IMG/VR virus record: IMGVR_UViG_3300017782_000049
Span: 1-41,521 of that record
Length of the DNA: 41,521 nucleotides
DNA from: a virus
Direction: 5' to 3' (one strand)
A program made the translations under genes and the position numbers. Shown here piece by piece: positions 1 to 41,521 of this stretch. The notes under the pieces were generated by a model, which saw nothing but the letters and a program-made list of their open reading frames with translations, did no database searches and was not told where the DNA came from. Numbering within the stretch: position 1 is the stretch's first letter; each line of letters starts with the position of its first letter.

Positions 1-55
1 ATCTAAACGTACTGGTAAAATGGTTAACGGAACATTTGTTAAAGATGAAAAGTAA
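1..55 (+). CDS. C-terminal end of an upstream gene (partial)
   Basis: An open frame enters from the left edge (first full codon at position 2) and stops at TAA 53-55, giving a basic 17-residue tail ending VKDEK. The next gene starts at ATG 45 inside it, the same overlapping style as the rest of this operon, which supports its being the end of a real gene. Too little is present to identify the product; a replication or nucleotide-metabolism gene would fit the neighbours, but that is only inferred from context. Confidence 0.55.
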   Translation, partial: SKRTGKMVNGTFVKDEK

Positions 56-353
56 GACTATATTATTCAGAGATCCTGTTGTAGAAAGAGTCTGCGATAA
101 GTTTGTTAAACGTTCTGATGTTGGCTACGCTAAGTATGGTAGAACATTACATGACGAAAGAACTGGTAAACATAAAGATTTAGCTGGTTATTTAAATGAC
201 GTGCAAGAAGAATTAATGGATGCTATTCTTTATATTCAAGCTGCTAAAGAAGAGTTAACTGAAGATGATAGGGAAAACATTTTAGGTGTAAACAAACCTT
301 TAACAGTTTCATCTGCACAATTAGACTGGGACGATGCGATCTCGCCAGTATAA
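45..353 (+). CDS. MazG-like small phage protein
   Basis: Protein of 102 residues. It begins with ATG 45, which is preferred over the in-frame TTG at 36. The central part reads VGYAKYGRTL, then about twenty residues later VQEELMDAILYI. A KYG-TL segment followed by an EELMDA helix is common in short phage proteins related to MazG-type nucleotide pyrophosphohydrolases. Those enzymes hydrolyse NTPs/dNTPs and use acidic residues of EExxE and ExxD helices for metal binding. Only one acidic helix is clear here, so activity is uncertain; it may be a degenerate or structural relative. Position in an operon with a ribonucleotide reductase fits a nucleotide-pool role. It overlaps the preceding gene by 11 nt and the next by 20 nt. 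Confidence 0.6.
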   Translation: MKSKTILFRDPVVERVCDKFVKRSDVGYAKYGRTLHDERTGKHKDLAGYLNDVQEELMDAILYIQAAKEELTEDDRENILGVNKPLTVSSAQLDWDDAISPV

Positions 354-783
354 GAAACGTGGTCCTGTTAGATCTAAAAAGGTTAAACATGACGGCATAA
401 TGTTTCAATCAGGTCTTGAAAAATATATGTACATAGCTTTAAAAAAAGCTAAGATCAAAGCTAAATACGAGGGACAAACTTACGAGCTTGTCCCTTCTTT
501 TAACTTTATAAATAAATGTTATGAAAGACAAGCTAACTCAAAAGGTGAGTTCAAAGATAGAAGCGATAGAAAAATACTTGGCATTAAGTATACGCCTGAT
601 TTTATTGGAGATAACTTCATCATTGAATGCAAGGGAAGACCTAACGAATCTTTTCCATTACGCTGGAAGTTATTTAAAAATTATGTGGCAAAGAAAATGC
701 CGAAGTATTCGTTATATAAACCACAAAATCAAAAAGAATGCGACGAAACCGTGAACTTAATTCTTGGGAAAAGAAAGATCTAG
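334..783 (+). CDS. PD-(D/E)XK nuclease-like protein (DUF1064 type)
   Basis: Protein of 149 residues with a basic N-terminus (RSRQYKKRGPVRSKK). The core is YTPDFIGDNFIIECKGRP at about residues 90-107, a PD...(D/E)xK signature: the Asp of PDF, then Glu and Lys of ECKG. A preceding FQSGLEKYM helix supplies a conserved Glu, and a following RWKLFKNY helix matches the usual LRxKLF pattern. This arrangement is that of the DUF1064/VRR-like phage nucleases, which are assumed to cut DNA during recombination or replication. In T7-like genomes a comparable early/middle position holds endonuclease I, a Holliday-junction resolvase; this protein could be a functional equivalent, which is inference. The last 46 nt overlap the next gene. 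Confidence 0.75.
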   Translation: MRSRQYKKRGPVRSKKVKHDGIMFQSGLEKYMYIALKKAKIKAKYEGQTYELVPSFNFINKCYERQANSKGEFKDRSDRKILGIKYTPDFIGDNFIIECKGRPNESFPLRWKLFKNYVAKKMPKYSLYKPQNQKECDETVNLILGKRKI

Positions 784-932
784 CTAGACGTATGTATAGC
801 AAAAGAAAACTACAACAGTTTATTGACTGGAGCATACAGTCTAAGGGCTATTTAAAATATAAAGATTTAATTAAATATTCAGAAAAGTATGGCGAAACTA
901 ACATTATCAGCGTATCGCGCGAAGACCCGTAA
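738..932 (+). CDS. Small basic protein of unknown function
   Basis: Protein of 64 residues, unrecognised. The first half is strongly basic (RRNRELNSWEKKDLARRMYS) and the second half has lysine- and tyrosine-rich helices (KGYLKYKDLIKYSEKYGE). It overlaps the nuclease gene by 46 nt and the next small gene by 44 nt, each in a different frame. Such long overlaps are unusual, so either this gene or its start could be wrong. However, without it 784-888 would be an empty gap in an otherwise gap-free operon, which favours its being real. Confidence 0.5.
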   Translation: MRRNRELNSWEKKDLARRMYSKRKLQQFIDWSIQSKGYLKYKDLIKYSEKYGETNIISVSREDP

Positions 933-1023
933 AAAAAGACCGGGTATTCATGCTAAAAGCAAAACATCTGGCCTAAAGCATAGCGTAAATTATAAGAAAA
1001 AATATAAAGGACAAGGACGATGA
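889..1023 (+). CDS. Conserved small basic phage protein
   Basis: Protein of 44 residues, ATG 889 to TGA 1021-1023. It is extremely basic: RAKTRKKRPGIHAKSKTS, then VNYKKKYKGQGR at the C-terminus. The pattern KTR-KRxGxHAKxKTS...NYKKxYxGQGR is one I recall from very short proteins in many marine T7-like and crAss-like phage genomes; their function is not known. The composition suggests RNA or DNA binding. It shares ATGA with the next gene (start 1020), consistent with translational coupling. The conserved-looking sequence makes this gene likely despite its size. Confidence 0.7.
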   Translation: MAKLTLSAYRAKTRKKRPGIHAKSKTSGLKHSVNYKKKYKGQGR

Positions 1024-1259
1024 AAGAAAGTAAACTTTTAGAAATGCAAAACAAAATTAAGTCTTTGACTAATGTTGTTCAGCAATTATTATATGAAATA
1101 ACACATCTAAGGGAATTAAGTGTAGGAACTTTAGAAACTATAAAGTTAATGCCTGATTATCAAGATGCCATTGATGCTTTAAAAAAGCAAATGGAGGAAA
1201 AAAATAAAGAAATAAAAAAAGCAAAACAAAATGGAGCTATCGAACAAGATACTAAGTGA
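1020..1259 (+). CDS. Small coiled-coil protein upstream of nrdJ
   Basis: Protein of 79 residues, almost entirely helical with heptad-like leucines (LLEMQNKIKSLTNVVQQLLY), then VGTLETIKLMPDYQDAIDAL and a charged Lys/Glu tail. I recall similar proteins (LLELQNK..., TLETLKLMPGY) directly upstream of phage ribonucleotide reductases, but know no function. It may be an oligomerising accessory protein. The start shares ATGA with the preceding gene. The last 29 nt overlap the start of the reductase gene, so the two are probably translated in a coupled way. Confidence 0.7.
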   Translation: MKESKLLEMQNKIKSLTNVVQQLLYEITHLRELSVGTLETIKLMPDYQDAIDALKKQMEEKNKEIKKAKQNGAIEQDTK

Positions 1260-3093
1260 TATTACTGTTTATATGAAGTATGCTAAATACGTACCTGAAT
1301 TAAACAGAAGAGAAACATGGGAAGAGTTAGTAACTAGAAATAAGAACATGCATATCAAAAAATATCCTAAGCTTGTTGACGAAATTAATGCTGCTTACAA
1401 ATACGTGTATGAAAAGAAAGTTTTACCGTCTATGCGATCGTTACAGTTCGGAGGCAAACCTATTGAAATCTCGCCTAATAGAGTCTACAATTGTGCTTAT
1501 TTACCTATTGATAGCATTGAGTCTTTTAATGAAATAATGTTTTTACTACTTGGTGGTACGGGTGTAGGTTACTCTGTCCAACATCATCACGTGAATAAAT
1601 TACCATCAGTTAACCAGCCTTATAGTAAAAGAACTAGAAGGCATTTAATTGGTGATAGTATTGAAGGTTGGGCTGACGCAGTTAAAGTCTTAGTTAAGTC
1701 TTATATGGGTCCTAAGAGATCATCTAAGATAACATTTGATTATTCTGATATAAGACCAAAGGGTGCACAATTAGTTACATCTGGAGGTAAAGCTCCAGGT
1801 CCACAACCTTTAAAAGAGTGTATTGTGAAAGTAGCAGGAATTTTAAACGATGTGGAAGACGGAGATAAATTAACTACATTACAAGCTCACGACATTGTTT
1901 GTCACATTGCTGATGCTGTATTAGCAGGTGGTATACGTAGAGCAGCTTTAATTAGTTTATTTTCAGCAGATGATGAAGCAATGATCGGCTGTAAGTCTGG
2001 ACATTGGTGGGAAGAAGCGCCTCAAAGAGGAAGAGCAAATAATTCTGCTGTTCTTATGAGACATAAAATAAACAAAGGGTTTTTTATGGACTTATGGAAA
2101 AGAGTTGAGCGGTCAGGATCAGGTGAACCAGGTATTTACTTTAATAATGATAAAGACTGGGGAACTAATCCTTGTTGCGAAATAGCATTAAGACCATATC
2201 AGTTTTGTAACTTATGTGAGGTAAATGCTAGTGACATAAAAGATCAAACTGATTTTAACGATAGATGTAGAGTAGCTTCATTTATAGGTACATTACAAGC
2301 AGGTTATACTGACTTTCATTATTTAAGAGACATATGGAAAGATACGACAGAGAAGGACGCCCTTATAGGTGTATCAATGACAGGAATAGGCTCTGCCGCT
2401 GTGCTGCAGTTGGATATGACGGAAGCTGCAGATATAGTAGTAAGCAAAAACAAACAAACAGCTAAAAAAATAGGGATTAAACCAGCTGCAAGATGCACAA
2501 CCGTGAAGCCTGCTGGGACAACATCTCTGGCATTAGGAACTTCATCTGGTATTCATGCATGGCATAATGATTATTATGTGCGTAGAGTAAGGGTTGGTAA
2601 AAACGAAAGTATGTACAACTACTTACTTAATAATCACCCTGATTTAATTGAAGATGAGTATTTTAGACCTCATGATACAGCTGTAATTAGTATACCACAA
2701 AAGGCGCCTAAAGGTTCTATACTTAGAACTGAATCACCATTTGATTTACTTGAGCGTATAAAAAAAGTAGCAACTGAGTGGGTTCAACCAGGCCATAAGC
2801 GTGGTAGTAACACTCATAACGTTTCTGCTACAGTTAGTTTGAAAGCTGAGGAGTGGGATCAAGCAGGTAAATGGATGTGGGATAATAGAGACTATTATAA
2901 CGGGTTGTCTGTCCTACCTTATGATGGTGGTACTTATACTCAAGCGCCTTTTGAAGATATAGATAAATCTAAATACGAAACTATGATGAAGAGTTTAACT
3001 GACGTTAATCTCACTAACATAGTAGAGGTTGATGATGAAACTGATCTAGCCGGTGAATTAGCTTGCGCAGGAGGCGCGTGTGAAATAACATGA
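1231..3093 (+). CDS. nrdJ: Adenosylcobalamin-dependent class II ribonucleotide reductase, monomeric (RTPR type)
   Basis: Reduces ribonucleotides to deoxyribonucleotides for phage DNA synthesis, using a B12-derived radical, so it needs no oxygen and no separate radical subunit. The key residues of Lactobacillus-type RTPR are all visible: the reducible pair C88 (YNCAY) and C326 (QFCNL), the thiyl-radical cysteine C315 with E317 (N313-PCCEI), the VKPAGTTS loop, and a C-terminal CxxxxC shuttle at C612/C617 close to the end. The spacing of C315 to C326 (11 residues) equals that of C408 to C419 in RTPR. At 620 residues it is shorter than the 739-residue bacterial enzyme, as is usual for phage forms. 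The usual Gly after the radical Cys is Cys316, which I also recall in marine phage enzymes. The end shares ATGA with the next gene. Dependence on host-supplied cobalamin is implied. Confidence 0.95.
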   Translation: MELSNKILSDITVYMKYAKYVPELNRRETWEELVTRNKNMHIKKYPKLVDEINAAYKYVYEKKVLPSMRSLQFGGKPIEISPNRVYNCAYLPIDSIESFNEIMFLLLGGTGVGYSVQHHHVNKLPSVNQPYSKRTRRHLIGDSIEGWADAVKVLVKSYMGPKRSSKITFDYSDIRPKGAQLVTSGGKAPGPQPLKECIVKVAGILNDVEDGDKLTTLQAHDIVCHIADAVLAGGIRRAALISLFSADDEAMIGCKSGHWWEEAPQRGRANNSAVLMRHKINKGFFMDLWKRVERSGSGEPGIYFNNDKDWGTNPCCEIALRPYQFCNLCEVNASDIKDQTDFNDRCRVASFIGTLQAGYTDFHYLRDIWKDTTEKDALIGVSMTGIGSAAVLQLDMTEAADIVVSKNKQTAKKIGIKPAARCTTVKPAGTTSLALGTSSGIHAWHNDYYVRRVRVGKNESMYNYLLNNHPDLIEDEYFRPHDTAVISIPQKAPKGSILRTESPFDLLERIKKVATEWVQPGHKRGSNTHNVSATVSLKAEEWDQAGKWMWDNRDYYNGLSVLPYDGGTYTQAPFEDIDKSKYETMMKSLTDVNLTNIVEVDDETDLAGELACAGGACEIT

Positions 3094-3347
3094 TAGAATC
3101 ATTTGTTTATGGTTTATTAGCTACAGGAATTATGTTAGCTATAAACAAGGTTGTTACAACTATATTTATAAAAGTAAAAAACAGCGGAATAGCATTAGTA
3201 TATGGTAGTTTAGCTGCTAAGTTAATGTTTTTAAGTGTATTTACTTTAGTTATAAAAAACGATCTACAAAACTCTATAATATATTGTTCTATAATTTTAA
3301 TAGGTATAATATACTCTAATTTAAATACAATACTAAAATTAAAATGA
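3090..3347 (+). CDS. Small membrane protein
   Basis: Protein of 85 residues, not recognised. It has three hydrophobic stretches: about residues 4-18, 30-57 (ending FLSVFTLVI) and 62-80 (IIYCSIILIGIIYS), with a lysine-rich C-terminus. It is probably an inner-membrane protein. It overlaps the reductase stop by ATGA and overlaps the next gene by ATGA, so it is the middle of a coupled string. Distance from the lysis block argues against a main holin role, but this cannot be excluded. Confidence 0.65.
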   Translation: MIESFVYGLLATGIMLAINKVVTTIFIKVKNSGIALVYGSLAAKLMFLSVFTLVIKNDLQNSIIYCSIILIGIIYSNLNTILKLK

Positions 3348-3511
3348 AACGATTAGCAATTATAGGAGGTATTGGCATGATGACTATGGCTGGTACCAAC
3401 ATGATCTGGCACGGTCAAAAATTAAATCAACAAAATGTGCTTAACCCAAATACACTTGCAATAGCAAGCGGCGCTTTTATAGTGTCGATAGGTATAACTA
3501 TTAAAATATAA
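3344..3511 (+). CDS. Small two-TM membrane protein
   Basis: Protein of 55 residues, ATG 3344 to TAA 3509-3511, starting in the stop codon of the preceding gene (ATGA). Two hydrophobic segments, LAIIGGIGMMTMAGTNMIW (about 4-22) and LAIASGAFIVSIGITI (about 38-53), flank a short polar Asn/Gln-rich loop. This is a hairpin-like membrane protein. No family recognised. Coupling with two neighbours and full use of the available space support its being a gene. Confidence 0.6.
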   Translation: MKRLAIIGGIGMMTMAGTNMIWHGQKLNQQNVLNPNTLAIASGAFIVSIGITIKI

Positions 3512-3514
3512 GTT

Positions 3515-3556
3515 ATGTGTGACGGATGTCCGGGCGGATTTTGCCCATGGTGTTAA
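3515..3556 (+). CDS. 13-residue four-cysteine peptide (MCDGCPGGFCPWC)
   Basis: A complete reading frame of 13 codons lies 3 nt after the stop of the preceding coupled gene and 4 nt before the terminator hairpin. The peptide contains C2, C5, C10 and C13, that is CxxC-x4-CxxC, with Gly, Pro and Trp filling the spaces. In a window this AT-rich, four Cys plus Gly/Pro/Trp codons in 13 are unlikely to arise by chance, and local GC is higher than around it. It could bind a metal ion or act as a redox peptide. There is no strong ribosome-binding site, so translation would have to be coupled. It is not recognised as a known family. Confidence 0.4.
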   Translation: MCDGCPGGFCPWC

Positions 3557-3560
3557 ATAT

Positions 3561-3594
3561 AAAAAGGGGAGGTCATTACGACTTCCCCTTTTTT
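3561..3594. terminator. Bidirectional intrinsic terminator between convergent transcription units
   Basis: Stem of 14 pairs: 3561-3574 (AAAAAGGGGAGGTC) with 3580-3593 (GACTTCCCCTTTTT), one G-T wobble and loop ATTAC. On the plus strand it ends in a T run; on the minus strand the five A at 3561-3565 become a T run. It therefore can stop both the rightward reductase operon and the leftward structural operon, exactly where the strand of all genes switches. Confidence 0.92.
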
Positions 3595-3627
3595 GGTTAC
3601 AGGAACTTTGGGTATGGTGCCCAGTTT

Positions 3628-6600
3628 TTATTTGTTCCTTTTTACAATAACTCTAACTCTATCAGCTTCAGTTTTCAAACTTTTAATTGCTGATTTAGAG
3701 AATCCCATATCTAAAAGTATTTCCACTTGCTCAGATTTGTTTAGCTTTTTAAGATTATCTTCATCAGTAGACTTTCTATATTTATCAATTAAAGCTTTTC
3801 TTTCTTTATCATACTGATCGTATCCTACTAATTCATTTTCAGGATATTTCTTCTTGTTAGCTTTTATTATTATTTCAACTCTTTTTCTTTCTGTTTTTAT
3901 ATTCTTAACAGCTTCTTCTGAGTATCCAGCTTTTATTAATATATCTTCTTGCTCTTCTTTATTTAGTTTTTCAACTTGTTTGTAGTTAGAAGATTTAGCT
4001 CTGTCCTCAGGCGTTAACTCAATAGTTTTCTTTTCATCTACTATCTGCCATTTAGGCCAACCACCAAGTAAAGCTACATCTTGCATAAAGTCAGTTTCTT
4101 CTGACATAGCTGCTTCCACATTATCGTACTTTTGTAAAGCTCTATCTAAAGGTATATTTGTAGTAGCTGATAAAACTCTAGCTCCAGCCATCGCTGCAGG
4201 ATTATTCAAGCTAAATCCCTTGTCAAATATTTCTTGTCTACGTTTTTTACTATCAAAAGCATAAGCAGCTGATCTTATTTTACTTATCTTAGATCCTATT
4301 GGTGGTGAAAATTGCATAAACTTCCAAGTTGCATCAACATACTCAGGTCTTTTTCTTTTTGATCTTTCGTATATATCCATTAAGAAGTTTTTGCCAACTG
4401 AAACAGCTTGTCCACCAAAGCCTAAACCTCTTAACTGAGAATCTAACATGTTATTAGCTGTTCTGTAGTAAGCTTTAGTTTTCTTATCTTCATCTTCGTC
4501 AAAACCAATTTTAAATAATGCTTGTTGTAAAGCGTTAAATATTAAGTTTTGTACAAAACCATAATAAGCTATTTTACTCATATTTGTTTTAGCATCTCCT
4601 CTACGGTTAACTAAATCTTGAAAAGCTCTCTTCTGTAATCTAGCGTACTGCATAGGTGTATTAGCAAACATTAATATTAAACGACCAGCATCACTAGCTT
4701 GTTGTTGAGATATTTTAGCTGGATTAGAAGACTGTTGGCTTTCTTCAGATAATTGCCTCCACTCCATTGAGGCTATCTCCTTAGCCTTTGCTTCTGTTAA
4801 ACCTTGATTTTTTCTAAGATCATTTATTCTATTCCTATAATACGTAGCTCCACCTGCAGCTATAGCAAAACTATCAGCATATTGTGTAGGTAAATATCCT
4901 TTCTTTAAAATATAAGCCATAACAGCTTTAGCTTTATTCTTACTAGTTGCAGCAGCATCAGATATTTCAGATTCAGTTATATTAAGCCTTAACCCATTAC
5001 GCCTGTCTTTTAAGTAATCAGAGTTCATTAATTCTAAAAAGTCTTTCCAGTATTGTGGTTGATTAGCAAATGCAGCTCCTGCTTTAAGCGGGTTGTTAAA
5101 ACTCCAATTAACATAGTTTATAGAAGATATTGTTTGAAGTATAGCTGATCTAGTATTAAAGAACATTATAGCAGCATTAGATCCATTTATATAGTCTAAT
5201 ATCTGGTTGTTAAGCTTGCTACTTTCTGAAACTCTGTTTCTACCAGACTTCATACGAGTTAAACTATTTTCAAGAGCTTTTCTATATTTAGGACCATATA
5301 TAGCTTCAAGCTTGTTTAAGTTAGCCTCGCTAAATATTATGTCTGTATTTTGTTTCCACTCTTCTAAATACTTAGCCCTTTTAGTAGTGCTAATTAAGTC
5401 TATTAAGTCTGTTGTTATAGTTCCTACTAACCAGCTTTCTCTAGGTGTAGCGTACCCATCTCCTTTTGTTAAAGATAATATTTGATCTCCAAATGCTTTT
5501 AGTTTTTTGTTTTTGTTAACTACATCTAATAGTTCTCCTAAATCAGTTTTGCTCAAGCCAAACTTAGTCATGTCTTGTCCTGTCTTATCAAACAAGTAAG
5601 CTCTAACTGCCTCTTCATTAGTAAAACCTGTTGAGTTCTTTTTTCTTAAATCTTTAGGAACATCAAGAACTTTCTTTAACTCTTTAAAATCAGACATTAA
5701 CTGAACTCTATCTTTAGATAAGTTATCCATAGCTCTTGAGTAAGGGTTTAAAAAGTTTTGTTTCCACCAAGCCATTTGTGAATCTCCAACTTTACCTTTG
5801 CCTAGTGTTTTATATAATAAACCTGTCATGTCTTCAGCAGAGTAAGGTATCCAAAACTTACCTTTGCCTTTGCTAGCACCTATTGTTTTAGCTTTAGCAG
5901 CTGAAAACTCTTTATAATATTCTATGCCAGTTTTATTTTCTAACATTTTATTAAAGTCTTGACTTAGCTTTGTTGATCTTGAAATTACAGCTTGCTGTAC
6001 TTTAGATTTAACATCTAGCACTGACATTGCTTTTTTAACAGCTTCCACATTAGCAACAGCATCATCTGCAAAGTAAAAATCGTTATAACCCTCAGCAGCT
6101 TTACCTACAAGCCACTGTGCTTTAGCTTCACCTTCAGACCTACCTAACCCTATTATGTTTTCTTTTTTAAACTCTAAACCTTCTGACTTTAAAAACTCGT
6201 ATATAGCTTCTCTAGCTTCAGGAGCTCTAGCTGTCAGCACGAATAAATCTTCATTACCTCTTGCAGCTTTTATTTTTTCAGCTACCTTAAATAAAGGACC
6301 ACGACCACCTTCTCTTACTATGTTAAAATCTGAAAAGTCCATAACAGCTCCAGCATCTATTAACTTTCTTCCATATTCTGCAAACTGATCAGCTGTTAAA
6401 ACTCCTCTTTCTGTTTTGTTTATTTTAGATTTAACCTCTGTAACAAACTCCTTAGGAAGTGCTTTTCCATACTCTATAGTTTCAGTATCTATTTCTATAA
6501 AATTATTTCCTAAATCTTCTTTGTACTTAGGTACATTTTCGTTAACTGATTTCTGTGTTTTTTCTACAATAAAATCTTTTAATGATCTTTCTTTTCTAGC

Positions 6601-9600
6601 TCTGTTTCTTTCAAGTGCTACTTCATTACTAGTTTTAGCATGTATCATATAAACATCATAGCCTTGCTCTTTAAGTTTATTAACTTTCTTCATCGTGGCA
6701 TTATAGCTAGCACCTGTGCCATCTATAACCATGCCATCTCCAGCTTGTCTATATTTTTCCATTTTAGCTTCAGCAGCTTTTCTACCGGCAGCACCTATTT
6801 TAGCTCTAGCGCTTCTTTGTTCCTTGTCGTAACCTGCCTCTGATTCAGGTAAACCTTGTTTAGCTTTTTCAGACTCTATAAATATGTCTTGATTAACTAC
6901 TTTCCAGCCTTCTCTTCCAAGTTCTAAACCTTTACCTATATTTGATTTACCAGACCCAGGTCCACCAATCATGAATATAGCTTTACGCTTAGGTGAAGTT
7001 TTACCAGGTGTATTAGGTTTGTTATAAAACACTAAACTTTTACTCGTTGCTAAAGTGTCATCTAAATCAAATACTCTAATTTTTTTAATAGTCTTATTGA
7101 TCTTATTAGCATTAGCTATAGCTTTATCATTTTCGCTTAGATCTTTTAATATTTCAAAATTAGTTTTCTTAGTTGACCTGCTTATAACATTTTCACTAGC
7201 ATTAAAATCTACAATATCTTTTTTGTTTTCAGCTAAAGCAACTTTTAAAAAGTCTCTACCCTCGAATTTACCTTCGTTTTTACCAACTCCTCTAATAGAT
7301 CTTAAATCTGGATGCCTTTTTGTTAGCTCATTGTAATACCTAGCTACAGCTCTTAAATCGCTTACAAACATGTTTTGCTGTAAGCCGAAATCTTTAAGAA
7401 TATTATCCATAGACTTAGGTATTATAGCTACTTCATAGTCTTTGAATATATCTGCTACAGCTTTTTCACCAGCTTTAGTAAGCTTACCATCTACAAAGTT
7501 AGCCTTATCAAAGAAAGTTTTAGTTAAATCTGTTATTACAAACTCAGCAGGTTTCATATGTTCAAAAACAAAGTAATCATCTACTAAAACCTGTTTGCCT
7601 TTTTTAGTTTCTAATACTTTTTTACCTTTTATACTACCTTCAAATATCCAACCAACAGGAGCCGCTGTTCTTAATATTGAACCCATTCCGCTTTTTAAAC
7701 TCATTGTCCAAACTGCAAAATCTTCCTTACTTAATCTACCCTCCTGTAAAGCCTTGGTATACCATGACATTTGATTTACTAGTTCTTTTCTAGCTTCAAC
7801 AGCTGTATCTCTACTATCTTGTAATTGTTTTTCTGTAAAGTCAGCTTCACCATCTTTAGATACTTCTGTTTTTCCTTTTACAGATTTTAAAGAAATGTCT
7901 TTTTCTGAATACTTATTACCTTCTAAGCTAAATATTTGTATACCGTCTTTTCTTAACTCTAGATCTGTTAGTCCAACTACACCAGTTTTAAAAACTCTTT
8001 CTTTAGCAGATTTTCTAACTCTCCTGTCTTCATAAAAATTAAAATCTAAATAAGTAGTATAACCAAAACTAGCAGCTATTTCATTTAACATTTGGGCATA
8101 CTCAACTTTTCCAGTGAAAAAGTTAAATCTATTTGTCCCGTCAGGTTGTAAAATTATCTCGCCAGTTATAGGATCTTTATAACCACCATCAACAATTTTA
8201 GAAGCATCATAGTGATGACTTCCAACTCTCATAGCTAATGCAATATTATTTTCTAAAGCTTTTGCTAAACCTACACCAGTCTCTAAACCACCAACACCAA
8301 ATGCTTCTTCTATTATTTTATCCTCTATATAGTCTCTAGCGGCATTTCTAAGTCTAGTAACAGTTTCAGACTCTGCAGCATGTTTGTTTTTACTTAAGCT
8401 TTCAGTTCCTAAAACTTTGTCTAAAGTTTTTTCAGTGTTAGTAATAGCATTTCTATCTATTATCCAGTCCATTTTAGAAGACTCTGTAAGGTCAGGATTT
8501 TCCGATGCATCAAATAGCTTAGAAAACCTCATAAATGTTTTAGCTAAATCGTTAGAAGTTTTAGTTTCTATATTACCTTTTTTATCTCTAGGAGTATTAA
8601 TAATAGATCCGTTTATTCTATTCATTTCGTTATCACCCTTTTGTAAGGCAATTTTTATTTCTTTAGCTAAAGCTTTCTCATCTTTAAATCTTACTTTATC
8701 TACGGCAGCAATTACATATGGTTGATATGTCTTTATGTAGTTATTAAAGTCCTCAGCATCTAAATCGAATATTCTCTTAGTTGATCTACTTATCTCAGCG
8801 CTAGCTATCTGACTTTTTAGTTTTTGTCTAAAATCACTTTGTAATTCTCTACCGGTTAGCTCAGTTAAATCTTTTAATCTAGAGTCTATAGCATCGTTAG
8901 TTCCAGATGATTCTAGTATCTGCTCTACGACAGCTTTACCCATCAATTGACCTGCTATGCCCTGTTTCCTTGTTTGTGCCTTAAAAGTCTCGAAAAAAGC
9001 TTTTTTATTAGCTGGCGAGTTAAAGTCAAACGTTGGGTTTATTCTTATAAATTCAGGTTGAGAAGTAACACCGTGTAGAGACTTTATCATTTTATCAGTA
9101 GTTTTACCAAACCAATCGCTAGTATATCGAGGTATAAAATCTACAGCTTTGCCACTAGCATCTTTTACCAGCTGTCCGCCAACAGACTTCTGAACCATAC
9201 CTTTAGGTAATGTTGTTGATCCTTTTTTATTAAACTCTCTAGCAGCTATATCACTAAAGTAAGAAGACTGTATGTTCTTAACTATTTTTTCAAAGTTTTC
9301 ATTGTAGTAGTTTTCTAAGCTTTTACCAGTGCCCATTGATTTATATATAGGTCCTTCTTTTATATCTCTACTTTGAACAACTTGCTTTCTTATGTCTCTT
9401 AAAAAGTTAGACATACTTTGATTAGGTCCTCCTACATTAGAAATATCTGATAGCTTATCAAATCTAATTTTTAAAGAAACCTCTTTTACATATTCACCAG
9501 TGTTTTGCTTTTCGTTATTTACTTCTACCTCTTTAGGTAACCCAGTTCTATCTATTATAGTTTTTGGCTTTTCACTTTTTACTTCTCTATCTTTAGCTAA

Positions 9601-12600
9601 AGCAATGTCAGTAGCTTCTTCTGGTGATATAAATCCAGACTCTAATGATTTTATTTCTCTAGAAGTTTCTTCTGGTGCTCTATCTAAAGATACCTCAGAT
9701 CCCTTCTTTATACCAAACTCACCTTTTAATACGTCTCCTTTTCTAAAATTAATTCTAGGCATTATGTATCCACCAAAAGAGTTATTTTGCTCAGGATTAA
9801 AACTTGCAATATCTTTAGCAAGTTTAGATCTAACCTCTTGCATAAAAGCTTCTTTACCTGCTTTTAAATTACTAGCTCCAATTTTAGAACCTATGTATTT
9901 ATTAAATATTTCTTTTATATTATTATTGTTTTTGCTTAATAAATCTCTAACAACTGACTCAGATTTCTTTTTCCATGCTTCGTTGCTAATGCTATACACG
10001 CCATCTCTTTTACCTCCTACTATACCATCAAGCTCTTTATTAGATCGCTGCATTTGCTCTTTAGACATATTAGGATCAAAATCTTTTAGCATTTGCTCAG
10101 CTTTAGCTTGAACTTCTGGGCTTGTATTGCCAAGCCTAACGCCTTGAGAAAACCTTTTAATAAATTCAAAAGCATCTGCACCTTTGCTAAAGTCTAAATT
10201 TTTAAAAGGAGTATTGCTCTCCATTAATATACTTATTTTTTCACCTGCTTTGCTAAATGAATTTTTAGATGCAAAAGTCCCACCAGCTATTACTTCAGAA
10301 GTTATAGCTACTACCTCTTTGTCAAACTCTCCTAAACCTCTATTGTTTAGTATTGAATCTACTTGTTCTTTAACACTGGCAGGTAAAGAGTTTTTAAATT
10401 CTTTTATAAAAGCTGTAGCTTTAGCTTTTGACATTTTGTCTAAAACATTATCAAATAACGGGTGTGTTATTTCATGTATATCTAAAGAAGTTGCATAAGT
10501 ATCATATGCATGCTTTTCGTTTATATATATAACGGGTTTACCAGATTTAGACTTCCCTAAGAAAAAACCTTGAGTATCGGATTCGTCTGTTTTTATCCCT
10601 TCTTCTACTAAAGCTTTTTTAAATTCGTCTGGGCCTAAAGGTTTGTATTCTACGTCTTTTAAGTTTACTCCGTCTCCATAAGTATCTAACACTTTTTGCT
10701 GTAAAGACTTTCTATTTTTATATGCTTCTTCTTTAGCAAAATTATTTGATGATTTTTCAATTTCTTCTATTGATTTTTTTAAAGAATTTATTTCACTAGA
10801 TCTATCTACTCCATCATCAATTGCCAACAACTCTCCTATTTGTTTCTTTTTATTACTTAAATCCCTAGCATAATCAAACCAAGTTGACATAGCTTTCGTG
10901 CCATCTTGTATACCACGCTCTCTACCTTGAATTATCCACTCATGCATCAAGCTTAGATTTCCTAATATCTCTGTTCTAGCCCTGTTGTTGCCAGAAAAAG
11001 GACCTCTTGGATCTAATATTATTCCAGCTGTTCTATCCATGTTAGGTACAGATAATGCTTTTATAGCTATATCTGTAGGTATTTCTGATCCATTAGCCAT
11101 CAATTTCCCAACAGCATACGTATCAGCCATTAATTGCTCTCCACCTTCATCTCTTAGGCTTGATTCAAATTCCTGAAGTTTTAACCCTTGCTTTAAATTG
11201 TATTTAGCAGTTTCTAAATCTTTCTTTCTTTTTTGTTGCTTTTCTGTTAAATTTTCTTGATCTAAACCTTCTTTTTTAATTAACTCTTCAAACCTAGACT
11301 CTACCTCAGCTTCAGAAAGCTCACTAAGTTCAAAACCATTAGCATCTTTAGTTTTTGATTTAAACTTATTTAACAAATCTAATGCTCTAGCACCACCACT
11401 AGCATTAGCGTTCATTTCACCTCTGTAAAAAGCTACGTCATTTTTAATAGCTCTTTTCATGTCTTGAAGACCTTTACTTAGGTTTACAGTACCAAGTGCT
11501 GCAACCATCATCCAAGTAGATACAAGGTTGTCTAGTTGAAGAATATCTACATTTCCATCTCCGTCTGTATCTAAATCATGACCAGCAAGTATAGTTTCAC
11601 CTAGCTGACCAGCTGTCATTACGCCAGTTCCAACAGTTGGCTTTGTAATTCCATTTACTATGTTGTTGAAAGTTTTAGAGCCTTTACTTAACTGATAATA
11701 AGCTTTCCTATACGATGGAGATTTCAACATCTTGTTAGTAGTTCCTTTTAACAAACTACCAGTTCCAGCAGCACCAATAGCAAACAAAGGATTCATTCTT
11801 TCCTCACCTAACGGTTCCATAACTTTATTTCTAGCTTCTATTACTGCAGCTTCTGTAGCGACAGCTGTAGTAAACTTAGCTATAGGCTTTTGGTATTTAC
11901 CAAGTCTTTTGCTGTTCATTATAGCTTTTTCAAAGAAGTTTTCCATTTGCTTTAGCTTCTGAGGACCTATAGCTTTTCTAGTATATCCAAATTCTAAAGC
12001 TATTTGAGCAAAACCTAATAAACCTTCACCTGTAGTTTGCTCTATAACACCTGGATTAATTTTATCTTCAATTTCTTTAGATCTTTCAGCTCCTAGTCTC
12101 TCTCTAGTAAAGTTATAAAACTGTTCCATCTCATCAGTTTTTCTTAGATCTTTATCTCTATAAGGAACACCTGGGCCACCTAAAGCTTTATTAACATCAC
12201 TTACTTTATCTACAACACTTTGACCAAATATATCTAAAAAGTTTACGTTCTCTTCCGCGTCTGTAGGTTTATAATTTAAAGCTATTGACCTTTGAACAAT
12301 CATTAATTGATCTAGCTTTTCATTATATTTTCTAGCTAATATGTCATTTTTATTAATATACTTTAGACCAGGAACAAGACCTCCTCCAGCCATGTTGCTT
12401 TTTCTTTGTAATGCAAACGGAGAGTCATCATCTTCAAATCTACCTAATTTACCAGCTAAATAAGCAACCTCATTTACAAGTTTATTTTCAGCAGTGTACA
12501 TTTCTTCTAACGTGCTGTCACCCCAAACTGATTCAGCTTGTGCACTTTTGTAAGATTCATTTTCCACATCATCACTAGAAGCTGAAGATCTTTTTATAAT

Positions 12601-13569
12601 TTTACCTTTAGTAGGATCATACCACTGGCTAGGAACACCATCTTCACTAAAGCTAACTAGTTCTTGGTTTCTTATTTCTTGTAGCTCTTTCTTATAAGAA
12701 GATATTTGTTTTAAGATTTCTTGCTGCTCTGATTGAGGAGCTTTTTTTAATTGAAGTAATGTTAACTCGTCTTTTAAAGACTGCAAGTTTCTATTTAGTT
12801 GACTTGCTTTTTGAGCTGGAACACTAGTGTAAGTCTCAGCTACCTCTATATTATTTAATATAACGTTTTGCTGAGCTTGATTTATTATTTTATTTGGTAT
12901 ATTAAAAGTACCGTCTTCGTTTTGTATAGAACTTCTTGATATTTTATTTTCGTATAATAACTTACCAATCTCTTTGTTTAATTCAAAAGTTTCTTGGTAT
13001 TGACCTCCTAAATAAACACCATAATCAACATTAGCTAACATTTTTTCATCTTGAAATATAGCTTCTGTATTTTTTTCCTCTTCAGTTTCAAATTCGTAAC
13101 CAAAATCCTCTATCAACTGCTTGCCTGCTTGCATTATAGGTTTAGTCATGAAAGGATCAATCTCTCCAGAAGACATTGGTTTGTCAAGTTTTATAAATTC
13201 AAAGCCTTCAGACGCTGGCTTACCTTGCATAACTGAGTTAGTGTTATCCCAGTTATTTAACCACCAGTTTTTACCTTCTAAACTTTGATTCCAATCTTCA
13301 TTATCACTAGAACCGTCTTGGTTAATTACAGGTTTCATAAACTCAGTGTATATAAACTTTTCATCTGGATCTAAATCTACGTCGTTATTCTCAGTAGTTA
13401 CCGGTTGTTTTTCTTCTTTGACTATTTCTGGCTTTGTTTCAGGTTTTACATTATACTGCATTACTTTAGCCTTGTTCTTAGCTAAGTAATCAGAAAAAGT
13501 TAAACCTTCTAAAGCGGCAAGTTCTTTAATTTGACTTTCAGAAAATGTTTCGCCGTTTATTTCGTACAT
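3628..13569 (-). CDS. Giant multidomain virion polyprotein-like protein (3313 aa)
   Basis: The last gene of the leftward structural operon and a quarter of the window. Order of recognisable parts: an N-terminal motif MYEINGETFSESQIKELAAL; an EF-hand-like loop DTDGDGNVDILQ at 667-678; an HExxH zinc-peptidase site H1032-E-I-T-H1036 with possible third ligand E1092; a region around NPEQNNSFGGYI...FRKGDVLK typical of these proteins; ISRSTK at 1593, 2129 and 2529; a HAD domain (D2168-L-D2170-D-T, VLTAR to 2448, FADD at 2500) with a P-loop kinase inserted (GGPGSGKS 2202-2209); a conserved C-terminal region (IPYSAEDMTGLLY, TPMQYARLQKRAF, ALLGGWPKWQI); and two C-terminal repeats. Similar large proteins are, as I recall, common and uncharacterised in marine podovirus-like phages. 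Position after the tail genes suggests an internal virion or ejected protein, as T7 gp15/gp16. Processing into pieces is inferred, not shown. Confidence 0.85.
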   Translation of the reverse strand: MYEINGETFSESQIKELAALEGLTFSDYLAKNKAKVMQYNVKPETKPEIVKEEKQPVTTENNDVDLDPDEKFIYTEFMKPVINQDGSSDNEDWNQSLEGKNWWLNNWDNTNSVMQGKPASEGFEFIKLDKPMSSGEIDPFMTKPIMQAGKQLIEDFGYEFETEEEKNTEAIFQDEKMLANVDYGVYLGGQYQETFELNKEIGKLLYENKISRSSIQNEDGTFNIPNKIINQAQQNVILNNIEVAETYTSVPAQKASQLNRNLQSLKDELTLLQLKKAPQSEQQEILKQISSYKKELQEIRNQELVSFSEDGVPSQWYDPTKGKIIKRSSASSDDVENESYKSAQAESVWGDSTLEEMYTAENKLVNEVAYLAGKLGRFEDDDSPFALQRKSNMAGGGLVPGLKYINKNDILARKYNEKLDQLMIVQRSIALNYKPTDAEENVNFLDIFGQSVVDKVSDVNKALGGPGVPYRDKDLRKTDEMEQFYNFTRERLGAERSKEIEDKINPGVIEQTTGEGLLGFAQIALEFGYTRKAIGPQKLKQMENFFEKAIMNSKRLGKYQKPIAKFTTAVATEAAVIEARNKVMEPLGEERMNPLFAIGAAGTGSLLKGTTNKMLKSPSYRKAYYQLSKGSKTFNNIVNGITKPTVGTGVMTAGQLGETILAGHDLDTDGDGNVDILQLDNLVSTWMMVAALGTVNLSKGLQDMKRAIKNDVAFYRGEMNANASGGARALDLLNKFKSKTKDANGFELSELSEAEVESRFEELIKKEGLDQENLTEKQQKRKKDLETAKYNLKQGLKLQEFESSLRDEGGEQLMADTYAVGKLMANGSEIPTDIAIKALSVPNMDRTAGIILDPRGPFSGNNRARTEILGNLSLMHEWIIQGRERGIQDGTKAMSTWFDYARDLSNKKKQIGELLAIDDGVDRSSEINSLKKSIEEIEKSSNNFAKEEAYKNRKSLQQKVLDTYGDGVNLKDVEYKPLGPDEFKKALVEEGIKTDESDTQGFFLGKSKSGKPVIYINEKHAYDTYATSLDIHEITHPLFDNVLDKMSKAKATAFIKEFKNSLPASVKEQVDSILNNRGLGEFDKEVVAITSEVIAGGTFASKNSFSKAGEKISILMESNTPFKNLDFSKGADAFEFIKRFSQGVRLGNTSPEVQAKAEQMLKDFDPNMSKEQMQRSNKELDGIVGGKRDGVYSISNEAWKKKSESVVRDLLSKNNNNIKEIFNKYIGSKIGASNLKAGKEAFMQEVRSKLAKDIASFNPEQNNSFGGYIMPRINFRKGDVLKGEFGIKKGSEVSLDRAPEETSREIKSLESGFISPEEATDIALAKDREVKSEKPKTIIDRTGLPKEVEVNNEKQNTGEYVKEVSLKIRFDKLSDISNVGGPNQSMSNFLRDIRKQVVQSRDIKEGPIYKSMGTGKSLENYYNENFEKIVKNIQSSYFSDIAAREFNKKGSTTLPKGMVQKSVGGQLVKDASGKAVDFIPRYTSDWFGKTTDKMIKSLHGVTSQPEFIRINPTFDFNSPANKKAFFETFKAQTRKQGIAGQLMGKAVVEQILESSGTNDAIDSRLKDLTELTGRELQSDFRQKLKSQIASAEISRSTKRIFDLDAEDFNNYIKTYQPYVIAAVDKVRFKDEKALAKEIKIALQKGDNEMNRINGSIINTPRDKKGNIETKTSNDLAKTFMRFSKLFDASENPDLTESSKMDWIIDRNAITNTEKTLDKVLGTESLSKNKHAAESETVTRLRNAARDYIEDKIIEEAFGVGGLETGVGLAKALENNIALAMRVGSHHYDASKIVDGGYKDPITGEIILQPDGTNRFNFFTGKVEYAQMLNEIAASFGYTTYLDFNFYEDRRVRKSAKERVFKTGVVGLTDLELRKDGIQIFSLEGNKYSEKDISLKSVKGKTEVSKDGEADFTEKQLQDSRDTAVEARKELVNQMSWYTKALQEGRLSKEDFAVWTMSLKSGMGSILRTAAPVGWIFEGSIKGKKVLETKKGKQVLVDDYFVFEHMKPAEFVITDLTKTFFDKANFVDGKLTKAGEKAVADIFKDYEVAIIPKSMDNILKDFGLQQNMFVSDLRAVARYYNELTKRHPDLRSIRGVGKNEGKFEGRDFLKVALAENKKDIVDFNASENVISRSTKKTNFEILKDLSENDKAIANANKINKTIKKIRVFDLDDTLATSKSLVFYNKPNTPGKTSPKRKAIFMIGGPGSGKSNIGKGLELGREGWKVVNQDIFIESEKAKQGLPESEAGYDKEQRSARAKIGAAGRKAAEAKMEKYRQAGDGMVIDGTGASYNATMKKVNKLKEQGYDVYMIHAKTSNEVALERNRARKERSLKDFIVEKTQKSVNENVPKYKEDLGNNFIEIDTETIEYGKALPKEFVTEVKSKINKTERGVLTADQFAEYGRKLIDAGAVMDFSDFNIVREGGRGPLFKVAEKIKAARGNEDLFVLTARAPEAREAIYEFLKSEGLEFKKENIIGLGRSEGEAKAQWLVGKAAEGYNDFYFADDAVANVEAVKKAMSVLDVKSKVQQAVISRSTKLSQDFNKMLENKTGIEYYKEFSAAKAKTIGASKGKGKFWIPYSAEDMTGLLYKTLGKGKVGDSQMAWWKQNFLNPYSRAMDNLSKDRVQLMSDFKELKKVLDVPKDLRKKNSTGFTNEEAVRAYLFDKTGQDMTKFGLSKTDLGELLDVVNKNKKLKAFGDQILSLTKGDGYATPRESWLVGTITTDLIDLISTTKRAKYLEEWKQNTDIIFSEANLNKLEAIYGPKYRKALENSLTRMKSGRNRVSESSKLNNQILDYINGSNAAIMFFNTRSAILQTISSINYVNWSFNNPLKAGAAFANQPQYWKDFLELMNSDYLKDRRNGLRLNITESEISDAAATSKNKAKAVMAYILKKGYLPTQYADSFAIAAGGATYYRNRINDLRKNQGLTEAKAKEIASMEWRQLSEESQQSSNPAKISQQQASDAGRLILMFANTPMQYARLQKRAFQDLVNRRGDAKTNMSKIAYYGFVQNLIFNALQQALFKIGFDEDEDKKTKAYYRTANNMLDSQLRGLGFGGQAVSVGKNFLMDIYERSKRKRPEYVDATWKFMQFSPPIGSKISKIRSAAYAFDSKKRRQEIFDKGFSLNNPAAMAGARVLSATTNIPLDRALQKYDNVEAAMSEETDFMQDVALLGGWPKWQIVDEKKTIELTPEDRAKSSNYKQVEKLNKEEQEDILIKAGYSEEAVKNIKTERKRVEIIIKANKKKYPENELVGYDQYDKERKALIDKYRKSTDEDNLKKLNKSEQVEILLDMGFSKSAIKSLKTEADRVRVIVKRNK
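3631..3966 (-). repeat. Two diverged 38-residue repeats at the C-terminus of the giant protein
   Basis: Residues 3202-3239 (codons 3853-3966) and 3276-3313 (codons 3631-3744) align without gaps as LNKxEQxxIL...G(Y/F)SxxA(V/I)Kx(I/L)KTExxRVxxI(I/V)KxNK, roughly half identical. They are joined by a charged linker of about 36 residues. The pattern suggests a small helical binding unit of SAP/HeH or UBA-like kind; the exact fold is uncertain. Confidence 0.75.
6040..7090 (-). other. HAD phosphatase domain with inserted P-loop kinase domain
   Basis: Domain-level note inside the giant protein (about residues 2160-2510). HAD motif I (FDLDDT, 2167-2172, DxDxT form) is followed at once by a complete P-loop kinase: Walker A GGPGSGKS 2202-2209, VVNQDIF with a candidate catalytic Asp, VIDGTGA, and an arginine-rich lid (ERNRARKERSL). 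The remaining HAD motifs come only after it: FVLTAR 2443-2448 and FADDAVANVEAV from 2500. The kinase resembles zeta-toxin/polynucleotide kinase folds. The HAD plus kinase pairing recalls T4 Pnkp, where the two are side by side rather than nested. Confidence 0.75.
10290..10476 (-). other. HExxH metallopeptidase-like site in giant protein
   Basis: Codons 1032-1036 read HEITH, in the context DIHEITHPLFDNVLDKM, preceded by a GKPVIYINEKHAYD strand-like segment. This is the zincin signature: two His bind zinc and Glu is the general base. About 55 residues later EVVAITSEVIAGG offers Glu1092 (or Glu1085) as third ligand, a gluzincin-type arrangement. It may be a protease that processes this protein or attacks host proteins after ejection; neither is proved by the sequence. 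Confidence 0.6.
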
Positions 13570-13575
13570 GTAGTA

Positions 13576-15672
13576 TTATTTTATAAAACTTTGTAATGGA
13601 AGCTTTTCACCGTTAGCCACGGCATTTATGTATGGTAAAACTATTTGTTGGTATGCATCGTAAAAGTCATATCTTTGAGAAGCTGTTGTAGCTTTGTCAG
13701 TAAATAAATCTTTTAGAGTTATTCCAATTGGGTTTCCTTCGTGTGTTAGTTCTAGATCAGCAAATTGAGGATAATTTTTAGCTCTGTTTATTATTGATAT
13801 TATGTCCTGCATTAAAGGAGCAGCACCAGTCATTTTAAATAAACCTTCTTGTTCTCTTACACCTTTACCATAATCTTTGTTTAAAAATGGATTTATAGGA
13901 TACATTATACTTTCGTCTCCTCCTGAATATCTATCAAAAACACCTTTACCAAAAAGTGCTTTTAAATTTTGTTGTCCTGAATCTGCTGAGTCAGCTTTTT
14001 GAAACGTTCCATTTCCTAATCCACGCATAACTTGTGTTGTTGTAAATACAGGTCTACCAACTTGATCAGTTGAGCTTTGGAATTCTTTTACTAAATTTAC
14101 AGCTGTTGTGGTATTTTTACTTACAGCACTTTTTGTAGCTACACTACTATTGTAGCCTTTTTCTAAGTTGTCTAAATAAGATTCTATTTCAGGACCAAAC
14201 TTCATGTTGTCTTTACTGTTAAACTTACCTCCTTCTAAATATTCTATAAAGTTTCTATATCCTTTACCATTACCTAAATTAAATACTGTTCCAGGTTCTT
14301 TAACTTGTGTAACTTCTTCACCATCGTCATTAAAAACTTGCTCAGTCACTCTACCTATATATACTTTAACATCATCACCAGATTTTTCTATAGTAGCGTT
14401 TGCCAGCTTTTTATTATAATTTTCTTTATAAGTTTCAAATTTTTCTTGAAGTTCACCAGGAGTAGAAGATGTTAAATCTTCAACCATAGGGTTTATGTCG
14501 TCATTAACGTCTCCAACAAATTTATCAAAAGTAGTATTTCCAACTACAGGATTGTTTTTATTATTAGAACCTCTAGGAGAGCTAGGTTTGTATATTTTAG
14601 GATCACCAACTATAGACTCATCTCTTTCAGTACCGTTTAACTTTCTAACCATATCTACTGATTCTTGAGCTAGCATTTGTCTCATTTCAGCCTTTTGAGC
14701 ATCAGACCCAGTCCACTCAGTGTCTTGCTCTAGCACATCTGCCCAATAAACTTTACTATAAATAGGATCTTCAGCCATTTTCTTTATAGTTGTATCAGTT
14801 TTAGCTATTTCATCTACTAAACCTTCCATAGCCTTAGTGTTAACTTTTAATGTAGAATAATTAACGCCTCCATTGTCTGTCTTAGTATAAGAGTAAAAAT
14901 CAGTACTTAAAGTTTTATCATTGTCTACACCACCAAGCCTAGATTTAGCATAAGAGGTTAATCTATCTTTGTATTCAGGAACTCGTAAAAACATATCTCT
15001 ATCAGAGTCTTTAGCTACAAGATATTCGTCAACATTAAATACAGTTCCGTTTTTATCTTTTAATATTGTTTGACCTAAATCATTAGAAATTATACCAACA
15101 CCGCTTTCACCGTTCACCCAGTCTTGTAGAAGTTTAGCCTCATTTAAGTTCATGTTAGTAACACTTATTGCATTTTCTTCACCTATTCCAAATCTTAACG
15201 ATTCTTTGAGTTCTATAGCTTCTGCAGCAGCCTCTGACATACCGGTTGTATAAGTATCAATAGAGTTACTTATATTTGTTATCATTTTAGCGCCAACAAC
15301 AGGGTCTATATATCCTTCTTCACCTGGAAGTTTTTGCATGCCTTGTCTTATTTTTACAACTTCATTTATTTGGTTGTTCCAATAGTCGTTTTGCTTGCCT
15401 TGAAATGTTTCACCGCCTCCTTTTACACTAGATACCTTGTCAAACATTTTACCAGCTAAAGCAGCGTCTTGCTTTTGTAAGTCTAGTATTGCTTTTCTAT
15501 TAGCATCTCTAGCAGCCTTAACTTCTTTCATTCTAATTCTTTCTTCTCTCTGTCTGGTTATTTCAGTATTACTAATATTAGCCATCTCCTGACCAATGTT
15601 AGGTAGTCTGGGAGTGGATATTTTACCTCCGTAAGAAGAGCCTTTGTAAGCGTTTGATGCTGTTACTGCCAT
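13576..15672 (-). CDS. Internal virion-like protein (698 aa)
   Basis: Not confidently assigned to a named family. The first 80 residues hold a Gly/Ser segment (AYKGSSYGGKISTPRLP) and a charged coiled coil (TRQREERIRMKEVKAARDAN). The middle is mixed alpha/beta with many Asp/Thr, and the C-terminal third contains GKGVFDRYSGGDESIMYPIN and a hydrophobic ending (YQQIVLPYINAVANGEKLP). No signal peptide is evident. It lies between a gp14-like protein and the giant protein. In T7-like phages that position holds gp15, which forms the ejected channel, so an internal or ejection protein is the best guess. The gap to the giant gene is 6 nt, indicating co-translation. Confidence 0.6.
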   Translation of the reverse strand: MAVTASNAYKGSSYGGKISTPRLPNIGQEMANISNTEITRQREERIRMKEVKAARDANRKAILDLQKQDAALAGKMFDKVSSVKGGGETFQGKQNDYWNNQINEVVKIRQGMQKLPGEEGYIDPVVGAKMITNISNSIDTYTTGMSEAAAEAIELKESLRFGIGEENAISVTNMNLNEAKLLQDWVNGESGVGIISNDLGQTILKDKNGTVFNVDEYLVAKDSDRDMFLRVPEYKDRLTSYAKSRLGGVDNDKTLSTDFYSYTKTDNGGVNYSTLKVNTKAMEGLVDEIAKTDTTIKKMAEDPIYSKVYWADVLEQDTEWTGSDAQKAEMRQMLAQESVDMVRKLNGTERDESIVGDPKIYKPSSPRGSNNKNNPVVGNTTFDKFVGDVNDDINPMVEDLTSSTPGELQEKFETYKENYNKKLANATIEKSGDDVKVYIGRVTEQVFNDDGEEVTQVKEPGTVFNLGNGKGYRNFIEYLEGGKFNSKDNMKFGPEIESYLDNLEKGYNSSVATKSAVSKNTTTAVNLVKEFQSSTDQVGRPVFTTTQVMRGLGNGTFQKADSADSGQQNLKALFGKGVFDRYSGGDESIMYPINPFLNKDYGKGVREQEGLFKMTGAAPLMQDIISIINRAKNYPQFADLELTHEGNPIGITLKDLFTDKATTASQRYDFYDAYQQIVLPYINAVANGEKLPLQSFIK

Positions 15673-15696
15673 AATTAATTATTGTTTAAAATATTA

Positions 15697-16464
15697 TTAT
15701 CCACCTATGAAAGGATTAGATGAGTTAGCATAGTCTTGAAAAGCATTTCCTGGTTGCGTCGAAGCCATCTTGCCTCCAGCAATATATTGAGTAGTAGACC
15801 CAGCAAAGTTCATCATAGACGATGCTGTTCTAGCACCTTGACCTATTCTTGCAGAGGCATAATAATCTTGCATTCCTCTATAATAATCAACCTCTGAAGC
15901 AGCTCTTGATATATCAGCAGCTTCTCTCATTTCCTGAGCATTAAACATAAATGCTTTACCTTGAGCTTGATTTTCTTGTACTCTAGCTTTTTCAGCTTGC
16001 GTAAGCTGTTGAGCTTGCATTTCACCCTTAGCTGATAGTTGTTGATTAGTAGCTTCTTGTTGTTGTATACTAGCTGTAATACCTCTTTTACTTTTTAATG
16101 CTGCATTTGCTAAAGCAGTTGCTCCACCTGCAGAAGAGCCTGTTTCTCTTAAGGTATCTAAAGTATTAGCTAAAGCAATGTCAGCCTGCTCCATTTGCAT
16201 AGTAGCGGCTTCTGTAGCTACAGCTAAATTAGCATACGGATTATCCATTCTCATCTCCTTAGTATCAGAGTATGGGTTGACTATAGCTTGTCTGTTTTCT
16301 TTTAAATCGTCTAAAGTTTCTTGAGCAGCATCTTTTAGCTCCTCTTGTCTTTTCATTTCTTTTTTCATTCTTCTACCAGCAACTATATTACCCACCATCT
16401 CTGATGAACCTCCTAAAAGTTTTCCTATGCTGCTTAAAGCTCCTATGCTTAGTTGTCCGCCCAT
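15697..16464 (-). CDS. gp14-like internal virion protein
   Basis: Protein of 255 residues. A Gly/Ser/Leu-rich N-terminus (GALSSIGKLLGGSSEMVG) could insert in a membrane. It is followed by a basic hinge (RRMKKEMKRQEE), NPYSDTKEMRMDNPYANL, and a long Ala/Gln-rich helix region (LRETGSSAGGATALANAAL, QQQEATNQQLSAKGEMQAQQ). This composition, and the repeated helices with SAGGATALA, are typical of the small internal virion protein of T7-like phages (gp14) and its counterparts in marine and crAss-like phages. It is ejected first and may sit in the outer membrane; that role is from T7, not from this sequence. Confidence 0.65.
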   Translation of the reverse strand: MGGQLSIGALSSIGKLLGGSSEMVGNIVAGRRMKKEMKRQEELKDAAQETLDDLKENRQAIVNPYSDTKEMRMDNPYANLAVATEAATMQMEQADIALANTLDTLRETGSSAGGATALANAALKSKRGITASIQQQEATNQQLSAKGEMQAQQLTQAEKARVQENQAQGKAFMFNAQEMREAADISRAASEVDYYRGMQDYYASARIGQGARTASSMMNFAGSTTQYIAGGKMASTQPGNAFQDYANSSNPFIGG

Positions 16465-16475
16465 AATTTTATTTT

Positions 16476-18476
16476 TTAATAAGATGATATTACAAACTCA
16501 GATCCAACTGAAAACATTTCTTTCATACCTCCATAATCAGTAGTAGAGTCTGTTTTTAAAGTTACGATTGAGTAAAAACCTTTTATACCTGAAGACGCTG
16601 TTCCAAAAACAACCTCACCTGGTTTTACTGTTGAGGCATTTTTAATATTTGAAAAGTATTTATTTTCTTTTCTATCAAAACCACCTCTTAATATTTGTGT
16701 GCTAGCTGGTAGAGTGTCTGGGAACTGAGTAACTATAGGTTGAGCTCCTGCTTGTTCTTGAACTGTAAAAGCGCCTTCGTAAAAACTTTTTATTTGATTA
16801 GCCGTATCTACATTTTTTATTGTAGCTGGATTATTAGAGTCATAAGACAACGTAACTGAGTCAGTACCTGTTTGACTAGAATACATCATTGCCAACTCCC
16901 AACCGTTAGACCCTTCGTAATTTACTGTTTTAAAGTTTTTAACTACATGAGGATTAGCATTTAACACGGTTGTAATATTACTATCACTTGTTACTTTGTA
17001 AAATTCCCCTCTATTGACATTATCTGAATAATGTTGGAATAATCCAGACTTTCCAGCTTGAGTACCTAAAGGATCTCCTTTGTCGTCGTATATAATTTCA
17101 TTTTCAACTAAAGTTTTAGTGCTGTAAAATTTATTTTTAAAGCTAAACATCTGATCAGGAGCATAAGTAAAGAAACTTACCCAACCTTTTACTCTTTCGT
17201 CATAATTCAACGTTTGAAAATCTATTTTAATTCCTTCTGAGCTAGCTTTTTCACCTTGCTCACCTTCTGGAGTATCAAAAGTTACAGCTTGCTTGTAATA
17301 CCTTTGAATAGATACAGTATAACACTTATTGTGACTATCCCAAGCTCCCTTTATAGAATCTTTAACAACTGCTCTAAAACAAAGTTCAGGAAGCATGCCT
17401 GACTGTAACTGAAACTCTTCAGAAAAATAAACTTTAATTTTCTCCGGTGTAGCTAAATACTCTACATGAGATACATAATATATAGTGGGATTACCACTAT
17501 TCATAATGGTCATGCCTGGAGATATTGTAGTCCATAAATCTTGAGGATCTCTCCATATTTCAACACCTTGTATTATATCTCCAACACCACCTATAGTGCC
17601 GTCAGCTTTAAAAAAGTCTAAACTTTCTGGCTGGCTAAAACATAAATCTATATTTCTATAATTTTGATCTATAGAATTTAAGGTATCTCTAAAATAATCA
17701 AACATACCATATTCAGATACTTCAGTAATACCGTCTCTTGATAATCTTATTATTGCATTTCTATTTTTATCAGAATAGTATTTTCTAAAGCCGTGATGAG
17801 CAAAACTTTCAGGACTGTTACTTACTCCGTAATCACCAGCGTATGGAGTAACAGGACCAATTACAACTTTACCAGCTGTAGTAACTTGTCCACCTTCAGC
17901 AGTGTATATAACGTCTTTATCTATTAGAGCTTGACTAGTTTTATTCTCTTGTATAACTAAAAGATTTCCATCGTCGGAGTGTATTTTATTAACAGATCCA
18001 TACTCTGGTTGAATAGTTCTTGTAATATCTTCGCCTACACTAAATACATTAGTTTTGTTAACATCTGTTCTATTGTTGAGAGGGCCTGAATATATAAGAG
18101 AAGATTTTCTTCTTTGAGAAGTAGCGTCAGCATCTACTAAGTAAGCTCTAACACCTTGACCTACTATATCACTATTATAACCTCCTTGTATTCTAGACTC
18201 CTCTAAAGAGAAACCTAAACCATTCATATACCAAGTGTCAGATGGGTTAGCTGATACATTCGCAAATGTTGTAGTAGGAAACTCAGGATAACCTGCAGGA
18301 TCCCAAGGTAAACCAAAAAATCCACCGGTAGGGCCAGCTTCGTAAATTCCTGGTATAGGATCAGCAACATCGTCCCAGTCAGGTCTTGGCTTAACAGTAT
18401 ATACTTTTTCGCCTCTAATAGCTACTTTTTTAAGAACAAAAGTGTTAAAATACTTTACTTCTAATATATAACTCAT
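16476..18476 (-). CDS. C-terminal part of crAss-type tail protein (separate gene)
   Basis: Protein of 666 residues. It contains the segments GVRAYLVDADATSQRRKSSL, IYSGPLNNRTDVN, YAGDYGVSNSPESFAHHGFR, NAIIRLSRDGITEVSEYGMF and VKGWVSFFTYAPDQMFSFKN, then VVKNFKTVNYEGSNGW. These occur in this order in the long T7 gp12-like tail/nozzle proteins of crAss-like and related phages, but there, as I recall, they form the C-terminal half of one protein. The beta-rich PESFA...RLSRDGIT region resembles propeller blades. Here it starts with its own ATG inside the stop codon of the upstream gene (TAATG at 18474-18478), so the two halves are probably made in equal amounts by stop-restart translation and assemble together. 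Confidence 0.75.
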   Translation of the reverse strand: MSYILEVKYFNTFVLKKVAIRGEKVYTVKPRPDWDDVADPIPGIYEAGPTGGFFGLPWDPAGYPEFPTTTFANVSANPSDTWYMNGLGFSLEESRIQGGYNSDIVGQGVRAYLVDADATSQRRKSSLIYSGPLNNRTDVNKTNVFSVGEDITRTIQPEYGSVNKIHSDDGNLLVIQENKTSQALIDKDVIYTAEGGQVTTAGKVVIGPVTPYAGDYGVSNSPESFAHHGFRKYYSDKNRNAIIRLSRDGITEVSEYGMFDYFRDTLNSIDQNYRNIDLCFSQPESLDFFKADGTIGGVGDIIQGVEIWRDPQDLWTTISPGMTIMNSGNPTIYYVSHVEYLATPEKIKVYFSEEFQLQSGMLPELCFRAVVKDSIKGAWDSHNKCYTVSIQRYYKQAVTFDTPEGEQGEKASSEGIKIDFQTLNYDERVKGWVSFFTYAPDQMFSFKNKFYSTKTLVENEIIYDDKGDPLGTQAGKSGLFQHYSDNVNRGEFYKVTSDSNITTVLNANPHVVKNFKTVNYEGSNGWELAMMYSSQTGTDSVTLSYDSNNPATIKNVDTANQIKSFYEGAFTVQEQAGAQPIVTQFPDTLPASTQILRGGFDRKENKYFSNIKNASTVKPGEVVFGTASSGIKGFYSIVTLKTDSTTDYGGMKEMFSVGSEFVISSY

Positions 18477-21400
18477 TATATGAATTTTACGTATGTAGAT
18501 AAATAGTCAAACTGTGAGCCACCTGTTATTATTCCTGTTTGGTTAGGATCACAATCACTCATAGTTATTTTAAGTTTATAAACAGTATTTGTAGATACTT
18601 GACCACTGCTAATAAAACCGTTTATAGTTTGCTTATTTAATACTATGTATGAATGTGGCATTATTGTGTATAGTCTAAACATGTTTGTGTGGTTGCTACT
18701 AGCGAATCTAGTTATGTTTCCATCTGCACCTGCTACATTGCTTATTTCCGCTTTCCAGTATAGCTCAGCACCATTAACATTGTAAACACTCCCTGTTGCT
18801 AAATTTCCTTGTTTAGCTCCGTTATAAAAATAGTTTTCGTCAGACGTTATGGCAGCACTAGAAGGTGGTGGAGGAAAATAGTTGGTTACTGGGGTTCCTA
18901 TGTACTTCATTACACTAAAGTCATTTCCTTGAGTTCCATACACTCCACTAGGATTTTGACCAGTTACAAAGAAGTTTATAGGATTATTTTGGCTTCCGCT
19001 ACCGTTTATGTTAGGATTTCCATTTTCACCAGGGAACCACATAACAACGTTATTATTATTGTAACCTATAAAGTTTGGATTATTGAAATAAGGTTTTTCA
19101 TTTATTAATTCACCTATGAAAGATAAAGAAGTAGTAGTTCCAGAGGAAGTTATTGTTGCTGTAAAATTAAAAGTAAATGTTGGATTATTTTGTAAAAATA
19201 CAAAATCTTCTGCAGCTGTTTTTACAACATACGAGCCGCTTGAACCTGATAAAGTGAACTTACTAGCAATATTACTACCTGTAGATGTTATTACAGAGTC
19301 TAGTGTTACTGTGTGTGGTTCAACTATTGTTTGTCCGCTAGTGTTTGTTAAAGCGAAAGGTAAGGTTACATCTGAACCAGTAGCCATAGATTCTTTTTGT
19401 AAATACTGTAAAGAGTCTCCTTGTGAAGTATCATTGCCATCAGTATCTTGAAAACCTCCAGGGTCAGCAACAATATCTTGCGCTGCGTTTAATTGAGATA
19501 TTAAACCAGTTGTACTTGTTTCGTAATATATATCTATCTCGCTTTTTACAGGTTCCGTTTCATAAACAGCTAAAGTCTGAAACCTAGCATTAACGTAGCC
19601 TGGGCTAGGGTCTCCATTGCTGTCTTCATAACCGTCAGGACCCATTCTAAAAGAGTTAGAAGAAGTTATTGTTGCTATAGGTAAAGAAGCAGAACTAGTT
19701 AGTGGTATGCCATCATTGTAAAAATCCCACATATCACTAGTCTCTAGGTTGTAATCGTTGAAAGCAGCTATAGTAGAAACAGTGTCAGCTTTAAAAGGTT
19801 GTTCATCTCCTGGAAAAGCCATCAAGTTAACTTTAAAGTTTTTAGGATTTACTCTTGGAAATAATGAAACATCGCTACCTGCAAATTTACTATCTCTTGG
19901 ACCTACATTTATTAAAGATCTAGGTATTTTGTTTATATTATCACCAGAAAGTTCTACTTGAACTTTGTTTTCGCTAGCTTGATATAAATATTTTATTTCT
20001 GTAGGTGAACTAGTTTTTATAGTTTTAGGAGTTAAAGAGTTTATACCTGACAAATATACATTATAATAATCTTGCTCTTGTTGTTTTACAACTATTTTAT
20101 AAGAGTACCATCCAAGTGGATTATAAACTGGATCGTATAATCCCTTAGTTCTTGAGTTTGAATCACCAGGTTCTATTTTATCATCTAAATATATTTTCAG
20201 CGAGTTACCAAACCAAAGCTGTATACCTGTCCCAGCTTCAGGTATGTATGGAACATATAAAGATGAAGCTCCAAAGTTTTTACCACCATCAACAACACTA
20301 CTAACGTCGTAACTAGATAATATTACTTCAGATTGTCTACCATATCTATCTGCTAAAACAAAACCAACTTGATAAGTTCTATTCTGTTTTAAAGAGTGCA
20401 ATGGATACTCTCTAGAAGCTACACCTGTTTTTGATGTTTCGTTGTAATCTAGTTTAAAACCTGAATTAACTCTGTAAGGTATTGATTTTGGAAAACTTTG
20501 TCTATCTATATAGTTACCAAAAACAACTCTATTACCTACAGAAGCCATTGTAAGAGCTCTAACAGGTACTTTATCATAAACTCTAGTGTTTTCTTGCTCA
20601 GGCAATACTTTTATTGGGTTGTTGCCTATGTATTGATACTCTATGTAGTCGTTATTAGGAAAGTTAGATATAAGATCTTCCACGCTTAAGGATTCGACTA
20701 CGTGTATATTAGTGCCTTTATCTTCTTTATATAGTATTTCTAAATCTGATATATGAAAAATATTATCAAGATCATCAACGTTACAAGGTAATTTCACAAA
20801 TAGTGATATTTGCTGTACTAAGTTTTGAAAAAATGAAACGTGACCTGAGTTTTTAATTCTTGCATCGTGGTAGTCTAAGAAATGACCAAATTGCTCTGGT
20901 ATAAAGCAAGCTTGTGTAAAAGGAGCTATTAAAGAATATTCGTTATCATCGAACTTAAATCTATAACTAAACCTAACAAACTTCTTTTTCAAAAAATCAG
21001 AGTCTCCAGCAAAAGAGTTGCTATAATCTGGATTTTCGTAGTGGAAATAAAATTTTATACCAGTGTTATTACCTGTAGTACCGTTAACAGCATCAAATAT
21101 TTTTACTAAATCACCATTATTACCGTTTAAAGTAACAAGCTTATAATCTATACCAGAGTAACTACCATTTGACACAGATACAACTGTTACAGAGTTATTC
21201 TTAGATAAGCCTGGTATATCTTTTGATGTTAAAAATTTAGCTTTATTGGATCCTAAATAATCTTCATTAAACAACTCAAAATTATCTTTATACCTTAAAG
21301 GTAAAACCATATTAGTACTACTGCCAGGGTTTGTTAAAAGAGTTCCACCACCAGCGTCAGAAATAGCAGTAATAGAATAAGTTAAGAGTTTATTAGTTTT

Positions 21401-22024
21401 ATTGACCATAGTTGTAACAGGGTTTGCTACGCTTCTTGTATGAAGTTCTATTGGTTGGTATGGATAGTATTTTGCTAAAGAAACGTGGTCCTCACTACTG
21501 TACAGACCTCCGTTTATATTTAACTTTCTAGGTTGGTTCCTGTTGTCAGTCCAAAATAATTGATCTTCTATTATAACGGCCTCTACTCTATTCGTTTTGG
21601 AAAAGTTTAACCAATTACCTTGAGCAGCTACTGAATGTGTATTAGTTTTTAAATCAACGTTTAAAATCTGACAAGACATATTACTTACTGGAGCAACGGG
21701 TACGTGAGTAAATTCTGTTTGTAAATTACTAGGAACTACTAAATTAGAAGAATCAACAAAGTTAGTAATAAATAAAAACAACTTATCATTGGCTTCATCT
21801 TTACAAAAACCTATACATTCAAATCCATAGTTATACAACCTGTTACCGTCAAGTTGTTTTAAAATTTCATTTCCTTTTATATTTTCAAGAGCACCAACAT
21901 CTGATCCTTCTGACCTGCTTACAGATATGTTTGTAGCGTTTCTATATTCGTTGTTAGGTACAATTCTGGAGTCTGAGTCTTTATTCATCTTAGACGCCAT
22001 AAAAGTATTCTTTACTTCGGCCAT
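18476..22024 (-). CDS. Large tail/nozzle protein, N-terminal part (T7 gp12-like, crAss type)
   Basis: Protein of 1182 residues. The N-terminus carries ASKMNKDSDSRIVPNNEYRN followed by SVSRSEGSDVGALENIKGN, a hallmark of the tail stabilisation (tail tubular B-like) proteins of crAss-like and many marine phages. The central region (YPLHSLKQNRTYQVGFVLAD, YGRQSEVILSSYDV) is also typical and includes fibronectin-like strands. From about residue 850 a Ser/Thr-rich beta section, probably an Ig/cadherin-like domain, precedes a variable Asn/Gly/Pro-rich end with a short poly-proline (NYFPPPPSS). The protein would form the tail nozzle and fibre platform. The C-terminal half expected from relatives is encoded by the next gene, which starts in this stop codon. 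Confidence 0.8.
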   Translation of the reverse strand: MAEVKNTFMASKMNKDSDSRIVPNNEYRNATNISVSRSEGSDVGALENIKGNEILKQLDGNRLYNYGFECIGFCKDEANDKLFLFITNFVDSSNLVVPSNLQTEFTHVPVAPVSNMSCQILNVDLKTNTHSVAAQGNWLNFSKTNRVEAVIIEDQLFWTDNRNQPRKLNINGGLYSSEDHVSLAKYYPYQPIELHTRSVANPVTTMVNKTNKLLTYSITAISDAGGGTLLTNPGSSTNMVLPLRYKDNFELFNEDYLGSNKAKFLTSKDIPGLSKNNSVTVVSVSNGSYSGIDYKLVTLNGNNGDLVKIFDAVNGTTGNNTGIKFYFHYENPDYSNSFAGDSDFLKKKFVRFSYRFKFDDNEYSLIAPFTQACFIPEQFGHFLDYHDARIKNSGHVSFFQNLVQQISLFVKLPCNVDDLDNIFHISDLEILYKEDKGTNIHVVESLSVEDLISNFPNNDYIEYQYIGNNPIKVLPEQENTRVYDKVPVRALTMASVGNRVVFGNYIDRQSFPKSIPYRVNSGFKLDYNETSKTGVASREYPLHSLKQNRTYQVGFVLADRYGRQSEVILSSYDVSSVVDGGKNFGASSLYVPYIPEAGTGIQLWFGNSLKIYLDDKIEPGDSNSRTKGLYDPVYNPLGWYSYKIVVKQQEQDYYNVYLSGINSLTPKTIKTSSPTEIKYLYQASENKVQVELSGDNINKIPRSLINVGPRDSKFAGSDVSLFPRVNPKNFKVNLMAFPGDEQPFKADTVSTIAAFNDYNLETSDMWDFYNDGIPLTSSASLPIATITSSNSFRMGPDGYEDSNGDPSPGYVNARFQTLAVYETEPVKSEIDIYYETSTTGLISQLNAAQDIVADPGGFQDTDGNDTSQGDSLQYLQKESMATGSDVTLPFALTNTSGQTIVEPHTVTLDSVITSTGSNIASKFTLSGSSGSYVVKTAAEDFVFLQNNPTFTFNFTATITSSGTTTSLSFIGELINEKPYFNNPNFIGYNNNNVVMWFPGENGNPNINGSGSQNNPINFFVTGQNPSGVYGTQGNDFSVMKYIGTPVTNYFPPPPSSAAITSDENYFYNGAKQGNLATGSVYNVNGAELYWKAEISNVAGADGNITRFASSNHTNMFRLYTIMPHSYIVLNKQTINGFISSGQVSTNTVYKLKITMSDCDPNQTGIITGGSQFDYLSTYVKFI

Positions 22025-22026
22025 AC

Positions 22027-23232
22027 TTAATGTTTAATCCATTTAGATTTGTTTCTAAATACTTGAGCTATTTCCTCTGTTTTAATATTGCTTAATCTTA
22101 TTTTAGCGTTTCTTAAAGTGCTTGATCTTTCTCTCTTGTATCTACTCACTATGTATTCAGGAACTTGAGATCTTGTAGAAAGCACCCCGTGCATTATATG
22201 CATATATAAAGCTTGCTCTGCCATCTTAGGAACTAACATATCTTCATCATAAGCTAATCCGTCTGATATGTATTCAAATATAACAAGCTTACCAGCTAAG
22301 TCACTTGATACCGATATTGAGCCTAATCTTTCATTTATTGTGAATTTTCCATTTACATTAGCTTCTTCTGGTTGTAGTCCATATTTCTGACCCATTAAAC
22401 CTTGTCTAGGTGATATTCTATAATCTGAAGGGGCTAAGCCATTTCCATTTATACTATTCCAAGCTGTTTCAGTTAAAGACTGCTCAGCCAGCGTATTATC
22501 TCCGAAAGAACTTTGTATATAATTACCTTGACCATCTTGAAGAGGTAAGTCAGTAGGGTTTGAAGTTACTCTAGTTGGGTAAACGACATGTTTAGCACCT
22601 ACTCGATCTATCCAAGATAGTTTTACATAGTTAACATAATCTTGAGGAAGAGGAAAAGAAAGGCTTATTGGTATATTTATTTCTTGAGACTTTACTGTAT
22701 TTAATGTGTCGTAGCTAAACTCTTGAAGACCTCTTTTAGCATGAAAAAGAATATCTTGTTTTTTAACTTTTCTTATTAACTTATCTTCCCCTACGTAACC
22801 AACTATAAAGTTGTTTACTAATTCTTTTAGTTTTATATACCTATAATTACCATAGTTATTATTTACAGCAAACTTTTTTAATTCTATATAGAAAAAGCCA
22901 TCATAAATAAAGTTAACATCTGGAGGTAATATTTCAATTTCACCGGTATATTCATTAGATACTCTAATTAACGCTTCATCTATTTCCACGTATGTAGGTG
23001 AGCTTGTGGGTCTATAATATATTGTAAAGTTAGAGCTTGAAGCAACTTGAGTAAACAAAAGGTTAATACCTGTTTGTATTTTTGGCAAATCATAAGCACT
23101 TGTTGGTGTGGTATCAAATCCCCATATACCTCCATTTATAAACAAAGAGTCACCAGGGTTAGCTGTTGACATCTTATCCAGTACTTGTTGACCAGCGTAG
23201 TATTGACCGTTGTGTTCTGTTATAAGTCCCAT
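22027..23232 (-). CDS. crAss-type tail/ring protein (head-tail connector)
   Basis: Protein of 401 residues. Recognisable segments are NNFIVGYVGEDKLIRKVKKQ, ILFHAKRGLQEFSYDTL, EINIPISLSFPLPQDYVNYV, RQGLMGQKYGLQPEEANVNG, VIFEYISDGLAYDEDMLVPK, then EYIVSRYKRERSSTLRNAKI and RLSNIKTEEIAQVFRNKSK. All of these recur, in this order, in a conserved tail protein of crAss-like and related phages encoded between the adaptor and the large tail protein. The function expected is a dodecameric adaptor or tail-tube ring, equivalent to T7 gp11. The N-terminal 100 residues (extended, Tyr/Thr-rich) are probably variable. The gap to the gene before is 3 nt and to the gene after 2 nt. Confidence 0.8.
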   Translation of the reverse strand: MGLITEHNGQYYAGQQVLDKMSTANPGDSLFINGGIWGFDTTPTSAYDLPKIQTGINLLFTQVASSSNFTIYYRPTSSPTYVEIDEALIRVSNEYTGEIEILPPDVNFIYDGFFYIELKKFAVNNNYGNYRYIKLKELVNNFIVGYVGEDKLIRKVKKQDILFHAKRGLQEFSYDTLNTVKSQEINIPISLSFPLPQDYVNYVKLSWIDRVGAKHVVYPTRVTSNPTDLPLQDGQGNYIQSSFGDNTLAEQSLTETAWNSINGNGLAPSDYRISPRQGLMGQKYGLQPEEANVNGKFTINERLGSISVSSDLAGKLVIFEYISDGLAYDEDMLVPKMAEQALYMHIMHGVLSTRSQVPEYIVSRYKRERSSTLRNAKIRLSNIKTEEIAQVFRNKSKWIKH

Positions 23233-23235
23233 TTA

Positions 23236-24000
23236 TTATTGTTTTTCGTTTACTTCTTCTTGCTGTATTTCATTAGTAGCCACTTGAACTATTGAAGGAT
23301 CTTTTATTACTACACCAGCATAAAGTAATATATTTATAACTACTTCTATTTGTTCTGAATTATGTAATTCAAAATTAACAGAGTTACTTTGATCATACAC
23401 ATAAGCGCCATTAGCTATTGTAGTAAAAGCCCATTGTATGTCATTAGGCTTTTTAACATACGAAACTCTTAATAGGTTCATGTTGTTAGGAAAAGGAATA
23501 ACCTTATTGTCTTCATATAAGTATATGGGACAATCAAAGTCTGGCTTTGTAAGTGGAGATTTATTTATGTTATAAAACTCTGTTCTACCTACTCTTTGTA
23601 ATTCTGCGGCAGTCTCTGTCATTGGAAAAGCCGGTGGGCTTTGTGTAGGAACTGGAGGAAATGTAGCCTTGTCAAATGTAACAGTATTTATTCTGTATAA
23701 ATTACCTGGACATTCAAAAAATCTGTAATATGGAGGTTCTGTAGCAGCTGCAGCATTCATAACTGCCTCTGTTTTAAACTCTGCTATTTTTTCATCAATA
23801 TTGGCAACTCTATCTGCATAATCAAACTCACTTTGAGAAACTCTAAGTTGTTGGTTTAAGTCTTCAAAGTATCTTTCAAATATTCTTCTCTGTACTTGCG
23901 TTGCTGTTTTATTAAACTCTTGAGGCGTCATATAGCCTCTTTGCTCTTTGTTTAATATAAGCAAAACAGTTTGGTATACATCATTTACGTTTATTGCCAT
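23236..24000 (-). CDS. Head-tail adaptor/ring protein (crAss type)
   Basis: Protein of 254 residues. The N-terminal helix pair (VNDVYQTVLLILNKEQRGYM, TPQEFNKTATQVQRRIFERY) is characteristic of ring or adaptor proteins of crAss-like phages, where the phrase is ANKEQxGYLTPExFN. The middle part (FRFFECP-like YRFFECPGNLYRI, VGRTEFYNINKSPLTKP) and NMNLLRVSYVKKPNDIQWAF also fit. The C-terminus is a helix and a polar tail. It is expected to bind the portal ring and join head to tail. It is the first gene after an intrinsic terminator (24013-24041), so its expression depends on read-through or a nearby start that I cannot see. Confidence 0.75.
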   Translation of the reverse strand: MAINVNDVYQTVLLILNKEQRGYMTPQEFNKTATQVQRRIFERYFEDLNQQLRVSQSEFDYADRVANIDEKIAEFKTEAVMNAAAATEPPYYRFFECPGNLYRINTVTFDKATFPPVPTQSPPAFPMTETAAELQRVGRTEFYNINKSPLTKPDFDCPIYLYEDNKVIPFPNNMNLLRVSYVKKPNDIQWAFTTIANGAYVYDQSNSVNFELHNSEQIEVVINILLYAGVVIKDPSIVQVATNEIQQEEVNEKQ

Positions 24001-24012
24001 TATGAATATTTT

Positions 24013-24041
24013 AAAAAGAGAGGCTACTTGTGTAACCCCTC
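24013..24041 (-). terminator. Intrinsic terminator after the 260-residue head gene
   Basis: On the minus strand GAGGGGTTAC (24041-24032) pairs with GTAGCCTCTC (24027-24018) through a 4-nt loop ACAA; ten pairs, two of them G-T wobbles. The stem is followed directly by TTTTTAAAA (from 24017 downward). It lies in the 58-nt gap between the 260-aa gene and the ring gene. Strength is probably moderate, so it could reduce rather than block transcription of tail genes, as Tphi does in T7. Confidence 0.75.
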
Positions 24042-24058
24042 GTATTTATAATCACTTG

Positions 24059-24841
24059 TTATTTAAGTTTTTTCTGTATAGATTTTAAAACTTCTAAACC
24101 TTCATCAGTCTGAAACCAAACAGCTATAGCCGAAAATGCATTTTCTTCAAAAGGAACTTGCATTAGCTTTTTATTGCTACTACCCCATGACCAATTTCTT
24201 TGATCAGCGCTAAGTTTTATTATGCTCATTTCAGCAGCCTTAACAGCTATGTTTCTAAGTTCAACATTTGGATCTTCAGCTAACTCTAAGAATAAAACAG
24301 GATTTCTTTTAGCAAATATAAGTAAATCTCTTTTTATCTCCTTAGAAGCCATCTTTGATACATTAGATCCTATCTCAACTCTTAGTATAGCTTCCATTTG
24401 ATCTATGTCCATACTAGTAGCCGCGTTTAACGCTTGTATTTCAGCCTCTATCCAGCTTAAATCTATTTCAGCTTCTTTTACCTTGTCTTCCTCAAAGTAT
24501 ATAACATCTTTTAGTGGATGATACATACTTAAAAGTTTTTGAAGGTTTGTTTTTTCTTTAGGAACTGCTAATACACCATCTTGAAAAACTATATGACCTA
24601 ATGTTGCTGATCCTGATTGTTTGTCTACAAAACAAGAATCTTGATTAGTAGCATATCTAAGCTCTCTATTAGTTTTTTCTTCTTCGTCCCAATACATTAA
24701 AGGTTTTTTAGCCGTGTGTTTAGCACCTATAGTGTGTGTTAAAGGTTTTTTATCACCTTTTAATACGTATAACCTGTCTCTATATTCCCAGGTATCTTTT
24801 GCTACAGGCTTAGCTGTAGTCTTTTTTTCTTTTGTTTCCAT
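24059..24841 (-). CDS. Conserved head-module protein of unknown function
   Basis: Protein of 260 residues. It has a Lys/Thr-rich start, then a beta-type section (DRLYVLKGDKKPLTHTIG, YWDEEEKTNRELRYATNQ) and HIVFQDGVLAVPKEKTNLQK. A helical C-terminal half follows (DMDIDQMEAILRVEIGS-like, VSKMASKEIKRDLLIFAKRN, FLELAEDPNVELRNIAVKA). I recall proteins with the same succession of phrases directly after the capsid gene in marine phages, but their role is not established. Position between capsid and adaptor, with its own flanking hairpins, suggests a capsid-associated or head-completion protein made at a level between those of head and tail genes. Confidence 0.7.
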   Translation of the reverse strand: METKEKKTTAKPVAKDTWEYRDRLYVLKGDKKPLTHTIGAKHTAKKPLMYWDEEEKTNRELRYATNQDSCFVDKQSGSATLGHIVFQDGVLAVPKEKTNLQKLLSMYHPLKDVIYFEEDKVKEAEIDLSWIEAEIQALNAATSMDIDQMEAILRVEIGSNVSKMASKEIKRDLLIFAKRNPVLFLELAEDPNVELRNIAVKAAEMSIIKLSADQRNWSWGSSNKKLMQVPFEENAFSAIAVWFQTDEGLEVLKSIQKKLK

Positions 24842-24861
24842 AATATAATATAATATAAATA

Positions 24862-24885
24862 GCTAGAGCGCTTTCGCGCCCTAGC
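24862..24885 (-). terminator. GAAA-capped hairpin after the major capsid gene
   Basis: Minus-strand sequence GCTAGGGCGC-GAAA-GCGCTCTAGC forms ten pairs (one G-T wobble) with a GNRA tetraloop, in the 56 nt between the capsid stop and the next start. It is the most GC-rich spot nearby. What follows is TATTTATATT rather than a clean T run, so it is either a weak terminator or an mRNA-stabilising or processing element. T7 also has a leaky terminator right after its capsid gene. Confidence 0.7.
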
Positions 24886-24897
24886 ATAATTGTGTTT

Positions 24898-26322
24898 TTA
24901 CTTCTTGAATAATAAGAAGTTGTTAGCAGCTTGAACACAAAGACATCTCTCAGATAAGAAATGTACTTCCATTGCATCAACATCGTTAGTGTAAACACCA
25001 CCGACAGATCCAGTAATCCAAGACTTGTAACGTCTATCTTCAGTTTCAGAAGCTCTATATCTTACGTGTAAGAACGGTCTTCTAATGTTTGCACCTAACA
25101 TTTGATCGTAAACTGTAGAAGTTCCAGCAGGAACTAAAACACCATCAATGTCAGCAAACATACCTCTTGTAGTTGGGTCATTTAAGTATTTCCAATCAGT
25201 TTTGTAGAAGTCATAAGAACCTCTTCTAAAACCTGAAAATCCTAAATTAAGAGCCATATCAGCGTCATTGTCAAAAAGACCATAAGCAGATCCAGTTCCC
25301 TGTACACCACCTACTTCAGATAACATATCATCAAAGTCTAAGTTCATAGCTCTGTTTAAGAATAACATGTTTTCTTCAATAGCACCTTGCTTGTCTAGGT
25401 TTTGTAAGATTTTATCAAAATCATCTAAACCTTGTGTGGCAGCAAATCCAGTGTATACATTTCCTCTTTTTTCAATAGCCTCAAACATACCTTCTGTACC
25501 TTCTTCACCAGCATTACCACCATCGTTAGTAATACCTTCAACCATTGCCATTTCAAGATAATCATCATATCTTAATCTAGTTTCTGATTCTGCTTTTAAG
25601 TACCATAAGTATCCAGATGTTCCGTCTTCAGTAGCAACTTCAACCCATCCAATTTGAGAGGCATCAGAACCGTTAACTTCGTATCTATCTTTAATAATAA
25701 TTGGCTTGTTAGCGAAAGAAGTAAACTTAGGTTGTAAAGCACCAATCATTCCAGCGCTTCCTTTAGAAAACTCTGAACCATAAACAAATAGTTTAACAGC
25801 AGTATCGTTAGCTATTTTGTCGTTGATGTCAGTTAAACCATAAGCTACCACTGTTAATTCAGCTTTGTAAGGTGATGCATCACTACCAGCTCCAGAAACA
25901 GTCACAGCTGTAACTTTAGCTTTGATAGTTTCTTTACCTGCTGCATCATTAACAGCAATAGTAGCACCTTTTCTTACAGCGCAAGTTGGCTCGTCGTTTG
26001 GTAATGTAATTTCAATTTTAGTACCAGATGTAACCTTTGCGTCACTATAACCAATGTGTAGTCTATTTTGTTCAGACCAAATTACTTGGTCAGAAGTCAT
26101 AGGCATTTCTGCACCTACCATTCTCAAGAAACCACCTAAAGTTCGGTTTCCGTATCTTTCTACTTCTGCTTCGTAAAGTTCTGGTAGAAATTGTTGTGTC
26201 CAATCAGCTGAGCCGTCGTGAAAATTAAGATAATTTTGTTGAGTAACGAACTTAGACTCTGCTGGCATAGGAGAGATTGAAAATCTTCCCTTTGGATCGT
26301 TGTTTGCGAATTGTCCCGCCAT
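24898..26322 (-). CDS. Major capsid protein (HK97 fold, crAss type)
   Basis: Protein of 474 residues. It starts MAGQFANNDPKGRFSISPMP, has a helical N-arm region (QQFLPELYEAEVERYGNRTL), and a beta-rich insertion at about 120-180 (VTAVTVSGAGSDASPYKAEL), probably an insertion domain on the capsid surface. The second half (KSESETRLRYDDYLEMAM-like, KAIEKRGNVYTGFAATQGLD-like) and the ending (VDAMEVHFLSERCLCVQAAN, NFLLFKK) match capsid proteins of crAss-like and related phages. Location downstream of portal and scaffold confirms the call. A stable hairpin follows the stop codon. Codon choice is more GTT/GAA/CCA-regular than in neighbours by eye, as expected for the most abundant protein. Confidence 0.88.
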   Translation of the reverse strand: MAGQFANNDPKGRFSISPMPAESKFVTQQNYLNFHDGSADWTQQFLPELYEAEVERYGNRTLGGFLRMVGAEMPMTSDQVIWSEQNRLHIGYSDAKVTSGTKIEITLPNDEPTCAVRKGATIAVNDAAGKETIKAKVTAVTVSGAGSDASPYKAELTVVAYGLTDINDKIANDTAVKLFVYGSEFSKGSAGMIGALQPKFTSFANKPIIIKDRYEVNGSDASQIGWVEVATEDGTSGYLWYLKAESETRLRYDDYLEMAMVEGITNDGGNAGEEGTEGMFEAIEKRGNVYTGFAATQGLDDFDKILQNLDKQGAIEENMLFLNRAMNLDFDDMLSEVGGVQGTGSAYGLFDNDADMALNLGFSGFRRGSYDFYKTDWKYLNDPTTRGMFADIDGVLVPAGTSTVYDQMLGANIRRPFLHVRYRASETEDRRYKSWITGSVGGVYTNDVDAMEVHFLSERCLCVQAANNFLLFKK

Positions 26323-26342
26323 TTTTTTCTAATTTTTAATTG

Positions 26343-27494
26343 TTATCGTTTTTTAATTTTCAATTTAGAACTATCTATACCTGATATAGCTTTAACTTTC
26401 CATCCGTTTACAAATACTTCCCCGTTGGAAACTTTCCTAGGTTCGTCATTAATATTGTTAGATTTAGACATAATGTCTTTAGTTGCATCAGCTTTTCCTT
26501 GTTCGTAAAAGTGATTTGCTATAGTATCAGCATTTCGTGCAGCGAAAAGAGCTTTATGATATTTATCCATATTCTTAATTTCACCGTCTTCTATAAAGTC
26601 ACTTAAAAAGTTATCTATATTAGACTGCTTATTAACAGCTGAATCAACATCATTTACCCTATAGTTAAATCTTTTTTCTCCGACGTTAAACTCAAAACCT
26701 TTGAAGTCGTCTTGAAAAAAATCTTTAGTTCTATTAGTAAAACTCTGTCTAACTTCATCTACACGTGCTAGATCCTCATTGTATCTATTGAAAAAGTCCA
26801 TAGCTTTTTTCTGCTCGTTAGTAACATTAGGCCTATTTTTAATTTCAGCATAATATTTATCTTTCAAGCCGTCTAAAAACGTACGGGCTTTAGCAATTTC
26901 TTCTTTATAAGCGAGTTTCTTTTTCTTTATGTCTCGCTCTTCATCCATTTCTTCATCATAGGAAAAATTATCTTCCATAATAAAATCTACTTCTCCTTGA
27001 TCAAGATGTGGTTTAGTATTTTTATAATATTCTCTTAATAGAGCTTTATCATCAATATCGCTGTAGTCAGCGCTTATTCTAACGTAGTCTTCAACAGTTC
27101 CGCCTGTATCTTCCATAAATGAAACTAACTTTTCGATGTTTTCAGGTAGTTGTTTGCCTAAAACTTTTTCATCTCTTATCGCTTCCTTTACTTTATTTTC
27201 TACTTTTTTAACTTGCTCTTTTTCTTGAACAGTTAACTCTTGTATTGGCGAAGTTTCTTTTTCTGGTTTTTCTTCTGTTGGTTTTTCTGTTTCAGTTTTT
27301 TCTGCAACTTGTTCTACTACTGGTTGCTCTACTTTTTCAACTGGTTTTTCAGCTAAATTAATTTTAGCATCTACGTTTTCTTTTTCTTTGTTTCTAGATA
27401 AATCAATTTTAGCATCTTTATCTTGATTTACCAATTTTTTAGGTTTCTTTTTAATTTTAAAGTCACCCTCTTGTTTTACTTCGACTTTTGACAT
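26343..27494 (-). CDS. Capsid scaffolding protein
   Basis: Protein of 383 residues, very charged, Lys/Glu-rich and mainly helical. The first 110 residues are disordered, with a repeated motif (AKIDLSRNKEKE, AKINLAEKPVEK) and Glu/Pro/Val stretches. The central part (VSFMEDTGGTVEDYVRISAD, YKNTKPHLDQGEVDFIMEDN) and FKGFEFNVGEKRFNYRVNDV, then NHFYEQGKADATKDIM, match phrases I associate with scaffold genes of crAss-like and marine phages. Scaffold directs assembly of the procapsid shell and leaves before packaging. Location between portal and capsid is standard. The start follows an AT repeat leader (ATTATATTATATTATG) shared with the 260-aa gene. Confidence 0.78.
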   Translation of the reverse strand: MSKVEVKQEGDFKIKKKPKKLVNQDKDAKIDLSRNKEKENVDAKINLAEKPVEKVEQPVVEQVAEKTETEKPTEEKPEKETSPIQELTVQEKEQVKKVENKVKEAIRDEKVLGKQLPENIEKLVSFMEDTGGTVEDYVRISADYSDIDDKALLREYYKNTKPHLDQGEVDFIMEDNFSYDEEMDEERDIKKKKLAYKEEIAKARTFLDGLKDKYYAEIKNRPNVTNEQKKAMDFFNRYNEDLARVDEVRQSFTNRTKDFFQDDFKGFEFNVGEKRFNYRVNDVDSAVNKQSNIDNFLSDFIEDGEIKNMDKYHKALFAARNADTIANHFYEQGKADATKDIMSKSNNINDEPRKVSNGEVFVNGWKVKAISGIDSSKLKIKKR

Positions 27495-27516
27495 AATATA
27501 ATATAATAGTTAATAA

Positions 27517-29937
27517 TTATCTAGGAACAAACTGTTCTAGATTAAAGCCACCATCTAAAGTGTCATTACCGGCAGATTCAAAGTTTATTGGTGTTAAGTT
27601 ATTTTTTCTTTGATCTATCATTTCACTTTGTTGAGAGGCTTGTATTTTTGTTCTTTGATCTTTACGATCTTCAACTTCTTTTAATTTTTCGTTATCTTGA
27701 TTTAGCTTAGATGAGTTTAATTTCATGTTATATTGAAACTCCTGCTCCATTAATTGCATTTTTATTTGAGCTTCTTCTCTCATTTTAGCAGTGGCAAACT
27801 CTGATTTCATTTTTTCTAACTGTATACTTTGTTCAGTTAACACTTGTTGTTTTTGAGTTTCAGCTAAAGCAGTTTGTTCTGCTAATTGAGCATTTGCTTG
27901 AGCTTGAGCTTGTATATTAGCTTGCTGTGCCTCTTGATCAGCTTTAGCTTTTTGCTTTCTTTTAAGCTTAAGCATTTGGTTAGCTAATTTTAGGTTTTTA
28001 ACTTGCCTAATGTCTATAGCATCTTCTAAGTTTATACCTCCGCCTTGAAGAGCCACCTGTATGTTTTGTTCTAACATAGCTTTTTGCTCTTCGTCAGGCT
28101 CTAGCTCTAAGTAAATACCAAAATCTCTTAGATGTAAATTATCTATGTCTGCAAGCGTGCCTACATTATAAGAGCTTATACTATACTTTAAACTTTCGTT
28201 TGTTAAAGAAAACTTTAAAGAGTCTGATATTCTCAATGCAACATTTTCACAAGTTCTTAAAGTTAAATACAGGCAAGATTGAAGTATATGTCTTGTAGCC
28301 ACATTTGAATTAGCAGCTGCTAACTTTTGTAAACCTACTAACGCGTTTTTATCTGTCGTGCTAGCGTCTCTTGCTTCATTTAATCCTGTCACATCCCTTA
28401 TCATTTGTAAGTAATATTGATAAGTTTGTATAAGAGATCCTATTTTAGACTGAGCTGCTGAGGTTTGTAGTTCTTGTATTGGAATTTTACCCGGGTTCAT
28501 ACCACCGTCTTGTGTCATTGACCTACCTACAATACTACCAGTTTGAAAATACATATTTAATGCTTCTGCAGGGTTGTAGCTAGTTCCATTACCAAGATCA
28601 ACTTCTGACAAACCATCTACATCCATATACACACCATCTGGAACCATTCTTGACAATACTTGTTGTAGCTTTAAATGTGTTATTTGTATCATATCAGCAA
28701 AACCTGTTATTCTACTAACAGTAGACTCTATTCTACCTTTATACATTTTAGGAGCTACAATATTGTAGTTCATATTAACTTTAACAGTATTACTGTTAGG
28801 CCTTGTCATGTTTTCAGCTATTCTCCAGTTCAACATTTTGTTGTGACCTAATATTTTAGCGCCCGTATATAAAACCTCTATTGATCTAAAAGCTTTATCA
28901 AAAGAGTCATTTTCTGGTGGATTAAAATCATCTCCTTTTTCTAAAGACTTTTCTAAACCTTGAGCTGTTTGCTTTATTTTAAACACTTGATTAGTGAAAG
29001 TTTTATATTCAAAATATAACACTTGAACTGTATCATCGTTTTGCCTGTCACTAAAATTTCTTCCGTAACTATAAGAATCTGGATATTTTTGTATTTCAGA
29101 AAGATCTTGCTCTGAAAGATATGGAAATTGTTTTTTAAGCTCTGGCAAGCTAACTGACTTCACTTCACCTACATAATATAAATCATCAAAATTAGGATCT
29201 TCAGTGTAAGAATAAACAATATTAGTTGGGTCAACATACTCAACCTTAACGCCCTCTGATCTATTAAAGCCTGTTTTAACTGCGGCTATGCCTAAAACAG
29301 TTAAATCTTCTACTAACCTTCTTTTTATTAAATCATATTTATTTCTTGAAAGCGTGTTATTTATAGCTTCTTCTTCTGCTATTTCTATTGACTGTTTATA
29401 GTCTAATTGCATATGCAAGTCAAGCTCTTGTTCGTCTTCAGGAAGCTTGTCAGGGTCGTCAACATTAAACACATCAATGTTAGCTGTGTTCTTTAATTTC
29501 ATCAAAAGATCTTTAGCTTGCATGTCTCTTAGTAAGTTAGCAGCATAGTCAGTTCTTTGTTTTAGAGAAGCTGGATCTTGAGCAAAGGCTTTTATTTGGT
29601 AATCTTTAGAAGATATTCCATTTATTAAAATATCAACAAACTTAGGTATTATTGGTATTGGCCTCCAATCTAAGTTTAAATAAGACAAGTCACCATTTAT
29701 AGATAATTCATCTTTATATTTTTGTATTGACTGTTCACCTCTAGCATATAATCTAAGTCTATGAAAATTGTTGTAGTTAGTTCTAAACCTGTCATTCATA
29801 CCAGCCCCAGCATCAACTTTAAACCATTCTCCCTCTATAGCTTTTGCAACTTGCAGGCCATAATCTAAACTAGCTTTTTCTTCGTTTGAAACAAGCTGAC
29901 TTGGAAATGAACTATTAAAATTTGTGTTTATTTTCAT
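27517..29937 (-). CDS. Portal protein
   Basis: Protein of 806 residues, within the size range of crAss-type portals. The N-terminal half includes WRPIPIIPKFVDILINGISS and YVDPTNIVYSYTEDPNFDDL, the wing and stem region. SRITGFADMIQITHLKLQQV and YQYYLQMIRDVTGLNEARDA are typical portal helices. From about residue 650 a long Gln/Ala coiled coil begins (QANIQAQAQANAQLAEQTAL), and the protein ends FESAGNDTLDGGFNLEQFVPR-like, a phrase I recall at the end of many marine phage portals. It forms the dodecameric ring for DNA entry and tail attachment. The stop of TerL immediately precedes its ATG (no gap), and no Shine-Dalgarno site is seen. Confidence 0.87.
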   Translation of the reverse strand: MKINTNFNSSFPSQLVSNEEKASLDYGLQVAKAIEGEWFKVDAGAGMNDRFRTNYNNFHRLRLYARGEQSIQKYKDELSINGDLSYLNLDWRPIPIIPKFVDILINGISSKDYQIKAFAQDPASLKQRTDYAANLLRDMQAKDLLMKLKNTANIDVFNVDDPDKLPEDEQELDLHMQLDYKQSIEIAEEEAINNTLSRNKYDLIKRRLVEDLTVLGIAAVKTGFNRSEGVKVEYVDPTNIVYSYTEDPNFDDLYYVGEVKSVSLPELKKQFPYLSEQDLSEIQKYPDSYSYGRNFSDRQNDDTVQVLYFEYKTFTNQVFKIKQTAQGLEKSLEKGDDFNPPENDSFDKAFRSIEVLYTGAKILGHNKMLNWRIAENMTRPNSNTVKVNMNYNIVAPKMYKGRIESTVSRITGFADMIQITHLKLQQVLSRMVPDGVYMDVDGLSEVDLGNGTSYNPAEALNMYFQTGSIVGRSMTQDGGMNPGKIPIQELQTSAAQSKIGSLIQTYQYYLQMIRDVTGLNEARDASTTDKNALVGLQKLAAANSNVATRHILQSCLYLTLRTCENVALRISDSLKFSLTNESLKYSISSYNVGTLADIDNLHLRDFGIYLELEPDEEQKAMLEQNIQVALQGGGINLEDAIDIRQVKNLKLANQMLKLKRKQKAKADQEAQQANIQAQAQANAQLAEQTALAETQKQQVLTEQSIQLEKMKSEFATAKMREEAQIKMQLMEQEFQYNMKLNSSKLNQDNEKLKEVEDRKDQRTKIQASQQSEMIDQRKNNLTPINFESAGNDTLDGGFNLEQFVPR

Positions 29938-32154
29938 TTATATCATTTTTGAAACATAACTTTCATTATCATATCTTCTTATACCTAAGTTAATAGACTT
30001 TGTAGTTCTTTTATCTACTGGTACATATCTATTTTTATTACAAGCCATTATAGCTAAACCTGAGCTTATAGAAGCATCATGCTTAGTTCTGTTGTTAATA
30101 TTAAATTGAGACCAGTCTTCTAATGTTTTTTGAAAATACATATCTCCATGTACTTCTTCTTTAATACCCACATAACTTTCTATATAGCTTTCTATAGCAG
30201 CAGCGTGAGCTTGCTTAATATCTTCACTTGAGTTTGGTATACCACCTATTTCTTTTTCTGTAATGGAAAGCTTGTTCCATACTTTATCAGGTCTGTTTAT
30301 ACTAAATTTTCTATAACCTTTTCTTTTTAAATAATATAATAATCTAGGTTTGTTATTTTCAGCAAGTATAGGCATTCCATAAAAATGAAGCGCCATTAAA
30401 ACATCTTCAAAAAACAGCTCTGCTGTTTGAGGTCTAGCTATATATTCTAAAAAAAACATATTAGCAGGAGCTTCTTCCATACTAAACTTTGTCAGTCCAT
30501 GTAATGCTCCTTTAGAGCCGCGACCATCAACAGTACCGCTAATATCATAAGAGTCACAGCCGAAAGCTCCAACGTGTTCGTTAGCAGGGTATTTAATGCC
30601 ATTTTTTATAATTACTTTATTTTGTAGCTCTAGTGGTGGTATCCAAGACACTAAAAATCTACCATTATTGTTTGGGTTAAAAATAACTTTTTCACCTTCT
30701 ATTGCCCAAGAAAAACTACCTTTAGTTATTTTTAATTTATTATCATACTCTTCATTATAGTCTATTTGCTCATATATTTTAGTTAGATTAAATAAACTAT
30801 TTTTAGTTTCATCTCTAAACGCGTGCTGTTCAGTTCTTGGAAATTGTCTATAATATTCGTTTAAACTGTCTTGATCTCCTTTTAAACCTTCGACTTCATT
30901 TTCCCAGTGTTCAATAACTCCTGTTGTAATTTCATAACCATCTGCTCCTTTGACACTATTTTGTCCTCTAATGAATACAGGCAATCCGTAAGTATCGATG
31001 AATCCCTCGTAGTTCCACTCCATAGGTATGAACAAGCTATAGAGTCCAGAAGCCGTTTGTCCGTTTCTATTTCTTTTAACAACGTCTGAACTTTCGTATA
31101 ATTTTTTAAAATTGTCTCCACCTTTGTCTAAAGCATTTGATGTTGAGCCCATCATACATTTACCCACGATCTTAGATCCTAGTCTTAATGTAGTTTTTGT
31201 AACCCTCCAGTTGTTTAATATATTGTCAGGTCTTTCCCATTTACCACTTTCATCATGAGCTAATAGTTTTAGCTTTTCACCATCGTAAGAGTTATCACCC
31301 GTGTTTTTCCAGTCAATAGTTGTATCAAGTCCTTCTAGTTCTCTAAGTTGTTCATTCGTTTCCAGCTTTCTTCTAGTAAGTTTGGATGCCGGAACCCTAT
31401 ATGCCAACTCAGTTTTTGGCCGATCCATACCGTCTTGAATTGGTTTGAAGAAAAACGGATAATTAACGGATATTGGGACAACTTTATCTGTAAACATTTT
31501 TTTGGCATCGGCTCCAGACTTGGAAAGTATACCGAATCTAGCATCGGAAGATATTGTAGCTTGGTTGACAAGTTCCGCGCTTGACATAAAAGAGAATCCA
31601 GATCGTCTGTTTTTAAGGTAACACATACCATAGCATCTTGCGTCTGCTTTACATGCTTCCCAAAATATAAAGAAGAGTCTGTTTGATTCCCTATAGTCTG
31701 GTGCCCCAACGTCGATTTTTGACCATTGCAAGTACATGTAATGAGTACCAGTAATATATACAGGATTGCCACGGTTGAAGAAATGAAAACCTTCTTCTCT
31801 ACGCTTAAATTCTTTGTCGATATAGTCATACCATTTTTCTTTAAAATCTGATGGGTACTCTTCCCAATCAAATCTGCTTTTTATTTTGCTTAGTTCTTTT
31901 GGGTATTCTTGCTTTTCCCAATATTGTTCCGCTTCTTTTTTACTTCGTTTAAACGGTTCATCTGTTGCTGGTAAAGCAATCCTGAGATTTTGTATTTCAA
32001 TGATTTGTCCAATTTCACCTGTTTTACTTATTACTATAAAATCATAATCAGAGTTATAACCATACTCCCATTTTTTAAACCTATTGTTTTTAGCTAATAT
32101 TTTAGGATTAACAATGTCCTTAATTTCTTTCCAAAGAGTTTGCTGGTAACTCAC
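29938..32154 (-). CDS. terL: Terminase large subunit
   Basis: Protein of 738 residues: the packaging motor. N-terminal ATPase domain: instead of a classical P-loop the corresponding place reads YLKNRRSGFSFMSS (N182-RRSGFS). Walker B is LLAHDESG with D301-E302, and the coupling motif is MMGSTSN shortly after. C-terminal RNase H-type nuclease domain: AFGCDSYD with D534 as first catalytic Asp, followed by further acidic residues. FHFFNRGNPVYITGTHYMYL and HALRDETKNSLFNL-like parts are typical of crAss-type TerL. It starts with GTG at 32154 overlapping the stop of the TerS-like gene (GTGA), so translation is coupled. Confidence 0.88.
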   Translation of the reverse strand: MSYQQTLWKEIKDIVNPKILAKNNRFKKWEYGYNSDYDFIVISKTGEIGQIIEIQNLRIALPATDEPFKRSKKEAEQYWEKQEYPKELSKIKSRFDWEEYPSDFKEKWYDYIDKEFKRREEGFHFFNRGNPVYITGTHYMYLQWSKIDVGAPDYRESNRLFFIFWEACKADARCYGMCYLKNRRSGFSFMSSAELVNQATISSDARFGILSKSGADAKKMFTDKVVPISVNYPFFFKPIQDGMDRPKTELAYRVPASKLTRRKLETNEQLRELEGLDTTIDWKNTGDNSYDGEKLKLLAHDESGKWERPDNILNNWRVTKTTLRLGSKIVGKCMMGSTSNALDKGGDNFKKLYESSDVVKRNRNGQTASGLYSLFIPMEWNYEGFIDTYGLPVFIRGQNSVKGADGYEITTGVIEHWENEVEGLKGDQDSLNEYYRQFPRTEQHAFRDETKNSLFNLTKIYEQIDYNEEYDNKLKITKGSFSWAIEGEKVIFNPNNNGRFLVSWIPPLELQNKVIIKNGIKYPANEHVGAFGCDSYDISGTVDGRGSKGALHGLTKFSMEEAPANMFFLEYIARPQTAELFFEDVLMALHFYGMPILAENNKPRLLYYLKRKGYRKFSINRPDKVWNKLSITEKEIGGIPNSSEDIKQAHAAAIESYIESYVGIKEEVHGDMYFQKTLEDWSQFNINNRTKHDASISSGLAIMACNKNRYVPVDKRTTKSINLGIRRYDNESYVSKMI

Positions 32155-32426
32155 TTACTTCTCCCTTCTGCAAAACCTTTAAAAGTTTTTTCTACTTTAA
32201 CTTCTTTAGGTTTTTCATTTAACATATCTTCCTCTGCATCTATACGTTGAAGTATTTCAAAAGCATCCATTATAGCTAGCTTTTTAGTAGCGGCAGCATT
32301 TTTTAATCTATCAGCGCTTATGTCGTCGTCTGAGTCAACAATCTTCTCTTTTGCTACCTTAATTAGTTCTTCAATAGCCTTTTGCCCAGCTTGGATTATT
32401 TTCTTCTTCGTTTCCTTGGTATTCAT
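32151..32426 (-). CDS. Terminase small subunit-like protein
   Basis: Protein of 91 residues, almost wholly helical: KIIQAGQKAIEELIKVAKEK, then SADRLKNAAATKKLAIMDAF, EILQRIDAEEDML, with a Lys-rich end finishing GFAEGRSK. Proteins with the same KLKNAAATKKLAIFDAFEIL core lie directly upstream of TerL in related marine phages. They are good candidates for the DNA-recognising small terminase subunit, although no DNA-binding motif is obvious. The start is 56 nt inside the preceding gene and the stop overlaps TerL by 4 nt. Confidence 0.65.
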   Translation of the reverse strand: MNTKETKKKIIQAGQKAIEELIKVAKEKIVDSDDDISADRLKNAAATKKLAIMDAFEILQRIDAEEDMLNEKPKEVKVEKTFKGFAEGRSK

Positions 32427-32964
32427 GCGTTAAAGCTATGTTATTTGATTTCATACAATAAAGTCTTTCACCTTCTATAATAAACTCAAATTCAGAGTCA
32501 GGTGTAAACGTTACAAGCGTCCCAGGTGTTATTCCTATGGCTTCTAAAGCATTATTAGTATATTTCACTATACCAACGTTAGGTTGCTCGTTTCTATTCT
32601 CTAATAAGTTTTGGTTTTTAATTGGTTTAACAAAGCAGTAGTTTAAGTGAGATGTTAAATTATACATATATACTTGATCAGGATATGCAAAATATAAGTT
32701 ATCTTTAAAATGTGTTGAAGAGTTTTTCTCTTCACCTCTTATATTATACCATCTTCTAAATATATTGTGATGTACGTAAACTTTATCACCTACTTTTATC
32801 TTTGAGGTAAAAGCTGCTGGAGTAGAAACAACAACAGCTTTTTTACTAACAAACCTATGATCTTCAATACTTGAATTAATGATAAGATTTTTTCCTTCAA
32901 TTTTTTTGATATTTTCATATCTTTCACTTAAAGGTCTTACAATAAAACTATATAAACTTTTCAT
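32371..32964 (-). CDS. GroES-like protein with two GroES-type halves
   Basis: Protein of 197 residues. Residues about 40-95 (VVVSTPAAFTSKIKVGDKVY, VHHNIFRRWYNIRGEEKNSS) resemble the GroES barrel with its GDxV turn. After a linker with YCFVKPIKNQNLLENRNEQP, residues about 128-172 (VGIVKYTNNALEAIGITPGT, then LVTFTPDSEFEFIIEGERLY) form a second such unit. I recall relatives annotated as co-chaperonin GroES-like in marine phage packaging operons. It may assist folding of the capsid protein, or it may have become a structural protein. A second, more canonical GroES is encoded at the right edge of the window. Its last 56 nt overlap the TerS-like gene in another frame. Confidence 0.65.
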   Translation of the reverse strand: MKSLYSFIVRPLSERYENIKKIEGKNLIINSSIEDHRFVSKKAVVVSTPAAFTSKIKVGDKVYVHHNIFRRWYNIRGEEKNSSTHFKDNLYFAYPDQVYMYNLTSHLNYCFVKPIKNQNLLENRNEQPNVGIVKYTNNALEAIGITPGTLVTFTPDSEFEFIIEGERLYCMKSNNIALTHEYQGNEEENNPSWAKGY

Positions 32965-33188
32965 TAATACTTCAAGTCAAACTCAATCGAAACAGACATA
33001 TTTTTATTAAACTTTTTCCAAGGTAAAACCTCATCATTTTTAGAAATAAAAATATTATAAGACTGATCACTATCTTCAAAAAGAATATCACTAATTATAT
33101 GTCCACCATAAACTTCTTGACCTACAGAATAATGCATTGCATCATTCTTGTAGTCAGAACCTATGCTAATTTTTCTAATTTTCTTCAT
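32964..33188 (-). CDS. Small conserved phage protein
   Basis: Protein of 74 residues with beta-type sequence: MKKIRKISIGSDYKNDAMHY, SVGQEVYGGHIISDILFED, and an ending VLPWKKFNKNMSVSIEFDL. The succession RKISIGxDYKxAMHYxVGQ...PVSIEFxx is one I recall from small genes near terminase in crAss-like and marine phages; the role is unknown. It overlaps the preceding gene by 14 nt and shares TAATG with the next, so it belongs to the packaging operon. Confidence 0.65.
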   Translation of the reverse strand: MKKIRKISIGSDYKNDAMHYSVGQEVYGGHIISDILFEDSDQSYNIFISKNDEVLPWKKFNKNMSVSIEFDLKY

Positions 33189-33429
33189 TAGTAACTAATG
33201 GAGATATAGTGCCTGTTTCTAAATCTATATTTACAGCTCCGTATTTTTTTTCCAAATCTAATTTAATAGTTTCCATTTTGGAACTGTTCTCTTCGAGCTC
33301 TTTAGTTCTTAGTATCTTAGTGTACTCAAGCTTACCTATTTCATTAAGTAAACCAGATAAACCGCTTTGAGCTTCTTTAATAGATTCTAACTCTTTTTTT
33401 GTTACTTTTTTTGCTTTTGATTTTGACAT
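33175..33429 (-). CDS. Small coiled-coil protein, first gene of packaging operon
   Basis: Protein of 84 residues, helical and Lys/Glu-rich (KKVTKKELESIKEAQSGLSG, LLNEIGKLEYTKILRTKELE), ending in a short strand region (KKYGAVNIDLETGTISPLV). The helix followed by LEKKYGxVxIxLxTG is a pattern I know from small phage proteins close to terminase; no function is known. It is the first gene after the 79-nt AT-rich spacer 33430-33508, and therefore the likely start of a transcription unit. Confidence 0.65.
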   Translation of the reverse strand: MSKSKAKKVTKKELESIKEAQSGLSGLLNEIGKLEYTKILRTKELEENSSKMETIKLDLEKKYGAVNIDLETGTISPLVTNEEN

Positions 33430-33508
33430 TTTATTTAATTTAATTTAATTTAATTGTTATTGTTATTGTTGTATTTATATAATTACCTATATAAGCGCTT
33501 ATTTACTA
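33430..33508 (-). promoter_or_regulatory. AT-rich spacer with palindrome and short tandem repeats, probable leader of packaging operon
   Basis: The longest spacer among the leftward genes. On the plus strand it holds four TTTAA units (33434-33453), three TTGTTA-type units (33454-33471) and a perfect 12-bp palindrome ATAAGCGCTTAT (33491-33502). Read leftward, the palindrome lies about 60 nt before the ATG at 33429, followed by AATTATATAAATAC, which could be a -10-like element. No clear Bacteroidota TAnnTTTG box was found. A promoter or operator is likely by position only. Confidence 0.45.
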
Positions 33509-34228
33509 TTATGTATAAGGTTCCAGCGATATTCTAAACTTATTACCAGTATCATTATTAACTGCGTAAAGTTCATCATCAGCTGTCCCAACTTGTATAG
33601 TCCAGTTACCTTTAGAACCGTCAAAGTCGTTCTCTTGAGTAGCTTTTATATTTAACTCACCAGCTTCAAACTCACCAAACTCTATATTACCATCTGTATC
33701 TTTTGCTTTCAAAAAATCACCTACAACAGGGGCGCTCGCACCACCAATAGTATGTAAATCTATTTGAATTTCTTTTTTTGATCTAAGTCTTATAGCAGCC
33801 TTCGCACCACCGCCGTTTGAAGATATTAATATAGAACCTTCATTACCTGAGTTAGTGCTAGTTTTTAATTCTATAGCACTTGGAGGACCTCCTTGTCCAC
33901 CTCCATAACTAAAAGTTGCATCAACGGTAATTCCTTTTGCTTTAAGTGTTCCCAGAGATTTACCCTCTATTAGCATGTTATCATAATACGTTGTAATACC
34001 GTTTGGTGTTAGCTCTGTTCTATGAACGAAATCTGTAGGTGATCCAGTGACTGGTATATCACTGCTGGCATTATAAACAACAAAGTTTTTAGAACTGTTA
34101 AAAGGATCTCCTTTTATTTTAACTGTGTCATATACGCCTTGAGTTGTTGTGTTTACATAACCAACAAGACCTTGAATTTTACTTAAATCTACCTCAGATG
34201 CTAAATCTGATATTCTTACATTTGCCAT
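33509..34228 (-). CDS. Virion surface/fibre-like protein
   Basis: Protein of 239 residues, Gly/Thr/Ser-rich and beta-type. After a short helix (MANVRISDLASEVDLSKIQG) come FNSSKNFVVYNASSDIPVT and a Gly-rich segment (FSYGGGQGGPPSAIELKTST). The end (EAGELNIKATQENDFDGSKG, then WTIQVGTADDELYAVNNDTG) resembles C-terminal modules of phage decoration or fibre proteins. The composition and position next to another putative surface protein suggest a head decoration or head fibre; this is inference, with a tail fibre as alternative. Confidence 0.55.
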   Translation of the reverse strand: MANVRISDLASEVDLSKIQGLVGYVNTTTQGVYDTVKIKGDPFNSSKNFVVYNASSDIPVTGSPTDFVHRTELTPNGITTYYDNMLIEGKSLGTLKAKGITVDATFSYGGGQGGPPSAIELKTSTNSGNEGSILISSNGGGAKAAIRLRSKKEIQIDLHTIGGASAPVVGDFLKAKDTDGNIEFGEFEAGELNIKATQENDFDGSKGNWTIQVGTADDELYAVNNDTGNKFRISLEPYT

Positions 34229-34242
34229 AATTTCTTTTAATT

Positions 34243-34407
34243 TTAAACTGGGTTTGGAGCTTCTGCTATTTCTAGTGATCCAACATAAGGGTAAGCTAAG
34301 TCAAGTATTCTACCATCCTCGTGTAACAGGTAGTATTCTTTATTGGTTACTCTGTTAAGATTTTTATCTCCTTGATGAGGAATTGTATAACCTATACCTA
34401 ACCACAT
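34243..34407 (-). CDS. Small protein of unknown function (54 aa)
   Basis: Complete frame, ATG 34407 to TAA 34245-34243, filling the space between two virion-type genes, with its start 1 nt after the preceding stop. The sequence MWLGIGYTIPHQGDKNLNRV, then EYYLLHEDGRILDLAYPYVG, is beta-like and ends acidic and proline-rich. It is not recognised. Tight packing in the operon supports a real gene, perhaps a minor structural protein. Confidence 0.6.
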   Translation of the reverse strand: MWLGIGYTIPHQGDKNLNRVTNKEYYLLHEDGRILDLAYPYVGSLEIAEAPNPV

Positions 34408-34408
34408 A

Positions 34409-34738
34409 TTAATAAAGTGCTACTAGTTCTCCCGCATTAAGTATGCCACCTGCACTTCTTACAGCTTTAACTAAGATGGGTAAAAACATACCTTCTTTTA
34501 CGTTATTAAACACGCATATCTCTCCCGACTCCATTACTACATCAAGCTGTGCAATGTCTTTACCTATGTATAAACAAACACCGTTTGAAAACTCACTTTC
34601 TGTTCCTGGTATTGGATCACCAAACGTGTAGTTCTTGACGAATGTTCCACCAGCAGCTGGATTAGTCACTAAAGATACCGCATCGTGAGCAAATACCCTT
34701 GGGTTACTTTGGAAATTTCCTGTTACTCCTCTTGCCAT
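34409..34738 (-). CDS. Probable head decoration/structural protein
   Basis: Protein of 109 residues: GVTGNFQSNPRVFAHDAVSL, FVKNYTFGDPIPGTESEFSN, QLDVVMESGEICVFNNVKEG, FLPILVKAVRSAGGILNAGE, ending LVALY. The pattern QSNPRVF...KNYxFGDPxPGxxxxFSN...VxMESGExVxFxNVxxGxFxPVLV is one I recall from small structural-module genes of crAss-like and marine phages. It is beta-rich and lacks a signal peptide, fitting a capsid decoration or head fibre base. The start is after a T/A-rich leader. Confidence 0.6.
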   Translation of the reverse strand: MARGVTGNFQSNPRVFAHDAVSLVTNPAAGGTFVKNYTFGDPIPGTESEFSNGVCLYIGKDIAQLDVVMESGEICVFNNVKEGMFLPILVKAVRSAGGILNAGELVALY

Positions 34739-34742
34739 TTTT

Positions 34743-35192
34743 TTATTTTTTTATTTTTGTTATTTTTTCAGCGCCTCTGGATCCAAAGTACGCTACATAT
34801 ACTGTAATTAGTAAAGTTTTTAATAATTCAACCCACGCTGTATCTACATCGAATAGAGTGTGAAATGAATCTATTATTATTAATATCGTTGAAGCAAACG
34901 TTAAGTATATTAAAGTTAAAGGTCTTGTGTTTTTGCTTAACCAAGAATCAGACTTCATATCTGAACTCCATCTATTTGATATTTCTTTAAGTTCTACTAA
35001 GTCTTGTTCTATCAACTTCATGGCCTGCTCTTTGTCTACTGCTTTAATCTTATTATCACTTGATATTAAATTTTTTACAATACCTAAAGTGCCTTGGTCT
35101 GGAAGTATGTCGCCTACAGCGTCTAAAACTTTAGGAGCTTTACTAGCTAAAAAAGCTCCAACCTTAGTATCTTTTAATTTCTTCTTACTCAT
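34743..35192 (-). CDS. Holin with three membrane segments (3TM type)
   Basis: Protein of 149 residues. The N-terminal half is soluble (VGAFLASKAPKVLDAVGDIL, QAMKLIEQDLVELKEISNRW). SDSWLSKNTRPLTLIYLTF leads into two clear membrane segments (about 90-112, TFASTILIIIDSFHTLF, and 118-138, LLKTLLITVYVAYFGSRGAE). This layout, with SWLSKxxRPLTL and YFGSRxxEK, is that of the GTA_holin_3TM family (PF11351), proteins thought to make holes for the endolysin. ATG 35192 (TGATG with the preceding stop) is preferred over the GTG one codon upstream. The amidase gene lies 2 kb upstream in the same direction. Confidence 0.75.
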   Translation of the reverse strand: MSKKKLKDTKVGAFLASKAPKVLDAVGDILPDQGTLGIVKNLISSDNKIKAVDKEQAMKLIEQDLVELKEISNRWSSDMKSDSWLSKNTRPLTLIYLTFASTILIIIDSFHTLFDVDTAWVELLKTLLITVYVAYFGSRGAEKITKIKK

Positions 35193-35533
35193 CACTTCTT
35201 GTATCTAGAACTTCCACAATTTCTTAACATAGGGGCTTTACCTTGCTCTTGCTTATAAGTAGCAGGAGCTTTATCCGCCTTTCCTTCAGGATCTATTTGA
35301 CTTTGAACATCTGGAGGTAAAGATCTAAACCCAGCATTAAAAGTGATAGGGTTTTCTGCTCCGCTTCCACAAGAACCTCCATCTGCCGTAAGTCCAAAAC
35401 ATTTTTTAAAAGCATTCCAAACACCTGGGTTTGTTTTAGTCTTTTGATGTTTGTCTTTTTGCTTTGTGGTTCTATTAAAGTTACCTTTAGTTTTTATTTT
35501 TTTTCTTTTAGGGGGTTTGTTAAATACTTCCAT
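35192..35533 (-). CDS. Small basic protein of unknown function
   Basis: Protein of 113 residues. The first 40 residues are strongly basic (PPKRKKIKTKGNFNRTTKQK). The middle is Gly/Cys-containing (NAFKKCFGLTADGGSCGSGA), then comes AENPITFNAGFRSLPPDVQS, and the end is MLRNCGSSRYKK. Three or more Cys residues are unusual for a small phage protein. It is not recognised. It shares TGATG with the downstream holin gene. Confidence 0.55.
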   Translation of the reverse strand: MEVFNKPPKRKKIKTKGNFNRTTKQKDKHQKTKTNPGVWNAFKKCFGLTADGGSCGSGAENPITFNAGFRSLPPDVQSQIDPEGKADKAPATYKQEQGKAPMLRNCGSSRYKK

Positions 35534-35537
35534 TTTA

Positions 35538-35846
35538 TTATTCTTTATCGTAAGCTTCTTTTTCCCATGGTAAAGACTTGCAGCCTTCTTTCATTTCAGC
35601 TCTTGAATATTTCTTACCTTTCCACACGACGTAATCATCGTCGTAAGTTAAATCACCTCTTTCTATTTGATCTAAATGTACTTTTTCGTGATCACAAACT
35701 TTTTTTATCAATTTAGGATCTGTAACCTCACAGTTTAAACTTATACTTCCAGACTTGTTAGCTCTTCCTAACACATCTTCTGTTTCTTTAGTTAAGTAAA
35801 CAGGTGTGTTGTCTATTTCGTAAGGTGGTTTTATTTTAAATGCCAT
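35538..35846 (-). CDS. Small HExxH metallopeptidase-like protein
   Basis: Protein of 102 residues. CDHEKVHLDQIERGD places H53-E54 and H57 in an HExxH zinc site, and LPWEKEAYDKE near the end supplies E95 or E97 as a possible third ligand. Between them lies YDDDYVVWKGKKYSRAEMKE. I recall this combination (HExVHxDQxxRGDLxYDD...WKGKKY...LPWEKEAY) from short proteins of unknown function in many marine and crAss-like phages. It has no signal peptide. It would be one of the smallest zincin-like proteins and might act on cell wall, on virion proteins, or be inactive. Confidence 0.65.
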   Translation of the reverse strand: MAFKIKPPYEIDNTPVYLTKETEDVLGRANKSGSISLNCEVTDPKLIKKVCDHEKVHLDQIERGDLTYDDDYVVWKGKKYSRAEMKEGCKSLPWEKEAYDKE

Positions 35847-35847
35847 T

Positions 35848-36075
35848 TTATTTTTTTCTACCTTTTCTAGCTTTACCTTTTACAGCATCGTCAATATCCC
35901 CTATTTGATTACCTACTTCTTTTATAGCTTTAGCAACGTCATTTAATTCTTTAGCTGTAAGTTTATATCTTTTCTTAATCTCTTTTAAAGTAGCTAATGC
36001 TTTTTCGTCTATGCTAGTTTTACTCCAAAGTAAAGACCAAACATCTTTTAAATATTGTTTTGTTAATTTCCACAT
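35848..36075 (-). CDS. Small helical protein of unknown function
   Basis: Protein of 75 residues starting at ATG 36075 (MWKLTKQYLKDVWSLLWSKT). An upstream start at 36150 would overlap the previous gene by 65 nt and add an unlikely N-terminus, so the internal ATG is preferred; it lies 10 nt after the previous stop. The rest is charged and helical (ALATLKEIKKRYKLTAKELN, DVAKAIKEVGNQIGDIDDA), ending KGKARKGRKK. I recall similar MWKLTKxYLKD... proteins in marine phages. Function is unknown. Confidence 0.65.
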   Translation of the reverse strand: MWKLTKQYLKDVWSLLWSKTSIDEKALATLKEIKKRYKLTAKELNDVAKAIKEVGNQIGDIDDAVKGKARKGRKK

Positions 36076-36085
36076 AATATATTTT

Positions 36086-36370
36086 TTAACATTTCCACCT
36101 ACGTCTAGCGGCTTTACCTCTTTCACCTGTCCAACCTTTTGATCTAGCACAAAATGATTTTCTTCTTTTAGCTGCTTTACTACCTGGTTTAACTTTTCCA
36201 GTTACAGCAGTTTTAAGTTTACTACCTGGGTTTTTCTTTCTATATTCTTTAACTCCCTTAGAAGTCATTCCAGCACCCTCCTCAGTTGTTCTAAAGTTTC
36301 TTCCCTTACCTTTTGTAGTTTTTCTTATTTTACCTTTTTTAGGAAAAGGACTACTTGGCTGAGTATACAT
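36086..36370 (-). CDS. DUF6321-like basic protein
   Basis: Protein of 94 residues, exceptionally basic. The core reads GAGMTSKGVKEYRKKNPGSK, LKTAVTGKVKPGSKAAKRRK, then SFCARSKGWTGERGKAARRR, ending WKC. This is the pattern I associate with DUF6321, widespread in marine phages and other viruses. High Lys/Arg and conserved Cys residues suggest nucleic-acid binding, with the function unknown. The start shares TAATG with the upstream gene. Confidence 0.78.
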   Translation of the reverse strand: MYTQPSSPFPKKGKIRKTTKGKGRNFRTTEEGAGMTSKGVKEYRKKNPGSKLKTAVTGKVKPGSKAAKRRKSFCARSKGWTGERGKAARRRWKC

Positions 36371-36513
36371 TATTGTTTTATTTTAACGCAGTTGTTAACC
36401 ATCTTAGGTTTTCCACTCTTAGTTTTTTTACCACTAGGCGATTTCTTTTTACCTTCAGCTCTATATCCAGGCCAACAGGAATTTTTTGCTCTTTGAAACG
36501 GACTTCCACTCAT
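36370..36513 (-). CDS. Small conserved Cys/Trp protein (47 aa)
   Basis: Complete frame ATG 36513 to TAA 36372-36370, filling the gap between neighbours. The sequence contains NSCWPGYRAEGKKKSPSGKK, then MVNNCVKIKQ. The CWxGYxAxGxKKK...VxNC layout is one I recall from short conserved phage proteins. Two Cys and many Lys suggest a small nucleic-acid or metal-binding protein, but nothing is proven. It starts 2 nt after the preceding stop. Confidence 0.68.
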   Translation of the reverse strand: MSGSPFQRAKNSCWPGYRAEGKKKSPSGKKTKSGKPKMVNNCVKIKQ

Positions 36514-36515
36514 GA

Positions 36516-36752
36516 TTATGATTTTTTATATGATTTTAAAAATTCTACTAAAACTTTTAAGTCTGATTTTATTTCAGCTAAACCAACTTTAACCTCCTCC
36601 ATGTTTTTAGCCATAGTCTCGTGCCTTTTTTCAAAAGTTGTTTTAACCTCTCTAATACTAAAAAAGAAAAACTTATATAAAGCGTATGAAGCTGCCACTG
36701 CTATTACTAGCGATAATCCAAATTCTCTTATTAGCTCTAGTACTTCTTTCAT
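36516..36752 (-). CDS. Small one-TM coiled-coil protein (possible lysis accessory)
   Basis: Protein of 78 residues: a short helix (MKEVLELIREFGLS), one hydrophobic segment LVIAVAASYALYKFFFF (about 15-31), then a charged coiled coil (TTFEKRHETMAKNMEEVKVG, LAEIKSDLKVLVEFLKSYKK). An N-terminal TM with a coiled coil is seen in holins of small size and in spanin-like proteins. It starts in the stop codon (TAATG) of a similar TM/coiled-coil gene, and the two follow the amidase, so a lysis role is plausible. Confidence 0.6.
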   Translation of the reverse strand: MKEVLELIREFGLSLVIAVAASYALYKFFFFSIREVKTTFEKRHETMAKNMEEVKVGLAEIKSDLKVLVEFLKSYKKS

Positions 36753-37165
36753 TATAATTTTCTACCTTTTTTATCTACTTTAACCTCTTTAACTATAACT
36801 CTAGTGTTAGGTTTTTTATTTCTTAATTCTTCCAACTGCTTGTTTAGCTCGTCTAGCTTGCTATCTGCCTCAGTACCGTCTTGTATCATAGTAGACGTTA
36901 TCTTAACCTCTTCACTAAGTATATCAACCTCTTGTTGCATTACTTCAACACTTTCTTTTAGAGACATTATCATTTCCTCGTTCCACTTTTCTTTTAGTTC
37001 GTATTCTAATCGTGTAACTTCAGTTGGCGGTAATGTTTTAGCTTCTTCAATATCTGCTTGTAATGTATAATACATACCAACAAAAGATGCTGTAATTGAT
37101 ATTATAGCTATAACAGTTTTTAAGTCAAGTTGTATGTTTGTGTTTTCAGAGATCTTTGTACTCAT
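36752..37165 (-). CDS. One-TM coiled-coil protein, spanin-like
   Basis: Protein of 137 residues when started at ATG 37165 (MSTKISENTNIQLDLK), which is preferred over an ATG 63 nt upstream inside the amidase gene. One TM segment is at about 17-35 (TVIAIISITASFVGMYYTLQ), followed by a long periplasm- or cytoplasm-facing coiled coil (ESVEVMQQEVDILSEEVKIT) and a basic tail VDKKGRKL. An inner-membrane anchor plus coiled coil is the layout of i-spanins, but relatives in marine phages have no proven role. It overlaps the amidase by 20 nt. Confidence 0.6.
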   Translation of the reverse strand: MSTKISENTNIQLDLKTVIAIISITASFVGMYYTLQADIEEAKTLPPTEVTRLEYELKEKWNEEMIMSLKESVEVMQQEVDILSEEVKITSTMIQDGTEADSKLDELNKQLEELRNKKPNTRVIVKEVKVDKKGRKL

Positions 37166-37559
37166 TAGTTGCGTCAAATGATGGGCATGCTTTATTAGCA
37201 AACTCATTGTGTGAATAAATAGTAGCAAGCGGGAACATAGCCATTAATGTTTTCAACACATGTAATAGACTTTCTTTTTGCGCTTCTGTTCTTGTGTCTT
37301 TTGGTGTTTTACCGTCAGCCTCTACGCCTCCGCAATAACACACCCCTATTGAATTTCTATTGTGATTTTTACAATGAGCCCCTGATCGATCTATATCTCT
37401 TCCTTTCCATATTTTACCATTTATATCAATATAGAAATGATAGCCTATGTCTGACCAACCTCTACCTTCAACGTGCCATTTTTTAATAGTATCAACTGAT
37501 ATATCTTGACCTTCTCTAGTAGCAGAGCAATGTATAATAATTTCGTTTATGCTTCTCAT
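37146..37559 (-). CDS. N-acetylmuramoyl-L-alanine amidase (T7 lysozyme-like endolysin)
   Basis: Protein of 137 residues, Amidase_2 family. It cuts the amide bond between MurNAc and L-Ala of peptidoglycan to release progeny. Zinc ligands are H10 (IIIHCSAT), H117 (YSHNEF) and C125 (KACPSFD). Catalytic Y40 (IGYHF) and K123 match Y46 and K128 of T7 lysozyme, and spacing of the last residues (H117 to C125, 8; K123 to C125, 2) equals that in T7. There is no signal peptide, so a holin must let it reach the wall. In T7 this enzyme also inhibits the phage RNA polymerase; nothing here tests that. It shares ATGA with the preceding holin-like gene. Confidence 0.93.
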   Translation of the reverse strand: MRSINEIIIHCSATREGQDISVDTIKKWHVEGRGWSDIGYHFYIDINGKIWKGRDIDRSGAHCKNHNRNSIGVCYCGGVEADGKTPKDTRTEAQKESLLHVLKTLMAMFPLATIYSHNEFANKACPSFDATNEYKDL

Positions 37560-37714
37560 CTTTTACCTTTATTCATTAAGTACCACTTGTTAGTAGTGTA
37601 CCCAATAGTTACTAATAATAGTAGTATAGACAACACAGGCTCAAGCCAACCTAGTCCCACTATGGTAGCCGATGTTATATTTAAACAATATAACTTTATG
37701 TCCTCTATGCCCAT
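37556..37714 (-). CDS. Small holin-like membrane protein (52 aa)
   Basis: Complete frame ATG 37714 to TGA 37558-37556. One strongly hydrophobic segment (VLSILLLLVTIGYT, about 27-40) follows IEDIKLYCLNITSATIVG, and the end is basic (NKWYLMNKGKR). Small proteins of the form ExKLYxLN...LLLLVxIGYTxxKWY are conserved next to amidase genes in marine and crAss-like phages. The location immediately upstream of the endolysin, with ATGA overlap, makes it a good holin candidate, alongside the 3TM protein at 34743-35192. Confidence 0.65.
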   Translation of the reverse strand: MGIEDIKLYCLNITSATIVGLGWLEPVLSILLLLVTIGYTTNKWYLMNKGKR

Positions 37715-37869
37715 TATTTAACTCTTTGAGCGTTTAAAGCTGCGTTACCTTTGTATTCAGGAGCTTCAATTGAAAACCCAGGTAAAGAGCAAGAATCGCC
37801 CATCTTTTTCATATTTTTATCTTCAGGGATGTGGCATGCTTGAGTAACACACTCGTATGACTTTTTCAT
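37714..37869 (-). CDS. Small cysteine-containing protein (51 aa)
   Basis: Complete frame ATG 37869 to TAA 37716-37714, overlapping the next start as TAATG. The sequence KKSYECVTQACHIPEDKNMK, KMGDSCSLPGFSIEAPEYKG has C7, C12 and C27. It has no membrane segment and no family is recognised. Exact fit to the space and the coupled stop-start support a real gene. Confidence 0.6.
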   Translation of the reverse strand: MKKSYECVTQACHIPEDKNMKKMGDSCSLPGFSIEAPEYKGNAALNAQRVK

Positions 37870-37886
37870 AATTTAGTTTTTATTTA

Positions 37887-38327
37887 TTAATATTTTTTAG
37901 AACAACCTGTTTTAGCAAGAGGCCCAGAAGATTTAGCTTCAGCTTCTTTGTCGTATATTTTTCCTTTATAAGTTAATCCAGATCCCGCACCTGAACCTAA
38001 TGTGCTAATGTCATATGCGTTTTTATCAACCTTTTCAGATAACTCTTCTACAGCTGCTGTAAGCTCTTCACTTCCACCACCACTTTCATTGGCAGCTTGC
38101 ATATCTTGAGTTTCAAAAACGTCAGTACCAAGAACAGCGTTAGCACTTGTTTTTAGAGCGTTACCAGCTCTAGCTTTAAAACCTTGTCCCTTTAAGTCTT
38201 TATCAGCAAAACCTTTTATAAGGCCAACTGTTCCTTGAATAGCTTTTCCTATGAATTTATTTGGTGACTCTTCACCTTTTTGATTATATCTACCAGGTGC
38301 TGGTAATTTTTTCATTTTATATGACAT
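37887..38327 (-). CDS. Protein of unknown function, 146 aa
   Basis: Begins with a basic segment (YKMKKLPAPGRYNQKGEESP), then Gly/Lys/Ala-rich FIGKAIQGTVGLIKGFADKD, a short acidic helix region (EELTAAVEELSEKVDKNAYD), and Gly/Ser-rich ending with GSGLTYKGKIYDKEAEA and TGCSKKY. It is not recognised. The GKAIQGTVGLIKGFADK stretch could form an amphipathic helix. Transcribed with the next unknown genes, it might be a minor virion protein. Confidence 0.55.
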   Translation of the reverse strand: MSYKMKKLPAPGRYNQKGEESPNKFIGKAIQGTVGLIKGFADKDLKGQGFKARAGNALKTSANAVLGTDVFETQDMQAANESGGGSEELTAAVEELSEKVDKNAYDISTLGSGAGSGLTYKGKIYDKEAEAKSSGPLAKTGCSKKY

Positions 38328-38331
38328 ATCT

Positions 38332-40170
38332 TTATTTTTTACTTGAGAATAAAGGGTTTTTACCTACTTTAACAATACCATTATTACTTCTTCTATTTTT
38401 ATTGTTCTTTGTGCTCTTTTTTGTTTTTGTAGTTTTTGACTTTTTATCAGTCTTTTTTCTTTCTTTGAAAAGGTCTTTTTTAACTTTTTTCACTCCTTTT
38501 CCACCAGTTGGTTCTGGTGATTGCTTAGGCTTGTTACCCTCTGTCTTAGGTTTTGGAGCAGCTGGATTAAGTTGTACTTCTTGTCCACTAGCAATGTTAG
38601 CAGTAGATGTTGTTCCAGGATTTTTACTTAATCCGCTTTGTACATCAAGCTTTTTATTAGGATCAAAAGGTGAAATTCCTGCAAAGTTTGAAAAATCAGC
38701 TTTTTTCTTTTTTGGTATATTGAAAACATTATCACCACCCAAAGAAGAAATCTTTTCAAAGCTTGTTACAACATTGTCCGCGCCTTTAACTCTTCTAAAA
38801 GTACCGTTTTTATTAGTTATTATCTCAGGCTTATTAACATCCTTAACATTGCTCGTATTTCCTTTAACATTTGAGCTAATAGATGGTTTTACAGCTTTAG
38901 TATTATTACTAGTTTTAGAAGATACTATGTTTGTGTTACCACCTGAGTGAGTTTTGTGAATGCTTTTTGTATTACCAGCGTCTCCTTTTCTACTACTTAC
39001 TTGAACACCACTTTGATCAAACTCTCCTAAATATTCAGATTTTTTTTGTTTAGAATTATTCTGAGTTTTATTAAGATCAGTTGCACTTCTGAGTTTGTCT
39101 ATTATAGCTTGATAATGAGCTTCGCCAACTTCATCACCCTTTTCTCTCATTTCTGTTCTTTTATTAACAGCATTGTTTAATCCTGGAAACCACTTACCTT
39201 TATTATTGTAGCCTTCTTGAAATAAAGGATTACTAATTTTGAGGTATCCTTGTGCACCTGGGTCTGTATTAGATGTCTTCTTGTTTAGATCAGGTTTAAC
39301 TGGCGCAGGATTATTCGTTGACTTTGGTGGAGGGTTATTTGCGGGCTTAGCTTCAGGCTTACCAAAAGGATTAGTACGACTAATTTTCTTTCCTTTTTTT
39401 ATCTCGCCTTCAACGTCACGTACAATTATTATATTTCTTTTTTTCCACTTTGGCTTATTTGGATCTTTAGACACATCTTCCCAGTAAGGCTTATGGTTTA
39501 TACCATATTGAGTATCTTTACCTATTAAATTAGGATTAAACTTAGTATTTACACCATCACTAGTAGATTTAGAACTTTCAACAGCATTTTTAGCATTATT
39601 TGGGTTAGATGTGCTTTTACCATCGCTAGTAGGTTTTGATTTATTACTGTTACTAGCAGGTGGCTTAGACATGTTTCCAGTTGATGGATTAACGCTTGCT
39701 GTACTCTCACTAGTAGTATAAGTAGTTCCATCAATTACAGCGCTATTTTGTTTTGTTGCAGTTACAGCGCCTACTGCAGTGTTTGGAACGTTTCTTGTAG
39801 GATCACTTAAAGATCCACTAACTTTCATATTAGAACCTACTACATCGTGATTTAAAGCTTTAGCGTCTATATTAGTTATTTTAGCAAATGGAGACATTGG
39901 GGCTGCTAAAGGTTGATAAGCACCAAAAGAGCCGCTGCTAGAATTAATTTTAGGATCAGCAGATCCAGATTGAGCAACCTCTTCTTTGTTATTTTTTTTA
40001 GCAATCATATTTTTAATAAGACCGCCAGCCTTTTTAGTAGCCTCTGGATTACTAGCAGCAAATTTAGCTATGGCAGGTAGAACTTTTGCTCCTACGGCAG
40101 CTATTGCCCCTACCGCTTTAGTCGGTGCTTGTTTTCTAACTTGTCTGTTTTTTTTGCTTAATTTAGACAT
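38332..40170 (-). CDS. Large disordered basic protein (612 aa)
   Basis: It begins with a basic start and an Ala-rich hydrophobic helix (AVGAIAAVGAKVLPAIAKFA, about 18-37), then AGGLIKNMIAKKNNKEE. Most of the remaining 550 residues are low-complexity Ser, Asn, Thr, Lys and Pro (for example SNSNKSKPTSDGKSTSNPNN). The C-terminus is Lys-rich (KKTDKKSKTTKTKKSTKNNK) and ends GKNPLFSSKK. No domain is recognised. Such composition is seen in DNA-condensing or virion-packed proteins; a role is only guessed. The open frame of 1.8 kb with consistent codon use, in an operon, is good evidence for a real gene. Confidence 0.65.
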   Translation of the reverse strand: MSKLSKKNRQVRKQAPTKAVGAIAAVGAKVLPAIAKFAASNPEATKKAGGLIKNMIAKKNNKEEVAQSGSADPKINSSSGSFGAYQPLAAPMSPFAKITNIDAKALNHDVVGSNMKVSGSLSDPTRNVPNTAVGAVTATKQNSAVIDGTTYTTSESTASVNPSTGNMSKPPASNSNKSKPTSDGKSTSNPNNAKNAVESSKSTSDGVNTKFNPNLIGKDTQYGINHKPYWEDVSKDPNKPKWKKRNIIIVRDVEGEIKKGKKISRTNPFGKPEAKPANNPPPKSTNNPAPVKPDLNKKTSNTDPGAQGYLKISNPLFQEGYNNKGKWFPGLNNAVNKRTEMREKGDEVGEAHYQAIIDKLRSATDLNKTQNNSKQKKSEYLGEFDQSGVQVSSRKGDAGNTKSIHKTHSGGNTNIVSSKTSNNTKAVKPSISSNVKGNTSNVKDVNKPEIITNKNGTFRRVKGADNVVTSFEKISSLGGDNVFNIPKKKKADFSNFAGISPFDPNKKLDVQSGLSKNPGTTSTANIASGQEVQLNPAAPKPKTEGNKPKQSPEPTGGKGVKKVKKDLFKERKKTDKKSKTTKTKKSTKNNKNRRSNNGIVKVGKNPLFSSKK

Positions 40171-40606
40171 ATCCTCTTGTTTTATCTTTATTTAAGTAAT
40201 CTATAGATTTAGAGATTACTTTATGAATATATTTATTACTTTTATCTATTTTACCTTTAACTATATCTTCTTCACCTAACATGATACGATACATTCTACT
40301 TATTAGCTGTTTACACTTTAAGGAAACTTTATATATATGATATTTTTGGGTTGTGCGATTTCTTTCTCTCCACACTATAATCCACCCTTGTTTCAATAAT
40401 CTGTTCCAGCGTCTGTTATCCCAGCTATAAGAATATGTACCTCTTTTAAAATCATCTTTGTTAAAATGCTCAATAGAATCTAAATAAATCAGTAACTCTA
40501 AGTCAGCATCGTTTAAATTGTTGTTTTTACAAGCCCATTTTCTTATGATCCTGTAATGTTTTAATAAACCTATTTCCTTTAAATCTGAAGAAGTTAATCT
40601 TAACAT
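40163..40606 (-). CDS. Winged-helix-like DNA-binding protein
   Basis: Protein of 147 residues. The region LNDADLELLIYLDSIEHFNK, DDFKRGTYSYSWDNRRWNRL, LKQGWIIVWRERNRTTQKYH, IYKVSLKCKQLI looks like a MarR-type winged helix: a helix, a recognition helix around WDNRRWNRLL, and a wing strand pair ending in KYHIYKVS. I recall close relatives (LTSADLELLIYL..., RRRWNRLLREGW) in marine and crAss-like phages. It may regulate phage or host transcription. It overlaps the next gene by 8 nt. Confidence 0.65.
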   Translation of the reverse strand: MLRLTSSDLKEIGLLKHYRIIRKWACKNNNLNDADLELLIYLDSIEHFNKDDFKRGTYSYSWDNRRWNRLLKQGWIIVWRERNRTTQKYHIYKVSLKCKQLISRMYRIMLGEEDIVKGKIDKSNKYIHKVISKSIDYLNKDKTRGYV

Positions 40607-40615
40607 TATTGTTTA

Positions 40616-41347
40616 TTACTTACCTCCGTTTAATCCTATTAGAGCAGCAAGACTACCAACAAATCCTCCAGTCATTCCAACAACATTTCCAAAATGTTTT
40701 AAACCTTCCTTTTGTTTTGCTTTTGATTTTGTTTTTCTATATCTAGTTCTTTTATTTGTAAAACCTTCAATTCCTTCATCAGCATACTTACTTCTTTTAC
40801 TTTTATTTATAGAAACTACACCTGATATATTCTCGCCAAATGTACCAGGCTTACCAGGAACTTTAGAAACAACTTGTTTTGTTTTAGTTTTTAAAACTGT
40901 TCCATCTTTGTCTAATTTCTGTACAGTCTTCTTGTCACCTAATTTAGATCCATCGCTTAAGGTAACTCTAGTTGGATCAGCATATTCTCTCTTTACAGTT
41001 GTGTTAGGAGCAAATATTTCTCTCGCTTTATCAGCTATTTTAACTTTAGTAATAGATGCTGCTTCTTGAGCAGTTTTATTAATACCTAATTTAACAGCCG
41101 TTGTAGCTTCATTTAAAGTTGGATTCTTTTTTCTAGCTCTTTTAGACATTTCATAATCCTTAGCAAGTTCAGGTTGTGTCTTTTCAGGCATTGCAACCTT
41201 TCTTATAGAGCCTGTTTTCATTGTATTAGCCGAAGACATATCAGCTATAGGTCTAGATTCCATTTGATCAGGCATTCCCATTTCTGGTTGTGGATTTTTT
41301 AATTTCCCAACAGTCCTTTGCATTCTTTCTACATCTTTTCTTGGCAT
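40616..41347 (-). CDS. Basic protein of unknown function (243 aa)
   Basis: Highly basic and mostly disordered: MPRKDVERMQRTVGKLKNPQ, YEMSKRARKKNPTLNEATTA, then SINKSKRSKYADEGIEGFTN, KRTRYRKTKSKAKQKEGLKH. A single hydrophobic end (FGNVVGMTGGFVGSLAALIG) could be a membrane or packing helix. It is not recognised. The composition is like that of the 612-residue neighbour. A run of ten T (plus strand, 41351-41360) lies between this start and the preceding gene. Confidence 0.6.
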   Translation of the reverse strand: MPRKDVERMQRTVGKLKNPQPEMGMPDQMESRPIADMSSANTMKTGSIRKVAMPEKTQPELAKDYEMSKRARKKNPTLNEATTAVKLGINKTAQEAASITKVKIADKAREIFAPNTTVKREYADPTRVTLSDGSKLGDKKTVQKLDKDGTVLKTKTKQVVSKVPGKPGTFGENISGVVSINKSKRSKYADEGIEGFTNKRTRYRKTKSKAKQKEGLKHFGNVVGMTGGFVGSLAALIGLNGGK

Positions 41348-41358
41348 ATCTTTTTTTT

Positions 41359-41521
41359 TTACAGTATTATTACAACGTCATGTTCTTTAATGACTTTATA
41401 GTTTTCTTTTTTAATCTCTATGTTAAAACCCGCTGACCTGTCGTAATAAACTTCATCACCTTTGTTTAACGCTTTTACATCAGAGCCAGGTTCTACAACC
41501 TTAGCTCTTCTGTATCTTATA
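41359..41521 (-). CDS. GroES-type co-chaperonin (C-terminal part, cut by window edge)
   Basis: Frame open at the right edge and ending TAA at 41361-41359, 53 residues visible. The sequence VVEPGSDVKALNKGDEVYYD, then GFNIEIKKENYKVIKEHDVV, ending IIL, follows the GroES C-terminal barrel (…VKxGDxVxFxxYAGxEVKIxGExYxIxxExDIxAVL). GroES closes the GroEL chamber; a phage version may help fold the capsid protein with host GroEL, as gp31 does in T4. The N-terminal part with the mobile loop lies outside the window. A second GroES-like protein is encoded at 32371-32964. Confidence 0.78.
   Translation of the reverse strand, partial: IRYRRAKVVEPGSDVKALNKGDEVYYDRSAGFNIEIKKENYKVIKEHDVVIIL

What the first reader, a model, noticed from the sequence alone, without database searches (positions are those of the whole stretch)
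6040..7090. Kinase domain nested inside a HAD phosphatase domain in a virion-type giant protein
HAD motif I (FDLDDT, residues 2167-2172) and the rest of the HAD motifs (FVLTAR 2443-2448, FADD from 2500) are separated by about 270 residues holding a complete P-loop kinase (GGPGSGKS 2202-2209, VVNQDIF, VIDGTGA, arginine-rich lid). I recall related polyproteins whose HAD domain continues without this insertion, so the kinase looks like a guest. A kinase plus DxDxT phosphatase is the pairing of T4 Pnkp, which heals RNA ends broken by host defence. A virion-delivered end-healing or zeta-type kinase is a testable idea, not a demonstrated one.
Basis: partly seen in the sequence, partly recalled or inferred. 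Interest (0 to 1): 0.78.

Follow-up and report, generated by a model that had tools for sequence, protein, structure and literature searches.

The report
Kinase nested inside phage phosphatase domain
A giant protein of an uncultured marine phage contains a phosphatase domain that has been split, at its natural 'cap' position, by a complete small kinase; related phages carry the phosphatase alone, the kinase alone, both nested or neither, so this is a swappable enzyme cassette whose target is still unknown.

Summary
Residues 2137-2528 of a 3,313-aa polyprotein (3628-13569, minus strand) are one HAD phosphatase interrupted by a complete P-loop kinase. The break lies in the beta-hairpin 'flap' just after motif I, the canonical C1-cap site of HAD enzymes. 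Viral contigs gave 50 relatives with an uninterrupted HAD, 65 distinct sequences with the kinase nested at this site, and 15 with a kinase-only cassette in the same slot. Catalytic residues of both enzymes are invariant wherever sequenced. The HAD tree forces at least three changes of state; contig L007 differs from its uninterrupted relative L048 by about 594 extra nucleotides in otherwise 79-88% identical DNA. The cassette is bounded by ISRSTK motifs that recur with different codons and co-vary within genomes, suggesting processing sites. Pnkp-like end healing is only partly supported: the kinase fold is PNK/zeta-like, but a key PNK arginine is replaced in all 80 kinases, no RtcB or PF09414 RNA ligase was found in 30 contigs, and the HAD alone resembles nucleotide/acid phosphatases. 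I favour an entry-delivered kinase-phosphatase acting on a small nucleotide-like substrate; that last step is inference. The parts are known; the nested arrangement appears undescribed.

The parts
3628..13569 (-). Giant polyprotein, 3313 aa, last gene of the structural operon
   Evidence: ORF list and translation; TerL, portal and structural neighbours by PHROGs
10384..10746 (-). Zincin-like metallopeptidase domain with HEITH (residues 1032-1036), candidate processing protease
   Evidence: HExxH in 150 of 153 polyproteins over 2000 aa; weak Pfam ATLF-type zincin match, E=0.0016, below the curated cut-off
10036..10053 (-). MQRSNK, divergent copy of the boundary motif (residues 1173-1178)
8776..8793 (-). 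ISRSTK boundary motif, copy 1 (residues 1593-1598)
7168..7185 (-). ISRSTK boundary motif, copy 2, N-terminal edge of the HAD[kinase] cassette (residues 2129-2134)
7015..7161 (-). HAD N-terminal part: helix, strand S1 with motif I DLDDT (2168-2172), flap strand 1 (2179-2185)
7054..7071 (-). HAD motif I FDLDDT
   Evidence: DxDxT invariant in 50 uninterrupted and 65 nested sequences
6487..6984 (-). Inserted P-loop kinase (PNK/zeta class), residues 2196-2361
   Evidence: Pfam/PHROGs, AF2 model, Foldseek CthPnkp/zeta/T4 Pnkp
6943..6966 (-). Walker A GGPGSGKS (K2208)
   Evidence: Lys invariant in 80 kinases
6880..6900 (-). VVNQDIF, predicted catalytic Asp 2228 (T4 Pnkp D35 position)
   Evidence: Asp invariant in 80; aligned to T4 PseT
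6583..6609 (-). LID RNRARKERS (residues 2321-2329)
   Evidence: RNxxR invariant in 80; aligns with RNSKR of T4 PseT
5986..6414 (-). HAD C-terminal part: flap strand 2 (2386-2392) through motifs II-IV
6226..6243 (-). HAD motif II FVLTAR
   Evidence: Thr and Arg invariant where sequenced
6121..6123 (-). Candidate HAD motif III lysine (K2483)
   Evidence: invariant Lys
6061..6072 (-). HAD motif IV FADD
   Evidence: DD invariant where sequenced
5968..5985 (-). ISRSTK boundary motif, copy 3, C-terminal edge of the cassette (residues 2529-2534)
5626..5958 (-). Conserved downstream module (DFNKMLENKTG...), used as anchor for slot content

Best explanation
A polyvalent-type phage polyprotein carries a cassette in which a PNK/zeta-class P-loop kinase has been inserted into the flap hairpin (C1-cap site) of a HAD phosphatase. 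Shown here: the nesting, its single fixed site, repeated gain or loss, free-standing versions of each partner in the same slot, and invariance of both catalytic sets. Inferred: both enzymes are active; the cassette is released from the polyprotein at the ISRSTK motifs, perhaps by the zincin domain, and delivered with the genome; in the cell, kinase and phosphatase act on related phosphorylated substrates, most likely a small nucleotide or nucleotide-derived metabolite (for example a defence signal or its precursor), with the kinase also serving as a lid over the phosphatase active site.
For: Exact fixed insertion site. Confident model with flap strands on either side of the kinase. Uninterrupted, nested and kinase-only forms. 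At least three state changes on the HAD tree, and L007 against L048 with about 594 extra nt in otherwise 79-88% identical DNA. Invariant catalytic residues. HAD core nearest to e(P4)/class C acid phosphatases. C1 caps sit in the middle of the flap, and capped HADs tend to take small substrates (PMC8069645). Boundary motif co-varies within genomes (z 12.7, 0 of 20,000 permutations), with different codons for the three window copies. Polyvalent proteins with zincin processing are a described class (PMC5512222).
Against: No substrate is identified. HAD-PDB matches are weak (best E 1.5e-3). Virion location is by gene order only. Coordinates and inter-domain error were not available, so a lid role is untested, and pTM 0.67 leaves the domain orientation open. 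Kinase-only forms show that the kinase does not need the HAD. Cleavage at the motif is unproven, and the permutation test does not fully remove relatedness.
Confidence: 0.45

Rival explanations
1. T4 Pnkp-like end healing: the kinase phosphorylates 5'-OH ends and the HAD removes 3'-phosphates of RNA cut by host defence nucleases.
For: Kinase folds most like CthPnkp and T4 Pnkp; catalytic Asp and RNxxR LID align with T4 PseT; PHROG 415, named polynucleotide kinase, matches the HAD.
Against: The T4 R38 position is Leu/Ile in all 80 kinases. No PF09414 or RtcB ligase in 30 contigs, whereas phage PNKs usually accompany RNA ligases (PMC7824862). PNKP HADs are uncapped (PMC8069645). HAD similarity to T4 PseT is limited to motif I.
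Confidence: 0.2
2. Zeta-type kinase cargo: the kinase phosphorylates UDP-sugars or another metabolite to stop the host cell, and the HAD reverses or limits the effect.
For: Pfam Zeta_toxin 8e-13, above the gathering cut-off; zeta structures among the top folds; kinase-only cassettes exist.
Against: AAA_33 scores equally well and CthPnkp is the better fold match; no antitoxin partner assigned; 65 of the 80 distinct kinases sit inside a phosphatase.
Confidence: 0.15
3. The two domains are functionally unrelated passengers: the flap turn is simply a tolerant insertion site spread by recombination through HAD flanks.
For: L007 looks like a recombinant whose donor tract includes short HAD flanks; kinase and HAD each occur alone.
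Against: The site is always the flap, the nested form is kept in diverse lineages, and both catalytic sets stay invariant.
Confidence: 0.2

Closest known systems
Polyvalent proteins of phages and conjugative elements (Iyer et al. 2017, PMC5512222)
   Same: Very long multidomain phage protein with a zincin-like peptidase and swappable enzymatic domains, thought to be injected and processed
   Different: That paper's text does not mention phosphatases, and I found no PNK-type kinase in the passages read; here one enzyme is nested in another and boundaries carry a genome-specific motif
T4 Pnkp (PseT) and bacterial Pnkp kinase domains
   Same: P-loop kinase fold, catalytic Asp, RNxxR LID, pairing of kinase with phosphatase
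   Different: T4 Pnkp is kinase followed by HAD in tandem; here the kinase is inside the HAD, lacks the R38 equivalent, and no ligase partner was found
HAD C1-capped phosphatases; class C acid phosphatase e(P4)
   Same: HAD core and motifs, insertion exactly in the flap hairpin
   Different: The 'cap' is itself a complete kinase with a conserved active site
Zeta toxin / PezT kinases
   Same: Sequence and fold class of the kinase
   Different: Embedded in a polyprotein, no antitoxin pair shown
Relatives in Melnitz, HTVC008M and Atu_ph07 phages
   Same: 32-34% identical kinase
   Different: Single-gene kinase, or part of a different 778-aa protein, not nested in a HAD

Membership tests
HAD superfamily phosphatase | Motifs I-IV (DxDxT, S/T, K, DD) on one fold | tested here: met
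   Motif residues invariant; uninterrupted relatives contiguous; models
HAD C1-cap insertion | Insert in the middle of the flap beta-hairpin after motif I | tested here: met
   Flap strands 2179-2185 and 2386-2392 flank the kinase; definition in PMC8069645
HAD C1-cap insertion | Insert covers the active site and shapes substrate binding | not testable with these tools
   Model coordinates and inter-domain error not available
Polynucleotide kinase-phosphatase (T4 Pnkp) | P-loop Lys, catalytic Asp, RNxxR LID | tested here: met
Polynucleotide kinase-phosphatase (T4 Pnkp) | Arg at the T4 R38 position contacting the nucleic-acid phosphate | tested here: not met
   Leu/Ile in all 80 kinases; role of R38 is from established knowledge
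Polynucleotide kinase-phosphatase (T4 Pnkp) | Tandem kinase-then-HAD order | tested here: not met
   Kinase nested after HAD motif I
Polynucleotide kinase-phosphatase (T4 Pnkp) | RNA ligase partner in the genome | tested here: inconclusive
   No PF09414 or RtcB in 30 partial contigs; PF09511 search had no positive control
Zeta toxin | Zeta_toxin sequence domain | tested here: met
   Pfam 8e-13, above cut-off
Zeta toxin | UDP-GlcNAc 3'-kinase activity | not testable with these tools
   needs an assay
Zeta toxin | Adjacent epsilon/PezA-type antitoxin | not tested
   Kinase is internal to a polyprotein; no antitoxin search was run
Polyvalent protein | Long multidomain phage protein with zincin peptidase | tested here: met
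   HExxH in 150 of 153; ATLF-type hit E=0.0016, below the curated cut-off
Polyvalent protein | Packaged in the virion and injected | tested here: inconclusive
   Gene order matches phi40:1 gp101, an MS/MS virion protein, but no sequence similarity

The most novel reading that the evidence does not exclude
An active P-loop kinase serves as the C1 cap of an active HAD phosphatase, so that one enzyme gates or feeds the other in a single bifunctional unit that is cut out of a virion polyprotein by a phage-specific protease/site pair and acts on a host nucleotide signal at genome entry.
Probability: 0.25. Interest if true: 0.8.

Novelty: new variant of a known kind. Interest (0 to 1): 0.6.

Why it matters
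If both active sites work, this is an enzyme used as the lid of another enzyme of opposite chemistry, and nature has supplied the controls: phosphatase alone, kinase alone and nested forms in the same slot. It makes the evolution of HAD caps by domain insertion directly testable. It also points to a widespread, unexplored set of marine-phage entry effectors with genome-specific processing motifs.

Tried and rejected
Assembly artefact: rejected, since 65 distinct nested sequences from many metagenomes share one site. Direct DNA repeats as the source of the ISRSTK copies: rejected, since the first Ser is encoded by AGT, AGC and TCA. A cellular source of the kinase: only two short contigs of one Aliivibrio MAG matched in the collection of 84,980 species genomes, probably viral. 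Homology of the giant protein to phi40:1 gp101: none detected by BLASTP, hmmsearch or hhalign. Domain naming of the rest of the polyprotein by Pfam/PHROGs gave almost nothing. A search of relatives' genomes was not possible for a virus record. Literature searches for a kinase inserted as a HAD cap found no precedent in the open-access library, which lacks most subscription papers. The PF09511 ligase search had no control hit and says nothing.

Full report
What is there. The finding lies in a 3,313-residue ORF on the minus strand (3628-13569). Pfam and PHROGs place a PNK/zeta-class kinase only on the insert (AAA_33 5e-13, Zeta_toxin 8e-13). PHROG 415 covers only the C-terminal HAD half in the window but runs contiguously across an uninterrupted relative.

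The nesting is real and at one site. Among 80 viral-contig loci from the first search, 50 have an uninterrupted HAD, 28 have the kinase nested, and two (L061, L066) have the kinase with no HAD. In uninterrupted forms the alignment passes from residue 2185/2186 straight to 2388. After a second search there are 65 distinct nested, 50 uninterrupted and 15 kinase-only sequences. A search anchored on the conserved downstream module gave 72 distinct loci: 40 with HAD, 2 nested, and 30 with neither within 470 residues, mostly a short linker. That sample is the 80 loci closest to one query and is not a census.

Structure. AlphaFold2 with a 52-sequence alignment gave mean pLDDT 83.9 and pTM 0.67. Strand 1 of the HAD flap is residues 2179-2185, the kinase spans 2196-2361, and flap strand 2 is 2386-2392. 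The uninterrupted relative L030 folds with the same elements, with the flap turn KPDGT at the insertion point. The middle of the flap hairpin is the site at which C1 caps are inserted in HAD enzymes (PMC8069645). I could not read coordinates, so packing of the kinase over the HAD active site is untested. Foldseek puts the kinase with Clostridium thermocellum Pnkp, zeta and T4 Pnkp; the HAD alone is nearest to class C acid phosphatases such as e(P4), at a modest E of 1.5e-3. A viral-structure match over 389 columns at 2.5 A rmsd and 24% identity suggests distant proteins with the same nested layout.

Constraint. DxDxT, motif II Thr/Arg, the candidate motif III Lys and the motif IV DD are invariant wherever sequenced in both forms. 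The P-loop Lys, the NxD Asp and the RNxxR LID are invariant in all 80 kinases. Against T4 PseT, the catalytic Asp and the LID arginines align, while the R38 position is Leu or Ile in every sequence. That R38 contacts nucleic-acid phosphate is established knowledge, not tested here.

Evolution. On a HAD tree built without the insert columns, starred branches force at least three changes between nested and uninterrupted states (quick method, SH-aLRT support only). L007 (nested) sits in a starred group with L039, L048 and L049 (uninterrupted). Its DNA is 88% identical to L048 downstream and 79% upstream of the site, with 616 nt against 22 nt at the site. Identity dips to about 70-80% within roughly 60 nt of the junctions, as expected if a donor tract with short HAD flanks was exchanged. 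The L007 kinase is far from the window's kinase on the kinase tree.

Boundaries. The window cassette is bracketed by ISRSTK at 2129 and 2529, with another at 1593 and a variant at 1173; no 6-mer occurred three times in any of 500 shuffles. Serine codons differ among copies, so this is not a DNA repeat. Across 89 distinct polyproteins the upstream and downstream edge motifs match within a genome more than between genomes (18.8 against 14.6, z 12.7, 0 of 20,000 permutations), for example GKASI/GKASI, ARMSQ/ARMSQ, NTSEKM/NTSEKM. Relatedness is only partly controlled. HExxH occurs in 150 of 153 polyproteins over 2,000 aa, and the window's has a weak ATLF-type zincin match. This fits the published idea that zincin domains process polyvalent proteins (PMC5512222), but cleavage is not shown.

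Context. TerL places the phage with podoviruses of Flavobacteriia. The giant gene is last in the structural operon; the gene at that position in Cellulophaga phage phi40:1 is a virion protein by MS/MS, but there is no detectable sequence similarity. Virion delivery is therefore inference from gene order.

Function. End healing predicts an RNA ligase partner; neither PF09414 nor RtcB was found in 30 contigs, which are partial. Phage PNKs usually accompany such ligases (PMC7824862), and capped HADs usually act on small molecules whereas PNKP is uncapped (PMC8069645). I therefore favour a small nucleotide-like substrate, at somewhat under even odds against all rivals together, and no substrate is demonstrated.

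Novelty. Each part is known. I found no description of a P-loop kinase at the C1-cap site of a HAD in the papers searched, which cover open-access literature only. I rate it a new variant of a known kind.

Noticed in passing
window residues 1173, 1593, 2129, 2529 of P0001 (10036-10053, 8776-8793, 7168-7185, 5968-5985) and 89 related polyproteins: Short domain-boundary motifs (ISRSTK here; KFSKS, KASKR, NTSEKM, ARMSQ, GKASI elsewhere) differ between genomes but match at both edges of the cassette within a genome; they look like genome-specific protease sites.
   Followed up: partly
window 10462-10476 and related polyproteins: A rapidly varying zincin-like HExxH domain lies upstream of the boundary motifs; HExxH is in 150 of 153 polyproteins. 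Whether its sequence co-varies with the motif was not tested.
   Followed up: partly
L021 and L043 (contig IMGVR_UViG_3300025131_000066): One 50-kb contig carries two different nested cassettes on opposite strands, either a phage with two polyproteins or a chimeric contig.
   Followed up: no
nested kinases such as L023, L129 and L146: 18 of 65 nested kinases have GKG instead of GK[ST] in the P-loop, which would change metal coordination.
   Followed up: no
L024, residues 2646-3056 of its polyprotein: About 400 extra residues lie between the nested cassette and the downstream module, suggesting a further cargo module in the slot.
   Followed up: no
window 1231-3093: Ribonucleotide reductase gene (PHROG 367, 8e-131) on the opposite strand close to the giant gene.
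   Followed up: no

Follow-up and report, generated by a model that had tools for sequence, protein, structure and literature searches.

We found that the hexapeptide ISRSTK, which occurs three times in a giant protein of an uncultivated, podophage-like virus, is a conspicuous instance of a broader pattern. As judged from the sequences of its relatives, the peptides at the borders between modules (seams) differ between phages and agree within one phage. We lean towards the view that the seams are processing sites of a polyvalent protein, recognised by one factor per phage, probably a protease.

The giant protein and its repeated peptide

The DNA analysed (the window) is the whole stretch of 41,521 nucleotides. 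It is a marine phage contig whose minus strand bears structural genes, and two IMG/VR contigs are 100% identical to it over the part compared. Its terminase (TerL) is 64% identical to that of the environmental podovirus MW202828 and 38-46% identical to those of flavobacterial phages (Elemovirus, Cellulophaga phi19:3). The giant is the last gene of the structural block. Syntenic giants occupy the same slot in MW202828 (3859 aa), Elemovirus (3694 aa) and phi19:3 (1871 aa), and those of Elemovirus and phi19:3 are annotated as structural. In cultured relatives only the HAD/kinase part of the giant was matched; the other parts had no match. The gene immediately upstream of the giant (13576-15672, minus strand) is hypervariable, with a BLAST match in 1 of 29 relatives, whereas core structural genes were matched in all 29. 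On the opposite strand, 1231-3093 (plus) encodes a 620-aa protein that we take to resemble a class II ribonucleotide reductase. The giant and its parts are as follows.

3628..13569, minus strand: giant multidomain protein, 3313 aa (open reading frame)
10153..10647, minus strand: zincin-type metallopeptidase domain, residues ~975-1139 (invariant H, E, H, E; AF2 model)
10462-10476, minus strand: HEITH, residues 1032-1036, zincin active-site motif, with E1085 as third ligand
10036..10053, minus strand: site A, MQRSNK, residues 1173-1178, a looser copy 141 residues after HExxH (family-wide enrichment; low pLDDT)
8794..10035, minus strand: module A-B, residues 1179-1592, between sites, no Pfam match
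8776..8793, minus strand: site B, ISRSTK, residues 1593-1598, exact copy
7186..8775, minus strand: module B-C, residues 1599-2128, with a near-invariant EHxxPA in homologues
7168..7185, minus strand: site C, ISRSTK, residues 2129-2134, exact copy at the edge of a disordered stretch and the HAD module
5995..7092, minus strand: HAD domain with P-loop kinase insert (kinase ~6517-6999), T4 PNK-like (Pfam, PHROG, Foldseek)
5968..5985, minus strand: site D, ISRSTK, residues 2529-2534, exact copy where pLDDT drops below 50
3631..5967, minus strand: C-terminal module, residues 2535-3313, whose FNKxLE start is the family anchor

The three copies lie where the preliminary description had placed them, and the six reading frames of the window contain no further ISRSTK. 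From composition, 0.00025 copies were expected. ISRSTK is the sole hexamer that occurs three times in the giant, and none of 300 shuffles contained any triple hexamer, which rules out a chance repeat. The HAD-kinase unit does sit between the second and third copies, with DLDDT at residue 2167 and the P-loop GGPGSGKS at 2202. The looser copy, MQRSNK, is at the position that site A takes in relatives.

The HAD-kinase unit matched AAA_33 and Zeta_toxin in Pfam, polynucleotide kinase among the PHROGs, and T4 PNK and zeta toxin in Foldseek. It is like T4 polynucleotide kinase/phosphatase in combining a P-loop kinase with a HAD phosphatase fold. In contrast to T4 PNK, the kinase of the giant is an insert of ~200 aa within the HAD domain, between the first HAD motif and the remainder, and it is missing from most relatives, whose HAD domain stands by itself. 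We regard the kinase as an insert because kinase-less relatives have 163 residues from the HAD motif to site D, compared to ~362. Two other features were seen in the modules. The EHxxPA of module B-C may mark an unrecognised enzyme. Near the C-terminus of the giant (3628-3960, minus strand) there are two copies of a helical stretch, LNKEEQEDILIKAGYSEEAVKNIKT... and LNKSEQVEILLDMGFSKSAIKSLKT..., and UBA was a weak match.

AF2 models suggest that sites A, C and D are in flexible linkers. In the model of residues 2040-2640 (mean pLDDT 70.5; shallow alignment), site C is at the boundary of a disordered stretch with the HAD domain; site D is where the HAD domain stops and confidence drops. In that of residues 930-1217 (mean pLDDT 65.6; shallow alignment), site A falls in a region of low confidence behind the zincin, whose residues 1030-1139 have pLDDT of ~80-93.

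Agreement of seam peptides within genomes

We used the conserved FNKxLE stretch right behind the third ISRSTK copy as a family anchor and scanned viral contigs for it. This gave a first set of 86 non-redundant giants and a second set of 92 further ones. The peptide that precedes FNKxLE (site D) is highly variable: KFSKS, MNASEK, MQKSNT, IKQSKQ, LNESKN, NRNSVD and others. The general form of the seam peptides is hydrophobic-x-x-Ser-x-x, and in 102 of 116 sites the fourth residue is serine. It is conceivable that this near-constant serine is phosphorylated or otherwise modified, a reading that we consider most improbable: there is no protein-kinase match in the giant, and the P-loop insert is absent from most relatives.

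When site-D hexamers of the first set were matched against the giants, the second match was better in the giant of the hexamer's own genome than in giants from elsewhere (z=6.6; none of 10,000 permutations of genomes, a statistic that ignores kinship among the genomes). The matches map to fixed places: A ~140 aa after HExxH, B 450-700 aa after HExxH, and C ~45 aa before the HAD motif. We then compared the site-D hexamer with windows defined by position, which for A and C were set by HExxH and the HAD motif alone and were picked after viewing 24 genomes. Among the 86 giants, z was 8.8 for C and 7.0 for A. Five control windows were not or barely significant; one had z=2.1, which vanished once repeated hexamers were removed. 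With distinct hexamers only, z=8.0 and 6.0 were retained. For genomes held out from the 24 that had been viewed, z was 3.8 and 3.7 for the A/C windows. In the second set of 92, the signal was strong at A (z=5.5) and weak at C (z=2.1), and the controls were flat.

The enrichment is sharply local, as determined with sliding windows. Outside the four sites, the only signal was a weak one within HAD (z=2.1). There was no enrichment of the own motif N-terminal to the zincin or C-terminal to D, and an ISRSS at residue 210 of the window's giant is therefore probably chance. Two or more clear copies were present in 45 of 86 genomes. When A was compared with C without the anchor, a control pair scored as well. 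A subgroup with a DRVKK-type site D (L057, L058, L065, L068, L070, L072, L073 and L095) had no concerted pattern and looks as if it had lost the site. The preliminary description had proposed searching for the motif in other proteins of the phage; in 15 other gene families of the same genomes there was no convincing enrichment of the own motif, compared to z=5 for the giant there. It had also proposed aligning homologues, and here its expectation held: the motif is kept at the borders while the domains vary, with HAD present with or without the kinase insert, HAD absent, or the zincin replaced.

The agreement is at the level of the peptide. The preliminary description had argued for selection on the peptide from the different codons of the three copies. 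These are ATA AGT AGA TCA ACT AAG in copy 1, ATA AGC AGG TCA ACT AAG in copy 2 and ATT TCA AGA TCA ACA AAG in copy 3. The 18-mers do differ, but the window alone is weak evidence since four of the six codons are identical in copies 1 and 2, and TCA and AAG recur in every copy. It is the family-wide codon test that bears the claim out. Over 48 site pairs, the same codon was used at 119 of 206 matching residues, compared to 116.5 expected from codon usage, and 26 of the 56 serine cases involved a switch from TCN to AGY or the reverse. That codon agreement only equals the expectation from codon usage indicates selection on the peptide, and it rules out DNA duplication or gene conversion as the source of the copies. 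That is, they are not recent DNA duplicates.

This result also bears on whether the seams are simply tolerated linkers where modules swap, in which case their likeness would reflect exchange or duplication and not recognition. Module exchange was seen at a seam. L040 and L010 have the zincin module in common up to FSKS, beyond which the two are unrelated; from FSKS onward L040 is 95% like L036, to which it is unrelated before FSKS. Blocks with at least 75% identity between pairs had their ends near FSK-like motifs in 28% of cases, compared to 10% for random points, a figure possibly inflated by blocks that start near D. A stricter test, of breakpoints (BLAST ends) at own-motif sites, gave no significant enrichment. 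A generic seam could do without motifs that differ among phages, and with codon agreement only at expectation we disfavour this explanation and consider it unlikely. We also looked at natural splits of the gene as possible breaks at the motif. The split ORFs L221 and L258 break elsewhere and look like frameshifts.

The preliminary description had offered two readings of the motif, cleavage sites or fixed linkers. We regard its interpretation as partly supported. The position at borders, the selection on the peptide and the agreement within a phage match the expectation for recognised processing sites; fixed linkers without a recogniser are disfavoured because a linker has no need of a lineage-specific sequence.

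Candidate readers of the peptide

The zincin embedded in the giant is the obvious candidate protease. H1032, E1033, H1036 and E1085 are its only invariant columns (25 and 35 homologues), in a domain that is otherwise ~18% identical, and site A follows it at a constant distance. A fold search with the zincin model gave weak matches to zincin catalytic domains amid unrelated helical ones. A candidate protease, as the preliminary description called for, is present within the giant itself, but the type of motif does not track the zincin sequence, and zincins are swapped between relatives with no change of motif. The possibility that the zincin sets the motif was rejected by a partial Mantel test and by regression (relatedness allowed for), and swap pairs keep their motif. 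Close relatives with unrelated zincins have the same motif (L004/L010, L042/L047 and L036/L040). In L012 and L038, EELFH replaces HExxH, with loss of the first His, and the KFSK motifs are retained. The failure of motif similarity to track zincin similarity and these two degenerate domains speak against the seams being processing sites, as do the roughly half of the 86 genomes with fewer than two clear copies, the DRVKK subgroup among them.

We compared variation of the motif with that of 15 other genes in 30 genomes, with TerL as baseline. No single gene stood out. The motif covaried with p260 (p=0.003), scaffold (p=0.004), the zincin (p=0.006) and MCP (p=0.012), and also, like the zincin, with the N-terminus of the giant.

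The main rival to processing is that the seams are docking sites, at which the copies bind one partner responsible for packing or threading the giant (such as scaffold, portal or an ejection protein), with co-evolution keeping the copies alike. Docking would account for the concerted change, the position in linkers and the independence from the zincin, and the covariation with scaffold, p260 and MCP is as expected for such a partner. However, the covariation tests were many and poorly separated, and the giant's own N-terminus and the zincin score alike. A dock also need not be exactly at module edges or bracket every module. We consider docking possible and of rather low probability.

A second zincin-like protein is encoded elsewhere in the window:

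35538..35846, minus strand: stand-alone 102-aa zincin-like protein, HEKVH...E (H53, E54, H57 and E95 invariant)

It has no Pfam match and was found in 189 viral contigs and in 26 of 30 giant-bearing records. Its invariant HExxH...E and this wide occurrence would suit a protease that cuts the giant in trans. We doubt this role. The protein is more conserved than the variation of the motif would suggest, its covariation with the motif gave only p=0.052, and it may serve lysis, as its neighbours are a holin-like ORF and a gene for an amidase.

A broader version, in which a trans-acting phage factor reads the lineage-specific seam peptide of a modular polyprotein throughout a large family of uncultivated marine phages, is a tentative suggestion that we hold with less confidence than processing as such. 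In that case modules, including the zincin, could be swapped as long as they take on the local peptide.

Proposed processing of a polyvalent protein, and known systems

We favour the following model of processing. The giant would be delivered with the virion, as an N-terminal part ending in the zincin followed by modules A-B and B-C, the HAD(-kinase) module and the C-terminal module. Seams A-D each carry a short peptide whose letters are fixed by the phage lineage, and a single factor per phage would recognise all of them. The copies would change together because one factor reads every seam. Recognition would most likely be proteolytic, with products of ~132, 47, 61, 44 and 89 kDa. The cleavage, its timing and a phage-encoded protease, either the embedded zincin or one acting in trans, are the predicted parts of this model.

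Processing of polyvalent proteins by zincins has been predicted (Iyer et al. 2017, PMC5512222), and no site motif for it appears in the searched portion of that text. By its sequence features the giant resembles these proteins, and its carriage in the virion and injection are predicted from the structural annotation of syntenic proteins. Like the polyvalent proteins with a zincin MPTase, it is a large multidomain chain with an embedded HExxH...E and nucleic-acid-type enzymes, encoded within the structural region. At least two unrelated domains are present in one large protein (zincin, HAD and P-loop kinase), and the HExxH and downstream Glu of an MPTase are among the invariant columns, with a weak fold match. 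Unlike those proteins, the giant offers candidate site sequences, a lineage-specific motif at its borders, and an LPD domain above cut-off was not found in it (LPD14, E=0.31).

Other systems share parts of this arrangement. DdrB of P1 is also a polyvalent protein with an MPTase and is processed prior to packaging (PMC5512222); processing is known for DdrB and is only inferred for the giant. N4 vRNAP is likewise a giant virion protein of ~3500 aa with flexible linkers and an HExxH domain (PMC12633501, PMC5512222). In contrast to the giant, in which Pfam and PHROGs found no RNA polymerase, it has that enzyme. N4 vRNAP is packaged unprocessed despite its HExxH (PMC5512222), which argues against processing. 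As in a self-processed polyprotein, the giant has an embedded protease (degenerate in two relatives, as above) and a common border site sequence; that the site sequence tracks the embedded protease had one weak positive, the covariation, and was otherwise not found. A site shared by several virion proteins, as for a T4-type prohead protease, was not found among the 15 other gene families. Phages of Elemovirus and Baltivirus have giant structural proteins in the same slot after the structural genes, and the one in Elemovirus has HEIFH, but the repeated border motif was not found in them and module homology was not detectable. Nothing closer than PMC5512222 and PMC12633501 emerged from literature searches that covered giant proteins of phages and crAss-like polyproteins.

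Candidate cut sites, which evolve in concert, can now be named for dozens of phages, and the prediction of 2017 thereby becomes directly testable. The uncoupling of the motif from the embedded zincin suggests that a further recogniser may be involved.
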